Shown here in pieces: positions 1 through 64,000 of a DNA stretch of 64,000 nt (position 1 is its first letter; the number at the start of each line of letters is the position of its first letter). The notes below the pieces were generated by a model. The model worked only from the letters and a program-made list of their open reading frames with translations, did not search any database and had not been told where the DNA came from. The position numbers and the translations under genes were made by a program. The stretch is from a virus. The DNA lies in the IMG/VR virus record IMGVR_UViG_3300027734_000048, positions 1-64,000 of that record, one strand, 5' to 3'.

Positions 1-50
1 GAGTATTGGTTGAATTCTTTTGTAAAAGAATTAAGGAGGTTTGGCATTGA
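1..50 (+). CDS. 3' end of a rightward gene (partial)
   Basis: An open frame enters from the left edge in frame 3 and ends at TGA 48-50, giving only about 15 residues ending in KRIKEVWH. It overlaps the TTG start of the next small rightward gene by two bases, which is typical of translational coupling. Too little is visible for a family call; it could be a chance open frame. Confidence 0.3.
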   Translation, partial: VLVEFFCKRIKEVWH

Positions 51-133
51 AATTAATTAATAAAATAATTGTTTGGTACAGATTTAAAAAAATAGAAAAA
101 CATATCAAAAAACAAGAAAAATATATATATTAA
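47..133 (+). CDS. 28-residue basic peptide, rightward
   Basis: This small frame starts with TTG and is preceded by a strong Shine-Dalgarno sequence, AAGGAGG at 33-39, seven bases upstream. The predicted peptide is very basic (about ten Lys/Arg) with a short hydrophobic N-terminal part (LINKIIVWY). Its stop TAA at 131-133 abuts the stop of the first leftward gene, so the two transcription units converge here with no space between them. No family is recognised. The ribosome binding site is the main support. Confidence 0.45.
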   Translation: MKLINKIIVWYRFKKIEKHIKKQEKYIY

Positions 134-280
134 TTATCTTTCAGATTTTGGTTTTAACTGTGTTGTTCTTACATAATATGGTTCGATCTTTGCTTTAATA
201 GTTCCATCTTTACGCATCTTTACGATCCAACCATCTTTGATTTGAGTATCGTTAAACGATCCCGCTTTCTTTTTTGGCAT
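134..280 (-). CDS. 48-residue basic hypothetical protein
   Basis: A short leftward frame starts at ATG 280 and ends at TAA 134-136. The product is lysine-rich at both ends (begins MPKKKAG, ends KPKSER). Its start overlaps the stop of the upstream gene by one base (TAATG), the same junction used repeatedly in this genome, which supports it being real. It is the last gene of the long leftward array. No function can be assigned. Confidence 0.6.
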   Translation of the reverse strand: MPKKKAGSFNDTQIKDGWIVKMRKDGTIKAKIEPYYVRTTQLKPKSER

Positions 281-1062
281 TACTTATCCCATCTTATTGT
301 TTGTTTAGTTATTAACGATGCTGCTGTTTCTAAATTAAAAATACTTTTTCCAAGTTCTGAAACATCATTTACTTGTGTTGGACCACAGACAGGACAGTTG
401 TCGCAATTTACATTTAGTTGCATGCATGTTTCACAACCACAACCATCATATTCAGGAACTTGATATGTATCTGTTGGCATAATTGGATTTTCTGCTGCTT
501 TTGCAACAGGTACACAGTTAGGTACTGGCTTGCCATTATCTCCTGGCTTCATGCCTCTCTGAACATATCCTTCCCAACATGGATCTTGTTTTGAAATATT
601 TTCTGGACAGCAGTTTGATTTACCAAATGCTGAACCAGCCCAAATATCTACACCAGGCTTATTATGTATTGTCTTTGGCTTAGTTTGTCTTGGTTGATTA
701 AGCATGTATTGTGGCCTCTTTATTCCATTACCATTTGATGATGCAGCGATTGGATCAGTTACAGTTGGATTGTAAGCAACATCCATTGGAGTATCAGATT
801 TCATAGAATGATCTTTAATATTTACTAAAGATGCGTCTGAATACAACATTCCAATACTATAAGCCGTTGGCTGCCAACCTGTTTCTGTTTCTTCAAAAAC
901 TCTTACTGCCATTGCAGGATTTTCTGGTGTAGATTGAATTGAATACTCTGTTCCAGGCACTCCGTAAACTCCACCATCATCCATGACATGCTCTACTCTA
1001 CCATGAATAATGCCTTCTGTAGTTTGACCCATCACAAAATCGCCTTCTTTTATATTAAGCAT
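280..1062 (-). CDS. Hypothetical phage protein with Cys-rich C-terminal half
   Basis: The 260-residue product has an N-terminal part that looks like a small SH3/KOW-like beta barrel (about residues 1-60: GDFVMG, HGRVEHVMDDGGVYG). A proline/asparagine-rich middle follows. The C-terminal half contains the short conserved phage segment CWEGYVQRGMKPGDN then PVPNCVP, and a dense cysteine cluster (CGCETCMQLNVNCDNCPVCG) that could bind zinc. I have seen the CWEGY/VPNCVP element in structural or accessory proteins of actinobacteriophages, but the role is not established. It lies directly upstream of the 48-residue gene and downstream of the Dps-like gene. Confidence 0.7.
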   Translation of the reverse strand: MLNIKEGDFVMGQTTEGIIHGRVEHVMDDGGVYGVPGTEYSIQSTPENPAMAVRVFEETETGWQPTAYSIGMLYSDASLVNIKDHSMKSDTPMDVAYNPTVTDPIAASSNGNGIKRPQYMLNQPRQTKPKTIHNKPGVDIWAGSAFGKSNCCPENISKQDPCWEGYVQRGMKPGDNGKPVPNCVPVAKAAENPIMPTDTYQVPEYDGCGCETCMQLNVNCDNCPVCGPTQVNDVSELGKSIFNLETAASLITKQTIRWDK

Positions 1063-1067
1063 TATTA

Positions 1068-1511
1068 TTATTCAACCTCTTTAAGTGATGCAGATAGCAT
1101 CCAGTGCCATCTTTGGTGCATATCCATTCTTTCTGCAAAGAAGTTTGCAAGTGCATGTTGTCTTCCTGCTGTAGCCATATCAACTGCATCCATAAGTTTG
1201 GCAAGAACCATATCATTTGCCATAAGTAGATCAGCACACATCATCTTTGGATCAGATGATACATCTGGCTCTCCTACTTCATTTAATTGAATAAACCTTG
1301 ACAATTTAAATGGAGCATATGTGTCTAGTTTACGAAGCCATTCAGCATATGTATCTGTTGCTTCATCGTAGTCTGTATAAATATTTTCAAAAAGTTCATG
1401 GAATTGAACAAAATCATCGCCTTCTACATTCCAGTGATACCCATGAGCCTTCAGTTTAAGGGTAATATTATCTGCAAGCAGGACCTTAAGTATATTGATT
1501 AGTTCTTCCAT
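1068..1511 (-). CDS. Dps-like ferritin-family protein
   Basis: The 147-residue product carries the Dps/ferritin-like diiron helix pattern: HGYHWNVEG followed by FVQFHELFENIY and a later D-x-A-E segment. Family members are dodecameric DNA-binding miniferritins that oxidise and store iron and protect DNA from peroxide. Start: the frame is open much further upstream, but ATG 1511 lies seven bases after a TATAAT hexamer (1519-1524) and has no Shine-Dalgarno sequence, so a leaderless start here is favoured; ATG 1520 is an alternative. It follows the hsp20 gene, suggesting a stress-protection pair. A phage copy could protect replicating phage DNA. Confidence 0.85.
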   Translation of the reverse strand: MEELINILKVLLADNITLKLKAHGYHWNVEGDDFVQFHELFENIYTDYDEATDTYAEWLRKLDTYAPFKLSRFIQLNEVGEPDVSSDPKMMCADLLMANDMVLAKLMDAVDMATAGRQHALANFFAERMDMHQRWHWMLSASLKEVE

Positions 1512-1518
1512 GCTTATC

Positions 1519-1524
1519 ATTATA
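1519..1524 (-). promoter_or_regulatory. Extended -10 promoter, probably leaderless, for the Dps-like gene
   Basis: Read leftward, TGTTATAAT (TGn plus a perfect TATAAT) sits seven bases before ATG 1511. No good -35 is visible. Between hsp20 and here is a 6-bp inverted repeat (TGAGCA...TGCTCA) that may end the hsp20 transcript. Confidence 0.5.
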
Positions 1525-1611
1525 ACATAATAAATGAGCAGTTTTTTACAGTCATGCTCAGGACTATACCAGTTATTTAGTGTCGCTGTCTCCCCCGACA
1601 ATTTTATTATA

Positions 1612-2016
1612 CTATTGAATTTCAATAGTTTTTGGTAGTTTGTCTTCTGGAATCTGCTTTTCAAGTTTGATATCTAAGATACCATCCTTAAACTCAGCCC
1701 CAACAACTTCGACAAACTCAGGAAGGGTAAAGATATCAGTGAACTTACGAGCAGCAATGCCCTTGTGTAGATACTCTGCACCCTCTGGCAATTCAGTATC
1801 CTGCTTCTCGCCCTTAATTGTAAGTTTGCGATTGTCTAGCGATACTGAAACATCATCCTTAGAAAATCCAGCCAAAGCAAATGAAAGAATATACTCTGTA
1901 TCATTTAGTTTGATTTGGTTATAAGGTGGATAGTTTGTTGTTGTTGTTACCTTCTGAAGATTTGAGAAGGTGTTGAAAAATGGATCATTAAAAAGATCCA
2001 GTGCTGTTTTTACCAT
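1612..2016 (-). CDS. hsp20: Hsp20-family small heat shock protein
   Basis: The 134-residue product is an alpha-crystallin-type holdase chaperone. The N-terminal arm (FFNTFSNLQKV) leads into the crystallin domain at about residues 35-125, with the typical strands YILSFALAGFSKDDV, KLTIKGEK and FKDGILDIKL, and a short C-terminal extension. Family members form oligomers that bind unfolding proteins without ATP; related genes occur in cyanophages and other marine phages, where a role in virion scaffolding has been proposed. The start at ATG 2016 is fixed by AAAGGGG eight bases upstream. The 5' leader can fold around that ribosome binding site (2018-2040). Confidence 0.93.
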   Translation of the reverse strand: MVKTALDLFNDPFFNTFSNLQKVTTTTNYPPYNQIKLNDTEYILSFALAGFSKDDVSVSLDNRKLTIKGEKQDTELPEGAEYLHKGIAARKFTDIFTLPEFVEVVGAEFKDGILDIKLEKQIPEDKLPKTIEIQ

Positions 2017-2017
2017 G

Positions 2018-2040
2018 TTATTCCCCTTTCAAGCGAATAA
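2018..2040 (-). promoter_or_regulatory. Hairpin enclosing the hsp20 ribosome binding site (possible RNA thermometer)
   Basis: On the transcript, TTATTC and GAATAA form a perfect 6-bp AU-rich stem with an 11-base loop that holds the AAAGGG Shine-Dalgarno core. The stem ends one base before the AUG. A weak stem hiding the ribosome binding site of a heat shock gene is the design of known RNA thermometers, but the pairing is short and untested. Confidence 0.35.
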
Positions 2041-2074
2041 GTTATTTTTACCCCCCGTTTGGGCAGGTATTTAT

Positions 2075-2080
2075 ATTATA
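2075..2080 (-). promoter_or_regulatory. Extended -10 promoter for hsp20
   Basis: Read leftward, TGATATAAT is a TGn-extended consensus -10 placed about 60 bases before the hsp20 ATG, leaving a leader that contains the SD-masking hairpin. A weak TTAATT lies 16 bases upstream as a possible -35. It is back to back with the rightward promoter at 2089. Confidence 0.45.
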
Positions 2081-2088
2081 TCATATGC

Positions 2089-2094
2089 TATAAT
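2089..2094 (+). promoter_or_regulatory. Extended -10 promoter for the rightward oxygenase gene
   Basis: TGCTATAAT is a TGn-extended perfect -10 that ends 33 bases before ATG 2128. No convincing -35 is seen. The gene's AGAGGAGA ribosome binding site is at 2116-2123. Confidence 0.5.
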
Positions 2095-2127
2095 TGAATT
2101 AAGTTTTGATCTATCAGAGGAGAACAA

Positions 2128-2829
2128 ATGGATTCACGTAAACTTGAAAATGAAAAAAATAGCATTACAGAAAGCAGAAAGTTTAATAAATTTAAATATA
2201 CATTGCTTGCTCCTGGAGTACACATATATGATAATGTTTGGGATCAGGGAATGGATTTCATGAAGCAACTAGAAGACAAGGGGTCTTTTGTTAGAGAGGA
2301 TTATATTGTTGACTCTGAAGGTAATAAGATTCCAAAAGAGGTTGGGAAGCGTGGAGTAAGCACATGGGTAAAAAGACATCAAGATCCTCAAGGTGCTGCA
2401 CTTATTGCTAACGCTTTTGAGGAAGTTATAGACTCTTATTTATGGCATTATGATTTAGATCCAAAAAGTAGGGAAGAGTGGAGAATCAGCAAGTACACTG
2501 ATGGAGATTATTTTGGAATGCACCCTGATGACTCTTATGGAACTCCAAGAACAATATCCATGGTGTATTATCCAAACGATGATTACGAAGGTGGAGAACT
2601 TGAATTCATTCATTTTGGTGTAAAGGTTAAACCAAAAGCAAATCAACTTATAATATTCCCATCTTCATATATTTACGAACATAGGATAACCGATATTGGT
2701 GCTGGAAATCCAAGATACACAATCGTGTCTTTTCTTTCAAATATAACACAAAAAGAAAGAAACGAAAGACTTAAAGATCTTCCAAATCCTTATAAAACAG
2801 ATTTAAAGTATATCTCAGAAATTAAATAA
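2128..2829 (+). CDS. 2-oxoglutarate/Fe(II) oxygenase (prolyl-4-hydroxylase type)
   Basis: The 233-residue product has the double-stranded beta-helix iron ligands H132-x-D134 and H185, and R196 for binding the 2-oxoglutarate carboxylate. The strands TISMVYYPNDDYEGGELEF between them are typical of prolyl hydroxylase-like proteins. Such enzymes hydroxylate protein side chains or other substrates while decarboxylating 2-oxoglutarate; the substrate here is unknown. It is the only complete large gene on the plus strand. It has its own extended -10 promoter, a good AGAGGAG ribosome binding site and a terminator, so it looks like an independently expressed cassette (a moron) inserted between the leftward hsp20 and the leftward 94-residue gene. 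The segment YLNDDYEGGEIEF of the oxygenase at 12669 is closely similar. Confidence 0.9.
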   Translation: MDSRKLENEKNSITESRKFNKFKYTLLAPGVHIYDNVWDQGMDFMKQLEDKGSFVREDYIVDSEGNKIPKEVGKRGVSTWVKRHQDPQGAALIANAFEEVIDSYLWHYDLDPKSREEWRISKYTDGDYFGMHPDDSYGTPRTISMVYYPNDDYEGGELEFIHFGVKVKPKANQLIIFPSSYIYEHRITDIGAGNPRYTIVSFLSNITQKERNERLKDLPNPYKTDLKYISEIK

Positions 2830-2867
2830 AAAATAGGCTAAGAGTTTTTATTCTCCTAGCCTATTTT
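2830..2867. terminator. Bidirectional rho-independent terminator
   Basis: AAAATAGGCTA at 2830-2840 and TAGCCTATTTT at 2857-2867 form a perfect 11-bp stem with a 16-base loop. A T-rich run follows on the plus strand and an A/T run on the other, so it can end both the rightward oxygenase transcript and the converging leftward one. Confidence 0.85.
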
Positions 2868-2876
2868 ATTTTTATA

Positions 2877-3161
2877 TTACTTCTTTGGTGCAGCCTTCTT
2901 TGCTGCTGTTTTCTTACGGGCTGGAGCCTTCTTAACAGTTGCCTTCTTTACTGCAGCATCTACTTCTGCTACTTCTGGAAGACGACCAAATGCTGTGTCA
3001 TTTGGATTAACTGCTCTCAATGCTACTGGTGCGATTGCAGCAACCAATGAGTATGCAAGAGTCTTTGGATCAGTTACGCCAGACATGTATAGTGCAAGTG
3101 CTGCACCCAGTACTGATCGTCCGTATGATGCCAAGATGGCCTTAGTTTGTTCTGTATTCAT
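2877..3161 (-). CDS. Small membrane protein with Lys/Ala-rich tail (holin-like)
   Basis: The 94-residue product has a hydrophobic segment at about residues 12-50 (VLGAALALYMSG, LAYSLVAAIAPVALRA), a PNDTAFG motif, then a strongly basic tail of repeated KKA/KKT units. Two short membrane helices with a charged C-terminus are compatible with a holin or another inner-membrane phage protein; I have seen similar PNDxAFG proteins in actinobacteriophages. The gene lies next to a terminator and upstream of nothing on its own transcript, so it ends a leftward unit. The function is an inference from topology. Confidence 0.75.
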   Translation of the reverse strand: MNTEQTKAILASYGRSVLGAALALYMSGVTDPKTLAYSLVAAIAPVALRAVNPNDTAFGRLPEVAEVDAAVKKATVKKAPARKKTAAKKAAPKK

Positions 3162-3171
3162 TTTATTCCTC

Positions 3172-3330
3172 CTAGGATATAATCTGTGTTAGTATTGTTG
3201 CACCAAGCCAAATACCAATAATTCCTGCGAGTCCCGCAAAAACTGGTGGTGCTGGCACTGGCAATTTGAATGCTGCGAACACGGCACCGCACCCAAAACC
3301 TGTTATTGTTGATAAAATAATGTCTTTCAT
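3172..3330 (-). CDS. XapX/DUF1427-like small membrane protein
   Basis: The 52-residue product matches the XapX (DUF1427) pattern: a first hydrophobic segment (IILSTITGFGCGAVFAAF), the conserved short turn KLPVPAPP, and a second segment (VFAGLAGIIGIWLGATIL). XapX proteins are tiny two-helix membrane proteins of unknown function found in many bacteria. The ATG at 3330 overlaps the stop of the upstream gene (TAATG) and its own stop lies 11 bases before the next ATG. A phage copy is unusual. Confidence 0.7.
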   Translation of the reverse strand: MKDIILSTITGFGCGAVFAAFKLPVPAPPVFAGLAGIIGIWLGATILTQIIS

Positions 3331-3716
3331 TAATCTTCCTTTGGTAGTAATTGCTTTAACTGGTCATAAGAATCAGCAATCTTTTTCATAGAGTAATAGT
3401 TTGGACCCATTGCAGTAAGATCGCTATATTCCTTAAAATATTTAATTTCTGGCTCAATATCATTAATAAACTTGTTTAGGCCACTCTGAACTTCTTCTAT
3501 GTATTTAAATGCATCTTGTCTTGAACCTTCAACAAAGTTTAAAAAAGATTTACTATTTTCAATTTGCATTCTATCAAGAATTATTGTTCTATCTAAATTT
3601 GATTGAGTTAGTTCATTTTTTGTTTTTATTAATTTAAATCTTGTTATAAACAATTGAAAAATTAAAAAAATAAAAACAGAAATAAATACAGTAAAAACAA
3701 TATAATCAAAAATCAT
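3330..3716 (-). CDS. Membrane-anchored coiled-coil protein
   Basis: The 128-residue product begins with one strong transmembrane segment (about residues 5-26, VFTVFISVFIFLIFQLFI), then a mostly helical, charged, probably coiled-coil body. This N-in single-anchor topology could suit a spanin or another envelope-tethered protein, but no lipobox or known domain is visible. It overlaps the genes on both sides by one to four bases and so belongs to the same operon as the XapX-like gene. Confidence 0.6.
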   Translation of the reverse strand: MIFDYIVFTVFISVFIFLIFQLFITRFKLIKTKNELTQSNLDRTIILDRMQIENSKSFLNFVEGSRQDAFKYIEEVQSGLNKFINDIEPEIKYFKEYSDLTAMGPNYYSMKKIADSYDQLKQLLPKED

Positions 3717-3949
3717 AGTTCTTTTCCTCCCTCTCTCACAAGTAGTACTATTGCACCATTATCCTCTAAGGCTTTTTTTACACGAATCATATATTCTACG
3801 GCAGCAACACGATCTTCAACTGTTAGCCTCATAAACTGTGGCTCACTGGCTTTTACAGTAATAAAATTATCATTATCAACCAAAGTAACATTAAAGTTTT
3901 TAGGTGCATGAATGGAGCGAAATGCTCTTTTCATTTGATCTGTATACAC
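3713..3949 (-). CDS. Hypothetical protein, 78 residues
   Basis: A small mixed alpha/beta protein with no recognised motif. The start overlaps the stop of the DUF2061 gene by one base and its own stop overlaps the next start by four (ATGA), so translation is likely coupled. No function can be given. Confidence 0.6.
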   Translation of the reverse strand: MYTDQMKRAFRSIHAPKNFNVTLVDNDNFITVKASEPQFMRLTVEDRVAAVEYMIRVKKALEDNGAIVLLVREGGKEL

Positions 3950-4152
3950 TACTTTCTACCCCAAGAAATTTTATCCCAAATTCTTTCATGCCAGTAATAA
4001 ATTGCTACCTTAACAATTGTCTCCCAAAAAGCAATAAGTGCAGACAAACTGCCCTTACCAGTAATAGCATACGCAACAACAAATGATGACAGCGTACCAA
4101 ATACACGATAACTTAAAGATTTTGTAAATGATCTTTGCTTAGTTACTTTCAT
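3949..4152 (-). CDS. DUF2061 family membrane protein
   Basis: The 67-residue product has the DUF2061 signature: KSLSYRVFGTL at the start, two hydrophobic helices (SFVVAYAITG, LIAFWETIVKVAIYYW) and the closing HERIW. DUF2061 proteins are small predicted two-helix inner-membrane proteins of unknown function. A second, diverged copy is at 9547-9747 with the same HERIW ending, so this phage carries two. The start has AAGGATAAAG upstream. Confidence 0.8.
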   Translation of the reverse strand: MKVTKQRSFTKSLSYRVFGTLSSFVVAYAITGKGSLSALIAFWETIVKVAIYYWHERIWDKISWGRK

Positions 4153-4255
4153 CTTTATCCTTAAAGTAGAGTTTTGCTTCTTTATCTGCTAAGTCATTAT
4201 TTAAAAAGAAATTAAATACCCATTTGCTTGCGTTTTTCAGTAGCCGAAATAGCAT
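4139..4255 (-). CDS. Possible 38-residue peptide overlapping two genes
   Basis: A frame from ATG 4255 to TAA 4139-4141 fills the gap between the nucleotidyltransferase and DUF2061 genes, overlapping the former by 44 bases and the latter by 14. It encodes an N-terminal amphipathic or hydrophobic helix (MLFRLLKNASKWVFNFF) and a highly charged tail. A GGGGG stretch about nine bases upstream may bind ribosomes. The near-perfect gap filling supports it, but there is no known homolog and it may be chance. Confidence 0.35.
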   Translation of the reverse strand: MLFRLLKNASKWVFNFFLNNDLADKEAKLYFKDKDESN

Positions 4256-4979
4256 GAATGTCCGCCCCCAAATCTACTTGTTCAATCTTATACCCTACAT
4301 CACGACCATATACGATATTAGTAATGTTAGGAACCTTGACAACATTTGCTGTAGGCATATCCTTATGGATATAATCACGAACTTGTTCAAAGTGCAAAGG
4401 ATCTTTCTCTGACATTCCAACTGTATGTCTTACACCAATTACAACCTGGGTATTGCGCTTTGCAGCCTCATCATATAGTGCACGGTGGCCTTCATGCCAT
4501 GGTTGGTAACGACCTAACAAAAGAACTGTGTTCTCTTTCCAGTCAAACATTCCAAATTTACGAATAACTGTAATTGCTCTTGTTGGAATCGCATCTTCAT
4601 AATCATCACCAGTATTAACTATTCTATGATCATAGTGTTCTGGATCTTCCCATAACTTATTTGTATCTTCAAAACGACCTTCTTGAATGGTATCCATCCA
4701 CACAACAACATCTGCCTCACCAAAAGCCTCACGAGTTTCTTTTGTTGGACAAACAAAGTCAACAATAACTGGCTTGTCTTGAATCTTTTCAAGAAGTCTG
4801 GCAAGTTCTCCCATTCTTCGTGCTTGCTCAATTCTGTCTTCTGGGCTAAACCCCAAATCTTTATTTAAACCAGCCCGTACCTGGTCAGCATTAACATGTA
4901 TGCCGTTTGTTCTTTCTTTAACTGCATCTGCAATTGTTGTCTTGCCTGAGCCTGGTAGCCCAATAAACTGAATGATCAT
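4212..4979 (-). CDS. Fusion of APS-kinase-like P-loop kinase and NMN/cytidylyl-type nucleotidyltransferase
   Basis: The 255-residue product has two domains. Residues 1-110 form a small P-loop kinase with Walker A GLPGSGKTT (7-15) and an APS-kinase-like look. Residues 150-255 form a HIGH-type nucleotidyltransferase with GRYQPWHEGH (156-165) and the second motif ISATEKR near the C-terminus. Both motifs recall NadR/NadM-type NMN adenylyltransferases, although the kinase-first order is the reverse of NadR. Such an enzyme would phosphorylate and then nucleotidylate a small metabolite; NAD salvage is one option and a glycerol/sugar nucleotide route another. The start at 4979 is chosen because ATG overlaps the upstream TGA (ATGA); an open frame extending upstream has no support. 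Confidence 0.85.
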   Translation of the reverse strand: MIIQFIGLPGSGKTTIADAVKERTNGIHVNADQVRAGLNKDLGFSPEDRIEQARRMGELARLLEKIQDKPVIVDFVCPTKETREAFGEADVVVWMDTIQEGRFEDTNKLWEDPEHYDHRIVNTGDDYEDAIPTRAITVIRKFGMFDWKENTVLLLGRYQPWHEGHRALYDEAAKRNTQVVIGVRHTVGMSEKDPLHFEQVRDYIHKDMPTANVVKVPNITNIVYGRDVGYKIEQVDLGADIHAISATEKRKQMGI

Positions 4980-5185
4980 TCTTCTTTTCTCCAATGTATG
5001 TAAGATCTTATGTATATTGTAGCATAAGCAATAGCCATGGCGATGAAGCCATACTGTTTGGTAGATAACCCATAGGCAATCCATAATACTTCATTAACAC
5101 AAAGAATTAGCCAACCCCATATTGTTTTTTGGCCAACTAAAAAAATTCCACAAATACCTATTATTGCTAATATCCATGACCACAT
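4976..5185 (-). CDS. Small membrane protein, possibly a single PnuC/SWEET-like repeat
   Basis: The 69-residue product is almost entirely hydrophobic, with about three membrane helices (WSWILAIIGICGIFLVG, GWLILCVNEVLWIAYGL, YGFIAMAIAYATIYI). The Trp/Asn/Tyr pattern in helix two resembles PnuC-type vitamin transporters or SemiSWEET half-transporters, but the protein is much shorter than PnuC. Its stop overlaps the start of the kinase/nucleotidyltransferase gene (ATGA). A metabolite importer coupled to the enzyme that traps the metabolite would be logical, but this is an inference. Confidence 0.55.
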   Translation of the reverse strand: MWSWILAIIGICGIFLVGQKTIWGWLILCVNEVLWIAYGLSTKQYGFIAMAIAYATIYIRSYIHWRKEE

Positions 5186-5186
5186 A

Positions 5187-5471
5187 TTATTGATCCATAG
5201 TTAAATATTGCCAGGTATTGGCCCAGTCTTGTTTTTCTTTATGAGAATTAAACTCTTTTGAAATAATACCGTTTTCTAAATATATACCGCCCCATACTCC
5301 CCACTCTTTACCAGAAATACCATGTGCAAAGCAAGTTTTTGAAACAGGGCAACTAGAACACAACCTGTCTATTGCTAACCTTAAATCAACTTCATCTTCA
5401 TATTTTTCAAAAAATATATTTGTGTCATATTCAAAACAAGAGCCATCATCTTTCCATGCATGTCTATTCAT
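5187..5471 (-). CDS. whiB: WhiB-family iron-sulfur transcription regulator
   Basis: The 94-residue product has the four WhiB cysteines, C12, C38, C41 and C47 (C-x2-C-x5-C), followed by GVWGG at residues 58-62. WhiB-like proteins bind a [4Fe-4S] cluster and the primary sigma factor, act at promoters, and are restricted to actinobacteria and their phages. This is the best single indicator of the host. A phage copy (compare TM4 WhiB, which inhibits host WhiB2 and septation) could reprogram transcription or block division. The gene lies between two small genes and has no promoter of its own that I can see. Confidence 0.92.
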   Translation of the reverse strand: MNRHAWKDDGSCFEYDTNIFFEKYEDEVDLRLAIDRLCSSCPVSKTCFAHGISGKEWGVWGGIYLENGIISKEFNSHKEKQDWANTWQYLTMDQ

Positions 5472-5473
5472 TT

Positions 5474-5683
5474 TTACCTAACAAACTTGTCTGGTATATC
5501 CCAGCCATCTCTGTTTGGTTCAAATCTTTTTGAAATGCTCCACTTTCCATCAAAGTATTTACCATTTTTAGCAGTCCTTGCACTATCTGCAGGATGCATG
5601 CTAACAACTGTCCACCCATCCCAAGTAAGAAACTTGTTGTTCTTTACTATGGTTTCCATCTTTTCTAGTTCTGTAATTTTCAT
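5474..5683 (-). CDS. Hypothetical protein, 69 residues
   Basis: A small protein with a tryptophan-rich middle (FLTWDGWTVVSMHPADSA). ATG 5683 is preferred over the longer open frame because AAAGGATAAAT precedes it directly and because the longer form would overlap the upstream gene. It is immediately upstream of whiB with a two-base gap. No family is recognised. Confidence 0.6.
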   Translation of the reverse strand: MKITELEKMETIVKNNKFLTWDGWTVVSMHPADSARTAKNGKYFDGKWSISKRFEPNRDGWDIPDKFVR

Positions 5684-5693
5684 ATTTATCCTT

Positions 5694-6044
5694 TTAGTAG
5701 TTGAATATTCCTGTTTCAATATTTTTTTCTTGTGCTTCATATACTAGTTTTGTCTTTTGCTCATTTGGCTTTGACAAAAAAGCAAAATAGTTAAACTCTT
5801 CAAAATTTTCACTTATCCAAGATGGTGCAACTTTATACATCTTAATCTTTTTACCACGAGATTTCATGCTTCGTTCAGATAGATTTACAAACTCACTTAC
5901 CATTGCGTTAATGTTTGCTGGCCCAGCAGAATAAATATAAAAGTGTTCATCTTGATCTGTAAGATTTGAAAGAGCAACACCAATTGCTCTAAGGAAAACC
6001 TTGTAGTCTTCAAAACTACTGGTTCCTTGTACTCCCACTATCAT
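5694..6044 (-). CDS. Hypothetical protein, perhaps Rossmann/SLOG-like
   Basis: The 116-residue product begins with a beta strand and Gly/Thr/Ser-rich turn (MIVGVQGTSSFEDY), then a helix and another strand (HFYIYSAGPANINAMV). This order resembles the nucleotide-binding SLOG/YspA fold, in which a GGRxF-type loop follows the first strand, but the diagnostic residues are not clear. The C-terminal half has a second strand-helix repeat. The gene overlaps the upstream membrane-anchored gene by 29 bases. The function is unknown. Confidence 0.6.
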   Translation of the reverse strand: MIVGVQGTSSFEDYKVFLRAIGVALSNLTDQDEHFYIYSAGPANINAMVSEFVNLSERSMKSRGKKIKMYKVAPSWISENFEEFNYFAFLSKPNEQKTKLVYEAQEKNIETGIFNY

Positions 6045-6444
6045 TGTCTAACCCTTCTCTAAGTTTATCCATTATAAACAACATCTTATCTAATTGTATA
6101 CTATCCATGCCTATTGTGTCAACTGTAGTTGTGGTGTCTGGATCTATTAAATTGTTTACCATTTCCGCTTTGTAAAACTGATTTTCTTTAATCCAATAAG
6201 CATAGTTGTCAAGTATAATTATCTTAACATTGATCTTTCTTTCATAATCAAGTGATTGAGTATTTTTTATTTTTTTTATATTTGACATATCTGGCAAAAG
6301 CGGTTTGATGTGCATAAAAATATGGCTTTGACTATACTTAACATTATTTTTATTTATGTTATTTTTATTTATACTATTTTTAAATAACATGCTAAAAAAT
6401 ATTAGTAAGGCAAAAGTAGTAAAAGATCCAAGTAGGTATTCCAT
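6016..6444 (-). CDS. Membrane-anchored hypothetical protein
   Basis: The 142-residue product has one N-terminal membrane helix (LLGSFTTFALLIFFSMLF) followed by an unusual Asn/Lys repeat (NSINKNNINKNN) and a soluble domain. The ribosome binding site TAGGAG lies five bases before ATG 6444, and a TATAAT stands about 20 bases upstream of the start. No domain is recognised. Confidence 0.6.
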   Translation of the reverse strand: MEYLLGSFTTFALLIFFSMLFKNSINKNNINKNNVKYSQSHIFMHIKPLLPDMSNIKKIKNTQSLDYERKINVKIIILDNYAYWIKENQFYKAEMVNNLIDPDTTTTVDTIGMDSIQLDKMLFIMDKLREGLDNDSGSTRNQ

Positions 6445-6465
6445 TTTTCTCCTAAATACATTATA

Positions 6466-6807
6466 CTACTTTTTTGATTTTAAAAATTTTATAATCTCTT
6501 TAAGAGTTAACCTATTACTTGTTTTTAAGTTTTGAATCTCCGCATCATTCAATGCTTTTTCTGTAATACTGACGATTGGATTTTTTTCAGTAATATCCAT
6601 CTCAATAAAACCATATTCCCATAACTCCATCATTTCCTGAGTAAAATATAGATTTGACTCATTATGTAATTCTGGAGAAAAATGTTTAAGTTTATCTGTA
6701 AACCTATATAGAACTTCTCCAGATTCTTGATCTATTCCAGAAAACTCTAGACTTCCATTTAAGATTAGTTCTTCCATAAAACTGTCTTCGCTCAAATCTA
6801 ACCCCAA
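6466..6807 (-). CDS. Hypothetical protein, paralog of the gene at 7043
   Basis: The 113-residue product shares a pattern with the 73-residue protein encoded at 7043-7264: L-x2-G, then a short strand, I-D-x-E/N-G, L-Y, TDKLK, and PEL. The two flank the thioredoxin gene, which suggests a duplication. It begins within the last bases of the thioredoxin frame. The fold and role are unknown; a small winged-helix-like domain is possible. Confidence 0.6.
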   Translation of the reverse strand: MGLDLSEDSFMEELILNGSLEFSGIDQESGEVLYRFTDKLKHFSPELHNESNLYFTQEMMELWEYGFIEMDITEKNPIVSITEKALNDAEIQNLKTSNRLTLKEIIKFLKSKK

Positions 6808-7043
6808 AAATCTAAAAGTTGTTGTTTGTTTTTTGCACCATTCATTCTTGAAACTTCTTGGCTGTCTTTAAATAATATAAAAGTTGGAATACTTTTAACT
6901 TCTAAATCTTTAACAAGTTGACCCTCAAGATCGGCATCAACAAACTTAATGTTGTACCCTTCCTTAATTAATTCTTCTGCAAATGGCTTTGTTCTTGCAC
7001 ATGGATTGCACCAATCTGCTGTAAAGTAAAGAATATGCTTCAT
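6798..7043 (-). CDS. Thioredoxin-like protein
   Basis: The 81-residue product is a short thioredoxin/glutaredoxin-fold redox protein with the active site WCNPC (C12 and C15), preceded by the strand HILYFTADW and followed by the conserved cis-proline segment KSIPTFILF. Such proteins reduce disulfides, for example in ribonucleotide reductase or as polymerase cofactors in some phages. The start at 7043 is chosen because ATG overlaps the upstream TAA (TAATG), the junction style used throughout; a start five codons earlier is also open. The length is below the usual 105 because the C-terminal helix is short. Confidence 0.88.
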   Translation of the reverse strand: MKHILYFTADWCNPCARTKPFAEELIKEGYNIKFVDADLEGQLVKDLEVKSIPTFILFKDSQEVSRMNGAKNKQQLLDFWG

Positions 7044-7264
7044 TATCTTATTTTCCATTTCATTGTTTTGGGACCAAGATCAATTAGTTCAAACATGTGA
7101 TGCTCATATTGATCCTTTAGATCTTCATAAAGTTCTGGATTTACCAACTTTAGTTTATCCGTAACAGAGTATAACATTTCGCCATTTGCATCGATGCTAT
7201 GCATTGATATGGCACCTTGATTTAGCAAATGCTCTACCATGGCTTCTGTTTTAGGATTAATCAC
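7043..7264 (-). CDS. Hypothetical protein, paralog of the gene at 6466
   Basis: The 73-residue product has the same ID-x-NG, LY, TDKLK and PEL pattern as the protein at 6466-6807. It lies between the nuclease and thioredoxin genes with ATGA/TAATG overlaps on both sides, so it is certainly part of the operon. No function is assigned. Confidence 0.6.
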   Translation of the reverse strand: MINPKTEAMVEHLLNQGAISMHSIDANGEMLYSVTDKLKLVNPELYEDLKDQYEHHMFELIDLGPKTMKWKIR

Positions 7265-7668
7265 TTACCAGATTTCTTTCTAGCCTTAGCCAATGCATTA
7301 AAGTCTTTGACCTTGGTGTCTCCTAGATATCCCCAAGCATAACCATCATTAATCATCATGTCATTAAGGGAGATGGTGTTGCCATCTACATATACCCAGC
7401 CTAAAATGCGACCATACTTCTCAGATGAGTCCATCTTTTCAGTCTTAATAACTACAGACTTTGCATCTTTAAGATGCTTCTTTAGGTACTCTTTAGCCTC
7501 AAGACCAAGAGCCTTCTCTGCAAGATCCTTTGTGCGAGATTCAGGGGTATCAATGCCAGCCAATCTTACACGAGATGCAAATAAAATATCAAACCCTAAA
7601 TCGATAAGAACATCAATGGTATCTCCATCTACAACATTCTCTACTTTTCTTACATAGTACTCATACAT
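7261..7668 (-). CDS. Thermonuclease (staphylococcal nuclease family)
   Basis: The 135-residue product has the full SNase motif set: VVDGDTI (12-18), RVRLAGIDTPE (33-43) and KYGRILG (84-90). With the start at ATG 7668 (GGAGA upstream) the catalytic residues fall at R35, E43 and R87, the same numbers as in S. aureus nuclease. The enzyme is a calcium-dependent endo/exonuclease of DNA and RNA. No signal peptide is seen, so it would act in the host cytoplasm, perhaps in host DNA breakdown or nucleotide recycling. Confidence 0.93.
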   Translation of the reverse strand: MYEYYVRKVENVVDGDTIDVLIDLGFDILFASRVRLAGIDTPESRTKDLAEKALGLEAKEYLKKHLKDAKSVVIKTEKMDSSEKYGRILGWVYVDGNTISLNDMMINDGYAWGYLGDTKVKDFNALAKARKKSGK

Positions 7669-7670
7669 TT

Positions 7671-8315
7671 TTATTCTCCATTTTTCTTTAGTGTGAAACA
7701 AATATTTAATAAAATTCTCAAATCATTTTCTTTTGGTGAAAACCCAGTATGCAACTTTTTTCCATCAAAAACAACGCCCTTGCCAGCAGTTGGAGAAATT
7801 GAATTTGAAACCTTCAACTCACCAAAATTGCCAGCAGTTTTTAAAACATCAAGTATTTTTTTATCGTATACTTCTGTTACTCCATCCGAATCATTAAAGT
7901 AATAAAGAAAAACCATATGGTCTTCTATTGAATCAACATGGGGATAATTTCTAGAATCTTTTTCTTTATAAGATCTTGTTGCTATGTTAATTTTACTTCT
8001 TATAATTTTGTCATATTTTATGTTGTGCTTAAAGCAAAACTTTTCAAAAACATCTTTTACAATATCAAAATCTAATCTAGAAACAATTTGAAAATATGGT
8101 TCAGATTTTTGATCTTGCATATATACTGTTGGTGCATTTTTCCATTGCCAAGACTTATCTTTGGTTTTTTGAAAATCAATTATCTCTGGAACATATTCAG
8201 GAATCCAATTAATTTTTCCATACAAAAAACTTTGATCAGAGAATATTCTTCTTAAAAACTCATCCTGCTCTTCTTTGGTTAAAAAAGAATCATCTTCAAT
8301 AAAAAAATCACTCAT
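7671..8315 (-). CDS. 2-oxoglutarate/Fe(II) oxygenase
   Basis: The 214-residue product has the iron facial triad H126-x-D128 and H189, with R200 as the likely 2-oxoglutarate anchor. The sequence between them (FLYYFNDSDGVTEVYD and GKGVVFDGKKLHTGFSP) fits the double-stranded beta-helix of hydroxylases. It overlaps the DUF7455-like gene upstream by eight bases and stops two bases before the nuclease start. The substrate is unknown; this is the last oxygenase of the 7.7-15.4 kb set. Confidence 0.87.
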   Translation of the reverse strand: MSDFFIEDDSFLTKEEQDEFLRRIFSDQSFLYGKINWIPEYVPEIIDFQKTKDKSWQWKNAPTVYMQDQKSEPYFQIVSRLDFDIVKDVFEKFCFKHNIKYDKIIRSKINIATRSYKEKDSRNYPHVDSIEDHMVFLYYFNDSDGVTEVYDKKILDVLKTAGNFGELKVSNSISPTAGKGVVFDGKKLHTGFSPKENDLRILLNICFTLKKNGE

Positions 8316-8532
8316 TTAATCTGGATCTTTCATCAACAACTTCTATTATAAAATTCATCATTTTTGCATAACCAACAGCATTATCCATGATTTTATTATA
8401 ATGATGGGAACAAAAGAGTAGTTCTCCAGATTTTCCAATTACCTTCACATACGCCTGTGCAGAACAAGAGTCGCATCTGTCTGTGGCGTCTAGCATCCAC
8501 AGTTTTGAGTCTTCTGAAATCATTGTATTCAT
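8308..8532 (-). CDS. DUF7455-like zinc-ribbon protein
   Basis: The 74-residue product has a CDSC pair followed by a strand pair and FCSHHYNK, a compact zinc-binding pattern (DRCDSCSAQAYV...ELLFCSHH) typical of small DUF7455 proteins in actinobacteria and their phages. The role is unknown. AGAGG precedes the ATG; a TATACT touches the start codon but is too close to serve as its -10. Confidence 0.75.
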   Translation of the reverse strand: MNTMISEDSKLWMLDATDRCDSCSAQAYVKVIGKSGELLFCSHHYNKIMDNAVGYAKMMNFIIEVVDERSRLNE

Positions 8533-8538
8533 AGTATA

Positions 8539-8724
8539 CTACCTCTTTCTATTATCGGTGGAATAAAAACCAGAACCGTTAAAAACTGCTCCTACATTAG
8601 AGTATACACGAACCAAAGTAGAATTGCAAATTTCGCAACTATATCCAGGATCATTATCCTTAATAGATCTTTCTTTTATATACCTTTGTGCACAAGGCAT
8701 ACAATCATATTCATATACTGCCAC
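8539..8724 (-). CDS. FmdB-like zinc-ribbon protein
   Basis: The 61-residue product begins MAVYEYDC and has two CxxC knuckles (CMPC at 8-11, CEIC at 30-33) and the ending FNGSGFYSTD, which is the FmdB regulatory-protein pattern including the GxGFY motif. FmdB-like ribbons occur widely in actinobacteria and their phages, probably as nucleic-acid or protein-binding factors. It overlaps the sulfotransferase gene by 14 bases. Confidence 0.85.
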   Translation of the reverse strand: MAVYEYDCMPCAQRYIKERSIKDNDPGYSCEICNSTLVRVYSNVGAVFNGSGFYSTDNRKR

Positions 8725-9442
8725 TAGAAACCTCCATGTAAAGTTTTTGTAATTTTGAAAAATCTTCTTCTTCTTCTATTTGATTAGTTAAAGTTTCATA
8801 CATTTTTGTTTTTTGAATATCATGTGGACCATGATGCTTCATATTTGCAACTTTTTGATTTGATAGGCTACCAAAAGTTTTAGCATCCCTATTTTTAATT
8901 ACATCTTTAACCTCTTCTGATGAAACTTTGTTTTCATAATCTATATTTATTTTTGATAAAACAAAACTAATTATACTATTTGGATCATTAACTAATTTAT
9001 CAAACTCAATTACAAAAGCATTTTTATTTTGTATTTGAATAGTTAAATAATCTAAATAGTTTTCAGTTATGCCCCTGATCATTCCTTTAAAATTATAGTG
9101 CGCTCCATTTAGTACATTCTCTATTGTTATATCATCTTGTGAGTTAGAAAGTGCAATAAAGCAATAGGACTTGATGACTTCTATTGGACTTCTTACATTT
9201 GTAAACTGAATAAAACTATCAGATTGCTCCAACTTTAGCATAGATGGTATATGAAAAAATGGATGCAAAATAAATGTTTTATTTGTATCTAAAACAAGTG
9301 TTTTATTGGGTAATTTTTTTAAATTATTTTGATTCTTAATATTTTTAGTCAGTGCGCTATCAATACACTCTGCTAAAAAATTATTACCAGATCTTGGTAC
9401 AGAATTAAAAACAATATCAGTTGAAGTAAAAAACTTTGACAA
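8711..9442 (-). CDS. Sulfotransferase-family protein
   Basis: The 243-residue product has the two PAPS-binding elements: the 5'-phosphosulfate loop VPRSGNNFL (15-23) after the first strand, and the 3'-phosphate segment with R84 and S92 (VRSPIEVIKSY). Such enzymes move a sulfuryl group from PAPS to a hydroxyl or amine on a carbohydrate, protein or small molecule. The start codon is TTG, directly after the TAA of the 34-residue gene. Its position near oxygenases, a carbamoyltransferase and a glycosyltransferase suggests a role in decorating a surface or nucleic-acid substrate, but the acceptor is not known. Confidence 0.82.
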   Translation of the reverse strand: MSKFFTSTDIVFNSVPRSGNNFLAECIDSALTKNIKNQNNLKKLPNKTLVLDTNKTFILHPFFHIPSMLKLEQSDSFIQFTNVRSPIEVIKSYCFIALSNSQDDITIENVLNGAHYNFKGMIRGITENYLDYLTIQIQNKNAFVIEFDKLVNDPNSIISFVLSKINIDYENKVSSEEVKDVIKNRDAKTFGSLSNQKVANMKHHGPHDIQKTKMYETLTNQIEEEEDFSKLQKLYMEVSSGSI

Positions 9443-9547
9443 TTACTTCTTCTTTGCTTTTACTGTCCAATAAGGCAGTTTTAGATTGTCTCCGCCCCAT
9501 TCATATCCAAGTGCTTTAACAACAAACTTAATAATCTTAATACGCAT
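9443..9547 (-). CDS. 34-residue basic peptide
   Basis: A tiny frame from ATG 9547 to TAA 9443-9445 with a basic start (MRIKIIKFVVK), a GYEWGGDNLKLPYW middle and a KAKKK end. It overlaps the stop of the DUF2061 gene by one base (TAATG) and is followed directly by the TTG of the sulfotransferase, so it fills the gap exactly. Phage operons often carry such peptides; the function is unknown. Confidence 0.6.
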   Translation of the reverse strand: MRIKIIKFVVKALGYEWGGDNLKLPYWTVKAKKK

Positions 9548-9747
9548 TACTTTACCCCCTTACCAAACTTTGCCCAAATTCTTTCATGAACAAAGTATCC
9601 AAGCGACTCAATACCTATGTATAACAATGCCCCAAGACTAGCATATTCCCATTCTCCAGTAAATGCATAGATTATCCCAGCAAGTACTGTTAAGTGAAAT
9701 AATTCCCAAGTAAAAGTTTTAATTGATGTTCGTCTAGTTGATTCCAT
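9547..9747 (-). CDS. DUF2061 family membrane protein, second copy
   Basis: The 66-residue product has two hydrophobic helices (HLTVLAGIIYAFTG and ASLGALLYIGIESLGYF) and ends VHERIWAKFG, matching the DUF2061 copy at 3949 (YWHERIWDKISWG). It starts right after the endolysin stop, so it may be a lysis-associated membrane protein, but DUF2061 has no proven function. Confidence 0.78.
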   Translation of the reverse strand: MESTRRTSIKTFTWELFHLTVLAGIIYAFTGEWEYASLGALLYIGIESLGYFVHERIWAKFGKGVK

Positions 9748-10545
9748 TTATGCCCCCAAAATTTTTTTATATGTTGTAGCATCAACAATGCCCGTAACAG
9801 GTAAACCAGATTTCTTTTGGAAAGCCTTTACTGCCTTATCTGTGCCTGGACCAAACTCACCATCTGCAGTAAGCCCAAGTGCTTCTTGAACCTTCTTAAC
9901 AGAAGATCCCTTTGCTCCTACCTTAAATGGCTTAAACTCTTTCTTAGCAGCAGGTACTGCATTAGTAGGCTTTGATGTCTTTACGGGTGCATCAGATGAT
10001 CCTACCTTTGAAAGTAGTGGAAGGTTTTCTTCACCAGCATAGACTGGACGACCCCAACCAACTATTGCATTCATTAACTTAGGCTTATTGTTCTTTACAT
10101 ATGCACGAGTCTTTTCTACGCACATTCCGCCATTTCGTTGGTCACCCTTAGCAGTCCCTGAAGTATTTCCTTCAATAACTTGAATAGTTCCATCGCCATT
10201 ATTTTTAATGCAAATACCAACATGTGAGATACGATTTACTCCATCATCTGGAAAATCAAAATAGATCCAGTCTCCTGGAGTTGGATCATCATTACGAGCA
10301 TCGGCCCAGCGGTCATTTTTCTTAAACCAATCAGATGCTGCAACAGTTGCTGCGCTCTTTGGATAGGTCTTAGGATCTAGCCCTGCAGTGAATGCACACC
10401 ATGAAACAAATGACTGGCACCATGGAAGGAAGTTTGCACCTGTCCACTTGCCATACTTTGTTTCGTTATCTTTAGGGCCTTCGATGGTCCCAATTTCTTT
10501 CTTTGCAACCTCAACGATTGCTTCTAGACTTCCTTTTACTGTCAT
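9748..10545 (-). CDS. Endolysin: CHAP/NlpC-type amidase with C-terminal peptidoglycan-binding domain
   Basis: The 265-residue product has a cysteine amidohydrolase domain (about residues 1-170) with nucleophile C43 in WCQSFVSWC, catalytic H108 in ISHVGIC, and IEGN (124-127) for the third residue. A Pro/Ala/Lys-rich linker follows, then a PG_binding_1 domain (about 203-264; KVGAKGSSVKKVQEAL and FGPGTDKAVKAFQ). Such enzymes cut peptidoglycan peptides at the end of infection. No signal peptide is seen, so release would need a holin. The gene has its own promoter at 10568-10596 and an AAAAGGAG ribosome binding site, fitting separate late expression. Confidence 0.92.
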   Translation of the reverse strand: MTVKGSLEAIVEVAKKEIGTIEGPKDNETKYGKWTGANFLPWCQSFVSWCAFTAGLDPKTYPKSAATVAASDWFKKNDRWADARNDDPTPGDWIYFDFPDDGVNRISHVGICIKNNGDGTIQVIEGNTSGTAKGDQRNGGMCVEKTRAYVKNNKPKLMNAIVGWGRPVYAGEENLPLLSKVGSSDAPVKTSKPTNAVPAAKKEFKPFKVGAKGSSVKKVQEALGLTADGEFGPGTDKAVKAFQKKSGLPVTGIVDATTYKKILGA

Positions 10546-10567
10546 TTTATTCTCCTTTTCTTATATA

Positions 10568-10596
10568 ATTATATCAAACTTTGTTTAAATCTTCAA
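10568..10596 (-). promoter_or_regulatory. Promoter for the endolysin gene
   Basis: Read leftward: TTGAAG (10596-10591), a 17-base spacer, then TATAAT (10573-10568), ending 22 bases before the endolysin ATG with AAAAGGAG in between. The -35 element lies in the last codons of the SGNH-like gene. Confidence 0.65.
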
Positions 10597-11233
10597 GGTA
10601 TCTTGTATTAAAGCGATTAGCCCAAAAAGACTGATAAACAGTGCCTTGGTCCCCATTGTCCTTTTCAATAGTTAGATGTGGATGCTTGCTTATTAAATAA
10701 TTTATTTGACCAAGTTTTGGCTCTTGAAATCTTGTATCAACATACTTATATAAAGTATTTGGGTTTTCAGCAATGTAATTTTTTACTTCTTTATCTAGAT
10801 CAATAGGGCCATTATGCTGTTGATTGTCTGAACAACTCCAATAAAACTTTATATCTTTAAACTTATTTTCAAGTTCTGCTAAACTATTAACAAAGTCTTC
10901 AAAAATGAAATCAGAATTTTGTACTTCTGAAAACAAAATAAAAATAACATCTGGAGAATATTCAGAAAAATATTCTTTTGCATTTTTTATAACATTTTTA
11001 TAATCTATATCTTTATCATCTAATGCAAAAAAATCAGAAACCAGAGTGTGCTTTCTTAGTAGTTTGTCTAGTCTAAATGGCCAAACATTTTTAAAAGTTT
11101 CATCGTCATGCATTAGATCTGAAGATCCAAAATATGCTACATGCAGGTTACCACCATGATCTTTTTTAAATTCTTCACACATATAACCATGACTATTTTT
11201 TGTTCCATCATATTTGCTTAGTACTTCTGTCAT
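10574..11233 (-). CDS. SGNH-hydrolase-like protein
   Basis: The 219-residue product has a first strand and Ser-containing loop (HVAYFGSSDLMHDD, about residues 31-44) like block I of SGNH/GDSL hydrolases. Later come an Asp-rich helix-strand region with VIFILFSEVQNSD and a C-terminal HPHLT segment that may supply the catalytic His. Members remove or transfer acyl groups on glycans and other molecules. Its ATG overlaps the stop of the carbamoyltransferase gene (ATGA), so the two are co-expressed. Catalytic residues are a guess without alignment. Confidence 0.6.
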   Translation of the reverse strand: MTEVLSKYDGTKNSHGYMCEEFKKDHGGNLHVAYFGSSDLMHDDETFKNVWPFRLDKLLRKHTLVSDFFALDDKDIDYKNVIKNAKEYFSEYSPDVIFILFSEVQNSDFIFEDFVNSLAELENKFKDIKFYWSCSDNQQHNGPIDLDKEVKNYIAENPNTLYKYVDTRFQEPKLGQINYLISKHPHLTIEKDNGDQGTVYQSFWANRFNTRYLEDLNKV

Positions 11234-12672
11234 TTATTATAATCCATTCCTGTTAAAATTTTAAAGTTGTATTCTTTTTCCCAATTTAAAATATCGTTGT
11301 TATCGTTTAATAAAGGTTGGCCCTTAATATTTAGACTTGTATTTAATAATAATGGTACACCTGTTTTAAGATAAAACTTATTAATAGTCCTCCACAAACC
11401 TCTATGCTGATGCTTGTTTACAGTTTGCACCCTAGATGTACCGTCAGCATGGACTACAGATGGAATCTTTTCTGGTTGTAAACACTTAACTGTGTACTGC
11501 ATATAAGGGCTTGCAAAGTCCATATCAAACCACTTAGAGGCACACTCTTCCATAACTACTGGGGCAAACGGTCTAAACAACTCTCTTTGTTTAATTAAAT
11601 TAACTTTATCTTTAATGTTTGGATCTCTTGGATCTGCAAGAATACTTCTATTTCCCAATGCTCTTGGACCGTATTCTGCTCTTCCTGTTGCTACTGCCAC
11701 TATTCCATCTTTTAATATACCGTCCACAATTTGCTGAACAGGATACTCTCCTCCAAGATCATAACCAAGATACGGAGTCTTCCAATCAAGATGTTTTCCG
11801 TATAAGGCTGCTGCTGCTCCCAAAGAACTACCAGCATCACCAGGGTTTGGCATGATCCAAATCATATCAAATATATTCCATAGTAATGTATTGGCTGATG
11901 AGTTAAGTGCACACCCGCCCATAAATACCAAATTCTTTTTTCCTGTAATTGAATAGGCCATATGCATAAAGTCATTAAGTCTTTGCTGGTATACAAATTG
12001 AACTGCTGCTGCTATATCAAATTTATCTTGCTCAGATTCAATCAACCCCCAGTCAGTAATTCCTTTATGAAAGTTATACTTTTGTTTGGTATACGAAGGG
12101 AAATATTCATCAACTTTTCTATAATACTTTTTCCAGTCTCCATAAGCAGCCATTCCCATCATAATGTATTCTTCTTGGTTTGGCATCAGGCCTATGAGTT
12201 GAGTAAATGCTGAATAGAACAATCCAAAACTAACAGGATAGTTTTGCTTATATTTTAATTTAATTTTATCGCCTTCACCCACCCAAATTGTGGAGGTATT
12301 ATATTCACCAATTGCATCAAGAACTACAATCACTGCATCATTAAATGCACTTGTATAATACCCCGCTGCTGCGTGAGAATAGTGATGAGTAAAAGATTTT
12401 CTTGGAATTCCAGGAATTTCAAACCTTGGCTTCCACTCTCCAGAACCACCCTTTAAAGCAAGCCTAGAGGCCTTTAGAAGGGGCTTTTCATAGTAGGCTA
12501 CATGATCAGGCATTCCATACTGTAAAGCATCTTTTATTAAACTATCATTCACATACCAATCATTTTTTTGCTTACTATATCTTTCAGCATGCCCTGCAAA
12601 TAATATTTTTCCATCTTTAATTAAGGATACAGAAGCATCATGCGATGTTTCATTTATTCCAAGAACTATCAT
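11230..12672 (-). CDS. NodU/TobZ-type O-carbamoyltransferase
   Basis: The 480-residue product is a full carbamoyltransferase with an N-terminal Kae1-like domain (GINETSHDASVSLI, H11; HHYSHAAAGYYTSAF, histidines 96-100 that bind iron and nucleotide). Its C-terminal YrdC-like domain shows AEYGPRALGNRSILADPR and FRPFAPVV. The family makes carbamoyl-adenylate from carbamoyl phosphate and ATP and moves the carbamoyl group to a hydroxyl of a sugar or antibiotic; phage members have been proposed to act in base hypermodification or glycan decoration. It is flanked by an oxygenase (ATGA overlap at the start) and the SGNH-like gene (ATGA overlap at the end). Confidence 0.93.
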   Translation of the reverse strand: MIVLGINETSHDASVSLIKDGKILFAGHAERYSKQKNDWYVNDSLIKDALQYGMPDHVAYYEKPLLKASRLALKGGSGEWKPRFEIPGIPRKSFTHHYSHAAAGYYTSAFNDAVIVVLDAIGEYNTSTIWVGEGDKIKLKYKQNYPVSFGLFYSAFTQLIGLMPNQEEYIMMGMAAYGDWKKYYRKVDEYFPSYTKQKYNFHKGITDWGLIESEQDKFDIAAAVQFVYQQRLNDFMHMAYSITGKKNLVFMGGCALNSSANTLLWNIFDMIWIMPNPGDAGSSLGAAAALYGKHLDWKTPYLGYDLGGEYPVQQIVDGILKDGIVAVATGRAEYGPRALGNRSILADPRDPNIKDKVNLIKQRELFRPFAPVVMEECASKWFDMDFASPYMQYTVKCLQPEKIPSVVHADGTSRVQTVNKHQHRGLWRTINKFYLKTGVPLLLNTSLNIKGQPLLNDNNDILNWEKEYNFKILTGMDYNK

Positions 12673-13376
12673 TCTTCACCATTGGATAATCTTTTAGTGT
12701 CAAAATCAATATTGTGATACCAGTTTGGCAGAGCATATCTTGGACCTTTTGTAATTGGATATACCTCATGAACATATAAAAAGTTTGAAGGGAAAAACAA
12801 AATACTACCAGCAGCAGGTTTAAACTTAATTCCTGAATGTTTAAATTCTATTTCCCCACCTTCATAATCATCATTGAGGTAAAGCAATACAGATAAAACA
12901 CGACTACTAACACCTTGATCTTGATGGGCTGGAAGATGTCCACTTTCATCATATTTTAATAGATGCATTGTGTGTTCTCTAGACTTAATGTTTTTTTCTG
13001 CAAACGGATAAATTGCAGTTGAGTAGTGATTTAATGTTGAGTCTAATGCCCCAAATAATTCAGAAGATATACTTAACTGCTCATTAAAGTATGGGTCACA
13101 ACTAGAAATATCCTTTACCTGTGGAATAAGTTTTTGCCAACAAAACATAAGTTCATTTGAGCCATTGTTATATGTCCACTTTGTCCAAGGACCTACGCAT
13201 GTATTCTCCAACTGACCATCATCGACATACAGTTTGTCCAAATTTTCTATTTTTTCTATAATTGATTTAGGATCTTTAATTACATCTTTATAGTAAACTA
13301 ATCCTAAATCTAATATCTCAAAATTAAAGTTTTGCAAGATGGTACTCCCTTGCCATCCATTTAGGATTTTTTTCAC
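12669..13376 (-). CDS. 2-oxoglutarate/Fe(II) oxygenase
   Basis: The 235-residue product has H151-x-D153, H203 and R213 in the order of prolyl-hydroxylase-like oxygenases, with VLSVLLYLNDDYEGGEIEF between. That segment is nearly identical to the rightward oxygenase at 2128, so the two are close relatives. As given it overlaps the upstream oxygenase by 53 bases; a TTG at 13337 (residue 14) would shorten the overlap and may be the real start. It is translationally linked to the carbamoyltransferase, so its hydroxyl product may be the carbamoyl acceptor (inference). Confidence 0.88.
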   Translation of the reverse strand: MKKILNGWQGSTILQNFNFEILDLGLVYYKDVIKDPKSIIEKIENLDKLYVDDGQLENTCVGPWTKWTYNNGSNELMFCWQKLIPQVKDISSCDPYFNEQLSISSELFGALDSTLNHYSTAIYPFAEKNIKSREHTMHLLKYDESGHLPAHQDQGVSSRVLSVLLYLNDDYEGGEIEFKHSGIKFKPAAGSILFFPSNFLYVHEVYPITKGPRYALPNWYHNIDFDTKRLSNGEE

Positions 13377-13926
13377 CTATAATAAAGTCTGGATCTGCAT
13401 GTTTTGGTAAACTTGTATGCATGTATAAACCAGTAAATCTGTGACCGCTTGTTACTTCTGTAATACCATGAATATATTCGCTTCCAGAACTTGGGAAAAA
13501 TACTGCAGAGTATTGCTTTGGTTGATACTCAAATCCTTGATTTGGAAAATAAATTTTTCCTCCAGTGTATTCAGATTCATGGTTTAAATACATTATTGTG
13601 CTCCACTCAATAAAGGGTTCTGGACCTTGAGCATCTAAGTGCAACTCTCCCTTAGTACCTTCTGTCCAATGTGAACCAAATGATTTGTATACATATATTG
13701 GGTTTAAAAAACCATTGTCTTGTCTATGTACCTCATTTGAAATATTTCCATACTTAACCATTATATCCATAACTATTTTATTATATGGCAATGATGTTCC
13801 TCCATATCTTTGTGCATAGTATGCGGGATAAGGATTTCTTTCTGCAAATGGATCTGTCTGCTGATCGATCAAAGTCTTTGCATCTTCTGGACTAATAAAG
13901 TTTTCTATTATTTTTATTCTGTGCAT
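13324..13926 (-). CDS. 2-oxoglutarate/Fe(II) oxygenase
   Basis: The 200-residue product has H96-x-D98 (GELHLDAQG), H153 (EYIHGITEV) and R163 (GHRFTGLYMH), with the strand pair STIMYLNHESEYTGGKIYF between. It is a compact beta-helix oxygenase, more diverged from its neighbours than they are from each other. It overlaps the glycosyltransferase-like gene by 13 bases. The substrate is unknown. Confidence 0.87.
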   Translation of the reverse strand: MHRIKIIENFISPEDAKTLIDQQTDPFAERNPYPAYYAQRYGGTSLPYNKIVMDIMVKYGNISNEVHRQDNGFLNPIYVYKSFGSHWTEGTKGELHLDAQGPEPFIEWSTIMYLNHESEYTGGKIYFPNQGFEYQPKQYSAVFFPSSGSEYIHGITEVTSGHRFTGLYMHTSLPKHADPDFIIGEKNPKWMAREYHLAKL

Positions 13927-14786
13927 TTTTCCTCCTCAACCATTATATCACTTATGTGATATATAGAATTATAGCCATTGTGAAATCTGCCAACACCTTT
14001 ACGATCTAAATTAAAGTCTTGAGTCCTAAATATGTACTCAACATCATTAGTCTCAAATTTCATTATTTTTAAATTTTCAATAATAATATTGTGAAAATCG
14101 TTAAAATTTTTTGCAACATCTGTATTAAAGTATTCATATATTTTTTTATAGTTATGGTTTTCAGAATATGGCAAATAGTCTTTTTTTAATTTTGTTCCCT
14201 GATTATAAACTTTATTTCCAACAGAAAATATTCTAATATTGTTTTTTATTAAAGTTAAAGTTAGCAATAAATCTTGACCGTATTTTTTTAAAGTTTTATT
14301 ATTAAATTCAAATAAACTTAAAATATTTTTTTTATCTATTGCAATAAAATCCATATCTATCCAATTAGTTTCAGAAACAAAATCTGTATGACTTCCTAAG
14401 TTTTTTAAATAAAAACCATCAATAGATAATTTTGCATTTTTGTTTCCAGAAAAAACAACATTTGGAATATTTTTAAAATTATCAACTAGGTCAATGTCCC
14501 AATCTTTTTTCAACTCTATTGAATCTGAAACCTCAACATAGTAGTCATAATCTTTTTCTATTATATTTTTTCTATATTCTGTAATTGGAAAATAAGAATC
14601 CCAATTTATATGATTATATTTTACTGAAGGTATATTTTTAAAATATTCCGTTCTGTTTATATTGTTTTGATCATACACATAGATCCTTATCTTGTTTTTA
14701 TTGCTGCATGAATCTACAATATTTGTAGCAATATTAACTAAATTATTATTTTTATATGAATATAAAAATATTACTATTTCTTTCAT
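13914..14786 (-). CDS. Glycosyltransferase-like protein (GT-A fold, GlcNAc-transferase type)
   Basis: The 290-residue product opens with strand MKEIVIFLYSYKN and a helix of the kind that binds a sugar nucleotide. Later it has YRKNIIEKDYDYYVEVSDSIEL followed by KKDWD, where the SDS may stand for the metal-binding DxD motif. The order recalls the eukaryotic-like GlcNAc transferase family, in which a similar acidic motif is followed by W-D. Codon use is very AT-rich (many Asn, Lys, Ile). It sits between two oxygenases with a TAATG overlap upstream. The assignment is by pattern only. Confidence 0.6.
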   Translation of the reverse strand: MKEIVIFLYSYKNNNLVNIATNIVDSCSNKNKIRIYVYDQNNINRTEYFKNIPSVKYNHINWDSYFPITEYRKNIIEKDYDYYVEVSDSIELKKDWDIDLVDNFKNIPNVVFSGNKNAKLSIDGFYLKNLGSHTDFVSETNWIDMDFIAIDKKNILSLFEFNNKTLKKYGQDLLLTLTLIKNNIRIFSVGNKVYNQGTKLKKDYLPYSENHNYKKIYEYFNTDVAKNFNDFHNIIIENLKIMKFETNDVEYIFRTQDFNLDRKGVGRFHNGYNSIYHISDIMVEEEKCTE

Positions 14787-15445
14787 TATGCCAATGGAAT
14801 ATAATGTTGTTCTTCTGCCTTTTCAATAAATCTTAAAGGAATTATATCGTAAGCAACAGTAATTCTTGGACCATCCCAATCCCAATTTCCTTGTGCATGT
14901 GGATGCCCCATCTCAGAAATAATTAATCTATTATCAATATTTTTGTTTTCAAAAATAAGTTCTTCTTTATTTTCTATCTTATAAAATGTTGAGGAAGGCT
15001 CTGCCTTAACACAGTAGTATCCATGAAAGTTTGGTGCCCAAGGGCCACCGTGATCGTGCCAGTCAAGTTTACCAACCTTTGAATGATTTATATTAAACCA
15101 ACCCTGAATCATATACTTTTCTTTTGCAAAGTCTATTCCGTAATATTCACAGGCCTCTTTTACTAGATCTCTAACTCCAAGATAAAGATTGTATATTTCT
15201 TCGCTGTGAAACTGAAAAACATTATACTCTCTCCACTTTACTGTAGAAATACTTCCAGACTCAAGCCAGTATTCCTGTTTTTCTGAATGTAATTTTGATA
15301 CGCCAAAAACCTCACCTTGCTCAATCTGATCATATTTTTTGTGCAAGAATTTAGACATCTTGTCTAGATCATTATTTAAAAACTTTTCAAAAAACTTATG
15401 AGGCTTATCATATAGTTTTGGCATGCTGTAAAAGTCTTGATTCAT
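14786..15445 (-). CDS. 2-oxoglutarate/Fe(II) oxygenase, HxH type
   Basis: The 219-residue product has WHDHGG (H130, D131, H132), then W-x-P-x-F-HGYYCVKAEP, a distal GHPH pair (181-183) and R194 in GPRITVAYDI. The HxH followed by a YY strand and a Pro is characteristic of the PF13759-type putative oxygenases, which differ from the HxD type of its neighbours. It is the first oxygenase of this block in the direction of transcription and overlaps the glycosyltransferase start by one base. Confidence 0.78.
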   Translation of the reverse strand: MNQDFYSMPKLYDKPHKFFEKFLNNDLDKMSKFLHKKYDQIEQGEVFGVSKLHSEKQEYWLESGSISTVKWREYNVFQFHSEEIYNLYLGVRDLVKEACEYYGIDFAKEKYMIQGWFNINHSKVGKLDWHDHGGPWAPNFHGYYCVKAEPSSTFYKIENKEELIFENKNIDNRLIISEMGHPHAQGNWDWDGPRITVAYDIIPLRFIEKAEEQHYIPLA

Positions 15446-15466
15446 TTTTTCTCCCTTTAGTTTTTC

Positions 15467-16198
15467 TTAATATCTTTTTTTATCCCATGCAAACTTTTTA
15501 TAGTGTGCAGTAATATGTGATCTTCTCTGTTCTTCTAAAATCTTATGTTTTTCATAAGATTCCTTTGACATATCTATGTCAATTTCCCAATCATCTCTCT
15601 TGATTGGTATCATTTGCATTATTGGTGTGCCCTGCTCTATTGTACCAAAAAAGTCTCTTTTCAGAAAAAATGGTATAAATACTGGAAGACCCCAGACATC
15701 TGCGTCTACAATTCCAGATGGTACATAGAATGGCAAGTCAAAACGGTTAAGCGGGTGAGTAATTAATATTGAGTATCCTGGTGGTGTTTCGTAATACCAG
15801 TTCATCTTAAATCCAAAATGTATAGGATGGCAATCTTTTGGTATTGCCATATCAACATTAAATCTTTTATCTATAATTGGAATATCTTTTTTCCATGACA
15901 CAACTGGTATATTGTCATCATCAAAATCAACATGTACATCATCCTCTAATCTGTAAATGTAACCAGCAGTCATTGAGTCTAAAAATGGTACACAAAGTTT
16001 TGTTGAAACATCTGATCCATCAGAGCCACGATCATTAATTGGAAAAAGATTTTTCATATCATTGCTAGTTCCATATTTATAGCCGACAAGATCTTTGTAC
16101 CAATCTGGAACCATCCTGCTTGCACTTACTGGTTCTACCAGCATGTCTATAAACTTAGGGTCATTTGATGCTGGAACAAACTTTACCTTATTGTTCAT
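15467..16198 (-). CDS. Conserved phage protein of unknown function (beta-rich), paralog of the gene at 16188
   Basis: The 243-residue product starts with VKFVPASNDPKF and has a beta-rich core with YSILITHPLNRFDLPFYV, SGIVDAD and PVFIPFFLKRDFFGTIEQGTPIMQ. The core motif (LPWxI/IPFFL ... GTPIxxxI) recurs in the next upstream gene, so the two are a diverged tandem pair. Similar proteins occur in marine phages, and the fold may be cupin-like. The position beside the oxygenases suggests a shared pathway. No function is assigned. Confidence 0.65.
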   Translation of the reverse strand: MNNKVKFVPASNDPKFIDMLVEPVSASRMVPDWYKDLVGYKYGTSNDMKNLFPINDRGSDGSDVSTKLCVPFLDSMTAGYIYRLEDDVHVDFDDDNIPVVSWKKDIPIIDKRFNVDMAIPKDCHPIHFGFKMNWYYETPPGYSILITHPLNRFDLPFYVPSGIVDADVWGLPVFIPFFLKRDFFGTIEQGTPIMQMIPIKRDDWEIDIDMSKESYEKHKILEEQRRSHITAHYKKFAWDKKRY

Positions 16199-16853
16199 TA
16201 TATTCTTTCTTTATTTGCTCAATTGTCTCTGAATCTTTTATAATTATATCACATATGGGTGTTCCTATATCTATGATGCCGTATCTTTCATCTTTCATGT
16301 GTTTACCAGTTTTATTTATAAAAAAATGAATCCACTTTGTGTCTAATATATGTTTTGAAAAATCAACTTTATTAAAATAAATAACATCTGTTATTAAATT
16401 AAACACAGTTTCGTCACCAAAATTATCTGATATTTTGCATTCAATATCTTTATTAATTATCCATGGAAGATAAAATTTATACAACGCATTAAAACTAATA
16501 TTTTGGCTATCAGCAGTAATTTCTGATGGATAGAACTGTCTTTGCCAGCATTTATCAAGTGCGTAGAGTCCATTATACTTTGGTTCAACCCAGATTTCTG
16601 CATGTGTTTTTTGACGCAAAATAGCATGATCATCATTAATGATTAACTCTGGCTTATTGTGAAATATTTCTGCATACCTATTTACTGGAACTAAAAACTT
16701 ATTGATGTAACTTTGATCAAATACATGACCAGAAACGCCCCATTCTGGATAAAGTCTACTGCCTATGACCAAATCAGAAAAACTTTTGTTTGCAGAATTA
16801 ATCCAATACTCAGACCCCACTATACCATTTTTAGATAAATCATCATTTGGCAT
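16188..16853 (-). CDS. Conserved phage protein of unknown function, paralog of the gene at 15467
   Basis: The 221-residue product shares with its neighbour a long beta-rich middle, a YLPWIINKDIECKI segment and a late IGTPICDIIIKD segment. Its last residues overlap the neighbour's start by 11 bases. It starts one base after the stop of the methylase gene. The fold and role are unknown. Confidence 0.6.
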   Translation of the reverse strand: MPNDDLSKNGIVGSEYWINSANKSFSDLVIGSRLYPEWGVSGHVFDQSYINKFLVPVNRYAEIFHNKPELIINDDHAILRQKTHAEIWVEPKYNGLYALDKCWQRQFYPSEITADSQNISFNALYKFYLPWIINKDIECKISDNFGDETVFNLITDVIYFNKVDFSKHILDTKWIHFFINKTGKHMKDERYGIIDIGTPICDIIIKDSETIEQIKKEYNEQ

Positions 16854-17579
16854 TTAGTTGTCCTTAAACATAAAGTTACTAACAACAAGAACTATCCTTG
16901 TGTTATCATTTATTTGTTTTATTTTATCATGGTTTGCTACAAAATCTATATCACCAATCACAGAAAACTCTGTAGGTAGTGTCATATTACAACAAATTGC
17001 AATCTGTTTTTTTACTTTTTCAAAACTATAATTTTTAATTAAATAATTAAGTACTTCCTGAAGGGTATCTGCATATAATGGCGTTACAAATGATCCTGCA
17101 GCATCCTTATGTTTCTTTAAGTTTTCTATAACTGTATGAATACCATGCGATATAGTGATATCTCCACCAACAAAACCACTAATTACATAGGCATTAAGGA
17201 ATGCGTTTGGTCCAGGTACAACCACATACTCAAAGTTATTTTTAATACATTCCTGAATAAACTGACTTCCTGGATCTGCAACACCAATAAGTCCTTCTGA
17301 TGCTACAAGCAATACTGTTTTTCCAGACTCAATATATTCTTTAAAAAGTTTTATTTGATTTGAATCAGCATAAGTTGAATCTTTGCTTTTTAAAACAACT
17401 ATGTCTTTTTTAATTTTAAGTTGTTTTATTATGTTTATAGCATTAATCTCTGAATCATCACTAAAAATAACATCTGAACTAACAAAATAGTCTAGCATTC
17501 TTTGAGACATATCGGCAATATTACCAATATGCATTGATCCAACAATTAATTTGCCAATCTTTGCTGGGGTGGCAGGCAT
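16854..17579 (-). CDS. RsmI-like tetrapyrrole-methylase-fold SAM methyltransferase
   Basis: The 241-residue product follows the RsmI plan: first strand GKLIVGS, then HIGNIADMSQRMLDYF, a strand ending in DVIFSDD, the loop LLVASEGLIGVADPGSQFI, and VVVPGPNAFLNAYVISGF. RsmI methylates C1402 ribose of 16S rRNA; a phage version might modify rRNA, tRNA or a small molecule. The key Asp-Ala-Gly of the cofactor loop is changed to SEG. Start: no ATG, GTG or TTG lies between the tRNA and the first strand, so the natural start is ATG 17579, inside the T-loop of the tRNA-Asn gene; the next ATG, at 17534, would delete the first strand. Confidence 0.75.
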   Translation of the reverse strand: MPATPAKIGKLIVGSMHIGNIADMSQRMLDYFVSSDVIFSDDSEINAINIIKQLKIKKDIVVLKSKDSTYADSNQIKLFKEYIESGKTVLLVASEGLIGVADPGSQFIQECIKNNFEYVVVPGPNAFLNAYVISGFVGGDITISHGIHTVIENLKKHKDAAGSFVTPLYADTLQEVLNYLIKNYSFEKVKKQIAICCNMTLPTEFSVIGDIDFVANHDKIKQINDNTRIVLVVSNFMFKDN

Positions 17580-17636
17580 CGATCCTGCGACATCCGAATT
17601 AACAGTTCGGCACTCTACCATCTGAGTTACACCCCA
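17564..17636 (-). tRNA. tRNA-Asn (anticodon GTT)
   Basis: Read leftward from 17636, all arms fold: a perfect 7-bp acceptor stem (TGGGGTG/CACCCCA), D stem ACTC/GAGT, anticodon stem CCGAA/TTCGG with loop CTGTTAA (anticodon GTT at 17603-17601), and T stem GCAGG/CCTGC with loop ATCGATG. The discriminator base is G and CCA is not encoded. Asn codons AAC/AAT are frequent in this AT-rich phage. It lies eight bases after the protease stop and is overlapped at its 3' end by the methylase gene. Confidence 0.93.
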
Positions 17637-17643
17637 AAACCTT

Positions 17644-18429
17644 TTATGCTGTTACTTTTACTGGCTTGCCAACAATAGACCCTATAGAAACATATTGTGC
17701 TGCAACAGATGCTGTAGCAGAAGATGTTGTTAGTGGAATAGTCTTAAACAGTGTTGATGAAAAGTTGTCACCAATCAAAGGGAGTCTAACAAGATTTGCA
17801 GAGTATTTAACTGATGTTGAATCAGCAAAACCTGGTGCAGTTACAGCATTTACTGATGAAAGGCATGCTGGATAATCAATCTTTGTGCTTCCAAATGTAT
17901 TTCCTGCTGAGGCAAATACTTGAATTCCCTTAGAGTTAAGAGAACTAATTAAGGATTTAATCATTGCATCTGCAGCATCAACTGTGTATGGTGCAGAAGA
18001 TGATGGCATGCATGGCTTTGATGGACTATTGAAGTATCTTGAAAATGATACTGCACCAATATTTTGAGAATTACTATCTACCCACTTCAAAGCCTCAATA
18101 AACATTACTGGTGTTACATCTGCAACAGACTTTGAACTTGCTGGTGCTGATCTAAGAGCAATAATTTTAATACTTGAATTTTGACGCTTTGCAACTTCAA
18201 CCATTGCATTGCCATGATTAATGTTATTTCCAATACTTGAATTTGTAATAGTAACAATATCTGTGCATGAAGATTTTGTTTCTACAACAATGCATGAAAC
18301 ATTTGAACCTAAAACCTTAGAATCAAAATAACTATCAATAATGACAAGTGACTTTGAATCTGCTCCATGTGCTTGAACTGGTACTACAACTGAAAATAAT
18401 ACTGCTGCTAGTGCTACGATCTTTTTCAT
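17644..18429 (-). CDS. Secreted subtilisin-like serine protease (S8 family, minimal)
   Basis: The 261-residue product has a clear signal peptide (MKKIVALAAVLFSVVVPVQA, cut near residue 20-22) and the subtilase triad in order: D32 (VIIDSYF), H72 (NHGNAMVEVAK), the oxyanion N177 (FASAGNT) and S236 in TTSSATASVAA, which replaces the usual GTSMA. It is shorter than most subtilases and lacks a propeptide. ATG 18429 is chosen because AAAAGGAA lies just upstream and because it gives the signal peptide. An exported phage protease might act on host surface proteins, a competitor or the cell wall. Confidence 0.82.
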   Translation of the reverse strand: MKKIVALAAVLFSVVVPVQAHGADSKSLVIIDSYFDSKVLGSNVSCIVVETKSSCTDIVTITNSSIGNNINHGNAMVEVAKRQNSSIKIIALRSAPASSKSVADVTPVMFIEALKWVDSNSQNIGAVSFSRYFNSPSKPCMPSSSAPYTVDAADAMIKSLISSLNSKGIQVFASAGNTFGSTKIDYPACLSSVNAVTAPGFADSTSVKYSANLVRLPLIGDNFSSTLFKTIPLTTSSATASVAAQYVSIGSIVGKPVKVTA

Positions 18430-18446
18430 TTTATTCCTTTTCATTT

Positions 18447-18650
18447 TTACGATATCATCAATCTGACGACATGTTGGCATGGGTCGCCACCTGCTTCCCA
18501 TTCTTCTGCTTCTTCTTCACCTATGTATTCATATCCACCATCATGGGTATTGCAATATGGTGGTGTTACCCAACCACGATCAATACCGTTTGACAACCAG
18601 ATACCAAATTCTTGTTCTTCAGGTGACAAATCATCGTGTGTGTGATTCAT
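18447..18650 (-). CDS. Conserved small acidic hypothetical protein
   Basis: The 67-residue product is very acidic with the motif GIDRGWVTPPYC, THDG and EEWEAGGDPCQHVVR, a pattern I have seen in actinobacteria and their phages. It could bind a metal through its Cys and His residues. It has the best promoter in the window (18657-18685) with no ribosome binding site, so it is probably expressed as a leaderless mRNA. The function is unknown. Confidence 0.78.
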   Translation of the reverse strand: MNHTHDDLSPEEQEFGIWLSNGIDRGWVTPPYCNTHDGGYEYIGEEEAEEWEAGGDPCQHVVRLMIS

Positions 18651-18656
18651 ACTTTA

Positions 18657-18685
18657 AGTATACTCCTAGATACTAACTATGTCAA
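18657..18685 (-). promoter_or_regulatory. Consensus promoter giving a leaderless transcript
   Basis: Read leftward: TTGACA (18685-18680), a 17-base spacer, TATACT (18662-18657), then six bases and ATG 18650. The transcription start should fall on or next to the A of the ATG. It lies in the last codons and stop of the proteasome-like gene. Confidence 0.8.
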
Positions 18686-19190
18686 CTGGTCCCATGCAGG
18701 ACGGACTAAATTTAATTGCAGCATTTACTGCTTGAGCAACTCTATTTCTTGCATTTTTTTGTTTATCTGTTGCATATAAAACCCCGTATGCATATTCTGC
18801 TCCAGAACCCATTGCAAGATAAGGAAGTGTGTACTTAGATAAAGACATGTCTGCAGAACTATGTTCATAAATTTCACCACGAACTGCAATAATTAAACCA
18901 AGATCTCCATCTTTAGATGTATCAACCCAGAATTCATTATAGAATTCACGAAGTTCTTTTACAAATTTAGTTTGCATAAACTTATCTGTGTCTTTAATAT
19001 TAGGAGCAGTTGGCTTAAAGTTATAACGGATTCTTTCTCCGTCCATTGCACCTGCATACCCAATTAGATACGGACCAATTTTCCAAACCTTTGGTGCATC
19101 AAGTGCTAAAATTGTTCCATCATCTGAAGCACCACGATCACCAGCCATATAGATCTTATCTTCATGTTTTACTACGGCAATACAAGTCAT
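18666..19190 (-). CDS. Proteasome beta/HslV-type Ntn hydrolase
   Basis: The 174-residue product begins M-T-C-I-A-V. After removal of Met the N-terminal Thr1, Asp17 (AGDRG) and Lys33 (DAPKVWK) line up exactly with the catalytic T1/D17/K33 of proteasome beta subunits. Later GYAGAMDG and LAMGSGAEYA match the conserved proteasome/HslV strands. A threonine protease or amidohydrolase is therefore likely; whether it forms rings is unknown. Related phage genes exist but their role is open: virion maturation, anti-host proteolysis or mimicry of the host proteasome. A strong promoter precedes it. Confidence 0.85.
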   Translation of the reverse strand: MTCIAVVKHEDKIYMAGDRGASDDGTILALDAPKVWKIGPYLIGYAGAMDGERIRYNFKPTAPNIKDTDKFMQTKFVKELREFYNEFWVDTSKDGDLGLIIAVRGEIYEHSSADMSLSKYTLPYLAMGSGAEYAYGVLYATDKQKNARNRVAQAVNAAIKFSPSCMGPVDIVSI

Positions 19191-19221
19191 GACAAAACCC
19201 TCCCAGGCTAGGTAACACTTA

Positions 19222-19251
19222 AGTATACCACTGCCCAGAGAGGGCTGTCAA
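19222..19251 (-). promoter_or_regulatory. Consensus promoter for the proteasome-like gene
   Basis: Read leftward: TTGACA (19251-19246), an 18-base spacer, TATACT (19227-19222). The expected start is near 19215, giving a leader of about 25 bases. No strong Shine-Dalgarno sequence is seen (GGGAGGG lies close to the ATG). Confidence 0.75.
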
Positions 19252-19267
19252 CTAAGGTCAATAATGA

Positions 19268-19552
19268 CTAATTAGCCTTTTTATCTACCGTTTTAAATGC
19301 ATCATTGATCTCTGTCAATGTGAGTTTTCCATCGTCCAAAAAAGCCCTTGCTAGTCTTTCAATTACTGTTGCTACGCCTAATAGTCCTGCTAAGAATACT
19401 GCCTGCATAGTATCAATTCCTACTACTGCTCCTGCTCCTAGAACTGATAGACCTGATGCTGCAAATACCGCAAGAATTCTCATCAAGATATTAGTGATTG
19501 CCTTTTGTGGGTGCTCCTTCTTGAGAGGCTCTACTACATTTTTAGTTGCCAT
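19268..19552 (-). CDS. Holin-like membrane protein
   Basis: The 94-residue product has two hydrophobic helices (ILMRILAVFAASGLSVLGAGAVV and MQAVFLAGLLGVATVIERLARAF) and ends DDGKLTLTEINDAF, an arrangement I know from actinobacteriophage proteins often called holins. ATG 19552 is chosen because AAAGGAGG stands six bases upstream; an open frame reaches further but has no such signal. It follows the 75-residue membrane gene. Whether it or another gene is the true holin is unresolved. Confidence 0.75.
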   Translation of the reverse strand: MATKNVVEPLKKEHPQKAITNILMRILAVFAASGLSVLGAGAVVGIDTMQAVFLAGLLGVATVIERLARAFLDDGKLTLTEINDAFKTVDKKAN

Positions 19553-19554
19553 AT

Positions 19555-19782
19555 TTAGTCCTCCTTTCTTAGCGGGATTGTGATAAGCCATATAACTGTT
19601 GTTGCAAGTACTGCAAGTCCAACGATGTCTCTTGCTGATCCCGTCAAAGTTAGCCATGCGATAAAGAAGCCAAGGAGGGTAAATGCCTGTGCAATTAATT
19701 CCATTCCTGCATCTTTAAACCATTTAATTAATCCCTTTAGCATTTTGCCTACCAGGTTGATGGCCTTATTGATTATCTTCAT
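19555..19782 (-). CDS. Small amphipathic/membrane protein
   Basis: The 75-residue product has a basic amphipathic N-terminal helix (NKAINLVGKMLKGLIKWFK) and two membrane helices (AQAFTLLGFFIAWLTL, LAVLATTVIWLITI), then KED. It could be a holin, an antiholin or a partner of the holin-like gene next to it. AAGGAGG is found five bases before ATG 19782, and the ATG overlaps the TGA of the large upstream gene. Confidence 0.7.
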   Translation of the reverse strand: MKIINKAINLVGKMLKGLIKWFKDAGMELIAQAFTLLGFFIAWLTLTGSARDIVGLAVLATTVIWLITIPLRKED

Positions 19783-21929
19783 TTGTTCCTCCTTATGACT
19801 GCCCCTGCAATTTGTGATGCAATGACCACTGGGACAATTACTTCTTGCGCTTTCTCTCTCTGATCATCTGTCATATCCATACCTAACTCAGAGAAATTAG
19901 ATAGGAGTTCTGTAACATCCACTTCAAATACTGCTCCAAGTGGGTCTGCTAAGAATGCTTCTGTTTGTACTTCTGTTACTGCATCTGCTAATGTAAATGG
20001 CATTGGTGCTTCTCCTGCATCCCCCGCTCTTTCTGCGAACTCAACAAATGCTGAGGCTACTGCAGGGTTTGACTTCATTGCCTCTGCTACCTTTGCAACC
20101 TCACCTGCTGAAATACCAAGGTCTGATGCAAGTTCTTTCTTTGCTTCCTGAGTCAAAGACTTAAGAGTCTGGCTTACTGCTGCTGTCTGTTCTGGAGAAA
20201 GTTTAACTAACTTATTATCCTTGCTTGTAAGGTTAGCAATAACTCCAGACAAATCTTCTGCTGTTCCGCTACCCTTTTCTGGGATAAGTGCTGCTAACTC
20301 TGCATCCTTGATGACTGGATCAATGTTTTCTGCTGGTTTAAAATCTGGTCTTGGAAGTGGTTTAACCTCTGTAGAAGGTTCAATAGGAGGCTCTGGTTTG
20401 GGTTCTGGCTTTGGTTCAGGACTTGGGGCAGGGGTAGGCTTAGGCTTTTCTGGTTTTGTTGGCTCAGGCTTAGGTTCTTCTGGTTTAGGCTGTTCTGGTT
20501 TTGGACCTGGCTGTGTTGGCTTTGGGCCTGGCTCTTCTGTTCCAGTAGCATTGCTTGGCTTAGGTTCAGGCTTTTCTGTTGGTGGTGGGGAAGGCTTTGG
20601 CTTTTCTGGTTCAACAGTTGGTTTTGGTTCTGGCTTAGGCTGGTTTGCTGCAGCATTGGCTGCTGCTTGAGCAATTGCTCTTTGAATTTCTCTTTGTGAC
20701 TGCTCATCATAGTAACGCCATGCGTCATCAATTGCGCTATTGACATCATTGACTGCATTATTAAAATCATTTATAGCATTATTTTTTTCAGACAAGGCAT
20801 CTTCTGTATCATTTACTGCATTATCATACTCAGACTCTTTATTAATTAATGTTTGATTTAATGAGTTTAGTATTGCAACCTGTTGACTATATACATTTAG
20901 TTTATCATTATATTCTGCTGAGGCATTATTATAGTCTTGCTGTGCTGCATTTCTTGTTTCAAGTGCTTGGTTATAAGCATCTGTTTGTGCTTGTGTTGGC
21001 CCAGAGCCAGAAGAAAATGTATCAAGATTACAACTAAAGTTTTGTCCCCACACTCTTGGATTTCCAGCATAGTCGCAACCTGCACCCGTCCAACCTAAAC
21101 TGCCAGATGAACCATAGGGTATTCCCCATCCAAGATGATAAGATCCTGGTCCTCCACCGTTGTACCACCAAATCTCTACATCAAATGTTTTATCTGTGGT
21201 TACATCATATATTGGAGAGTATTGACTCCATGTTGTTCCCTGTTCCTTCCAGTTATTAATGGCAAGGTTTCCATCAATATACATCCTAAAACCATCATCT
21301 GTGTAACCTGCAAATTTTGTTGATGTGAACCATTCTGGAACTGTTATCTGTCCAGTAAATTTAACTATAAAGTTTTCATATCTATTACCACAAACTGGAA
21401 GGCTCATATAGTTTGAGTTCCAAGTACCAGAACAAAGCACATATCCTGGGGTAGCAACATTACCCTGTCTAACAAGAGTATAAACAGTATATGCCAAACC
21501 TTCTCCTCCAGCACTCTGCATATTTGATTGCGCCGTTTGAAGGTTGATGTTGGCTATGTTGAGAGCATCCTGTGCATCGTTCTTATCTTGTAGGGCATCC
21601 TCTTTATAATTAAAAGAAAGTTCTACTGTTACTGTCTGGCCATCTACATTTGACTGGGCAAGTTCTACTGCATCTAGGGCTAACTCTTCTGCCTCTACTG
21701 CATCATCATAGTCTGCAATTGCCTCATCCCTGACATCCCGCAGATTTTTGGCATACATAAACTTATTTTCTGCTATGTCAATCATATTAATTAGACCATC
21801 TTTGTAGTCTAATTTATCTACTGCGCTATTAAGGTTCTCGATCTGCTTGGCTGCAACTGTGAGGGGATCATCAGAATGAGCGTCTTGCGGGGATATGAGG
21901 AGCCAACCAAAGGCCAATACTGATGCCAC
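19779..21929 (-). CDS. Large exported protein with coiled coils, a PA14-like domain and a proline-rich region
   Basis: The product of 716 or more residues has a signal-like N-terminus (LAFGWLLISPQDAHS), a coiled coil (about 25-135), a PA14-like carbohydrate-binding domain (about 140-285; FVVKF-type strands, DDGFRMYIDG, GGGPGSYHLGWG), another coiled coil (300-400), a long P/K/E repeat region (about 430-530) and a helical C-terminus. Start: the frame is called at GTG 21929, but the signal peptide would then lack its basic n-region. Eight codons upstream, an ATT preceded by GGAAAGG would add KRLLRIT and may be the true start. It is probably exported and tied to the envelope or virion; the target is unknown. 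Confidence 0.75.
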   Translation of the reverse strand: MASVLAFGWLLISPQDAHSDDPLTVAAKQIENLNSAVDKLDYKDGLINMIDIAENKFMYAKNLRDVRDEAIADYDDAVEAEELALDAVELAQSNVDGQTVTVELSFNYKEDALQDKNDAQDALNIANINLQTAQSNMQSAGGEGLAYTVYTLVRQGNVATPGYVLCSGTWNSNYMSLPVCGNRYENFIVKFTGQITVPEWFTSTKFAGYTDDGFRMYIDGNLAINNWKEQGTTWSQYSPIYDVTTDKTFDVEIWWYNGGGPGSYHLGWGIPYGSSGSLGWTGAGCDYAGNPRVWGQNFSCNLDTFSSGSGPTQAQTDAYNQALETRNAAQQDYNNASAEYNDKLNVYSQQVAILNSLNQTLINKESEYDNAVNDTEDALSEKNNAINDFNNAVNDVNSAIDDAWRYYDEQSQREIQRAIAQAAANAAANQPKPEPKPTVEPEKPKPSPPPTEKPEPKPSNATGTEEPGPKPTQPGPKPEQPKPEEPKPEPTKPEKPKPTPAPSPEPKPEPKPEPPIEPSTEVKPLPRPDFKPAENIDPVIKDAELAALIPEKGSGTAEDLSGVIANLTSKDNKLVKLSPEQTAAVSQTLKSLTQEAKKELASDLGISAGEVAKVAEAMKSNPAVASAFVEFAERAGDAGEAPMPFTLADAVTEVQTEAFLADPLGAVFEVDVTELLSNFSELGMDMTDDQREKAQEVIVPVVIASQIAGAVIRRNK
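20340..20650 (-). repeat. Proline/lysine/glutamate coding repeats
   Basis: This stretch encodes imperfect PKPEPKPT, EKPKPSPPP and PGPKPEQPKPEEP units in the large exported protein. Such regions form extended stalks. The long reading frame on the opposite strand here is a by-product of the low-complexity sequence. Confidence 0.7.
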
Positions 21930-21992
21930 TGTTATGCGTAATAATCTTTTAATTGACCTTTCCCCCTTGCAGACAAGATGTCTGTTAGGATG

Positions 21993-21998
21993 ATTATA
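21993..21998 (-). promoter_or_regulatory. Extended -10 promoter for the large exported protein
   Basis: Read leftward, TGGTATAAT has the TGn extension and a perfect TATAAT, about 40 bases before the GGAAAGG ribosome binding site. No clear -35 is present; the position is just after the upstream terminator, as expected for a new transcription unit. Confidence 0.55.
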
Positions 21999-22012
21999 CC
22001 ATTTTATTGCAC

Positions 22013-22045
22013 AAAAAGGGGGCTACCGTAATTGGCAACCCCCTT
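22013..22045 (-). terminator. Rho-independent terminator after the Ig-like surface protein
   Basis: On the leftward strand AAGGGGGTTGCC and GGTAGCCCCCTT form a 12-bp stem (two G-U pairs) with a six-base loop, followed by a T run. It ends the transcript of the gene at 22059 and insulates the next promoter. Confidence 0.9.
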
Positions 22046-22058
22046 AGTGTTGGACTAA

Positions 22059-23165
22059 TTACTTAACTAGAGTAACCTTTGCCTTTGGATTCTTTGCATT
22101 CCACTTCTTTGCAAGTGCATTGAAAGCATCCTTGATTGACTTAACTGCTGCTGCATTATCTGCAGTCAACTTTGCAATCTGTGCATCCTTAGCAAGGATT
22201 GCTGCATCTGAAACAACCTTTGCATCAGCAAGTGCCTTTGCAGAAGCAGCCTTCTCAGCAGCAATTAGAGCAGTGTGCTCTGCTGTTGCCTTAACAAGTG
22301 CAGCGTCTGAAGCAGCCTTTGCAGCAAGGGCTGCATCCTTAGCAGCAACCTGTGCAGCAAGTTCTGATACTAGATCACGAACTGCGATTTCTGCAAATGG
22401 TGCTAGTGCACGAGCAGGAAGACCTGTTACATCAGCAGATGTTGCATCAGAAGATGTTGTTGGTGAGAATGTGATTAGTGAGCGTGTTCCAGTTGTTGGA
22501 AGTGTTGCCTTAAATGTAGCAACTCCAAAATCTGAAAGTGTAGCACCAGTTGTTGCTGTTGCTGTGTCTAGTGTTGCTGTAGAAGCAAACACTGTTGCAG
22601 TAATTGACTTACCTGATACCTTGTTACCAAATGTATCTGTTGCAGTTACTGTGATGTCCTGCTTTGTTCCAGCAGCACCTGATGTAGGTGCAGACACTGT
22701 AAGAGAGTTAATCTTACCAGCAGTTCCCTGTACATAGTATGTAAGAGTTGTTCCCTGGTTGTTGATTACAACTGTACCAATTGCTGTTGTCTTTGTGTAG
22801 ACATAAAATGTTGCTGTTGTTCCTGTACCAGTTGCAACTGTTAAAGATGATGATCCTGATGTTGCTCCTACTGGTGCAGCAGATGTGTGTAGTGCAGACA
22901 CGATTGTTGCGTTTGTTGCTGAAACAGTTACGCTAGAACCTGTATCAACTGTTGCGACGAACTTTAGTGCGTCAGCAGCATCAACAGAGTTGTCTGCAGG
23001 GACTGGCAATGATGCAGGTGTAGCGATTGCTGATGCTGTAGTGTTTGCTACAGAGTCAAGCGATACAGCGACTGTCATTACAGCAGCACTTGCAGGTGTT
23101 GCTACGATTGTGCCCAAAGTCATGGCTGCAACCATGGCTAGTGCGATTTTCTTAAATGAGTTCAT
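22059..23165 (-). CDS. Secreted surface protein with Ig-like (Big_1/invasin-type) domain and C-terminal coiled coil
   Basis: The 368-residue product has a classic signal peptide (FKKIALAMVAAMTLG..., cut after ATPASA, residue 27). A Thr/Ser/Ala-rich beta region includes a Big_1-like module (VTATDTFGNKVSGKSITATVF). An Ala-rich coiled coil (about 265-350) and a basic end (KKWNAKNPKAKVTLVK) follow. The Ala/Thr content and base composition stand out from its neighbours, hinting at host origin. It has its own terminator and probably high expression. It may coat the host surface, act in superinfection exclusion, or be a virion protein; none of these is shown by the sequence. Confidence 0.8.
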   Translation of the reverse strand: MNSFKKIALAMVAAMTLGTIVATPASAAVMTVAVSLDSVANTTASAIATPASLPVPADNSVDAADALKFVATVDTGSSVTVSATNATIVSALHTSAAPVGATSGSSSLTVATGTGTTATFYVYTKTTAIGTVVINNQGTTLTYYVQGTAGKINSLTVSAPTSGAAGTKQDITVTATDTFGNKVSGKSITATVFASTATLDTATATTGATLSDFGVATFKATLPTTGTRSLITFSPTTSSDATSADVTGLPARALAPFAEIAVRDLVSELAAQVAAKDAALAAKAASDAALVKATAEHTALIAAEKAASAKALADAKVVSDAAILAKDAQIAKLTADNAAAVKSIKDAFNALAKKWNAKNPKAKVTLVK

Positions 23166-23184
23166 TTAATTTATTTCCTTTTCT

Positions 23185-24966
23185 TTATAGTAGATTGAAT
23201 CTATCCAAATAGTCTTTTACATCTTTTGGCATAGGCTTATATTCTATCACATTTGAGTTACTTGAGTCAAATACATCTTTGGATCTTTCCCTAAATGTAT
23301 GAATCTCAACTTCCTGATCTATATTTTTTGGAGTGTGTGATATTGCTCCAAATATTGCTCCACACACAGCATCTGCTAAGTCCTTAGAAGATTTTCTTGG
23401 GTGGTCAACTCTATTATTTTTCATGATTTTTAATTCTGTTAGTTCTTCAAACAAAAGTTCGATTGCAGGCATAACAAGTCTTTCTTCGTAAACTAGCATG
23501 GCCATATCCTCATAATGTTTTTTAGCAACAGAAACAGTTTCAGTTCTCATTCCTACCTGTTTTAATTCATTTTGAATATCAAATGATTGCCAACGGTCAA
23601 ATGAAACCATTCCGATATCAAAACCCTGTCTTCTAAGATTTTGAATCCATAATTTCACCTCTGACAGATTTACTGGTCCTTCAACTTTTGGTTCCCAATA
23701 AACCACAGCATCTACTACAACTACTGGGGCTACCTGTTGATAATCTTTAATTACCTGAATATTTACCCATTTTTCTACATGTGCAATTGCTACAGCACAT
23801 TTGTCATGTTTTTGTGCAAGGTCAGCATGCACATAATATTTTTTATTTGGATCTGGCTTAAATGTTTCATCAAATCTTTTATATGAATCAATTGGGTTTC
23901 TTATGGTCATACATGATCTTACTTTTTCTACCTGTTTAAAAAACGCATCAGTTGAATATGTTGGAACACATGCAAATCTTTGCATTGCATCTCCAAGGTC
24001 TGTATAAAATGCCAACTTGAAGTCATCAATTTTTCTAGTAGGATTAACAACCCAAGTAGGACGCTTTAGTGCAAACACTCCTGGATACTTGTAAGAAACT
24101 ATGTTGTCTTCATCCCAAGTAATTTTTAATGTATTTCCCTCAGCATCTTCAGGTAAGTCCTCATTCATAACAAATGTATGATCTTTTGATACAACATCTT
24201 TTTCCATAATTACAGCATCATATCTTTGTGAAATAAAGTCGCCTGGATAACGAGGGAATGAAAGGAGTGCAACCTTTCCAAGATCTGGAAAACGAGAATC
24301 TACAGAGGCACGAAATGCTTTATAGATGTTGTCAGCAGTTTTTCCTTGATCATTTCCTGTACCAACTTCATTTGCAAAACCAGAAATCTCATCAAGTACA
24401 GCAAGGATAAGGTTCAAACCCTCATGAGACTCACGCTCTGAGTGACCAGAGTAAACAGTAATTGCTTTATCAAATTCAATGCTTTCTGCTTTAGGGTTAT
24501 ACTTACCAGCAAACCATGGAGACTTTTCGATTTTTGTTTTAAATCCTTTAAAGAAAACATTTTTTGCTTGTTGTGCGTTAATAGCAACATTGATTAAGTC
24601 AATAGCATCTCCAGAAGGCTTTCCAAAATAACGAGCAGGGTCTTTTAGACATAATAGTTTATATACTATATATGCACATGCTACTGTTGATACAAAGTCT
24701 TTTCCAGATCCCTTGCCAAGTTGCAGAATAACTTCGTTCTTTGTATATTTTTTATAATAGCGTCTTCCTTCTTCATTACCAAGAAGATCAATCAAGTCCT
24801 CCTGTTTATATATTTGGCTCATGGCCTCAACAATGTCATATTGCACTTGAGATAGCGGAGGCTGACCAAGATAGTCTTCACCCTCAACAAATGTTTTAGC
24901 ATCTACTGGAGTTTCTTCAAAATTATTATTTTTTAAAGCCTCAAGAAAATCACCAAAATCAGCCAT
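23185..24966 (-). CDS. terL: Terminase large subunit
   Basis: The 593-residue product is the packaging motor. The ATPase half has the Walker-A-like GKGSGKDF at 84-91 (Asp replaces the usual Ser/Thr) and Walker B LILAVLDEIS. The C-terminal RNase H-like nuclease has YVHADLAQKHD, FDRWQS and a late DHPRKSSKDLADAVCGAI with the last acidic residues. It packages DNA into proheads and cuts it. It overlaps the small-subunit gene by eight bases. It is separated from the portal gene by about 38 kb of structural and replication genes. Confidence 0.93.
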   Translation of the reverse strand: MADFGDFLEALKNNNFEETPVDAKTFVEGEDYLGQPPLSQVQYDIVEAMSQIYKQEDLIDLLGNEEGRRYYKKYTKNEVILQLGKGSGKDFVSTVACAYIVYKLLCLKDPARYFGKPSGDAIDLINVAINAQQAKNVFFKGFKTKIEKSPWFAGKYNPKAESIEFDKAITVYSGHSERESHEGLNLILAVLDEISGFANEVGTGNDQGKTADNIYKAFRASVDSRFPDLGKVALLSFPRYPGDFISQRYDAVIMEKDVVSKDHTFVMNEDLPEDAEGNTLKITWDEDNIVSYKYPGVFALKRPTWVVNPTRKIDDFKLAFYTDLGDAMQRFACVPTYSTDAFFKQVEKVRSCMTIRNPIDSYKRFDETFKPDPNKKYYVHADLAQKHDKCAVAIAHVEKWVNIQVIKDYQQVAPVVVVDAVVYWEPKVEGPVNLSEVKLWIQNLRRQGFDIGMVSFDRWQSFDIQNELKQVGMRTETVSVAKKHYEDMAMLVYEERLVMPAIELLFEELTELKIMKNNRVDHPRKSSKDLADAVCGAIFGAISHTPKNIDQEVEIHTFRERSKDVFDSSNSNVIEYKPMPKDVKDYLDRFNLL

Positions 24967-25492
24967 TATGTATTACCGTAATAACCTCATCTTGCTTGGC
25001 AATAGAGGAGAGTCGTCTCATAATTTCATCACGAATTTCTGGATACTCAGAAGCAATATCCTTTAGGATTGACATTAAGACCTCTTGTCGTTTTTCAATC
25101 TCAACCATCTCTTCTGCAAGTTCTTTGTTCTCAAGCAGTCCAGCCTTTTGTAGCATGTCAATTCTTTTAGACTCAATGTCCATAACAAGTTTAATCGCTG
25201 TTGTTTTTGCAGTAAGATTATTTGTCATTGATGCCTCATCAATAACTTCATAAGATTTTGAGATAAGTTTGCTATAGTGTGTGTCTGCTGCCACAAGTGC
25301 TTCTTTTGCACGAGCACGAATTGCAGCATTATCGGAAGCCATAGTCTTCCATTCATCAATATAGGCAACTACTCTTTGTCTTGGAATGTCTAATTGCTTT
25401 GAAATGACAGTTGGGTCATTACCCTTTAGGTATTCTTCAACTACATTATTTACCTGATCTAAATGCTTTACTAGGTCTTCTTCAGTTGACAT
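24959..25492 (-). CDS. terS: Probable terminase small subunit
   Basis: The 177-residue product has an N-terminal helix-turn-helix (about residues 20-48, YLKGNDPTVISKQLDIPRQRVVAYI) and a long helical region (about 85-165) suited to ring formation. This is the plan of small terminase subunits that recognise packaging sites, and its position directly before terL supports it. The gene overlaps both neighbours. The family is assigned from layout and context. Confidence 0.75.
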   Translation of the reverse strand: MSTEEDLVKHLDQVNNVVEEYLKGNDPTVISKQLDIPRQRVVAYIDEWKTMASDNAAIRARAKEALVAADTHYSKLISKSYEVIDEASMTNNLTAKTTAIKLVMDIESKRIDMLQKAGLLENKELAEEMVEIEKRQEVLMSILKDIASEYPEIRDEIMRRLSSIAKQDEVITVIHNG

Positions 25493-25754
25493 CTGATAGC
25501 ACCTTTGAAACCTTAAACAAGATTAGATATCCAATTAGATCGTCTATGTCATTGTCCCCATAAAACTCAGAGCCTCTAGATATTCTAGAAAGTTTATCAT
25601 CTATTCTAATCTTAATCTGCTCATCTGTGTTTGCCTTTGAAAAAATTCTAATTGGATCAATGGCAGAATCACCGTATGATTGGTTCTTCTTAATAAGCAT
25701 ATCTTTTATTTCATCACAAATATTTGAAATAACATATTGTGTTTGAACGCTCAT
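25482..25754 (-). CDS. DUF1599/Nmad1-like (MazG-related) small protein
   Basis: The 90-residue product contains KKNQSYGDSAIDPIR, then IKIRIDDKLSRISRG and DNDIDDLIGYLIL. This pattern fits the DUF1599 (nucleotide-modification-associated domain 1) family, distantly related to all-alpha NTP pyrophosphatases; the acidic cluster would bind magnesium. Such genes are often linked to phage modified-nucleotide pathways. The assignment is by pattern and moderate. Confidence 0.6.
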   Translation of the reverse strand: MSVQTQYVISNICDEIKDMLIKKNQSYGDSAIDPIRIFSKANTDEQIKIRIDDKLSRISRGSEFYGDNDIDDLIGYLILFKVSKVLSDVN

Positions 25755-25870
25755 TCGTCATCCTCCCAATCAAATGTTTCTGGCAAACCCTTTAATGTAT
25801 AGAGTGCATAACTAATTCCAACTGCACCAGCAATAGTTAAAACTGCAACAGCCTTTTGTAATTTATTCAT
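25751..25870 (-). CDS. 39-residue membrane peptide
   Basis: A frame from ATG 25870 to TGA 25751-25753 encodes one membrane helix (AVAVLTIAGAVGISYALYTL) and an acidic end (DWEDDE). It overlaps the start of the next gene and the stop of the HTH gene, both as ATGA, so it is part of the operon. The function is unknown. Confidence 0.6.
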   Translation of the reverse strand: MNKLQKAVAVLTIAGAVGISYALYTLKGLPETFDWEDDE

Positions 25871-26022
25871 CGTTTAGATTTCCTTAATCCGTATTTTGCC
25901 AAATAAACATATATTGTTTCTACGCTTGTCCCACACTCTGAAGCAATTTCTTGTGGTGTTTTTTTATCCATAAGAAATCTTTTTCTAAGCCAAGTTTCAC
26001 TAGTATATAGTTTAGCAGCCAT
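25867..26022 (-). CDS. Small helix-turn-helix protein
   Basis: The 51-residue product is almost only an HTH: WLRKRFLMDKKTPQEIASEC then GTSVETIYVYLAKYGLRK, where the second helix would read DNA, like sigma-70 region 4 or resolvase HTHs. The frame ends in TGA that overlaps the next ATG. It may be a regulator or a nuclease partner; it is just downstream of the RuvC-like gene. Confidence 0.7.
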   Translation of the reverse strand: MAAKLYTSETWLRKRFLMDKKTPQEIASECGTSVETIYVYLAKYGLRKSKR

Positions 26023-26026
26023 AATG

Positions 26027-26617
26027 TTATTTGTCAACCCCTATTGCTTTGTCCCAGTTTTTTATAGCCCAATGACCAATACCACACGCATCTGCCACAT
26101 CATTATCAGTAATAGTCTTATCATACTGAATATTGATAAAGTTGATAGTTCTTTGTTTGCGAAGATCCCTTTCAAAAGATTTATACCATGACTCAGATTT
26201 TCCTGGACTTTGAGACCTAATATATAATTTTTCATCTTTAGAAATCTTTTTATTTCCAATAAAGTTTTGCCATGTGATTGGTGACACCTTGCCAATAGTT
26301 CTAATGCCAGATTGACCTGCTGCACCTAATAAAGCACCTTGGACTAACGCAAGATCAGCAGCAGTCTTAGGGCTGTTCATAAATACTGTATGTTCAATTA
26401 CAATCGCATCTACATTTATAATATGTTCAAATAAACCTTTAGACTTTCTGCCAGCGTCAATTACTTTTTCATATATATCTTTGCCTTCAAAATTAATCTT
26501 TCCAACTTCTTTTAAGTATTCACCATGAAATGTTGCATAGGCAAGACTGTTAGTACTAGCATCAATAGCACAAATTTGTTCTGGTTTTATTTCTACACCC
26601 CACTTATTTTGTACCAT
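26027..26617 (-). CDS. RuvC-like Holliday junction resolvase
   Basis: The 196-residue product has the RNase H fold markers of RuvC-type resolvases: D19 in ICAIDASTNS, E75 in IVIEHTVF, and D171/D173/D176 in TDNDVADACGIG. The helix KTAADLALVQGALLGAAG is typical. It would resolve branched intermediates of replication and recombination before packaging. It lies just upstream of the terminase region and overlaps the zinc-finger gene by 14 bases. Confidence 0.85.
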   Translation of the reverse strand: MVQNKWGVEIKPEQICAIDASTNSLAYATFHGEYLKEVGKINFEGKDIYEKVIDAGRKSKGLFEHIINVDAIVIEHTVFMNSPKTAADLALVQGALLGAAGQSGIRTIGKVSPITWQNFIGNKKISKDEKLYIRSQSPGKSESWYKSFERDLRKQRTINFINIQYDKTITDNDVADACGIGHWAIKNWDKAIGVDK

Positions 26618-26888
26618 TTATTTTTCCTTTTATTTCTTTTAATGCTTGACTAACATCTGAAGGATTTATTAAACAACCAGAGCACAAAGAATCATCATTG
26701 TATATTGACAACTGTCTTTTACAAGATTTACAAGTTCGCATCTTGCCTTTTCTTTTTTGTCTTCTTGTAAGCAAATATCTTTGTGCAATCTTTTCTTTTG
26801 TAGAATGATTTCTACACTCTACAGAACAGTATATCTGATATGAGATATCTGTTTTAAATTCTTTGTCGCACCAACTACAATGCTTCAT
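26604..26888 (-). CDS. Double zinc-ribbon protein
   Basis: The 94-residue product has two four-Cys sites: CSWC...YCSVEC at the N-terminus and CKSC...LCSGC at about 53-74, joined by a basic linker (QRYLLTRRQKRKGK). This suits DNA or RNA binding. It overlaps the Cas4-like gene by 14 bases and the RuvC-like gene by 14, so it probably works with them in DNA processing. Confidence 0.7.
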   Translation of the reverse strand: MKHCSWCDKEFKTDISYQIYCSVECRNHSTKEKIAQRYLLTRRQKRKGKMRTCKSCKRQLSIYNDDSLCSGCLINPSDVSQALKEIKGKINGTK

Positions 26889-27726
26889 CTTCTAGCAACT
26901 CCAGAGGTTTAATTTTAATTACCCCTGTCTCTGCTTCGGCACATGTTTTTTGTAATGGACAAACCTTACAGATCTTTGAATTTGATCTATATGTTTTTTG
27001 AGGCAAAGTTTTATCTTCCCATGCCTTGCGAACTGTTCGCATCCAATCAAATGCCTGGTCTACCCACCGACGGTAATGATCGTTTACTTCTACAGGAATA
27101 ATAAGTAGATCATGGTTATTTTTATTTTCATAAATCAATGCACCCTTATCTTTCTTGAGAATCTTCATATACATAATTAATTGCATTAGGTGGCCAGTCT
27201 TTGGCTTCCTGCTTGCTTTTCTATACTCAAAGCCTTCATTCATCATGGTTTTAATTTCACCAAGAATAGTTTGACCATTATAATTAAGCATTACATCGCC
27301 ATACCCTGAAATTGGTGGGTCATCATGCTTGATTCTAAACTCTAATGCTGGATGAATTTGCTTCTTGTACTTGCTTGGTTCTGGATCAAACTCCATATCT
27401 TCTGCCAAAAGCCCAGCATTCATAACAGCATCTTGGATTCTATCATGGCTCAGTGTTCCGCTGGTTCTGTTTGCTACACCAAAAGCATCTGCATCATCGT
27501 GAAAAATACCACCCTCAAATGCAAGGTACCAATATCTAGCACACTCACCTGCTCCGTATGTCAAAGATGAAGGAGCAAAGGTTGTCTTCTTTTGAAAGCG
27601 TGGTTTTAGGTTAACTGTATAGCCATTCCTAATTGCCTCAATAAGTCCATCAGTAAAAGTTGGCTCTTCCAATTTATTGCTTGTTTCTGGTCTAATCATA
27701 ACTTGCTTTAGTAAATTTTTTGTCAT
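26875..27726 (-). CDS. Cas4/RecB-type Fe-S exonuclease
   Basis: The 283-residue product has the PD-(D/E)xK core of Cas4-like nucleases (D144 in GYGDVML, E157-x-K159 in GEIKTM, Q182 in HLMQLIMYM) and four cysteines placed to hold an iron-sulfur cluster: C62 and C253, C256, C262 (CKVCPLQKTC). It would digest single- or double-stranded DNA ends in recombination. No cas genes or CRISPR repeats are near. Position with RecA and RuvC supports a recombination role. Confidence 0.87.
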   Translation of the reverse strand: MTKNLLKQVMIRPETSNKLEEPTFTDGLIEAIRNGYTVNLKPRFQKKTTFAPSSLTYGAGECARYWYLAFEGGIFHDDADAFGVANRTSGTLSHDRIQDAVMNAGLLAEDMEFDPEPSKYKKQIHPALEFRIKHDDPPISGYGDVMLNYNGQTILGEIKTMMNEGFEYRKASRKPKTGHLMQLIMYMKILKKDKGALIYENKNNHDLLIIPVEVNDHYRRWVDQAFDWMRTVRKAWEDKTLPQKTYRSNSKICKVCPLQKTCAEAETGVIKIKPLELLEDEAL

Positions 27727-27754
27727 TATATTAAAACTCTTTTCTATTCTTATA

Positions 27755-27760
27755 AGTATA
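27755..27760 (-). promoter_or_regulatory. Possible extended -10 promoter
   Basis: Read leftward, TGCTATACT has the TGn extension and a TATACT hexamer about 28 bases before ATG 27726. The -35 is not evident. It may re-start transcription of the nuclease-terminase segment. Confidence 0.4.
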
Positions 27761-27767
27761 GCAGATA

Positions 27768-28070
27768 TCAGCGTGTGATGTATTTCAGTGCAGACACTAA
27801 ATTGTTAATTGATTCAGCAGCAGTGTAGTAAAGATTTTTTTTGCCTCTATCAGATTTATCTACATTTGCCATCCATGTTGCTTTAAATGCCATCTTTGCT
27901 GCGATTGCCTGAAGCCTTACAATCTCTACATGAGCAACATTGATTGGGATATCTGGCTTTATAATTAGTTTAGCAATCATTGTTAATGCAGTTGTCAGTT
28001 CTTCATCTTCCATATAGTCTGCAATTTCTACAAGACCATTTACCATATCAATAGTTGTTTTTTCTTCCAT
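27768..28070 (-). CDS. Hypothetical helical protein
   Basis: The 100-residue product is helical (LVEIADYMEDEELTTALTM...) with a central PDIPINVAHVEIVRLQAIAAKMAFKATWM and a final AAESINNLVSALKYI. I have seen proteins of this look in marine phages without a known role. Its start overlaps the stop of the oxygenase-like gene by one base. Confidence 0.6.
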   Translation of the reverse strand: MEEKTTIDMVNGLVEIADYMEDEELTTALTMIAKLIIKPDIPINVAHVEIVRLQAIAAKMAFKATWMANVDKSDRGKKNLYYTAAESINNLVSALKYITR

Positions 28071-28846
28071 TAAAAATCATCTCCAATTACTCCGTCTTTC
28101 ATACCATCCTGATGATAAAGATTCCACGCTGCTTTAAATTCTGGCAAATAGTTTAAAGAATTTGTGTAAGCGCTTCTTTTTTCTGGATATGTGTATGCAT
28201 CTAGTGGATTCATTTCTCCAGTAAACCTATAGTTAGTTATTGGACAATAGTCCATGCTAACAATCTCAAGAAACTCGCCATCTTTAAATTTGCGCTTTGG
28301 TCTCCAGTGAACCTGATTGACTGCACTGAAAACTATTGTTTGCCCAGGCTCTAGTGTATATCTTGTAAAGGTGGTCCCGTCTTCTTGGTTTCCAATATAA
28401 AGATCCCACTCAATGTTTCCATCAACACAGTGATTAATAGTTATTAGATTTTCATCTGCGTCTATATGTGGAGGCAACTTTGGACTATTATTTCCATTGC
28501 CATACTTTTTATTATATTCAATATAGTTATAATGACATAGAGCGACATCTCCATCATAAATTGGTTTTGCAATATTGTCTAGTTTTTCTTCTAAGTTTTT
28601 GGGCATCTGAAACTCAACAAGCACTCTTGACATATATTCAATTGTTTTTGGTCTAAACCTATCCCAATTTTTTTCACTAGTCTGCTCATTTGGTTTATGC
28701 ACAACTGGATCTAGCATATTTTTATTTTGATAAATAATATCCATTAACTGTTTTGATTCAGCATCAGTAAATAAATTATCTACATAAAATGGAACTTTTG
28801 TTTTATATTTATTAAAATCAGTTAGGTACTTGTGAATTTCAGCCAT
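28070..28846 (-). CDS. Oxygenase-like beta-helix protein, copy 1 of 3 (HWRPKR type)
   Basis: The 258-residue product has H127-x-D129 (PPHIDADEN) and H180 in the motif QVHWRPKRKF, with R182/R185 able to bind the oxo-acid. Between lie NIEWDLYIGN and LEPGQTIVFSAVN. This fits an Fe(II)/2-oxoglutarate oxygenase of the beta-helix fold. The same signature is found in the next two genes of the kind (28849 and 29796), so they arose by duplication. It extends about 60 residues beyond the motif. The substrate is unknown; its position between RecA and the Cas4-like gene suggests a link to DNA. Confidence 0.78.
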   Translation of the reverse strand: MAEIHKYLTDFNKYKTKVPFYVDNLFTDAESKQLMDIIYQNKNMLDPVVHKPNEQTSEKNWDRFRPKTIEYMSRVLVEFQMPKNLEEKLDNIAKPIYDGDVALCHYNYIEYNKKYGNGNNSPKLPPHIDADENLITINHCVDGNIEWDLYIGNQEDGTTFTRYTLEPGQTIVFSAVNQVHWRPKRKFKDGEFLEIVSMDYCPITNYRFTGEMNPLDAYTYPEKRSAYTNSLNYLPEFKAAWNLYHQDGMKDGVIGDDF

Positions 28847-28848
28847 AA

Positions 28849-29508
28849 TTAATTTGACTCTTTCGGATTGTACTTTAGCAAGCCGTCTTCTGACTTGTTA
28901 GATGAAGCACCCGTTTCATCATTCCAAACTATATATTTTTCTTTTGCTCTTTCTCTCATAATGTTTACATGATCAGCAGTGAGGGTTTCTGATGTAGTTG
29001 GTGAGAAGTGCAAAAATATTGCTTCTAAAAATTCACCATCTACAAATTCTCTTTTTGGTCTCCAGTGAACCTGATGAGAACCAGAAAAAGAAAGTAGTTG
29101 ATTGTCTTTGAGTGTATATGTTGCTTCAGACTCCCAGTTATCTACTGTAATTCCCCAAGATACATTTGAACCTATCTGATAGTCTAAAGTGAGTCTTGAC
29201 TCATTAAATACCTCGTCAGTATGTGGAAAGAGCAATGGATAAAAAGTATACTTTCCACAATTTGAAACTGTTTTTTGATATCTAGAAAAATTATATTCCT
29301 TTAGAACTAATGATTCTCCAGCAATACCCTCAGCATATTTTGTAAACTTATCAATAATATGTTGTGGTAATTGAATATGCCAACTGTTATATCCAAGATC
29401 TTCAACAAAGGTTTGGCTGGTAGTTGAAGAAACAATCTTATATATTTCTGATACATCTTCTTGTGTTAAAGCATTGTCGATTAATACGTTTGGTAAATCT
29501 TTTTTCAT
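28849..29508 (-). CDS. Oxygenase-like beta-helix protein, copy 2 of 3
   Basis: The 219-residue product has H96-x-D98 (FPHTDEVF) and H148 in QVHWRPKREF, almost the same as in copy 1, with NVSWGITVDNW and LKDNQLLSFSG between. ATG 29508 is preferred over an upstream ATG because AAAGGAGA stands four bases before it. It begins after the PDDEXK-like gene and ends two bases before copy 1. Confidence 0.78.
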   Translation of the reverse strand: MKKDLPNVLIDNALTQEDVSEIYKIVSSTTSQTFVEDLGYNSWHIQLPQHIIDKFTKYAEGIAGESLVLKEYNFSRYQKTVSNCGKYTFYPLLFPHTDEVFNESRLTLDYQIGSNVSWGITVDNWESEATYTLKDNQLLSFSGSHQVHWRPKREFVDGEFLEAIFLHFSPTTSETLTADHVNIMRERAKEKYIVWNDETGASSNKSEDGLLKYNPKESN

Positions 29509-29527
29509 AGTATCTCCTTTTATTATA

Positions 29528-29812
29528 TTATACACCATCTAGAATTTGATCTAATAAATCAAATTCCAGTATAGCAAGTCTAACTTTTGTATTTCCAGAG
29601 CCAAGAACAACTATTATTAACGGATCGCTATTATTTTTAATTGCATCTGTTGTGGCCTTTGCCCATACATCTTTATTTAATGTGAAAGACTTTGAAGCCT
29701 CTTTAAAATCTACAGTAAAGTTTTGCCATGTTGCATCACCTTTATGTGTGTTTCTACCAGAATTCTTGTGCTGTTTTGCACCAATTCTTTTTGACTCACT
29801 CTTTTCTGTCAT
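29528..29812 (-). CDS. Small nuclease-like protein (PD-(D/E)xK/Hjc-like, tentative)
   Basis: The 94-residue product has KGDATW then NFTVDFKEASKSFTLNKDVW and a later SDPLIIVVLGS. The GD, then a strand with D-x-K and a following Ser, then W, match the layout of archaeal-type Hjc resolvases and phage PD-(D/E)xK enzymes, where D and E/D-x-K bind metal. The protein is short and the match is by eye. It overlaps the third oxygenase-like gene by 17 bases. Confidence 0.5.
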   Translation of the reverse strand: MTEKSESKRIGAKQHKNSGRNTHKGDATWQNFTVDFKEASKSFTLNKDVWAKATTDAIKNNSDPLIIVVLGSGNTKVRLAILEFDLLDQILDGV

Positions 29813-30443
29813 TTGTTTCTATCTGACTATCAATCCCCGTGTCCATCATTAAGGCACGAGTTCTTTTTTCTAATATGGCTACATGATTTTCCTGAAGAGG
29901 TCTATCATTTTTATATACAAGATGACAAAACATCATATCAATTTTTGTATCTTGTCCTATCCGCTTATCTTCTCTCCAGTGCATCTGTTGGCTTCCCGCA
30001 AAGATCAAGGCATCATTGTAGTTTAGATTGTACTGTTCACCCTCTACTATAATTCCCCAATCCTCATTTGATTCTAGTTGAATATCACATGTTACCCTTT
30101 GTGACTTTTTTGTATCATAGTGTGGGAATAGTTTGCACTTATAACCATACTCTTCTGAGTATCTGGCAAAAGAATATTCAGCCATAATCATTTCTTCACC
30201 AACTATTTCTGATACTCTTTTTTCTATTTGACTAATAACATCATTTGAAAATTTAGTATGATATGCTTTGTGCCCAGCCCAAGGCTGAGTTATTGTTTGG
30301 GAGTCATCTGTCTGAGCAACCTTATAATATATTTCTGCAATATGCTCGTCAGATAAAATGTTTTCAATTTGCACAACAGGAAAATCTTGATTGTCAATAA
30401 AGTCTTCTGCTTTTGTTTTTGTATACATAGGAAAATTATTCAT
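29796..30443 (-). CDS. Oxygenase-like beta-helix protein, copy 3 of 3
   Basis: The 215-residue product has H108-x-D110 (FPHYDTKK) and H155 in QQMHWREDKR, with NEDWGIIVEG and YNDALIFAGS between. It is the most diverged of the three: WRPKR has become WREDKR. ATG 30443 is chosen since a TATAAT lies six bases upstream; the open frame reaches further back into the zinc-finger gene without a ribosome binding site. Confidence 0.75.
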   Translation of the reverse strand: MNNFPMYTKTKAEDFIDNQDFPVVQIENILSDEHIAEIYYKVAQTDDSQTITQPWAGHKAYHTKFSNDVISQIEKRVSEIVGEEMIMAEYSFARYSEEYGYKCKLFPHYDTKKSQRVTCDIQLESNEDWGIIVEGEQYNLNYNDALIFAGSQQMHWREDKRIGQDTKIDMMFCHLVYKNDRPLQENHVAILEKRTRALMMDTGIDSQIETNDRKE

Positions 30444-30449
30444 AATACT

Positions 30450-30455
30450 ATTATA
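30450..30455 (-). promoter_or_regulatory. Possible leaderless -10 for oxygenase-like copy 3
   Basis: TATAAT followed by six bases and ATG 30443, without a Shine-Dalgarno sequence. The hexamer includes the stop codon of the 56-residue gene, so chance is possible, and no -35 is seen. Confidence 0.35.
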
Positions 30456-30621
30456 CCTCAAAATCTTTTTTAGTTTTTTTACCAAAGCCAACCGTGCTAA
30501 TATGTTTTTCTTTGCACATCCAGGTGGCAGTTTTTGTTTCTGCATATAATCTTAGCGATCTAACTTCCATTTTACAGGTATGACATAAAAATAAACCACT
30601 ATAAACTGTATAACTAGGCAT
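30451..30621 (-). CDS. Small zinc-binding protein, 56 residues
   Basis: A frame from ATG 30621 to TAA 30451-30453 encodes one CHTC pair, a later C (WMCKEKH) with a nearby His, and a basic C-terminus (GFGKKTKKDF). The ATG overlaps the recA end by eight bases. It could be a zinc-ribbon DNA-binding factor that accompanies RecA. Confidence 0.6.
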   Translation of the reverse strand: MPSYTVYSGLFLCHTCKMEVRSLRLYAETKTATWMCKEKHISTVGFGKKTKKDFEV

Positions 30622-31624
30622 TTAGTTTTGCCTTGATTGATTCTTGCAAATCAAGATCCTCTCTTACACGATTGACAAATGCCTCTTTACCTTGCACCTT
30701 TGAGCCATCAGGAAGAATATACCATGCTCCTGTGCGTTCTACAATACCGTTTAGTTCTGCTGTAGTAACCAAGTCACCAATGGTATCAAGACCAATATCA
30801 TCACCTCTAAAATAAAAATCATATTCACCAGACTGAAAACCTGGAGAAGTTTTAGAAAACTGAAGTTCCCAACGAATGGTTCTTCCAATTTTTTCTTCAA
30901 TTAACTTATCTCCTACTTTAATTTTTCCTTTAATTGCTTGATTATCTGATTCGGAACTAAATAATTTAACAATGCAAGAAGAATAAAACTTAGTAGCCTG
31001 ACCACCAGAAGGCTGCTGGCTAGTATACATAGCATTAATATTATTGCGAGACTGAGAAATGAGAACAAGAAGAGTAGGCTTAACTTTATTATTAGCATAG
31101 TTAAGCATTTTCCATGCGTTACTAAAGTCACGAGACTCTGCTCCAATCTGCTTTGTATTTTCCAAAGCCTTCATTTCGTCTGTGTCCTTCTCAAAATAAA
31201 TTGCAGGAAGCATTGATGTAATAGAGTCTACCACAATTAAATCAACTCCAGCGTTCATTAGTCCAACGCCTACATCTACCATGTCACTTATAGTTCTTGC
31301 TTGTGAGTAGATTAGTTTTTCTGGATCTACACCAAGACTTCTAGCCCAGTCTTCTGAGTATGACATTTCTGAGTCAATCCATGCACAGAGTTTACCCTCT
31401 GCTTGTGCTAGAGCGATCATTTGAAGGCACATAGAGGACTTTGCAGATGACTTTGAACCCCAGATAAGAACTTGTCTACCATAAGGAAGTCCACCTCCTA
31501 GAGCACGGTTTAAACCATAACTTGGGGTAGGCTGGTATTCATAGTTTACCCCTACTCCTGTTCCTAATTTTTTTCTTAACTTTGGATCAAGTTGGGCCAT
31601 CGCCTCTTCTACACTAACTGACAT
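30614..31624 (-). CDS. recA: RecA-type recombinase
   Basis: The 336-residue product has the RecA core: Walker A GSKSSAKSS at 56-64, the strand CAWIDSEMSYSEDWARSLGVD, Walker B LIVVDSIT, LLVLISQSRNN and a DNA-binding loop around TSQQPSGGQATKF. The P-loop has Ala61 where the family has Gly (GPESSGKT in E. coli), a rare change near the phosphate-binding turn. It promotes strand exchange and repair in phage replication. The gene overlaps dnaE by 11 bases. Confidence 0.93.
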   Translation of the reverse strand: MSVSVEEAMAQLDPKLRKKLGTGVGVNYEYQPTPSYGLNRALGGGLPYGRQVLIWGSKSSAKSSMCLQMIALAQAEGKLCAWIDSEMSYSEDWARSLGVDPEKLIYSQARTISDMVDVGVGLMNAGVDLIVVDSITSMLPAIYFEKDTDEMKALENTKQIGAESRDFSNAWKMLNYANNKVKPTLLVLISQSRNNINAMYTSQQPSGGQATKFYSSCIVKLFSSESDNQAIKGKIKVGDKLIEEKIGRTIRWELQFSKTSPGFQSGEYDFYFRGDDIGLDTIGDLVTTAELNGIVERTGAWYILPDGSKVQGKEAFVNRVREDLDLQESIKAKLNA

Positions 31625-34600
31625 TTACATCCTCCAATATGACTGTTCCATCTTTAGTTTTTCCTAAACTAAAATTATATGCATTTCCTTCTTCAATTTT
31701 CATATATGCCTTTGCAAAAGATGTTGGGAATACAGTTATTGAGTGAAGATCTCTTGCTGTATCTGCAACTGTTAAAGATGCCATCTTTTTTCCAGCCTTT
31801 GTAACTCTTGGTTTAAATGACAAAACAAACATCTCGTTATCTTTATATGGTAATTGTTTGTAATTTAAAAATTTAACAAGACCAGATGTTGAACCTTTTA
31901 TTTGATCGATAGGGATAGCAGAAAGAATCCGATTATCATTAACAAGAATGAGATACGATACGCCTGCTTCAATAGTTGTTTGCTCTTCATCAAAAATTCC
32001 TACACTTCCTGTTTTATCTAATAGTTCTACTCTTGACCAACCTTTTGCTCTTTTAATAGATTTTACCATACCCATTACAATCAAAGAACCCTTTTCTTCA
32101 TAATCCTGAGCCTCTGTTATAAAGCCGTAATAATGAGATGGAACCGTAATATTAAATTCTGGTAGGTTTAAATATTCGTAGAGATTTTGTTTAATCTCTT
32201 CGTCATTTCTTGGATTATCATTAAATGTCGCTGCGCCGATAACTCGTAATGCTTGAAGAGCACGAGAGTTAACTCCATTTCCTTTAGTAAAAGTAAACTC
32301 TTCAAGTTGAGCATACGAAGAGAAAGGTCTTGCAGAAATGTAACGCTCTGCAATTTTATCGGAAATATACTTAATAGCAGTAAGACCAAATCTAATACCC
32401 TTGCCTTCAATTTTAAAATCAATATCTGAGTCATTAATGTGAGGTAGTTTAATGCTAATGCCCATTCTTTTTGCCTCAATAAGGTATTCAGTTCTTGCAT
32501 CTTTGTCCTTTTCATTCTTTAGTAGTGAGTACATAAACTCTATTGGATAGTGATACTTAAGCCATGCTGTCCAGTATGATAGCGTTGAGTATGCTACTGC
32601 GTGAGACTTATTAAATGAATACCCTGCGTGAGCCTCAAAGTCATGCCAAAGATCTCTAGCCATGTTTGGTGAAACAAACTTAGATGCACCCTCTACAAAC
32701 TTTTCTTTAAACTGATCAAACTCTTTAGCATCCTTTTTCTTTCCAATGATTTTTCTAACTTTGTCTGCTTCCGACATGGACATACCGCCAAGCGATACGC
32801 ATGCTTGCATAACCTGTTCCTGGTAAAGAATACAACCATATGTTTCCTCCGTAAATTCTTTAAGTACTTGGTGTGTATAACCAATATTTTGACGACCATG
32901 CTTACGGTCAATATAATCCTTACCAATTGTATTCATTGCACCTGGACGAACCAAAGCATTTGATGCTGCAAGTTCTGATAGGTTTTTTACACCCATTTTA
33001 ATTAGCAAGTTTGTGTATGGTGCTGCTTCACACTGAAACACACCCTTTGTGTATCCATCTGAAAGCATTTGATATACATTTTTATCATCCATATCTATCT
33101 TAAGAAGGTCAATTTTCTTGTTGTCTCTCTCCTCAATAATATCAAGTGTATCCTTAAGAACTGAAAGAGTTTTTAGTCCCAGTGCATCAATCTTGATTAA
33201 ACCAATCTTTTCAGCCTCTTCCATGTCAACTGCAACAACAGGAATACGCTCATCGCTACCAGTAGAAGAGCGTGTCTCCATTGGTGCGTACCTAAAAATA
33301 GGATCTTTACTAGTGACAACACCAGCAGCGTGGATGCCAGTACCTCTAATACGACCACGAAGTTGTTCTCCATAAATTTCTACCTCTGGATATTTCTCAC
33401 GGAATTCCCGTGTTGTTTTTGATGTGCAATATTCATCCCAAGTATCAACAAGTTTAAGAACTTTATTCACATCAGTAAGTGGAATATTTAAAACTCGTGC
33501 AACATCTCGTACAACACCCTTGTCTTTAAACGAAAGGAATGTCGCAATAGATGCAACATGTCGATATTGTCTAACAAGATAATCTTTTACTTCTTCACGA
33601 CGAGAGTCTTGAATATCTGTATCAATATCTGGAAAGTCATTTCGATCTGGATTAATAAAGCGAAAGAACAATAGTCCATGCTTAATTGGATCAATGTCAG
33701 TAATTCTTAGTGCATAGCATAACAGTGATCCTGCTGCAGATCCACGACCAGGACCCACCATAATCTCTTCTTTTTTTGCCCATGCAATCATATTGCGTAC
33801 AACCAAAAAGTAAGGAGCAAACTTTTTATCTTTAATTACTTGCAACTCTTCATCAAGTCTATCCAAATATTCCTGACCATCTACACCACGCTCAGTTAAT
33901 CCAGCAAGGGCTAGTTCTTTTAATTCTTTATCTGGATTTTTATATTGGACTGGAAGTAGGTCTAGTCCTTCTTGAATTCCATAGTCACCAACTTTTTCAG
34001 CAACCTCTAAAGTATTTGTATAAATATCTGGACGATCAATACCCTGTGCTTCCATAGCAGACTTCATTTCTTCATAAGAAAGCAAATGAATGTCAAACTT
34101 GTTAAATGTGATTTGACGGTCTTCACCATAAAGATAGTCAAGGCGTTCCATCATATTCTCTTTTTTCTTTGACTTTTCAAAAGTGTGTTCTTTATCAATC
34201 TTAACATGTGTATTAAGTAGCAACTTAAACTCTTGAATTTCTTTTTGATCTGTTGAACTGTGATGACAGTCTGGGGTTACAACAACCTTTACACTAAACT
34301 CATCTGCCAATTGAATTAATTGTTTATTTATTTCTGCCTCATTATGTGGCATGACCTCAATATAGTAATCATCATTAAATACACGCTTAAACCATTGAAT
34401 ATAATCTTTTGCTATAGCAAACTCATTATTCTCAAGTGCCTTTACAAGCACACTACTTGGACATGCAGATGTGACAATAATTCCTTCTGAATACTTTTCA
34501 AGAATCTCAAAGTCAAACCTTGGCTTCTTAAAATATCCCTCTGTCCAGGATATCTCACTAATCTTATTTAAATTCTCTAAACCAATTTGGTTCTTGGCGA

Positions 34601-34886
34601 GAAGTACTATATGGTTATAAACTAGATCTAGATCTCCGTCTCTTTCAGACTTATCTCTAGTATCAAATCTATCTTTACACATATAGCCTTCTACGCCAAG
34701 TATAGGCTTAATACCCTTTGCTTTTGCAATGCGGTGCAGTTCCCTATGCCCAGATAAAGTACCGTGGTCAGTGATGGCAATTGCTGGCATCCCCAACTCA
34801 ACTGCACGGTCAATGTATTCTTCTGGAGTAGCAATCCCGTCAAATAACGAGTAGTGGGTATGTACGTGTAAGCCTACGTAAGACAT
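31614..34886 (-). CDS. dnaE: DNA polymerase III alpha subunit (DnaE type)
   Basis: The 1090-residue product has the N-terminal PHP domain (HVHTHYSLFDG, VTPDCHH), the C-family polymerase palm with PDIDTD (about 418-423) and IKIDALGLKTL as metal sites, GPGRGSAAGSLLCYAL, and a helix-hairpin/OB-fold tail (KSIKRAKGWSRVELLDKTGSVGIF). It is the replicative polymerase of this phage. C-family polymerases occur in a minority of phages. It is a little shorter than bacterial DnaE (about 1160). Confidence 0.95.
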   Translation of the reverse strand: MSYVGLHVHTHYSLFDGIATPEEYIDRAVELGMPAIAITDHGTLSGHRELHRIAKAKGIKPILGVEGYMCKDRFDTRDKSERDGDLDLVYNHIVLLAKNQIGLENLNKISEISWTEGYFKKPRFDFEILEKYSEGIIVTSACPSSVLVKALENNEFAIAKDYIQWFKRVFNDDYYIEVMPHNEAEINKQLIQLADEFSVKVVVTPDCHHSSTDQKEIQEFKLLLNTHVKIDKEHTFEKSKKKENMMERLDYLYGEDRQITFNKFDIHLLSYEEMKSAMEAQGIDRPDIYTNTLEVAEKVGDYGIQEGLDLLPVQYKNPDKELKELALAGLTERGVDGQEYLDRLDEELQVIKDKKFAPYFLVVRNMIAWAKKEEIMVGPGRGSAAGSLLCYALRITDIDPIKHGLLFFRFINPDRNDFPDIDTDIQDSRREEVKDYLVRQYRHVASIATFLSFKDKGVVRDVARVLNIPLTDVNKVLKLVDTWDEYCTSKTTREFREKYPEVEIYGEQLRGRIRGTGIHAAGVVTSKDPIFRYAPMETRSSTGSDERIPVVAVDMEEAEKIGLIKIDALGLKTLSVLKDTLDIIEERDNKKIDLLKIDMDDKNVYQMLSDGYTKGVFQCEAAPYTNLLIKMGVKNLSELAASNALVRPGAMNTIGKDYIDRKHGRQNIGYTHQVLKEFTEETYGCILYQEQVMQACVSLGGMSMSEADKVRKIIGKKKDAKEFDQFKEKFVEGASKFVSPNMARDLWHDFEAHAGYSFNKSHAVAYSTLSYWTAWLKYHYPIEFMYSLLKNEKDKDARTEYLIEAKRMGISIKLPHINDSDIDFKIEGKGIRFGLTAIKYISDKIAERYISARPFSSYAQLEEFTFTKGNGVNSRALQALRVIGAATFNDNPRNDEEIKQNLYEYLNLPEFNITVPSHYYGFITEAQDYEEKGSLIVMGMVKSIKRAKGWSRVELLDKTGSVGIFDEEQTTIEAGVSYLILVNDNRILSAIPIDQIKGSTSGLVKFLNYKQLPYKDNEMFVLSFKPRVTKAGKKMASLTVADTARDLHSITVFPTSFAKAYMKIEEGNAYNFSLGKTKDGTVILEDVNVS

Positions 34887-34889
34887 CTA

Positions 34890-35543
34890 TTACCAGTCAA
34901 TATTTGTGCTGGTAACAGAAGGTGTGTCAAATCCAAAGTAGAACGCTTCCTGCTCTGGATATGGAACCTCACGAACAACCTTTTCTAGGTTGAAGAATTC
35001 ATAGCCATCCCATGCAAATGGTTCTGCATCTGGTTTTGATGGTAGAAGTGTGTAATTGGTTTCAGTTCCCTGACCATTACGCTTCAACTTCCACTCAAGA
35101 TTAGAGATGCTACCTGTATCAAGAGCATACTCACGAATGTTGTTGAATGCTGATTGCTTTGAAATTCCTTGTGACCAAACAGCAATATATGGATCTTCAA
35201 GTCCATCGTTGATTAGCACATTGCAGTAAAAACGAAGTCGTGCTCTCCAGCCTGACTTTGGTTCTTTACGTGCCATTTCGCAACCGAAACAACGACCTTC
35301 TGATTCTTGTGTACAAGCAGCCTTACGCTTGTAATCCTTTGGATTTGTGTGTTCTGAAACTACTACAGAAAGGCCACGGGCTTCTGAATAGTTTGCTGAG
35401 TCTTGGTCTAGTTCTTCAACAAAACGAACCTTTCCTGATTGTCCGTCAGCCAACTTAACCCAACGAACCTTTTGTCCTGTTCCTTCATACTTTGGTTTTT
35501 CGAGCAGGGCGTTGATGTCTTTTAATCCCTTAATTACGCTCAT
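34890..35543 (-). CDS. Probable gp32-like single-stranded DNA-binding protein
   Basis: The 217-residue product begins with a basic region and has an OB-like core with a likely zinc site (H in SEHTNPKDY, C in AACTQ, CFGC). A WRARLRFYCNVLI strand and an acidic C-terminal end (FGFDTPSVTSTNIDW) follow. This layout, with a zinc-containing OB core, resembles T4 gp32. Its position between primase and polymerase fits an SSB. An AAAGGAG ribosome binding site and likely high expression agree. The assignment is by context and motif. Confidence 0.65.
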   Translation of the reverse strand: MSVIKGLKDINALLEKPKYEGTGQKVRWVKLADGQSGKVRFVEELDQDSANYSEARGLSVVVSEHTNPKDYKRKAACTQESEGRCFGCEMARKEPKSGWRARLRFYCNVLINDGLEDPYIAVWSQGISKQSAFNNIREYALDTGSISNLEWKLKRNGQGTETNYTLLPSKPDAEPFAWDGYEFFNLEKVVREVPYPEQEAFYFGFDTPSVTSTNIDW

Positions 35544-35566
35544 ATATTTCTCCTTTGTTTGTTATA

Positions 35567-36511
35567 TTAGTTTAGCATAGAGATGATGTCTTTGTCAAAT
35601 GAAACTTCCAATTTCTTGATATCTTCATCTGACATATCACCAATATCCTTATATTCTTTATTTAATTGTATAATGGAAACACGAGATCCAAGTTTTTCAA
35701 TTATCTTAGTTTTCATATTTCCTCCCGCCTCATCATTATCCGCAATAACAATAATGTTATTGAAATACTTTTGAAGCAATTCTATTTGTAGGTTTGATAC
35801 ATTAGATCCAAGTGTGGCAACTGCTGGAAACCCTACTTGGTCTAAACGAATAGCATCAAACGAAGATTCAACGACATAAACTTTATCTGCAGTTTTTACA
35901 CGATTTAAATTAAACAATGTTTTTGCTTTTGGCAGTCCTGGAGTATTCTTAAATTCTTTTCCTTCTATTGATCTACCAACAAAACCGACTGACATTCCAT
36001 CTGGACTATGCACTGGAACTGTCACCATGTCCTGTTTTTCTGAATAGCCAAGAGAAAACTTAGACCATGAAGATGTAGAAATTTTACGATATTTAAAATA
36101 GTCTTTTGCTCTATCTGATGCAAGCAATCCGTTATACAAACGCTTAATAATTAATTCATCAAATGGAACAAAGTCTGGCTTTGTAACAAGTTTCTGACTG
36201 ATGTCACGCTCTAGATCTTGCTGAGTTTCTTTTGTTTTAATAAATCTAATAGACTCAAAATAAGATCTTCCAGAGGTGTGCATTACAAATTCTACAAGGT
36301 CTGCAACATGATGACAGGAAAAACAAAAGAAGGTTCCATTATTCTTATCAATTTCTCCAGCAGGGGTCCTATTGTTATTATGGTAAGGACAAAAAATAAT
36401 ATAGTCTGAATCAACCTCAGACTCTACGGTTATACCTGTTCCTGCGAGAACTCTTTTGATTTGTTCTTTTGTATATATATTGGCTTGTTTACGTCTATCC
36501 CTGCTATCCAT
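35567..36511 (-). CDS. dnaG: DnaG-type primase (CHC2 zinc finger plus TOPRIM)
   Basis: The 314-residue product has the CHC2 zinc site C41, H44, C63, C66 (CPYHNNNRTPAG, CFSC) and the TOPRIM core (VYVVESSFDAIRL around 212-224; IVIADNDEAGG near 256-266). It makes RNA primers. It lacks the C-terminal helicase-binding domain of bacterial DnaG, as is common in phages. The called start overlaps the preceding gene by 82 bases, so the true start may lie a few codons further in. Confidence 0.88.
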   Translation of the reverse strand: MDSRDRRKQANIYTKEQIKRVLAGTGITVESEVDSDYIIFCPYHNNNRTPAGEIDKNNGTFFCFSCHHVADLVEFVMHTSGRSYFESIRFIKTKETQQDLERDISQKLVTKPDFVPFDELIIKRLYNGLLASDRAKDYFKYRKISTSSWSKFSLGYSEKQDMVTVPVHSPDGMSVGFVGRSIEGKEFKNTPGLPKAKTLFNLNRVKTADKVYVVESSFDAIRLDQVGFPAVATLGSNVSNLQIELLQKYFNNIIVIADNDEAGGNMKTKIIEKLGSRVSIIQLNKEYKDIGDMSDEDIKKLEVSFDKDIISMLN

Positions 36512-36756
36512 TCGCTTTTCCTTTTCCCTGCGTATACTCCGTGTACTGATATTTCAAATTCAAAATATTGTTTTTTTTCATTATAGTCTATAGTAAAATC
36601 TGGATCAATGTCAATTCTTGGCACATAGCCACAGAGACGCATCTCTGAAACAAGCAACCTTGTATATTCACCCTTTAACCTACCAAGGGCAGATTCATCA
36701 TGGATGATGCCATCCAAACTAAATCTTTTAATTGTCTTGTGGTGAAAATTTGACAT
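36430..36756 (-). CDS. Hypothetical protein between helicase and primase
   Basis: The 108-residue product has a helical N-terminal half and a beta-rich middle (DPDFTIDYNEKKQYFEFEISVHGVY). Proteins of this size are often found beside phage primases, but I do not recognise it. It has a TATAAT five bases before its ATG and no ribosome binding site. Confidence 0.6.
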   Translation of the reverse strand: MSNFHHKTIKRFSLDGIIHDESALGRLKGEYTRLLVSEMRLCGYVPRIDIDPDFTIDYNEKKQYFEFEISVHGVYAGKRKSEWIAGIDVNKPIYIQKNKSKEFSQEQV

Positions 36757-36761
36757 ACCAT

Positions 36762-36767
36762 ATTATA
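36762..36767 (-). promoter_or_regulatory. Possible leaderless -10 upstream of the 108-residue gene
   Basis: TATAAT followed by five bases and ATG 36756, with no Shine-Dalgarno sequence; the helicase stop is just upstream. A -35 is not evident. Confidence 0.35.
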
Positions 36768-36768
36768 A

Positions 36769-37989
36769 CTACTTATCTTCAAAATCTTTATATCTATAGT
36801 ATCCCTTATCAAAATCTACCTGCACAAGGAAATCCCCCATAAATCCATGACGGTTCTTTCTAAAGGCACATTCAATAACATCACTATTTGCAGCACGACC
36901 AAGGGCAATAACCCAGTCTGCATCGTATGCAATCTGTCTAGACCATGCTGTTTGACCTAGTGTAGGGACCGTAGAAAGGTCATTGACATCATCTGGTGTA
37001 GCAGATGAGATAGCAATAATAGGAACCTCTTCACCAATAGCCATTAGTTTTAGTTCTCGTGAAAGATTCTTCATTCGTACTGTTTCATTGTCTGACTTCT
37101 GATTAGGAGCCATCAACTGAAGGTAGTCAACGATTACAAAATCTGGCTTATACTGGTCAATCTTTCCACGAAGAACCGAAGGATTAATCTCGCCACCTTG
37201 ATCATTAGAAATAATATGGAACTCAGGCTTGCCCTGAAGGTTCTTTGCATGCCACGATTTCAGCATGTCTAACTCAATCTCACCATTTGAAATCTTTCTA
37301 TGTGACCAAAGACCTTCACCCATGATTGTGAATACACGGTTACGCACTTCTGTTTCTGACATCTCAAGTGAGATTACAAGGGGTGTCTTACCCTGTTTCC
37401 AGGCCTGTACAGCAAAGTATAGAGCCATCCATGACTTTCCTATACCTGGGTATGCTAAAAAGACTCCTAGTTGACCTGGCATAATTCCTGCTGGAAGATA
37501 GTTGTCAAATCCTGGAAGATTAGTTTTAATTCCAACCTTGCCAAGTGCCTGCTGCTCTTTCATATTTTCAAAGTATGCGATTGCGGATTCAAGATCTGTT
37601 ACATCAATATCACGAATTGCGGAAGTATTCTTTTTTAATTCTGATGTTTGTGTAATGAGTGAGTCTAAAGCCTTTACTCCTTCACCCTGCTGAACATCTG
37701 TAGCAGCAGAACGAAGAATGTCCTTTAGGCTATCGTTTAAGTATTCTGTTTGAAGTTCTTCCAAGTGGTGCTTTGTTGCTCCAACACCTTGGATAGGCTC
37801 AAAATCTCTAAATTTTTCAACAACCAAAGAAACTGGAGGAACTGCAGAGTTGTGCTCAAAATAATTTCTTACAAAATTCCAAACATCGTTATGGGTTCTA
37901 AGAAGGTTGTCTATATTTGCTTGAAGCAAAACATGAACTTGCTTATCTTCAAGAACTGCAGTGATCAATTTTGCTTCTGTATTATTCAC
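36769..37989 (-). CDS. dnaB: DnaB-type replicative helicase
   Basis: The 406-residue product has an N-terminal helical domain (DnaB N-domain-like, about 1-110), the Walker A AYPGIGKS (179-186), the strand TPLVISLEMSETEVRNRV and Walker B DFVIVDYLQLM, all DnaB/RecA family 4 signatures. A C-terminal arginine-finger region (AFRKNRHGFMGDF) follows. It unwinds the fork in front of DnaE and works with the primase gene next to it. Confidence 0.93.
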   Translation of the reverse strand: MNNTEAKLITAVLEDKQVHVLLQANIDNLLRTHNDVWNFVRNYFEHNSAVPPVSLVVEKFRDFEPIQGVGATKHHLEELQTEYLNDSLKDILRSAATDVQQGEGVKALDSLITQTSELKKNTSAIRDIDVTDLESAIAYFENMKEQQALGKVGIKTNLPGFDNYLPAGIMPGQLGVFLAYPGIGKSWMALYFAVQAWKQGKTPLVISLEMSETEVRNRVFTIMGEGLWSHRKISNGEIELDMLKSWHAKNLQGKPEFHIISNDQGGEINPSVLRGKIDQYKPDFVIVDYLQLMAPNQKSDNETVRMKNLSRELKLMAIGEEVPIIAISSATPDDVNDLSTVPTLGQTAWSRQIAYDADWVIALGRAANSDVIECAFRKNRHGFMGDFLVQVDFDKGYYRYKDFEDK

Positions 37990-38290
37990 TTAACCACTCC
38001 TTAGCCATTCTTCTTCTTTCCGCTCTTTCTTTATCATCCTGCTGCTTATCTAATCTTGCTTGTAATATTTTTTCTGCATTGTACGCAAAGTAATTCCAAG
38101 AAGGAGACTGAGCGACACCAAAGTAGTACTCAAGAAGATCGTAGCACTGTCCTATTCCGTATGACTCAATAAGGGCATCTGAAGCCCATTGCTCTACATT
38201 TAAATTTAACGATGGCTTTTGCTCATACTTTGCAGTATGGAACTTGCTGTAGCGTGAAAGCAAAGCCATTCGGTCTTTGCGTTCTGCCAT
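37982..38290 (-). CDS. Hypothetical protein, possible helicase partner
   Basis: The 102-residue product is helical with aromatic clusters (ESYGIGQCYDLLEYYFGVAQ, PSWNYFAYNAEKILQARL) and a charged end. It overlaps the start of dnaB by eight bases. Small helical proteins at this place are sometimes helicase loaders, but nothing in the sequence proves it. Confidence 0.6.
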   Translation of the reverse strand: MAERKDRMALLSRYSKFHTAKYEQKPSLNLNVEQWASDALIESYGIGQCYDLLEYYFGVAQSPSWNYFAYNAEKILQARLDKQQDDKERAERRRMAKEWLSE

Positions 38291-38496
38291 TATTCTGCGA
38301 TTTCAGACTTTGCTTCGTTAATCTTTTCAGTTAACTTATCTTCTACAAACTTGTAAACACGCTCAAAAGCATCGTTTGTATTTTCACCTTCACGCTTAGA
38401 ATCAATCACATTAAGATCAATCCTTAGTGACTGAAAGTTACCAAGGTTAAGTGTATACCCCAAAGTAACTCCAACTTTAGTGTCTTCGTTTTGCAT
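38290..38496 (-). CDS. Hypothetical protein, 68 residues
   Basis: ATG 38496 is chosen because AAGGGG lies six bases upstream. The product has a beta-rich start (TKVGVTLGYTLNLGNFQSLRIDLNV) and a helical C-terminus. It is the first gene after the consensus promoter at 38572-38600, so it heads the replication operon. No domain is recognised. Confidence 0.6.
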   Translation of the reverse strand: MQNEDTKVGVTLGYTLNLGNFQSLRIDLNVIDSKREGENTNDAFERVYKFVEDKLTEKINEAKSEIAE

Positions 38497-38513
38497 TTCA
38501 TACCCCTTTATTA

Positions 38514-39056
38514 TTAAATAGATTCTCCCCAAATAGGGATAAACCTTCCATCTTCAGTTCTTGTATATGTAATTATACCGTCCCCCATCCGTCTTGTCAA
38601 CTCTTGTGTGGATGGTGTAATATCATTTGTTATTAAATTGTCTTTTCTTGGTCTACCAATATGGTACGTAGCAAGTATATCACGTATCTCCCGTACCTGC
38701 GATTCTGAGTAATATGATCTAACCTGAAACCCCCTTGCTCCGCCTTTTTGTGATCCAGTAGGGAAAGGAATGATTCCTCGTTTCATTAGTGATGGCATAT
38801 ATTTTTTATGACGATTAACTAAATCAGCAGTCTGACCTACAGTATATGCTCGTTCACGATTTTTTTTAAAATCATTAATTAAACAACTTTCGATTTGATC
38901 TTTTGTAATATTATAAACAGACATAATGCCATTAGACCTGTTGAGGTGATGTACTCTAACTAGATCACCATTCAAAAACCAAACCTTTTTGTTACCAGGA
39001 ATTACAGGGGAGAGATTGTAGTTTTCGCTCTCAATTTTTCCTTTTCTAGTAGCCAT
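38514..39056 (-). CDS. MerR-like DNA-binding protein
   Basis: The 180-residue product has a predicted winged helix (about residues 70-130: AYTVGQTADLVNRHKKYMPSL, then RGIIPFP and YYSESQVREIRDIL), the order seen in MerR/excisionase-type proteins. An N-terminal beta region precedes it (KKVWFLNGDLVRVHHL). It may regulate the module switch, as the replication promoter lies in its own coding end. The identity is by pattern. Confidence 0.65.
   Translation of the reverse strand: MATRKGKIESENYNLSPVIPGNKKVWFLNGDLVRVHHLNRSNGIMSVYNITKDQIESCLINDFKKNRERAYTVGQTADLVNRHKKYMPSLMKRGIIPFPTGSQKGGARGFQVRSYYSESQVREIRDILATYHIGRPRKDNLITNDITPSTQELTRRMGDGIITYTRTEDGRFIPIWGESI
38572..38600 (-). promoter_or_regulatory. 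Consensus promoter for the replication module
   Basis: Read leftward: TTGACA (38600-38595), exactly 17 bases, TATAAT (38577-38572), both perfect. It lies in the 3' end of the MerR-like gene, about 75 bases before the first replication gene, and marks the boundary between virion and replication genes. Confidence 0.85.
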
Positions 39057-39193
39057 CGCCCCTCTTTTGATTGCTCAGGTGGATTAAAAAATTTTCTAGA
39101 TCCACAGTACATACAGTATGTTTCTAAATGAGAAACTGAAGTATACTGTCTATCAACAAACATTCTTTTATTACATCTATCACATTTAATCAT
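39002..39193 (-). CDS. Small zinc-ribbon protein
   Basis: The 63-residue product has CDRC (4-7) and CMYC (27-30), a four-cysteine zinc knuckle, and a charged C-terminus. It overlaps the MerR-like gene by 55 bases. It probably binds nucleic acid; the role is unknown. Confidence 0.65.
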   Translation of the reverse strand: MIKCDRCNKRMFVDRQYTSVSHLETYCMYCGSRKFFNPPEQSKEGRWLLEKEKLRAKTTISPL

Positions 39194-39196
39194 TAT

Positions 39197-39640
39197 TTAG
39201 TTAGGTATTCCAATAATTATAATATTGACATCAACTGACATATCACCAGTTGTACCAAACCTTACAATTCCATCAACCTTAGAGGTTGTTATATTTTTTA
39301 AAACTACTGATACATTCTTACCAGCATCTGTTCCACCAGTGTTAACTGGGGTTGCAGTTGCAATGGGTGCATACTTAAAGTCTGTTGGGAAGTCATATGA
39401 AAATGCTACTTCTGTTCCTGCTTGTCGTGTTGAACTATTTACTACATTTACATACCCGCCAATAATTCTAGCCTCGGAAGCCTTAACGCTTTGCTTTCCA
39501 ACACCAGGGGTATCTACTGTTACATATTTATATGTTGCTGGAGATATTTGTGATGATAAATCATTAACAGTATTTGCTAATTGATAAATATAAGCAACAT
39601 CTAGTGGTTGCCCTCTTTCAGGTAAAGGTAATTTTGCCAT
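39197..39640 (-). CDS. Probable minor tail/baseplate protein
   Basis: The 147-residue product starts with MAKLPLPERGQPLDVAYIYQLANTV, a short coiled coil, and then a beta-rich domain (YKYVTVDTPGV, AFSYDFPTDFKYAPIATATPV). This is like small tail-tip proteins of siphophages. It is the last virion gene in this direction and has its own extended -10 (39650-39655). Confidence 0.6.
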   Translation of the reverse strand: MAKLPLPERGQPLDVAYIYQLANTVNDLSSQISPATYKYVTVDTPGVGKQSVKASEARIIGGYVNVVNSSTRQAGTEVAFSYDFPTDFKYAPIATATPVNTGGTDAGKNVSVVLKNITTSKVDGIVRFGTTGDMSVDVNIIIIGIPN

Positions 39641-39649
39641 GGTTATATA

Positions 39650-39655
39650 ATTATA
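39650..39655 (-). promoter_or_regulatory. Extended -10, near-leaderless start
   Basis: TGGTATAAT ends nine bases before ATG 39640, and no Shine-Dalgarno sequence intervenes (TATATAACC). The same nine-base spacing and AACC-ATG ending recur at 62738. Confidence 0.45.
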
Positions 39656-40091
39656 CCACTAAGTCAATCTGGTTGGATTCAAAAAGTGTAGCAGAACTAA
39701 ATCTTTCTTTTGGAAAAGTTGGTATTTGTGCTGCAACTTTTACCTTTGTGGCACCATTCTTAATTACACTAGCATAGATTGTTGAATATACAGTTGTAAC
39801 ATATTTCCACTCTTCATTATCCCACTTAATATAAATATCAAACTCAGACTTTATAGTATTATCTGGTGTCCAAACTGCTGTTATAGTTGAACCAGATTTA
39901 GTCACAGAAAAAGGTACAGTAGTTGTATTTGGTATAGCGACTCTATATTTTTGTGACCAATAAGAATATCTATTTTTATCATCACTGACAATTCTGTATC
40001 TAACCACATAGTCTTGTCCAACACCAGATATTTCTGGTAATGAAGATTTTGATATAATAACCTTTTTTACTCTAGAGTTTTCTTGTGCCAT
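39651..40091 (-). CDS. Probable tail protein with fibronectin III-like domain
   Basis: The 146-residue product is beta-rich with strands like fibronectin III repeats (VRYRIVSDDKNRYSYWSQKYRV, STITAVWTPD, FDIYIKWDNEEW). Such domains decorate tail tips and fibres and may bind glycans. Its ATG overlaps the stop of the next upstream gene by one base. Confidence 0.6.
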   Translation of the reverse strand: MAQENSRVKKVIISKSSLPEISGVGQDYVVRYRIVSDDKNRYSYWSQKYRVAIPNTTTVPFSVTKSGSTITAVWTPDNTIKSEFDIYIKWDNEEWKYVTTVYSTIYASVIKNGATKVKVAAQIPTFPKERFSSATLFESNQIDLVV

Positions 40092-41248
40092 TATTGAACA
40101 TCCAAGGCAAACCTAAATTCAATATAGTTTGTTGTGTTTGCAGATTTTACAATAGTTGCTGCATCTTTATTTTTAATAACAGAATATCCAGTCATTCCAT
40201 AAAGTGGGTTTGACGAACTTGTATTTTCAAGTTTTAAAGCATCTAAGGCAATATAAAAGTTATCTGTTGGGCTGCCATTGTCTGTGACACATGCATAAAT
40301 CTTAACAACATCAACCTGACTCCATGTAAAGCCAGCACTCTTATATAATTCTTGTAGTTGTTTTGTTGCTACAACATATCTATTTGTAGCAAAATTATGC
40401 TGATCTATTCTAGTTCCATTATTAATATTTACCTGAAATCTTGCAAATTGACCGACAAGCGAATCAGAAGAAGAAAACTCTACCATTATTCTAACATTGT
40501 CTGGAACACTTGTTGATTCTCCATCTTTATTAACTACCGCAAAAGATAGTTTAATTTCATCAGTAGGTGAGTTTTTATTAAAGTCTAGTATTGCACCAGT
40601 CAAATGTATATGCTCTGAGTTATCTCCTATTACTAAATTTCCAGATCCATCAATAGTTAGCGTGGAAGAATTTCCCTTAAGCATAATTGTATTATTTAAA
40701 AATCTACATCTTTCATATCTTAAAACTCTTCCTTGATCTGTAAAAATTCTGTTATCTGCGTTTGTTTGAAAAACTTTTGCAACAACTTGAGATCCTTCTC
40801 TTGTAGCCATAACATCACTAATTATATTATTTGAATCATTGTCTAGTGGTGTATACTTTACTGGAATTTGATATGCACCCTGGGCATCGTGGTGTTCCCA
40901 ATTTTCATCTTGTGTAAAAGCATAAATAGATTTACTATCATAGGCACCTGCAGCAGTATTAGATCCCGCAGAAAAAATACCAACTTCGCTAATCTCATAT
41001 CTTTCTTCACTTGGCAATTCTGCAGTTAAAACAATTTTTGTAATTCCATCTTCGCTCACATAACCTCTTGAAGTAATCGGTACACGGAACATCTCAAAAT
41101 CAAGTCTTTCTTTAGTTGAATAATCGCCAAGAACTGCGTCAGAGTTTAAAGGCCTTGAACCGCAGCCAATAGCAATATACGAGGCATAGGCAGAAGCCTG
41201 ACCAAGTAGATATTTGGCTAAAATATTTTTTCCAGTATTAGTAATCAT
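40091..41248 (-). CDS. Tail fibre/collar-type protein
   Basis: The 385-residue product starts NTGKNILAKYLLGQASAYASYIAIGCG, typical of phage tail-collar or baseplate wedge proteins, with EVGIFSAGSN and a later beta-helix-like region. It may link the tail tip to receptor-binding parts. It overlaps both neighbours by one base. Confidence 0.65.
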   Translation of the reverse strand: MITNTGKNILAKYLLGQASAYASYIAIGCGSRPLNSDAVLGDYSTKERLDFEMFRVPITSRGYVSEDGITKIVLTAELPSEERYEISEVGIFSAGSNTAAGAYDSKSIYAFTQDENWEHHDAQGAYQIPVKYTPLDNDSNNIISDVMATREGSQVVAKVFQTNADNRIFTDQGRVLRYERCRFLNNTIMLKGNSSTLTIDGSGNLVIGDNSEHIHLTGAILDFNKNSPTDEIKLSFAVVNKDGESTSVPDNVRIMVEFSSSDSLVGQFARFQVNINNGTRIDQHNFATNRYVVATKQLQELYKSAGFTWSQVDVVKIYACVTDNGSPTDNFYIALDALKLENTSSSNPLYGMTGYSVIKNKDAATIVKSANTTNYIEFRFALDVQ

Positions 41249-41736
41249 TATTGCACCTCATATATTGTATCATTAAAAAATTTTCCATTTCTTAGTATTT
41301 GAACTTCTACTTGCTCATCATCCTCTACATTTACTAGTTCAATAACTAGATTTCCCGTAGCCTCATCGATGTAAACTGTTGATCCATTTTCTCCTGTTCC
41401 AGTGGTTGGAACTTTGTTTGCTGCATTAATTGGAAATTTTTTAAAATAGTTCTCAGATGTATCTTGTAGGGCCAAAATATTTTGCGGATTATACTGATAG
41501 TTAATGCTTGCCAAATTTTTAATTGGTTGATAAATAATATCCTGACCATTAACAATGTCAGTTCTGGATATATTAATAATTTCTTGACCACCTATATCTT
41601 CAAATATAAGATCAGTCATTACCTCTAAAGGTGTTTCATCATAACTTGTAATTATAAGGTTGGTGGTTGCAGCAAGTACCCCTGTATCTGCGTTAGATGC
41701 AGTAGTATCTGGTGTAAGTGGTATTGCACTTGCCAT
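41248..41736 (-). CDS. Minor tail protein
   Basis: The 162-residue product is beta-rich, with an Asp/Asn/Thr-rich start and STVYIDEATGNLVIELVNVEDDEQVEVQ in its second half. I cannot assign a family; its place between the large tail-tip protein and the fibre gene makes a virion role likely. Confidence 0.6.
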   Translation of the reverse strand: MASAIPLTPDTTASNADTGVLAATTNLIITSYDETPLEVMTDLIFEDIGGQEIINISRTDIVNGQDIIYQPIKNLASINYQYNPQNILALQDTSENYFKKFPINAANKVPTTGTGENGSTVYIDEATGNLVIELVNVEDDEQVEVQILRNGKFFNDTIYEVQ

Positions 41737-41737
41737 A

Positions 41738-44700
41738 TTAAATTTCGCTCAGATAAACAGTCATATCTGGCCCTCCAGAACTTTTAGCATACTCTATATT
41801 ATATACTACAAACCTAGAGTTAGATGATGATATTTGATTTACTGAGTCTTTATCCTTATAGTCAATAGTGACAACATCTCCTAGTTGAACTGTTGGTGTT
41901 GCAAAAACCTTAAGACTAACAGATTTTCTTGGCTTAACAACTTTATTGACAATCCACTCCATTAGCCTGTTTGCGTCATCTTGTGTTTGTATGTATGGTG
42001 TTTCTAATGAAAAATCTTTTTTACCATAGGTAATTCTGCTTACTTTAATATCTTGATAATCATTATCATACTTTATAGGAGATTTTAATAATGTTGATCC
42101 GCTTAGTTGAGGATTTGAAAAATCACTATTTTTATTAAAATACTCATCCATTGTCAATTGGTGTTGTGACTCTTGTGTAAAAGTTATACCTTGAATTCTT
42201 AAGTAATTGCCAGTTGTCTCATCTAGGCTTAGTGCGGTATCTGTTGCATTGAATATTAAAAATTCTGCTCCATAAGATCCTGCTCTAAATCCAGATACTG
42301 TATACCCCTTAATCTTATTAAATGTTGGAGACAGTTTTGCATATAATGCTGGATAGGCTTTGTCATAACGAATATTAAAGTATGCTGCTTCTCTCATAAT
42401 GGTACCAAATTCTTCAAAGTACATATTATATTGTGGTGGCTGAGACGGATTAATACCAGATAAATAGGTTGATTGAACAATACCACTCATTGCATATTTT
42501 CTGAATGATTCATTTGCATCTATCTCAGAATCATTAATCGCTGACATAACTGGTGTATCAAGAGCAAAGGTTGTATTTTGACTATAATTATTTGTTAATG
42601 CGTAGATATTTTCAAACATACATCTTGCAGATCCTCTTACAAACATAGCCATATTGTTATATACTGGCAAAGGAGAAGTATCGTCAACAGTTGCAACAAG
42701 TTTGTTGTTTATGTATAAGTAGAACCTTCTACTGTTTCCAATATTTCTATACTCAACTGCTAAATCATATACCGTTGGATTTTGCTCGCCAACCATTCTG
42801 TATTGACCAGTAAACTTTCCATCGTCAACTGTTATGCTTGCAAGACCACCCCAAAGTTTAACTGGTATAGCATCGGATGTGGCAGAGTCACGCTTTATCT
42901 TATAAAAGATTACATTGTGAAGATTTTCAGCAGATTTATTATAACTACTGATGTTATTTTCTGTTAGTGCTAAAATTTCAAAATAGTATCCAACATTTGT
43001 TGTTGGATTTAGCATAACGGCTAATCCGCCAGAACCAGCACTAATATTAATATTTTGATCTGGAGAATTACCAGTTACCACAAAGTATGTATCACTACCA
43101 ATTGGAGTCTGACCACGGTTCTGGTTATTTTCAATTTTACCAACAATTCTCATTCTTGTACCAAAATGTTTAAATGAGTCTGTCAATGGTTTATGTACAT
43201 ACGAAATAAAGTCAATGCCTTTTTGAGTAGTTGTAAAAGATGGACCATTTAAAATAAATGCAGACGACTGGATTGTTCCAGTTTGGGTTGTTTTAAGTTT
43301 ATTAAAATCTTTTTCTGTGCCATAATATTGAGACAAGAAATTTTTCATAATTCCTGATCTAGTGGATTGAGTTGCCAAATCATTGCTAACTCCTGCTGCA
43401 AGATTGTCTAATGTTAAAAGTGCAATCTTTGCATCTGCTTCAGTTTTACTTGCAAGACTAAACAAATAATCAGACTTCATTGAGCAGCCACGAACATTTG
43501 CATTATCGGACCAGTATGAATTTAAGCCAGCATTGTGCTTTAGAACACTTGTGCCAAACTGACCTCTACCGTGCTTTGCTACTTCTCCATTTTTTAATTT
43601 AGTGATTCCATTTATAGTTTGATAATTTGGATATGAATAAATTCTCACCAATCCTGTTGGATAGATCTTTCCATTATGACTTAGTTTGGAAAAATAGTTT
43701 TGATAATCAGTTACACTTGTAATCCATACATTGCCAATACCGCTGACACTATACTGAACTGCATCATATTTTATGATTTCTCCATTTGCATAAAAATATC
43801 CATTGTATCTTGAAAGCCAATAAATGCCCTCTCCTAAATCCATTGTATTATTAATCATTATATTATTAGAAACGCTTGGAACTGTATCGGATAAATCAGA
43901 GTTAAGTGGTATAGCACCCAAAACATAACTAGACTGCTTATTTGCTTGATCATTAATAGACTTTGTATTATCGTCCCCAGCAACTTCCCACAATAATACT
44001 GGTTTGTATATCCATGTTTTTTCCTGATCAATAATGCTTGCTTGCCTAATTGATCCATATGTTTTTTGAATATATCTTGTCTTATAGTTAATACTTCCAT
44101 CATTAAAAATTTCATTATTTTGAGAGTTAATAGAAATTATGTTTGCAAGTTTTTCATTGGTAGTTTTGTTATTAATTGCACCTTCTTCAATAAAATCTTT
44201 GGTACCATAAAATTCAAAATCAGTTTCTCTTTCTGACTCTTTTGGAAGAATGTAATTTTTACTCATCATTACAAAATTATTATATTCATCAAAGAACATT
44301 GCTGTCTGTGTTGATATCGCTAATTGATTTAATAGTTCAGCAACGCTAGTGTCTGGCGGAATAAAGAAGTATGGAATAATCTGATCAACTTCACCATCTA
44401 CTCTTTTAAATGAATAGTTGGTAAAACCAATTGAATCTAAAAGTGTTGAGACTGCATAACTAAGAGATACATTTGTAACTAGCAGTTGTGGGGCATTGAT
44501 TGATTCTAGGTAAAAGAATAGATCTCTTAATTTTAAAGAAACTTGTCTTGTTTCATTGTTTGACTCTGGAAAACCTTCTGTATACATTGTCTTAATTGGA
44601 ACAAAATAATCATACCCATTTACATTCATAATTATTTCATAAAACTTAACTTGTATATTTTTAGTTATATAGTTTTTAATAATACTGTTGTTATTATTTG

Positions 44701-46057
44701 GATTAAATGCTTGATCGTAGTCAAATAGTTTTAGGGTTCCATTTGATGCAAGCAATTGACCAACTGGAAGGCCAGAAGATCCTAAATCAGATGCCGTTTT
44801 TGTTATTGAAAAATCAACTGTCTTTCCTGATAAATCTACAACTAATCTTGGTGATAGTTCAATTAGATCAAAAGTTGAGTCAGCCCTTGTCATTGTATCA
44901 ACAACAATTCTTAAGCCATTAATATAATCAAACTCTCTATACATTGGCAAACCATCAGATGCATTTGAGTACTGAATTGGAGATGTTGTATCTGTAACAA
45001 AGTTAGTTAATCTATCTACTGTTTCTTCACTTACATACCAGCCATATGTTGGAACAAAGGTCTCATACTTATCTGATACCCAAATATGATACGTGCCTAA
45101 AGAATCTTCATTTTCTTTAACTAAATATGCATAACCATTTATTGATGTTTCTGGTAAAGTTGATGTTGTAGCATGTTCTTCTGCTCTAATAAATGTATCT
45201 TGATATTTATCTGGAACGATTAATCCATATGCTAGTTCTACGTATCCATCTGAACCAATTATTGATGTACCATTTTTTCTTCTTGTGCTTGCATCAAATT
45301 TCTTTATGTCAACCCAGTTATTATTTTTAAGTGCTTGAATCTTCCATTTAACTGGTGTCTTTTTATTTGCATCACCATAGAATGGGTCTGAGAATGATTT
45401 AGAAGATGTTGAAAATGGACCAAGGTCAACAGAGCCAATATGTGTTTGCATTTTTACTACAACTCTATTTACTGGAATTTTATTTTTATAAACAACAAAT
45501 GGTGCTGTATCCTCAATGAAGTATTGGCCATTTAAGGTTTTATTTGCAACACCGTACTCAGAACCATTTTCAGTTCTATAAGATGTCCAGTATTTAAAGT
45601 AATCGCCTTTATCTGGCATATAATATCTTGGTCTTTTTGCCATATCTGAATTAGCATTATGAATATATGAGTTTGAAAAATAAGAAGACTTATTAATACC
45701 TGATCTTGGTCTAAATTTATAAAAACAGTTTTCTAGCGAATAAAGTAATTTAATGTATTCTTTTCTAGAAGTAAGTAGTGTTGGCTGATTTATATCGTCC
45801 ATTCCGCCATCAATTGTTACATCAGCATCGGTTGCTCCATAGTAAAACGGGACCTGTGTATTTTTGTCTTCTCCATCATTAAAACTAGAAATAATATTTT
45901 TATATACAGAACTATCTTGTGTTGGTCTATATCTATAATTGCCAATCTTTTGAATATTTTCTGGTATGTTCATATTCCACTCAGCAATTACAGCAGAGTT
46001 AGTTCTAATAACTGAAGATGTTTGAAGATGATTTTTTAATTCATCATTTTGAAACAT
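41738..46057 (-). CDS. Large tail-tip/hub protein with ConA-like domain
   Basis: The 1439-residue product is a multi-domain tail protein. Near 970-1150 a region reads like a concanavalin/LamG jelly-roll (YFVVTGNSPDQ, GRFYLYINNKLVATVDD-type strands). The C-terminus has PRKSVSLKVFATPTVQLGDVVTIDYKD, a motif I know from tail hub/central fibre proteins (GpJ/TAL type). It likely forms the tail tip that contacts the cell surface. Its start overlaps nothing (one-base gap), and the tape measure and distal tail genes are just upstream, as usual for siphophages. Confidence 0.72.
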   Translation of the reverse strand: MFQNDELKNHLQTSSVIRTNSAVIAEWNMNIPENIQKIGNYRYRPTQDSSVYKNIISSFNDGEDKNTQVPFYYGATDADVTIDGGMDDINQPTLLTSRKEYIKLLYSLENCFYKFRPRSGINKSSYFSNSYIHNANSDMAKRPRYYMPDKGDYFKYWTSYRTENGSEYGVANKTLNGQYFIEDTAPFVVYKNKIPVNRVVVKMQTHIGSVDLGPFSTSSKSFSDPFYGDANKKTPVKWKIQALKNNNWVDIKKFDASTRRKNGTSIIGSDGYVELAYGLIVPDKYQDTFIRAEEHATTSTLPETSINGYAYLVKENEDSLGTYHIWVSDKYETFVPTYGWYVSEETVDRLTNFVTDTTSPIQYSNASDGLPMYREFDYINGLRIVVDTMTRADSTFDLIELSPRLVVDLSGKTVDFSITKTASDLGSSGLPVGQLLASNGTLKLFDYDQAFNPNNNNSIIKNYITKNIQVKFYEIIMNVNGYDYFVPIKTMYTEGFPESNNETRQVSLKLRDLFFYLESINAPQLLVTNVSLSYAVSTLLDSIGFTNYSFKRVDGEVDQIIPYFFIPPDTSVAELLNQLAISTQTAMFFDEYNNFVMMSKNYILPKESERETDFEFYGTKDFIEEGAINNKTTNEKLANIISINSQNNEIFNDGSINYKTRYIQKTYGSIRQASIIDQEKTWIYKPVLLWEVAGDDNTKSINDQANKQSSYVLGAIPLNSDLSDTVPSVSNNIMINNTMDLGEGIYWLSRYNGYFYANGEIIKYDAVQYSVSGIGNVWITSVTDYQNYFSKLSHNGKIYPTGLVRIYSYPNYQTINGITKLKNGEVAKHGRGQFGTSVLKHNAGLNSYWSDNANVRGCSMKSDYLFSLASKTEADAKIALLTLDNLAAGVSNDLATQSTRSGIMKNFLSQYYGTEKDFNKLKTTQTGTIQSSAFILNGPSFTTTQKGIDFISYVHKPLTDSFKHFGTRMRIVGKIENNQNRGQTPIGSDTYFVVTGNSPDQNINISAGSGGLAVMLNPTTNVGYYFEILALTENNISSYNKSAENLHNVIFYKIKRDSATSDAIPVKLWGGLASITVDDGKFTGQYRMVGEQNPTVYDLAVEYRNIGNSRRFYLYINNKLVATVDDTSPLPVYNNMAMFVRGSARCMFENIYALTNNYSQNTTFALDTPVMSAINDSEIDANESFRKYAMSGIVQSTYLSGINPSQPPQYNMYFEEFGTIMREAAYFNIRYDKAYPALYAKLSPTFNKIKGYTVSGFRAGSYGAEFLIFNATDTALSLDETTGNYLRIQGITFTQESQHQLTMDEYFNKNSDFSNPQLSGSTLLKSPIKYDNDYQDIKVSRITYGKKDFSLETPYIQTQDDANRLMEWIVNKVVKPRKSVSLKVFATPTVQLGDVVTIDYKDKDSVNQISSSNSRFVVYNIEYAKSSGGPDMTVYLSEI

Positions 46058-46058
46058 T

Positions 46059-46712
46059 CTATGCCTCTTCCAGGGTTACTGAGATATTCCAAAAATCATG
46101 ATTACTTCCGCCACGCTTTTGTACGCTATAAGAAAAATCACTAAAAAACATTTCAACCAATTGATTATATTGTCCAAGATGTCCATAGTCTGCATCATCT
46201 TTTCCAAAATTTGAATATTTATCATATGCTAGATATACCCAAAAAGATCCCTGATGGTTTTCATACCAATCAAGTAGTTCAACTCCACCAGCACCACCAT
46301 CAGAAGTATATTCTAAAGAGTTCTTTTCTTTTACTAATGGCTTTCCATTTGATGGATTAAACTCTGGAGCAAGTGCAAAAGATCTAGAAGGAAGCATACT
46401 CCAACTAGTAGAAATTGTCAACTTGTCTGCAACATGATAAGAACGCATTCTGCCATTAATCATTCTTTCACGCTTTTCAATTCTGGTTGGTTTAAAATCA
46501 ATCGGCTGTCTATTATCATCTGAAAGAATTAAAAATTGATTAAATGTGGATTCGTCTGTTTCTGATCCAGTTGTTGATCCAACCTCATAGCCATTTGGAA
46601 CATAAACACCATTAACTAGTGTGCCAGAGTTTTCTGACCATAACATTGCTTGTGGTCTTTGATACTTTCTTCTACCAGACATATAGGCAGCAGCATTTGG
46701 GTTAGTAGCCAT
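46059..46712 (-). CDS. Minor tail protein (distal tail candidate)
   Basis: The 217-residue product follows the tape measure gene, the place of the distal tail protein in siphophages. It is beta-rich with KPTRIEKRERMINGRMRSYHVADKLTISTSW and ends with FFSDFSYSVQKRGG, DFWNISVTLEEA, a layout known in actinobacteriophage minor tail proteins. Its ATG overlaps the tape measure stop by one base. Confidence 0.7.
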   Translation of the reverse strand: MATNPNAAAYMSGRRKYQRPQAMLWSENSGTLVNGVYVPNGYEVGSTTGSETDESTFNQFLILSDDNRQPIDFKPTRIEKRERMINGRMRSYHVADKLTISTSWSMLPSRSFALAPEFNPSNGKPLVKEKNSLEYTSDGGAGGVELLDWYENHQGSFWVYLAYDKYSNFGKDDADYGHLGQYNQLVEMFFSDFSYSVQKRGGSNHDFWNISVTLEEA

Positions 46713-49700
46713 TATAGTTTATTACCTCTTAATCTCATAGAATCTACTTGTTTAATCTTAGTCATTACTGTATTTGCAATATCATTTGCATTAGCATCAG
46801 ACTTAACATTTACTGTCAACTCATAATTATACACTGATCCAAGTTGTTGTGAACCGTTATTAATGGCTTTCATGGTTCCCGTGCCATAATTATCAACAGC
46901 ATATTTACTCATAACAAATTCCCCTGGTGTAAGCATTGCTGGTACTGTATCTGTACCCTTAGCAAATCCACCTATAGCAAAATATTTAGGAACAAATCCA
47001 CCAGAAGAATATCCACCTCTTCTTCCACCAGGAAACATTGCAGCATCTGCAGCAACCCTTGCAGCCTGTGCTTTTTCTTGAGCAGCAACCTGTGCTTGAT
47101 ATGCCAATCCTTGTCCAGTCCATCTAGCAGTCATGGCTGCATCTGCAGCAGACATTCCAGTTCCAACTAAAGAAGATGCCATTGCGTTAGCAACAACTGA
47201 TGGAGTTAAACCTGCTTTTACTGCATCTGAAACAGCAGTATTAACATCATCTGTAGTTTTTGCAAGAGCAAAGGCAACCATTGCGTTTGCTTGATTTGCT
47301 GCTGCATCTGCCTCTGGTGTTGTTGTAGTTTTAGGTTTAGTTACAGGAGGCGGAGTAAAATTATTTTGCTGTGTTGTAACACTTCCTGGAACTCCTGCAG
47401 CATACTGCTGAATCTTTGATAGAATTGAAGCCCACATATTATTAATTGCTGTTGCAGATGTTAATAGTGCACCAAATGCTGTATCTAGATTCTTTGATGC
47501 AAGTGCAGATGCATCAATCTTTGCAAATGTCAAATCCCATTCTCCACGAGTTTGTCCCATTACCTTTAATGAAGCAACCTGCTTATCTATTTGATTTTGC
47601 AGAACAATATTTTCATATGTCAGTGCATCTATGTTTGTTTGAATTGGACGAATCTTTGTATTTTCAATATTATAAATTTCATCTTCTTTTGTTTTAATTT
47701 TAGCAAGTTCTGCATTTTGAAGTTGTTGCAAGTTATAAATTTCATCTTGCTTTGCCTTAATGTCTGCAACAATTTTAAGTCTTGCTGGATTATTTTCCAT
47801 TGCATAAAGTTTTTGAGCATTTTGATATTGTTGTTCTTGAATTTGTATTTCTGTCAAGCCAGACTGTGGACCCTTTAGTCTTCCTAAAGCATTTTGTCGT
47901 GATTGTTCAAGGGCATCCATTTGTGATGTAGCATATTGATCAGCATTGGCCTGTCTCATTTCTTGTGCAGCCTGTGCTGCTGCAGCAATATCACCCTGAG
48001 TCAATGCATCAGCAAGACCAAGTTGTCTTCCCTGTTGAGCAATTATCTGATCATTAACAGCCTTGACCTCATTAAGGTTTTTAACTTGTTCATCATAAGA
48101 TTTATTAACAGCATCTGCTTGATGAGAAATAATAGCAAGATCATTTCCATAAATTGTGTTTTGATCTTGAATTGCCTGCATTGCACGGTTGCCAAATATT
48201 GGACTTGTTTCAAGTTGTCTATCTAATGATTCTACTTGAGTATTAAGGGCCTCTATTGGTCTTGTATATGCAATCTCAATGCTTCTTTGTGCATCTGCTA
48301 TTGATTGATTAATGTCAGCAACTTGTTTTTGGAATGGAAGAAGTTGTGCTTGATAATCTGCAATTTTTTGATTATTTGAATCTAGTTGTTGTCCAAGTGG
48401 TCCATTCTTAATCAATGCCTCTTGTACAGAGAACATTTCATTTACTAGTTGTCTTCCTTCTTCTGCAGCACCTGCAAAATCTCCCATTGCAAGTTTTACA
48501 CGAATATCAATCGATTTCTTTTCTGCGATTGAATCAATATAATCTTTTATGTCTCCTGCTTCAATCTTTCCATCTTTAAGGTCTTCAATTAAGTACTTTG
48601 CAATATCAGGATCTGACAAAGCCTCATTAATTTGATCAGCACTGTATCCTGCCTCTTTCATAGATTTTGCTAGTCCTGGGGCATTCTTTGAAATAGCAAA
48701 GTCTGAGTTTGCCTGTCTTGCTTTTGTTAGTGCATTAAGTCTTGAAGTTGCATCAGATGCTGCCTGAGCGTCTGCAATGAATTTCTTCATTTCTTCAGAA
48801 CCCTTTTTACCAACCGCACCTGATGCAATACCTGCTGCTATTGCAGAATCTTCTACAGTTTTTAATGCATCGGATGTGCTCATTCCAGAAGCAATAAGAA
48901 TTTTAAATGCTGCATCTTGATTTTTTGTTGTTTCTAAAACTTCTTTTTGTGCAACATTAAATTCACCGATTACGGCTTCACGGTATGTTTGCATTACCGC
49001 TTGACCTTCTTTTGTTAATCCAGTAATGTTTGCCTTTGTTTTTTCTTTACCCTTTTCATAGGTAAACATATTCTTTCCCTTTGGCAATGATGCAAACTTT
49101 TTAAAGTCATCTGCACTCATTCCAGAAATCATATCTCTAAATTCTTTTGGAACACCAAGTTTAATCATTCTTTGTTGCAAACCATCAAATAGTGTAAACA
49201 TCTTTGAAACATCTTTTTGAGCCTGCTTTCCACTAAATGCTGCAATCATAGATTTAAGTGGGGTTGTTGCATCGAAGGCTCCGTCACGAACATTTTTAAT
49301 TCTCATTGCAAGTGAGTCAAGGAAGTCTAGTGGATTTGCTCCTGTTGAATTTGTATTTGAAGCAGGTCCTGGCTTGTTGCTTGGAATTGATGTTGGAACT
49401 TTGTTTGGCAATAGATCATTTGCAATCATTCCAGTAACGGCAGAGTCGGTTACTACTGATGGTATAGATTTATTTTTTCTGTACTGTGCAATTTCTGATT
49501 TTCCGATTGTTTTATAAAGTTCTATATATGTAAGAACAACACTCTTTTGAATTTTTGGATCTTTATCTTTCCACTTATCCCAATCACTTATTAAAGCCGT
49601 CATGTCTGGCATATCTGGATTTGCCTTAACTATGTCTTCTATTACAGTAAGAGTTACAGGCTCAGTTCCAATTTTACTATCTACGCTATCTAATAGTGCA

Positions 49701-52700
49701 CTTAGTTTTTCTAGGTTTCCCTTTGTTTTTAAGAATACTTCTAAGTCTAACTCTTTACCATCAAGTTGCATTAAAGAACTTAAGGTATTCATATTATTTT
49801 CAAATGTTGCTGCACCTTCTTTTGATGTCATCTTTACAAAAATATCTTTTGCAGTTTCTTCATCAAAATTAGAAAGTATTGTAAGCAGTTGCTGAACCTT
49901 GCCAGGATCTTGCATTTTAAGTGCTGCTGTAATTTGTGTATACATGCCATTTTCATCTTTGCCAAATATATTTAATAAGTTTGTTGCAGAAACAGTATCT
50001 AGTTGACCGCCAGAAACCAATGTGTTAATTAAAACTTCTATCTTTTCTGATTTAAGTCCCTTGGTTTGTGAAAGCAACGCTTTGGCAAGTGGGGCTGCAT
50101 CTCCAGTATATTTTGCAGAAACAGCATTTCTTGATGCAGAAATAACTGCATTCTTATTCATACCTATCTGACCAGGAAGTTTACCCTTTAATGATTTATC
50201 AAATAAGTCTGAAGTTTGTTTTAAACTTTTTGCTGTAAATGAGTTTAATTTTGCATCATCTTTTGCTTGTCGTTTTTTAACATCTTCTATCTTTCCATCT
50301 ATTACTAATTGTTTTGCTTTATCTGCAGTTGCTAGTTTTTGTGCTTCAAGTTTGCGTATTTCATCATCATACATTTTCTTTTGTGCATCTCTTTGAGCCT
50401 GTATAATGGTTAGATTTTGAGACTGAAGTGCCTGTGCTGCAGCAAAAGAATCTGTAGAGGCAGAAGATGCACTACCAGTTCTTTGAGCATTTGTTGCAGC
50501 CGTTGTCATTGCATCTGTAATTTCATTTTGCGTATTAATTATTTTAATTCTAATTGTAAGCGGATCAACAAGTAAGTTTTGGCCATCTGGTCCAACGAGA
50601 TTTGTTATTTCACCTTGAATCTTTGTTCCAATTGTCATGTTGCCAAGATCTAAGCCAATTTGTCTTGCTACGCTATATGCTTGTTCAGCAGTTAATATTC
50701 CATCAGAAATATAAGCAGAAAGTTGCAATGCTAGTTTTTTAGATGCTTGATCTCCACCTGCTGCAAGATCTTTTACAAAAGATTCTTTTATAGACTTTCC
50801 AACATCTGATTGGAAGAAATCTGTTCCAAATTGACTCTTTCCTCTTTCAAATATCTTTGTATATCTATCAGCACTGCCTTCTTGTCTCTTTCTTGAATAA
50901 AGTTCTGAGGCTCCAACCTTACCTGTTATTTCACCAATTTTCTTCATCTTATCTGTTGTTGCAGATATAGAATTAATATAATCAACTTGCTTCTTAACTG
51001 TAGCATCAAAGTGTTTCTTCATTAGCCATACAGATCCCGCTGCTGCTGCCACTCCAAGTGCAAGACCCTGTGGACCGCTAAGACCAGCAAGCATTGGTGC
51101 AAATGATGCAACCATAGATCCAGTTCCAAGTGCTGCTGTGACTTGTGTTGGTGCTCCAGCCATACCAGAAACCATTGCAGCAGTACCAAGTGCTCCTGCA
51201 ACCTTACCAGAATATTGCCCAACTGCTTCTCTACGCATTCCCCTTGCCTGCTGAACTTCTAATTTTCTTTGTGCTTTAAGGTTTGCAGCATTTGTTTTTT
51301 GTTGTTCTGGTGTAAGTGGTCCAATAAACCCTATATCTCCAGCAACAAGATCTGACTGAGATGTTCCTGGGTAGTTCCCTGCTGCTGCTGCATCCTGTGC
51401 ATTTCTAACTGCTTGCTCTTTTGCAATAATCTCTTGTTGTCTTAAATCATTTAGTCTTTGCTCTTGTGCAGCAGACTCAGCAACATTTACACTCGTAGTT
51501 TTTGTTTGTCTTGCAATTGCATCATTTAATTTTGTAGTAGTTACTAACTTTCCAGTTAATTTTCTATAGTGTCTGTCTATAGACTTTTGTCTTTGACGCA
51601 TTTCAGGATCTTCTTTCATAATCCTGTATTTTTCAAGATTTGCAGTATCAATATTTGATGCAGCGTTTGCAAGTCTATCTGATTGTGAAGCCACACCTGC
51701 TTCTCTAGACTTCATGCCTTCAATAAGTCCATCTCCAATATCTTGTCCAAGTTTTCTAGTTCTCTTTGAAGGTGAAGCAGTTTGTGCTATTTGTTCTGCT
51801 TTGGTTAAACTCTTTTCAACACTTTCTGGAAGATCATCTATAGTTCCAAGAACCTCTGATGCAGTTCTTGCTTCAACATTTCCATATTTTGCATTACTTG
51901 CTTTTGGACCAAGAGTTCCAGCACCTGCTTTTGCAAGGCGATCATTAATTGGTCCAAGATCTTCTTGCTTAATAGATGTTCTAAGTGCAGTGATAGTTCT
52001 TTTTGCTGTTTCAATTACAGCCTTAAAATCAGGAATAAGGGAGTCTATGTCTTTTCTAACTTCTGACTCTAACTTTAAGAATACATCATCTGTGAAAGGC
52101 TCTGGAATCTTTTTCCCTGCATTTTCTTGATTCCATGCCTGAATTTTTTGAAGCAATGCCTTGTCATAAATTTCTGCCTGGGCATGAATCTTGTCAAAAT
52201 CTGCACCGACAAGTTCTGTCATGGTCTTCCATTTTTCAGCACCAGTCTTTGCAAACTCTTCTTCAAATGCAGAGCCTACAGTTTTTCCATTTTTCTTTTC
52301 AAAATTCTTTTGATTTGGGCTTGCCATTCCTCTATTGACAGACTGCTTCATGTCAAATCCAAATGCATCTGCAACTCTTACATCTGGTGCTTGTCTTCCA
52401 GTTTCTGCATAATAGGCTTTAACAATATCCATCTGCTTTTGGATCTTTGGAGAAACTTTTAAACCACTTGCTGTTCCAATGTCAACTTTATGTGTATCTC
52501 CTACGTGTGCAAAAGATCCGCCTTGACCTTCATCAAACTTCTTAAACCATCTCCCCATGATGCTTGGTCCACCATCAGCACCTGGAGCCTTTCCTATTTC
52601 ATTTAATCCTTCTTGTGTAAGTTTTCCAGTTTTTGCTTTAACTTCTGCAAGTAATTCTTCAAAGTTTTTAAGGACTGCAGCACGAATTTCTTCCATTGTT

Positions 52701-55117
52701 TTTTCTGTGCCCATACCAGTAAGTTCTGCATAACGCTTAAGGTTTGCTTCATTTAATTTTGCAATTCTGTCATATTCTTTTTGTAAAAATCCTGGTAAAT
52801 CTTTAGAAGATGATACTGATTCTGCTTGTGATGTCGGCCCATTATCAAGACCAGACCTTCCCATAATTAGGTTATGGACTCCACGATAACTTGCACCACT
52901 TCTTGAATTATCTGCAGTGCCAGCCATGTACTTTCTAACACTTCCATTTTGCAATGCTGCAACAGTCTCTGGGTTATCTTTAACTGTTTGCTTTGTTAAA
53001 ACAACTTCACCAGGAGTTAGTACTGCTGGAACTGTATCCTTATTTCCAGTACCTGGTACTACTCCACCTGATGACATTCTAATTCCAGATACCGCTCCCT
53101 TAGCACCTGGGGCTGCATTAAATAGTCCTGGACTTGAGGCAGCAAGTGCTCTAGCCTGTGATCCTGCATTTGCATATGCTGCTGCTAGTGCATTAACAGA
53201 TCCTGCCTCAACATTAAATGTATCAATAAGTGTTTTGTGAGACATATGCAAAGCATTTGTTTCTGTAAGATTTTCAATTTCCTGTTGTGTTAAATAATCA
53301 AATCCTCCACCAAGAACTGCATTTTGTCCATTAAGTTTTGCCATGCCACCACGAAGCATTGCAAAGAATTTAATTAAGTTTGCAAGACCGTTTGCAAGCA
53401 AACCAAATGTCATCAGTGCAACTGGTGCTAAACCACCAACAACTCCAATAACAACCGCAATGGCTTTTTTAGTGCCATCACTAAAGTTATTAAATCTTTC
53501 TAAAATTTTTCCAAAGAAATTAACAATTGGAGTTAATGCTTCTAGGAATGCCTTACCAACTGGAACTAACTCTTGCTTTAATTGTTCAATTGATTTTTGA
53601 AATTTGACTCCAACTGCATTTTCTACTTTGCCTAATTCTCGCTCAGATAGAATTGCTAGTTCTTCAACTGATGCCCCTGCTAATCCAAGTGCTCTTGCTG
53701 CTTGTGAAGAATCTTTTGTAACATTTTGAAAGAGTGTTGACAAACGAGCAAACTGGAACTTACCAAATAGTTGCTCAATTGCTCTTGCACGGTTAAGTGG
53801 ATCTAATGTATCAAGTGCTCTAGCAAATCCTACAACAGTTCCTTTTAGATCTCCCTTGTTTGCTTCAACAAGTCCTTTAATATTTATTCCAAGTCCCGCA
53901 AGAAATTCACTAGCCTTTTTTGAAGGATTGATCATAGAAGCAAGACCAGACTTGAGAGCATTAGCACCTTCTGATGCATTAATTCCGCCCTCTTTCATTG
54001 CAGTCATAAAGAATGCAAGATCTTCTACACTTCCACCAAGTTGTTTAATAACTGGTCCAGCCTTTGGAACTGCAATAGTTAAGTCTTCAATAGAAAGTAC
54101 TGTTTGGTTTTCTACTGCGTTAAGAAAGTTAATTTTTTGTGCAAGATCTGTTGCAGCAATACCAAAAGCATTTTGCAAAGAAATTGTTGTCTCAAGTGCT
54201 TGCTGTTGTTCAACTTGACCAAGTACAGAAAGTTTTGTTGCTGCAATCACCTGCTGATTTAGATCATTTCCTGTAAGACCCATTGCTGCTGCTTTGGCTG
54301 CCATTTCAACTGTGTCTTTTACTGCTATTCCGTATTTTGTAAATTCTTTGCCAAGTCTTTGAATATCTTGAACAGCCTTATTGGTTGCATCAGATGTTGT
54401 CGTCATATCACCATAGACTCTTGTAAACTTAACAACCGCCTCTTCCATATCACGGAATGTCTTCATTGCAACAGAACCAAGCATTGTAAGTGGAATTGTC
54501 AAACCAACCATTAACTGGCGACCTGCCCACTGTGTATTTTTACCAAAATTTAAAAGTTGGGTAGAGCCTTGTTTAATTAACTGATTAAGAAGTTGTTGTC
54601 TTTGTGCAGCCATCTGGACTCTAGTTGCATAGTCTGCATATCGTCCATTGGTCATTTCAAGATGTTTTGGAACTACCTTCAAAACTTTTACAAGTTCACC
54701 GTTAGCACTTGTTAGTTGTATATATTGAGACTGAAGTGCCTTTACTCTATCTCTACGAGCACGGTTAATTATGTCTCTTTCAGCAGTAAAAGCACGACCC
54801 AAAACCTTTGTATTTGCAGTTGCTGCTGCAGCGGTGTACCTAAAGTACTCACGCATGCTGAGTTGATTTTTTTCAAGTGCTGTTGTGAATGCACTTGTGC
54901 TTGTTGCTACTGTTTTTTGTGATGCAACAAATTTACCAGTAGAGTTGATTGCCTGAACTAATTGATCATTAAGACCTTTTTGAGCATTTGCTGCTGCAAC
55001 ATTGCCCTGAGTTAGTGACTGATTGAATCGACTCAGACCAGCCTGTAATTGACGTAAACTAGCAAGTGCCTCTGTAGTATCAAAGACAATGCCAATATTA
55101 GCGTTTACATCAGACAA
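46712..55117 (-). CDS. Tape measure protein
   Basis: The 2801-residue product is the largest in the window. Residues about 190-520 are the TP901/PhageMin_Tail region (LMVGLTIPLTMLGSVAMKTFRDMEEAVVKF, then a long Ala-rich helix bundle). Hydrophobic segments follow (AIAVVIGVVGGLAPVALMTFGLLANGL near 560-590 and another near 1365). Two copies of the DTVPAxLTPGE motif occur, near residue 702 and near the C-terminus (about 2725), linked to basic or Gly-rich peptides. At about 0.15 nm per residue it predicts a tail of roughly 400 nm. It sets tail length and is ejected with the DNA. Confidence 0.93.
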   Translation of the reverse strand: MSDVNANIGIVFDTTEALASLRQLQAGLSRFNQSLTQGNVAAANAQKGLNDQLVQAINSTGKFVASQKTVATSTSAFTTALEKNQLSMREYFRYTAAAATANTKVLGRAFTAERDIINRARRDRVKALQSQYIQLTSANGELVKVLKVVPKHLEMTNGRYADYATRVQMAAQRQQLLNQLIKQGSTQLLNFGKNTQWAGRQLMVGLTIPLTMLGSVAMKTFRDMEEAVVKFTRVYGDMTTTSDATNKAVQDIQRLGKEFTKYGIAVKDTVEMAAKAAAMGLTGNDLNQQVIAATKLSVLGQVEQQQALETTISLQNAFGIAATDLAQKINFLNAVENQTVLSIEDLTIAVPKAGPVIKQLGGSVEDLAFFMTAMKEGGINASEGANALKSGLASMINPSKKASEFLAGLGINIKGLVEANKGDLKGTVVGFARALDTLDPLNRARAIEQLFGKFQFARLSTLFQNVTKDSSQAARALGLAGASVEELAILSERELGKVENAVGVKFQKSIEQLKQELVPVGKAFLEALTPIVNFFGKILERFNNFSDGTKKAIAVVIGVVGGLAPVALMTFGLLANGLANLIKFFAMLRGGMAKLNGQNAVLGGGFDYLTQQEIENLTETNALHMSHKTLIDTFNVEAGSVNALAAAYANAGSQARALAASSPGLFNAAPGAKGAVSGIRMSSGGVVPGTGNKDTVPAVLTPGEVVLTKQTVKDNPETVAALQNGSVRKYMAGTADNSRSGASYRGVHNLIMGRSGLDNGPTSQAESVSSSKDLPGFLQKEYDRIAKLNEANLKRYAELTGMGTEKTMEEIRAAVLKNFEELLAEVKAKTGKLTQEGLNEIGKAPGADGGPSIMGRWFKKFDEGQGGSFAHVGDTHKVDIGTASGLKVSPKIQKQMDIVKAYYAETGRQAPDVRVADAFGFDMKQSVNRGMASPNQKNFEKKNGKTVGSAFEEEFAKTGAEKWKTMTELVGADFDKIHAQAEIYDKALLQKIQAWNQENAGKKIPEPFTDDVFLKLESEVRKDIDSLIPDFKAVIETAKRTITALRTSIKQEDLGPINDRLAKAGAGTLGPKASNAKYGNVEARTASEVLGTIDDLPESVEKSLTKAEQIAQTASPSKRTRKLGQDIGDGLIEGMKSREAGVASQSDRLANAASNIDTANLEKYRIMKEDPEMRQRQKSIDRHYRKLTGKLVTTTKLNDAIARQTKTTSVNVAESAAQEQRLNDLRQQEIIAKEQAVRNAQDAAAAGNYPGTSQSDLVAGDIGFIGPLTPEQQKTNAANLKAQRKLEVQQARGMRREAVGQYSGKVAGALGTAAMVSGMAGAPTQVTAALGTGSMVASFAPMLAGLSGPQGLALGVAAAAGSVWLMKKHFDATVKKQVDYINSISATTDKMKKIGEITGKVGASELYSRKRQEGSADRYTKIFERGKSQFGTDFFQSDVGKSIKESFVKDLAAGGDQASKKLALQLSAYISDGILTAEQAYSVARQIGLDLGNMTIGTKIQGEITNLVGPDGQNLLVDPLTIRIKIINTQNEITDAMTTAATNAQRTGSASSASTDSFAAAQALQSQNLTIIQAQRDAQKKMYDDEIRKLEAQKLATADKAKQLVIDGKIEDVKKRQAKDDAKLNSFTAKSLKQTSDLFDKSLKGKLPGQIGMNKNAVISASRNAVSAKYTGDAAPLAKALLSQTKGLKSEKIEVLINTLVSGGQLDTVSATNLLNIFGKDENGMYTQITAALKMQDPGKVQQLLTILSNFDEETAKDIFVKMTSKEGAATFENNMNTLSSLMQLDGKELDLEVFLKTKGNLEKLSALLDSVDSKIGTEPVTLTVIEDIVKANPDMPDMTALISDWDKWKDKDPKIQKSVVLTYIELYKTIGKSEIAQYRKNKSIPSVVTDSAVTGMIANDLLPNKVPTSIPSNKPGPASNTNSTGANPLDFLDSLAMRIKNVRDGAFDATTPLKSMIAAFSGKQAQKDVSKMFTLFDGLQQRMIKLGVPKEFRDMISGMSADDFKKFASLPKGKNMFTYEKGKEKTKANITGLTKEGQAVMQTYREAVIGEFNVAQKEVLETTKNQDAAFKILIASGMSTSDALKTVEDSAIAAGIASGAVGKKGSEEMKKFIADAQAASDATSRLNALTKARQANSDFAISKNAPGLAKSMKEAGYSADQINEALSDPDIAKYLIEDLKDGKIEAGDIKDYIDSIAEKKSIDIRVKLAMGDFAGAAEEGRQLVNEMFSVQEALIKNGPLGQQLDSNNQKIADYQAQLLPFQKQVADINQSIADAQRSIEIAYTRPIEALNTQVESLDRQLETSPIFGNRAMQAIQDQNTIYGNDLAIISHQADAVNKSYDEQVKNLNEVKAVNDQIIAQQGRQLGLADALTQGDIAAAAQAAQEMRQANADQYATSQMDALEQSRQNALGRLKGPQSGLTEIQIQEQQYQNAQKLYAMENNPARLKIVADIKAKQDEIYNLQQLQNAELAKIKTKEDEIYNIENTKIRPIQTNIDALTYENIVLQNQIDKQVASLKVMGQTRGEWDLTFAKIDASALASKNLDTAFGALLTSATAINNMWASILSKIQQYAAGVPGSVTTQQNNFTPPPVTKPKTTTTPEADAAANQANAMVAFALAKTTDDVNTAVSDAVKAGLTPSVVANAMASSLVGTGMSAADAAMTARWTGQGLAYQAQVAAQEKAQAARVAADAAMFPGGRRGGYSSGGFVPKYFAIGGFAKGTDTVPAMLTPGEFVMSKYAVDNYGTGTMKAINNGSQQLGSVYNYELTVNVKSDANANDIANTVMTKIKQVDSMRLRGNKL

Positions 55118-55134
55118 TCATTACACCCTCTTTT

Positions 55135-55464
55135 TTATTTTGACATTTGACCAACGAGTGCTGTTGTATCTGAAAGTGAGAATCCAGATGCTGCATCGAT
55201 GATCTTGTAGACCGTTGGAAGGTCTAGGCTTTCTTCAAGTTTTTCTCTATCTTCTGCAAGATCTGGATAGAATTGCTTAAATGCAATTTGAACGCAGTCG
55301 AGCAGTAGATCCATTGACTTGTCATTATCATCCGCTACTTCTGTTAGACCAGTAAACTTCTTCATGAATGGTCGCAATAGTGAAATCTTTAGCGGTTTTA
55401 CTTCAAACTCTGTACCGTCAACAAGTCTTAACTTTTGAACAGTATTTTCTACATTGTCAGTCAT
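55135..55464 (-). CDS. Tail assembly chaperone, short form (G-like)
   Basis: The 109-residue product matches the first 100 residues of the next upstream protein: L-x-DG-x-E-x-x-x-PLKI-x-x-LR-x-FM-x-KF, then KQF-PD-x-A and the late L-x-T-x-YKI-x-D-x-x-x-G. It ends right there and has no C-terminal extension and no downstream open frame before the tape measure start. It is thus the short tail chaperone, made from its own gene. CGGAGGAAAA precedes the ATG. Confidence 0.82.
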   Translation of the reverse strand: MTDNVENTVQKLRLVDGTEFEVKPLKISLLRPFMKKFTGLTEVADDNDKSMDLLLDCVQIAFKQFYPDLAEDREKLEESLDLPTVYKIIDAASGFSLSDTTALVGQMSK

Positions 55465-55489
55465 TTTTCCTCCGTTAGGTTGATAGTTA

Positions 55490-55495
55490 ATTATA
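55490..55495 (-). promoter_or_regulatory. Extended -10 promoter for the short chaperone
   Basis: Read leftward, TGGTATAAT lies between the long chaperone's stop and the short chaperone's CGGAGG ribosome binding site, so the short form can be expressed independently. No clear -35 is seen. Confidence 0.5.
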
Positions 55496-55514
55496 CCATA
55501 GCAGGTATTATTTT

Positions 55515-56195
55515 TTAATCAATTCTTTCATATGTCAGGCCCATTCCAATGCCAAATCCTGCATTTGCTGCATTTTGTCCTTGAAGGGCAACTATATCAT
55601 TTGCATTGGCTGCTTTGCCTTTGCTAAACACTCTAGCCTTCATTTCTTCCCATTCGTTTGATTTATTGTTTTTATCTAAATCAACTCCCTGCATGGCTGC
55701 TAGAAATTTTTTATGCGTGTAGTCTTCTTCTCTTTTAACATTCAAGACTGCAGTAAGTTCTGGCATAGAGAGAGATTTTTCCAACTCGTTATAATCTTTC
55801 CATATGCCAAGAAGAAACACCTCTGATTCTAGTTGTGCTAAATCCAAATCATCCCAAGAAGATCCACTCTCTACTGCTTGTTTCTTTACTGGTTCTTCTG
55901 AGTCTTTGTCTATTTTTATACCAGCCGAAAAATCAAGTAGTTTATAGATTGTCTTTAAATCTACAAACTCCTCAAAACGATCAATGCTTGTTGCTATATC
56001 TGGCTTAAACTGTTTCATGCATTCCATAGCACAAATAGATAATGCCGTGATAGTTTCATAATCATTTTTGGCCTTTTTAACATCTTCAAATTTTTCCATA
56101 AAACGTCTTAGATATTTTATTTTTAATGGTGATATTTCTAACTCTTCACCATCTATTAAATATATATAGTTTATTTTATAAATTTCAGTAGCCAT
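55515..56195 (-). CDS. Tail assembly chaperone, long form (GT-like)
   Basis: The 226-residue product has an N-terminal half (1-110) homologous to the short chaperone downstream and a C-terminal extension with SWDDLDLAQLESEVFLLGIW, KDYNELEKSLSMPELTAVL, KFLAAMQGVDLDKN. This extension is of the kind added by a -1 frameshift to gpG in lambda-like phages (GT). Here it is an in-frame part of a separate full gene. Together they would load the tape measure for tail tube assembly. Its ATG lies six bases after TATACT. Confidence 0.8.
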   Translation of the reverse strand: MATEIYKINYIYLIDGEELEISPLKIKYLRRFMEKFEDVKKAKNDYETITALSICAMECMKQFKPDIATSIDRFEEFVDLKTIYKLLDFSAGIKIDKDSEEPVKKQAVESGSSWDDLDLAQLESEVFLLGIWKDYNELEKSLSMPELTAVLNVKREEDYTHKKFLAAMQGVDLDKNNKSNEWEEMKARVFSKGKAANANDIVALQGQNAANAGFGIGMGLTYERID

Positions 56196-56201
56196 CTATA
56201 T

Positions 56202-56207
56202 AGTATA
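56202..56207 (-). promoter_or_regulatory. Extended -10, probably leaderless, for the long chaperone
   Basis: Read leftward, TGGTATACT, then six bases (ATATAG), then ATG 56195, without a ribosome binding site. TTGAGC 19 bases upstream could be a weak -35, but it lies in the terminator stem. Confidence 0.5.
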
Positions 56208-56211
56208 CCAA

Positions 56212-56249
56212 AAACAAAATTGCCCCGCTCAAATTAATGAGAAGGGCAA
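56212..56249 (-). terminator. Rho-independent terminator after the tail tube gene
   Basis: On the leftward strand TTGCCCTTCTCA and TGAGCGGGGCAA form a 12-bp stem with an imperfect centre and a short TTAATT loop, followed by TTTTGTTTTT. It separates the tail tube gene, which must be made in many copies, from the chaperones. Confidence 0.82.
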
Positions 56250-56267
56250 TAATGTTATTAAGTTGTA

Positions 56268-56921
56268 TTAGACTGCTGCTGGAATTGTACGATCTACGAT
56301 CTTACCGTATGATGCATCATCATTTGGAAGAAGGCGGAAAGATACTTCAAACATTGTCGCTTCGTCACGCTTTGCTGATACTGTTACATTTTCGATTGAA
56401 AGTGCACGGTATGCAACATAAATACGTTCGATTGAAGATCCTGCTGCACAGTCACCTGTACCTGGACCAACTGCTACCAAACCACGCTCAACTGGGCATT
56501 CGCCTAGTTCGCCTGCAGAAAGGTTAAGTTCCATAGAACCTGTTGCAAGTCCTGTACCTGTTAGGTCAGACTTGTCTGTATCTTTTGCTGCTAATGCAAC
56601 AAGAAGATTTTCGAGAGTTGCCTCTGCGAATGTTGTGTTCAAGTTTACTTGCATGCCTTGCTTGTATAGTTTAGCAACGTCAAGCACCTGATCCACTGCA
56701 ACCTCACCAAAATCTGGCTGGAACTGTAGTTCCAAACCATTCATTGTGTAACCAACATTGCGGAAGTCATCTTCATTTGCTGTCAAAGACAGTGTATCTT
56801 TAAATGATACTCCATTTGCGTATGCTGGAAGGTCTGAGTCTTGAAGTTGTCCACCTTCATATGTGAAAAGTGCTGCTGCACCCACGATGATTTGTGAACT
56901 GTTACCTCTTGTATATGCCAT
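56268..56921 (-). CDS. Major tail tube protein
   Basis: The 217-residue product has a beta-rich fold with GQLQDSDLPAYANGVSFKDT, ELQFQPDFGEVAVDQVL, LNTTFAEATLENLLVALA and EVSFRLLPNDDASYGKI, the pattern of tail tube proteins of the lambda gpV/T5 group. Its place upstream of the chaperones and tape measure, and a terminator right after it, agree. ATG 56921 is chosen as GAGGTG lies seven bases upstream; the longer frame has no support. Confidence 0.75.
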   Translation of the reverse strand: MAYTRGNSSQIIVGAAALFTYEGGQLQDSDLPAYANGVSFKDTLSLTANEDDFRNVGYTMNGLELQFQPDFGEVAVDQVLDVAKLYKQGMQVNLNTTFAEATLENLLVALAAKDTDKSDLTGTGLATGSMELNLSAGELGECPVERGLVAVGPGTGDCAAGSSIERIYVAYRALSIENVTVSAKRDEATMFEVSFRLLPNDDASYGKIVDRTIPAAV

Positions 56922-56950
56922 AGTTTTCACCTCTTTTTTTCTTATAGAAT

Positions 56951-56989
56951 AAAGGGCTTGTTTCCTCAAGTATAATTATACAGCCCTTT
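56951..56989. terminator. Hairpin upstream of the tail tube gene with -10-like sequences in its loop
   Basis: AAAGGGCT at 56951-56958 and AGCCCTTT at 56982-56989 form an 8-bp stem. The leftward T run is weak, so termination may be partial. The loop carries TATAAT and TATACT in the leftward direction, which may serve as a promoter for the tail tube gene. Confidence 0.5.
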
Positions 56990-56992
56990 TTA

Positions 56993-57544
56993 TTAATTTA
57001 TAGATTCAATTATGTCTGGCATTTGATGATAGTCATAGTCAATGATCATTTTATTACCGCCGTAGGTTCTGGCTGTTCCAAAGTCAATAATATCCCTGAC
57101 CTCTTCTAGTTGGTATATCTTAAAATTGTGGAAATAAAATTGGCAGGTCATGCCATCAATAACTCTTCCTTTGGCCCAATCATTTATTTCTTGAGCAGTT
57201 TCATCTCCACGATCCATATACCTAAGAACTGCTTCTTGAACCCTTATCATATTTTCAATTACAGTATTTTGAGTTGCATAAAAATAATACAATAGTTGCT
57301 CACATTTAATGTGTGGGAAAGGAGATCTTCTCATTCTAATTAGTCTGTCATATACAGCAAGAACACCAGTATATGAGACTCTTTCCTCATTAATAACAAT
57401 CCACTGTTCTGTAAGATCATCTAGGGTAGTTGGTGTTGTTGGAAAAAATGGAACTGGAACTCTTGATATCTCAAAAATTTTTTCTTGAAGATATGAGTTT
57501 ATCCATAGCCCTGGTGTGTTTAATGTTGATTTTGGTTCTTCCAT
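56993..57544 (-). CDS. Head-tail connector/tail terminator candidate
   Basis: The 183-residue product is mixed alpha/beta and lies in the connector block. TLDDLTEQWIVINEERVSYTG and FYFHNFKIYQLEEVRDIID are typical of small joining proteins, but I do not recognise the family. Its ATG overlaps the stop of the upstream gene by one base. Confidence 0.6.
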   Translation of the reverse strand: MEEPKSTLNTPGLWINSYLQEKIFEISRVPVPFFPTTPTTLDDLTEQWIVINEERVSYTGVLAVYDRLIRMRRSPFPHIKCEQLLYYFYATQNTVIENMIRVQEAVLRYMDRGDETAQEINDWAKGRVIDGMTCQFYFHNFKIYQLEEVRDIIDFGTARTYGGNKMIIDYDYHQMPDIIESIN

Positions 57545-58218
57545 TATGCCACCACCTTAGCATTTGCTACCCAACGATATCCTACTGCTTTACCAACACT
57601 CTTACCACCAGTTTTACCTCTACGCAAGTTTGCTTTATATACCGTTGGATTATTAAAGTATTGCGATAGACCACTAGATCTTAAAAATGCTTGAGTAAAA
57701 TATACATTAAAAAATGTATCGAATGTATTTGCAAACTGTCCCTGTACATTTCCTCCAGGATTTTGTACAGTTACTGGCTTTTTTGTATATACTGCTTCTC
57801 CACCAACTTCAAATCTTAAAACATCAGAATTTTTTGGTGCTATTGTTACTGCTATTCCATTTTCCATAATTCTTGCCTTATCCTGAAATGGAACATTTGA
57901 TCCTGTCTGAATACTTGTAGACTGCTTAAAGTCAGAAGTGAATGATACGCCACGATTATTTATTGAGTATTTAATATCAAATAGTCTTGCATTTTGATTG
58001 CCTGCGTTATACCACTCATAAACATGATGAAGTGACTGTTCATCTACCCGTGCATTTGAGTCAATAAATAAACCTGCCTGCTCTGAAACAGCAGAACCAA
58101 GATTATTTAAAAACTCTGTTTTTGCAGCAACGGATCCTTCAACAAATCCGTATGAATAGTTGACTATGTTATTTATCTCTTTATTAAACTTTCTTGCATC
58201 AAACTTAAGGGTTATCAT
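57544..58218 (-). CDS. Head-tail connector protein (HK97 gp10-like candidate)
   Basis: The 224-residue product has a helical N-terminal half and a beta-rich C-terminal part with a basic end (LRRGKTGGKSVGKAV). The order is like the gp10/neck-type proteins of HK97-like phages, which lie between the head completion genes and the tail tube. It overlaps the genes on either side by one to four bases. The family is inferred from position. Confidence 0.6.
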   Translation of the reverse strand: MITLKFDARKFNKEINNIVNYSYGFVEGSVAAKTEFLNNLGSAVSEQAGLFIDSNARVDEQSLHHVYEWYNAGNQNARLFDIKYSINNRGVSFTSDFKQSTSIQTGSNVPFQDKARIMENGIAVTIAPKNSDVLRFEVGGEAVYTKKPVTVQNPGGNVQGQFANTFDTFFNVYFTQAFLRSSGLSQYFNNPTVYKANLRRGKTGGKSVGKAVGYRWVANAKVVA

Positions 58219-58661
58219 ATATCTACCGCCTGGTTTTCTGATCTGCGTAAAACTAACTTGTAGTAGTCTACTTTTCCAAATGGACCAAGGAATGGCTCCT
58301 GTGATGCAACTTCAAATATTGTAGACTTTCCCGCTCTAGGGCCAGCGGTTTCTACATAAACATTATTGCAATTTCTATCTTGAATGTTTGTTAAAATTAT
58401 GTTTGTTATAGATGTGCCAGAGTCAAGACTAGACACTCTTATATCTGATTTAACTCTGCCAATAAGTAAAGTATCTTGTGTGATATTTACATTTGGGACA
58501 ATTTCTTCTTTTGTTTTTAAACCAGAAGTTGTAAAATGACAAGCAATAACTTTATCTAAAATCCACTGCTTCTTAACATTTCCATAAGTACCCTGCTCAA
58601 CAATTGGATAAAAAACATCCACCTGCATAGGGAACATAAAATCTTTTCCCTCGCACTGCAT
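58215..58661 (-). CDS. Head closure-like connector protein
   Basis: The 148-residue product is a small beta-barrel-like protein (MQVDVFYPIVEQGTYGNVKKQW, STIFEVASQEPFLGPFGKVD, YYKLVLRRSENQ), the form of head-closure proteins. Its place after the adaptor and before the gp10-like gene supports this. No residue pattern is diagnostic. Confidence 0.6.
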   Translation of the reverse strand: MQCEGKDFMFPMQVDVFYPIVEQGTYGNVKKQWILDKVIACHFTTSGLKTKEEIVPNVNITQDTLLIGRVKSDIRVSSLDSGTSITNIILTNIQDRNCNNVYVETAGPRAGKSTIFEVASQEPFLGPFGKVDYYKLVLRRSENQAVDI

Positions 58662-59572
58662 TAGATCAATCCTGGCTTAGGTATTGTGACTGTATATTTA
58701 TCTAAAATCTTATCAACAATCATATTGCCAGTTCCCTCAAATATTTTTTTATCGAACTGAATCTTGAACTGATCTGAATTATACGATGTTACGTAGCGTG
58801 TGTAATAATCTAACTTGCCACACTTTAGGTCTTCGATTAAAAGTTTAGTTGCATATTCAACATCAGGTGGTAGTGCTCTATAGCCAATATCAAGGACAAA
58901 TGTATAGTCCCATCCCTTTGGAAAGGCTACTGCTGATGTTCCAAAAACATTTGCTAAATCTCCAAACGCTCTTGGATATTGCTGTGCTCCAGTTTCAATT
59001 CTATTATATTGTTCTGCGATAACTCTTTGAATTGCTGAGTTGTCAAATGTGACCATAAAATCATACATATTTGTTTCTGGTGTTTCAACATCATAAACTA
59101 AAACATTGTTTTCATAAACCTTTAGAACCTTATTTAGGTCTTCCCAAATTGAAAAATAATCTGATCCATCTGCAACTTTTTGCACTATATGCTTGCTATT
59201 GTAAAAACCATCTACGATAACTGTATCAATAATAGATCTGGCAACCATTTCAAATGTTTTGTATTCTTCAATTTCTGAGGCAGTCGTTCCTAGTTTGTTT
59301 GGATCTGTATACGGTCTAACAATATCTAGGTTTTCTTCATATAGTGTATGGATATGCTCTGTGTCATAAAACTTAATAAAAAATTTACGGTCATATTGGA
59401 CCTGTGCCAAAGGTATTTCATAAATCAATTTTCCATTGGCATCTGAAAAAATATTAGTTTCAGTTACTGAGTGATCCACCAAATCCTCAACATAGACAAC
59501 ATACTCATAATTGGGTATAGGCAAAGTCCATGTTGTTGTTAAAGGATATGGTGGAACTCTCAATACTTCCAT
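58661..59572 (-). CDS. Head-tail adaptor-like protein
   Basis: The 303-residue product has an N-terminal beta-sandwich-like part (about 1-90), then a helical part (EEYKTFEMVARSIIDTVI, PPDVEYATKLLIEDLKCGKL) like the helical connectors that bind the portal ring. It is the first connector after the capsid genes. Fusion of a beta domain to an adaptor would be unusual. The assignment is from context. Confidence 0.6.
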   Translation of the reverse strand: MEVLRVPPYPLTTTWTLPIPNYEYVVYVEDLVDHSVTETNIFSDANGKLIYEIPLAQVQYDRKFFIKFYDTEHIHTLYEENLDIVRPYTDPNKLGTTASEIEEYKTFEMVARSIIDTVIVDGFYNSKHIVQKVADGSDYFSIWEDLNKVLKVYENNVLVYDVETPETNMYDFMVTFDNSAIQRVIAEQYNRIETGAQQYPRAFGDLANVFGTSAVAFPKGWDYTFVLDIGYRALPPDVEYATKLLIEDLKCGKLDYYTRYVTSYNSDQFKIQFDKKIFEGTGNMIVDKILDKYTVTIPKPGLI

Positions 59573-59575
59573 TAA

Positions 59576-60037
59576 TTATGCACCAAATTCCGATTTAACT
59601 TCTTCTGGTGTAACTAGTGTTACGTGATCACGAGTAAGCCATTGTTCTGCTTCTTTTTGAGAAACGATATTGATTCCCTTTGAAACCTTACCAACGCCAA
59701 CCCAAGAAACATTCTTAGTTGACTTAACAGCAACTGTCTTTTCATCCTTTGCAGGCTTTGCTACTGCTGCCTTGCGTGGTTCACGCTTTGCAGTAGTTGC
59801 ACCAATTGCTCCATTGGCTACTGTTCCAACAGCCTGAACTGTATCTGATCCAGCATATGATGGTGCTGCGATTGCTGTTGGTTCTTCTGCTTTTTCTTCT
59901 TCCTGAGCAGGGGCTGCAGGTGCTTCTTCAACAACTGGTGTTTCTACAACTGGTGCCTCTTCGACAACTGCTGTTTCTACAACTTCTGGTGTTTCTACAA
60001 CTGCTTCTTCTGCAGGATTATTATTAAAATCTTCCAT
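59576..60037 (-). CDS. Acidic Ala/Pro/Val-rich repeat protein, possible head decoration
   Basis: The 153-residue product has an N-terminal low-complexity region of repeated VVETP/VVEEAP units (about 10-50), a basic Ala/Lys middle, and a C-terminal domain (about 105-152) with SWVGVGKVSKGINIVSQKEA and EQWLTRDHVTLVTPEEV. I know this last domain from proteins next to major capsid genes in actinobacteriophages. AGGAGG stands before the ATG. A decoration or scaffolding role is likely but not proven. Confidence 0.65.
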   Translation of the reverse strand: MEDFNNNPAEEAVVETPEVVETAVVEEAPVVETPVVEEAPAAPAQEEEKAEEPTAIAAPSYAGSDTVQAVGTVANGAIGATTAKREPRKAAVAKPAKDEKTVAVKSTKNVSWVGVGKVSKGINIVSQKEAEQWLTRDHVTLVTPEEVKSEFGA

Positions 60038-60075
60038 TATTTCCTCCTGAATAGTATTATATCATTATAAATGAT

Positions 60076-60109
60076 AAGGGGAGCAGGAGCGTTAACTCCT
60101 ACTCCCCCT
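60076..60109 (-). terminator. Strong hairpin after the major capsid gene
   Basis: On the leftward strand AGGGGGAGTAGGAG and CTCCTGCTCCCCTT form a 14-bp stem (one G-U) with a six-base loop. The T run after it is poor (ATCATTTATAAT), so it may act as a partial terminator or as an mRNA-end stabiliser that raises capsid mRNA over the next genes. Confidence 0.7.
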
Positions 60110-60128
60110 AAAGTTTTACTGTTACAGA

Positions 60129-61277
60129 TTATGCATCTGCTGCAGCGTCAGCCCATGCGATTGCATCTTGTTCTTCCCACTGAATACCGAAGCGAACGAA
60201 GACTGTATATTCTACAGTGTCCTTCTTTGGCTTGTATTCACGGTTAACTGTGATGTCACGCTGGAATCCCCATACACGGTTCTGTGGGAATGTCAAGTCG
60301 ACATATCCTGCAGGGTAGTAAGGAACTTCTTGTACGTCAATTCCGAGAACACGAGTTGTACGTGCTCCACCGAATGTCTGTGCTGTACCATCAAGGTATG
60401 CTTGACGGTTTGCAGGTGTACCTGCTGGTGTACCAGCAAATGCTTCTGCGATTGCGTCTGCAAGAGTACCATTATTCTTAATGATTCCCTGGAACGCATC
60501 TGTACCAGCATAGAACTTCAAGTTAGACTTGATTGCACGGTACTTACGTGGCATTGCAAGAATGATCTTCTGCATTGCATCTGTTGTCCAGTTATTATTT
60601 GTAACTGTAACAACTGCTTCGTGAGCATCTCCATCAGTCTTAACATGAGGTACGAAACCTTCCATGATTGAAAGAAATGCGTCTGATCCTGTTCCTGTTC
60701 CGTTGATTGCAAGGTCTTCGATATCATTACCGAAAGCATTTGTCATCAAACGTACAATGTGATCTTCTAGTTGTGCACCTTCGATATTATCTTCTAGTGC
60801 TTCTGCAGAAACTTCCCAGTCAAGACGAATCTTCTTTGTAGTCAATTCAACCTTTGAGAATGTTGCTCCTGCGTTTGTGTAGTCGCCAACTGCTTGCGCT
60901 GCTGCACGAATTACACGCTCTCCGACGTTTACCTTTTCGAGTTCCATTGTATTGGCTCTCATAGTAACACGACGGCCATCTTGGGCGAGAGTGGTTGCAT
61001 CCCACACGTAGTCAATAAAACGACGTGCTTGCTCTGGGCGTAGGATACCTGATCCAGCCTCACCTGAAGGGTTTACTGCGTTTGGTCCTGTTGTTAGACC
61101 GTTATTTGATGTAGGGATGTTTCCAAGTACTCCACCGTCTGTGTAGTTACCTGGTACGTTTACTCCTGCATCTGAACCTGATGCGAATGCTCCCTGACCC
61201 TGATAGAGTCCTGGTGCTGTTCCACCTAGATTACCTGAAGTTCCAGGTTGGTTCTTGATTATTTCTTGTTCCGACAT
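60129..61277 (-). CDS. Major capsid protein (HK97 fold)
   Basis: The 382-residue product has a Gly/Asn/Ser-rich N-terminal tail (about 1-75) and the HK97 fold: LRPEQARRFIDYVWDATTLAQ (N-arm), TTKKIRLDWEVSAEALEDNI (E-loop/spine region), an A-domain with RKYRAIKSNLKFYAG, and a P-domain strand VLGIDVQEVPYYPAGYVDL. The late KKDTVEYTVFVRFGIQWEEQDAIAW is typical of this family. AGGAGG precedes the ATG. It is the main shell protein, cut at the N-terminus by the neighbouring protease if the family rule holds. Confidence 0.9.
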   Translation of the reverse strand: MSEQEIIKNQPGTSGNLGGTAPGLYQGQGAFASGSDAGVNVPGNYTDGGVLGNIPTSNNGLTTGPNAVNPSGEAGSGILRPEQARRFIDYVWDATTLAQDGRRVTMRANTMELEKVNVGERVIRAAAQAVGDYTNAGATFSKVELTTKKIRLDWEVSAEALEDNIEGAQLEDHIVRLMTNAFGNDIEDLAINGTGTGSDAFLSIMEGFVPHVKTDGDAHEAVVTVTNNNWTTDAMQKIILAMPRKYRAIKSNLKFYAGTDAFQGIIKNNGTLADAIAEAFAGTPAGTPANRQAYLDGTAQTFGGARTTRVLGIDVQEVPYYPAGYVDLTFPQNRVWGFQRDITVNREYKPKKDTVEYTVFVRFGIQWEEQDAIAWADAAADA

Positions 61278-61313
61278 ATTGTCACCTCCTGTGATTTTTA
61301 CTTATTTTATTTT

Positions 61314-62738
61314 TTAATTGAATAAGTCGGCTGTTTTGAGGAAACTACCGCCCCATAGGGATTTTTCAACCATTTCAGGTTGATCCTGTACAATCTCGCC
61401 GAGATCGCCAGACTTTCGGAAAGCGGTGTCTGCTTCTACAGCATCTACACGCTTACCAAATTCATTGAATTCTTTTGAAACTGATGCAATATCTTTTGCA
61501 ACTGCTTCAAATGAACTTTTTGCTGTATCAACATCGACCTTTGAAACCTTAAGTGCTTCCACTTCGGCTTGCAATGATTTAACTGTTGATACTAGATCGC
61601 TAAAGGCTGATGTTAGAGTGTTCTTGATTTCTGCAATTGACTCTGCAATTACTTCATCTGACTTTGGAGCCATTGGCTTCTTGTCTTCTTCTGCCTCAAC
61701 ATCTGTTGACTCAGTTCCTTCATGAGCAGCAGATTCTTCAGCATCAGTCGGCTTTGCAGCCTTTTCTGTTGAATCTTCTGTATTTGTATCAGACTTTGAA
61801 TCGCACATGCATGCATCCATAGCCTTTCCACAATCTGGACATGTTGAAGCCTTTGTAACTTCATGTGTATTAGCATCTGCCTCTGGAGCAACCTCTGTTG
61901 ATTTAACTACTTCTGTTGCTGTTGCCTCTGTTGCTTCTGCAACTGTGGTTTCAACAACTGTTGTTGTTTCTTCTGTCATAGGATTTACCTCCTTGGTAAT
62001 CTTAGAAGTATTAATGCCTTTAGCACTATCAACTAAGAACTTTATCATGTTTGTTTTTTCGTTATCCGTTTTTTCGACGAATCCTATATTTTTCATTTCA
62101 TTACCAGTTACTGGGCTTGTAACTGATTCTTCTTCAGACAACAAAACAATGCCTGATTCGTTGTCGTAGAAAACATTTTCAAGGACTGTGTTTGATCCAT
62201 CGCCCTTAATAACATCAATGCCATCAACCTTTTCTACTGACATAATATTTGCAAATTGATTAGCAGGGGAATCTACAAGACTCAACTCTACTAAATCATA
62301 TTCTTTAATAATTCTAATTTGTGTGTCTGACTTCTCATCATAAGCGTCATCCCACTTATTCATTCTTCCGCCAATTGAAAAACCAGTATATGTTCCATCC
62401 AAAACTTTTTCCCATGCATCTTGTGCACCCTTAGAAATGTATGCAGAAACAAAAACACCAGAATAAAATTTCTTAGATTCTGGATCAAAGTACTTATCTT
62501 CTTTAAATGATACCATCTTTCCTACTGCTGATGGTGTATGCATTTCTCTAATGTTCCCACGGAATTTTGCAAATGCATCCATCGATGCTTCTGATGTTAC
62601 AATATCATTTTGTTTGTCTAAATTGTCAAGGGACGCAAAACCTGAGACTATGCGTCTTTCCTTATCGACTTTAGCAAATGGAAGGGAGAGGCGAACACTT
62701 TCGCCCTCAGTATCCCAATGGGCTTTAGATATGATCAT
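61314..62738 (-). CDS. HK97-type prohead protease fused to a scaffold-like coiled coil
   Basis: The 474-residue product has the prohead protease fold (about 1-190): GFASLDNLDKQNDIV, catalytic His in REMHTP, Ser in TGFSIGGRM, then EYDLVELSLVDSPANQ. A Glu/Thr/Ala-rich acidic linker contains a CPDC...CMC cysteine cluster. The C-terminal coiled coil (about 355-440) would act as the internal scaffold, cut after assembly. Protease-scaffold fusion is known in this fold class. No ribosome binding site precedes the ATG; two overlapping TATAAT boxes lie just upstream. Confidence 0.85.
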   Translation of the reverse strand: MIISKAHWDTEGESVRLSLPFAKVDKERRIVSGFASLDNLDKQNDIVTSEASMDAFAKFRGNIREMHTPSAVGKMVSFKEDKYFDPESKKFYSGVFVSAYISKGAQDAWEKVLDGTYTGFSIGGRMNKWDDAYDEKSDTQIRIIKEYDLVELSLVDSPANQFANIMSVEKVDGIDVIKGDGSNTVLENVFYDNESGIVLLSEEESVTSPVTGNEMKNIGFVEKTDNEKTNMIKFLVDSAKGINTSKITKEVNPMTEETTTVVETTVAEATEATATEVVKSTEVAPEADANTHEVTKASTCPDCGKAMDACMCDSKSDTNTEDSTEKAAKPTDAEESAAHEGTESTDVEAEEDKKPMAPKSDEVIAESIAEIKNTLTSAFSDLVSTVKSLQAEVEALKVSKVDVDTAKSSFEAVAKDIASVSKEFNEFGKRVDAVEADTAFRKSGDLGEIVQDQPEMVEKSLWGGSFLKTADLFN

Positions 62739-62742
62739 GGTT

Positions 62743-62753
62743 ATTATATTATA
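62743..62753 (-). promoter_or_regulatory. Overlapping -10 boxes before the prohead protease start
   Basis: Read leftward, TATAATATAAT followed by AACC and ATG 62738, with no Shine-Dalgarno sequence. The first hexamer ends nine bases before the ATG, as at 39640. A -35 is not evident. Confidence 0.4.
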
Positions 62754-62776
62754 TACCCTTTTTTACAGAAGTATCA

Positions 62777-64000
62777 CTATTCGGACATTTCAGCAATTGC
62801 ATCAATATCGTCAAATTTTCTGCCCTCACCCTTTGGATTTCGTCCTGCAACTGTTGCAGATCCATCAGACTGATTATTTGTTCGTTGGGCATCTCTGGCT
62901 CTATTTGTAGTTGCATCTGCTGACTGTTGTGGCTTAAGGTCTAGTGGCTGATCCCCACCATCTCTTTGTGGCATTCTCAAAATAGTTCTTGCCTCATTAG
63001 GAAGCATGATTTGATTTTTTACATAACGCTCAAGGATTTGTGATTGTGCAATTTCATCAGTTAATGTGAGTTCATTAAACTTAAACTGAAGAATATCTGT
63101 TTTTTCACGAATAATCTTATTGATTGGCTTTTCAAGTTCTCTTTGTGCTGGTCTTGCAACCTGTTCCTTAAATGTTCTATCTTGTGCAAGTGCTGCAGCG
63201 ATAGCAGATGAATCGGATCCGCCAAGTTTTGAAAGTGGCACCTGATGTGCTACCAAAATATCATCACGATTTTGCTTACGATACTTTTCAAAAGATCCCT
63301 CTTGAACACCATTTTCAATTGGCTCCATCTTAAACTCAACCTTATTTGTATCAGAGTCTCCTGGGAGTGGTATATAAAGAGTTCTATGATTTTGCCCCTT
63401 CATTCCAGTCTGCAAGAATCTAAACATCTTATCTTCTGCTTCACCAGAAAGTTTTGCACCCTTAAGAGTTACAACATATCGTGGTACTGCCTTGTTGCTA
63501 AAATAGTCAATATTGTATTGTGATGCAAGCATATCTCCTTGAAGTGCTGTGATTGCTGAAATAATATCTGGAACACCGTAAAAAGTATTTAGTGGAGAGT
63601 ATTCTTTAAAGTGAATAATTTCATTTGGTCTAGCATCTGCAGTTACTGGATTTGGGTTTGTTGCTCCAAAGTTACGGAAATAAACAACTTTATTTGCAAT
63701 AACCTGAACAAATCCATCACGCAGTCTTCTTGCTCTCATTGTTACTGATGGGATGTGACCAATGTATCCTATTTCTCCTTTTACCGTACGTCCAACTTCA
63801 ATGTATCCGTTTCCAGTTGCTTGAACATCTGTATAAACCTTTTCCATAATAGTAGTAAACGAGTCTTCGCTATTTAGACTTTCAAGCCAATCTGTTAACT
63901 CTATCTTTGCTCTTTCAATTCTTTTTCTAGCACGACCAACTGCTTCTGAATCTGAAGAAGATTCTAACTTCAACATTGTCCTTGAAGAAACCTCAAAGTC
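62777..64000 (-). CDS. Portal protein (5' end outside the window)
   Basis: The visible 400-odd residues are the C-terminal part of a phage portal. They include KVYTDVQATGNGYIEVGR, EIIHFKEYSPLNTFYGVPDI, YNIDYFSNKAVPRYVVTL, then SFEKYRKQNRDDILVAHQVP and a C-terminal helical/low-complexity region. The frame continues open past the ATG at 63976 to the window edge, so the start lies beyond. Portal rings pump DNA into the head with terminase. The terminase genes are not next to it but about 38 kb downstream. Confidence 0.9.
   Translation of the reverse strand, partial: DFEVSSRTMLKLESSSDSEAVGRARKRIERAKIELTDWLESLNSEDSFTTIMEKVYTDVQATGNGYIEVGRTVKGEIGYIGHIPSVTMRARRLRDGFVQVIANKVVYFRNFGATNPNPVTADARPNEIIHFKEYSPLNTFYGVPDIISAITALQGDMLASQYNIDYFSNKAVPRYVVTLKGAKLSGEAEDKMFRFLQTGMKGQNHRTLYIPLPGDSDTNKVEFKMEPIENGVQEGSFEKYRKQNRDDILVAHQVPLSKLGGSDSSAIAAALAQDRTFKEQVARPAQRELEKPINKIIREKTDILQFKFNELTLTDEIAQSQILERYVKNQIMLPNEARTILRMPQRDGGDQPLDLKPQQSADATTNRARDAQRTNNQSDGSATVAGRNPKGEGRKFDDIDAIAEMSE

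Follow-up and report, generated by a model that had tools for sequence, protein, structure and literature searches.

The window analysed here, a stretch of 64,000 nucleotides, comprises bases 1-64000 of the 116,566-base virus record IMGVR_UViG_3300027734_000048. In minus-strand order it carries portal, protease, capsid and head-tail genes, a major tail protein gene, two genes for proteins of 226 and 109 amino acids and a tape measure gene, with the head genes named by position and by Streptomyces relatives. The two small genes sit between the major tail protein and tape measure genes, as G and GT do in lambda-type systems, a place proper to tail assembly chaperones; we designate them as the putative chaperones GT (long) and short G. 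The locus contains the following features, with lineage counts referring to the relatives described below:

56268..56921, minus strand: major tail (tube) protein with an Ig-like domain (PHROG 2175, 2.9e-31), in the same place as annotated major tail proteins; upstream neighbour of GT
56210..56249, minus strand: hairpin with a T tract, resembling an intrinsic terminator, in the gap that separates GT from the major tail protein gene; terminator-like elements recur here in 71 of 73 lineages and in 0 shuffles
56202..56207, minus strand: TATACT -10 element, extended by TGG at 56208-56210, its 3' end lying 6 nt upstream of the GT ATG; the start is probably leaderless
55515..56195, minus strand: putative fused G-T tail assembly chaperone (gpGT-like), 226 aa; PHROG 10504 and PHROG 10474
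55490..55495, minus strand: TATAAT -10 element of short G, extended (TATGGTATAAT), 25 nt before the ATG
55469..55473, minus strand: GGAGG Shine-Dalgarno site of short G; 71 of 74 lineages have a match of 5 nt or more
55135..55464, minus strand: short G, a putative tail assembly chaperone with a gene of its own (gpG-like; 109 aa); PHROG 10504 (1e-18); on average about 56% identical to G of near frameshift relatives
46712..55117, minus strand: tape measure protein, 2801 aa, assigned by position and length and annotated in Stanwilliamsviridae relatives; downstream neighbour of short G

GT is organized into a G domain (residues ~1-97), a linker (~98-111) and a T domain (~112-226). PHROG 10504 matches residues 1-108 (9e-18), while the match to PHROG 10474 covers residues 131-200 of GT only (1e-14) and is absent from short G. 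The T domain is also recognized by a model built from the frameshift T domains of Karimac and TunaTartare, and the dN/dS of GT is well below 1. An in-frame TAG lies immediately 5' of the GT ATG, so the start of the gene cannot lie further upstream. Residues 10-98 of short G match the N-terminal half of GT with 38% identity (E = 6e-18), and pairwise BLASTP of the two proteins gives E = 9e-20; overall the identity is 37-38%, with paralogy over the N-terminal 90 residues. A first-pass annotation had described the 226-residue form as a complete gene and the 109-residue form as a paralog of its N-terminal half; both descriptions are confirmed, the former by a minus-strand reading frame that holds G and T together and the latter by these alignments. 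Searches of Pfam returned no family for the chaperone proteins and a PDB sequence search found nothing. AlphaFold models of moderate confidence were obtained for GT (pLDDT 69) and short G (pLDDT 78). In a viral structure library the short G model matched a predicted viral tail assembly chaperone (E = 1e-6), and in the PDB its first and second ranks were both chains of the HK97 chaperone 2OB9, at weak similarity (TM 0.43/0.40, E about 1); the GT model matched nothing in the fold search. The short G model is consistent with a chaperone fold and does not prove it.

Tailed viruses usually make both chaperone versions by ribosome slippage on one gene, and this frameshifting is conserved across tailed phages although the sequence is not. 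As in lambda, the two forms encoded in the window have an N-terminal G domain in common, to which T is added in the long form. The long form is not made from the short gene by programmed -1 frameshifting, GT being one open frame. Its single canonical slip heptamer, TTTAAAG, lies at codon 78, and a -1 slip there would run into a stop 3 codons on; no heptamer is found at the G-T junction near residue 100, and short G contains no canonical heptamer at all. No T-like frame follows short G, the -1 and +1 frames past its stop running for 5 and 8 codons (measured on L005, a stand-in for the window that is identical in both proteins), in agreement with the initial claim that no open frame after the short gene could give an extension.

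Four scans of IMG/VR and one scan of genome contigs yielded about 300 related loci, a few of them cut before G or T, which were sorted by G and T models and, after removal of near copies at 85%, represent 74 fused and 20 frameshift lineages. The fused loci are mainly lake-derived. In all 257 of those with enough flank (eight that end within 170 bases of T are left out), G and T occupy one open frame and a second G lies downstream; together they comprise 182 distinct nucleotide sequences in 74 lineages. A further 36 loci carry T in the -1 frame, and none of them (0/36) has a second G. An assembly or sequencing artefact of a frameshifting gene might be suspected behind the in-frame fusion, the record being metagenome-derived. 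Such an artefact is refuted, and its probability next to nil, given the recurrence of the fusion in so many distinct sequences and lineages, the conserved linker, the low dN/dS and the constant presence of the second G. One fused GT (L071:4001-4528) is shorter by about 58 residues at the G-T boundary compared with L023, with the frame still open, representing a viral deletion or an assembly error.

Among named phages, the Stanwilliamsviridae of Streptomyces come closest. In TunaTartare, the annotation gives gp37 as a joined product from the gp36 start, and at the DNA level T lies in the -1 frame with CCCAAAT in phase. In Karimac, T is likewise in the -1 frame, without a perfect heptamer, and is annotated as a hypothetical protein. 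This T frame (gp59, L004:4587-4859) represents the frameshift extension of the chaperone and is annotated as a separate hypothetical protein in Karimac and many other Stanwilliamsviridae. Rhodococcus phage Francesca also has a joined frameshift, and five low-GC frameshift contigs (L241, L247, L255, L262 and L267) lie near the fused lineages. A further frameshift-type relative (L305, CAINGU010000031.1) resides in a 110-kb contig of a metagenome-assembled genome labelled as a cyanobacterium, which could be a phage contig or a binning error. In tblastn searches of 50,697 phage records, matches were confined to 127 Streptomyces phages plus 3 Rhodococcus phages (long query) or 3 Brevibacillus phages (short query), with one G place per isolate genome or record. 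The arrangement of the window was found in no cultured phage among these records, and identity was below 60% in every one of them.

The frameshift and fused groups differ in their slip heptamers. Heptamers, mostly CCCAAAY or GGGAAAC, are present in 16/20 frameshift lineages compared with 4.6 expected from synonymous shuffles, while at the fused junction they occur in 10/74 lineages compared with 8.3 expected, which is the chance rate. The central proposal of the first-pass annotation, two paralogous genes in place of a frameshift, is thus borne out. About one quarter of the distinct fused loci do carry heptamers, mostly A-rich and around codon 103, and the -1 frame closes a few codons further on, as would be required if GT slipped at the G-T junction and terminated in a dnaX-like manner to make some G-length product, the short gene then being an extra or specialised copy. 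Considering that these heptamers show no marked excess over shuffling, that those of the frameshift relatives do and that the window lacks a heptamer at its junction, we regard dnaX-like slippage as very improbable. The A-rich heptamers were also considered as slip-site remnants and rejected, since they occur at the chance rate. TTTAAAC/T motifs at the end of some short G genes were likewise dismissed: all heptamers there number 8, with 4.0 expected and up to 10 in shuffles, and these genes are not followed by a T-like frame.

The start regions of the two genes carry opposite signals. Each gene had been credited with its own -10-like promoter, and these elements are indeed present and conserved across lineages, as consensus matches. 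Upstream of the fused gene, the motif TGnTANNNT ends 5-9 nt before the start in 68/73 lineages (shuffled mean 0.6) and a Shine-Dalgarno match of at least 5 nt is found in 1/73. Since the -10 element is this close to the start and there is no Shine-Dalgarno site, the GT mRNA is probably leaderless. The 6-nt spacing between -10 and ATG in the window, the missing Shine-Dalgarno site and the terminator that precedes GT go beyond the original description. Leaderless mRNAs are common in Actinobacteria, and their poor translation is not universal. Short G has TGnTANNNT at 18-40 nt in 74/74 lineages, TATAAT in 73/74 and an upstream terminator in 0/74. Frameshift G genes show a leadered promoter in 18/20 lineages, a Shine-Dalgarno site in 18/20 and a leaderless start in 0/20. 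Where in-frame starts lay close together in short G and frameshift G, the one with the best Shine-Dalgarno match was picked, a choice that favours finding a site and has little effect on the promoter counts. The layouts of these starts indicate that short G kept the ancestral start region and that the start region of the fused gene is new. Few genes of the window have leaderless-type starts, the extended motif being found in 3/75 predicted genes, GT included. A second leaderless candidate is a 147-aa gene at 39197-39640 with an extended TATAAT 9 nt before its ATG and no clear Shine-Dalgarno site. In the relative L010, GT and short G are separated by an inserted cassette of ~1.2 kb (L010:4678-5902) that encodes two proteins of about 205 and 155 aa, and the short G promoter and Shine-Dalgarno site are intact.

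Codon usage points in the same direction. With adaptation measured against the local major tail protein, short G exceeds GT in 66/69 loci (p = 8e-13), and of the structural genes tested in the window none scores lower than GT (0.43), compared with 0.61 for short G. The suggestion that the ratio of the two forms is set by transcription and translation thereby gains indirect support, the conserved opposite upstream signals and the codon bias both suggesting lower GT expression. The ratio could also be set mainly after expression, by differences in stability or in tape measure binding, with the upstream differences incidental; that these differences are nearly invariant in 73-74 lineages and agree in direction with the codon bias makes this unlikely.

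The G-domain tree unites all fused copies in a single clade (98/85) and, once a distant Brevibacillus sequence is removed, all short G copies in another (98/78), with frameshift G basal. In the T tree, most frameshift lineages constitute a basal grade; the best tree does not unite fused T, a single clade being not rejected (AU p = 0.29), and placing frameshift G as one side of the G tree is also not rejected (p = 0.35). These trees rest on ~100 columns, so that support is limited and a reversal or second event would be compatible with them. Because all fused N-domains form one clade, a single origin is most likely, with a tandem duplication, one copy fusing G and T in frame and the other losing T. 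Such a single event would mean that the perfect association of fusion and second G amounts to one evolutionary replicate, retained by every descendant observed. In 73/73 lineages, near frameshift G resembles short G more than it does fused G (mean identity 0.58 compared with 0.42), and mean identity among lineages is 0.65 for short G and 0.54 for GT; judged by these identities, GT is the diverged copy and short G the conserved one. Paralogs can diverge, and the short copy might no longer be a general G chaperone and have taken on a new role, for example with another tail protein. Both identity comparisons place the divergence in GT instead, and the leader and Shine-Dalgarno layout of short G is that of frameshift G, so we consider a new role quite unlikely. 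Between the window (55135-56195) and L008, L010 and L011, GT shows a synonymous divergence of ~1.0-1.1 and its neighbour short G one of ~0.2, suggestive of strong constraint on the codons of short G or of local recombination there.

Taken together, we interpret the pair as a lambda-type set of tail assembly chaperones that has exchanged programmed -1 frameshifting for gene duplication and whose two forms have their ratio set by expression, a reading to which we assign a probability of roughly 0.84. An ancestor with a single frameshifting G/T gene would have undergone tandem duplication, after which the upstream copy became an in-frame G-T fusion and the downstream copy kept G and lost T. By homology and analogy with lambda, we infer that short G coats the tape measure protein and that the rarer GT also recruits the tail tube protein through T. 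GT expression would be kept low by terminator insulation, a near-leaderless mRNA, a usually weaker -10 element, the absence of a Shine-Dalgarno site and poorer codons. Short G would be expressed at a high level from a consensus extended -10 element and a leader with a Shine-Dalgarno site, using better codons, and should in addition be translated from GT transcripts that continue into it. When G and T are permanently fused in TP901-1, the particles are not infectious (PMC4493119); G must therefore come from elsewhere if GT is fused, and the paralog would supply it. It is likewise probable, if slightly less so, that a mainly lake-derived clade exchanged a highly conserved frameshift, apparently once, for duplication and complementary loss, with dosage fixed by a leaderless, terminator-insulated minor gene and a leadered major gene with a Shine-Dalgarno site.

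What frameshifting supplies is a fixed ratio between two proteins, seemingly reached here through promoters and translation starts. A clade without the frameshift, together with close relatives that keep it, represents a natural test of what frameshifting provides and a clear viral case of duplication with complementary loss. It also cautions that such genes may be joined or split in error when a frameshift is expected during annotation. In the literature searched, which included few subscription papers, no description of a G-T fusion with a G paralog was found, so an earlier publication is possible; within the same scope, the Microbacterium EA phages, some of which are reported to lack an evident frameshift (PMC7302621), were the only stated exception found for duplicated or frameshift-free chaperones. 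A survey lists 342 SEA-PHAGES genomes with two unjoined chaperone genes, with incomplete annotation suspected in many (PMC10885494).

Compared with known systems, the pair resembles lambda gpG/gpGT in having short and long forms with a common N-terminal domain, encoded between the major tail and tape measure genes. In lambda the G:GT ratio is about 30:1 (PMC5009743). The pair differs from the lambda system in consisting of two complete genes without a productive slip site, whose ratio is apparently set by promoter, leader and codon usage. The Stanwilliamsviridae (TunaTartare gp36/gp37, Karimac gp58 and its T frame) have homologous G and T domains (PHROG 10504 and PHROG 10474) and the same gene order, but possess one G, with T reached by -1 frameshift (at CCCAAAT in TunaTartare), and no second G. 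In the Microbacterium EA1 phage Hamlet, gp15 and gp16 are mutually unrelated and match the two halves of PHROG 18843, so that G-like and T-like proteins are apart, with neither a G-T fusion nor paralogy. TP901-1 gpGfsT is an in-frame G-T fusion like GT, but it is a laboratory mutant without a separate G, while the natural system described here has one.
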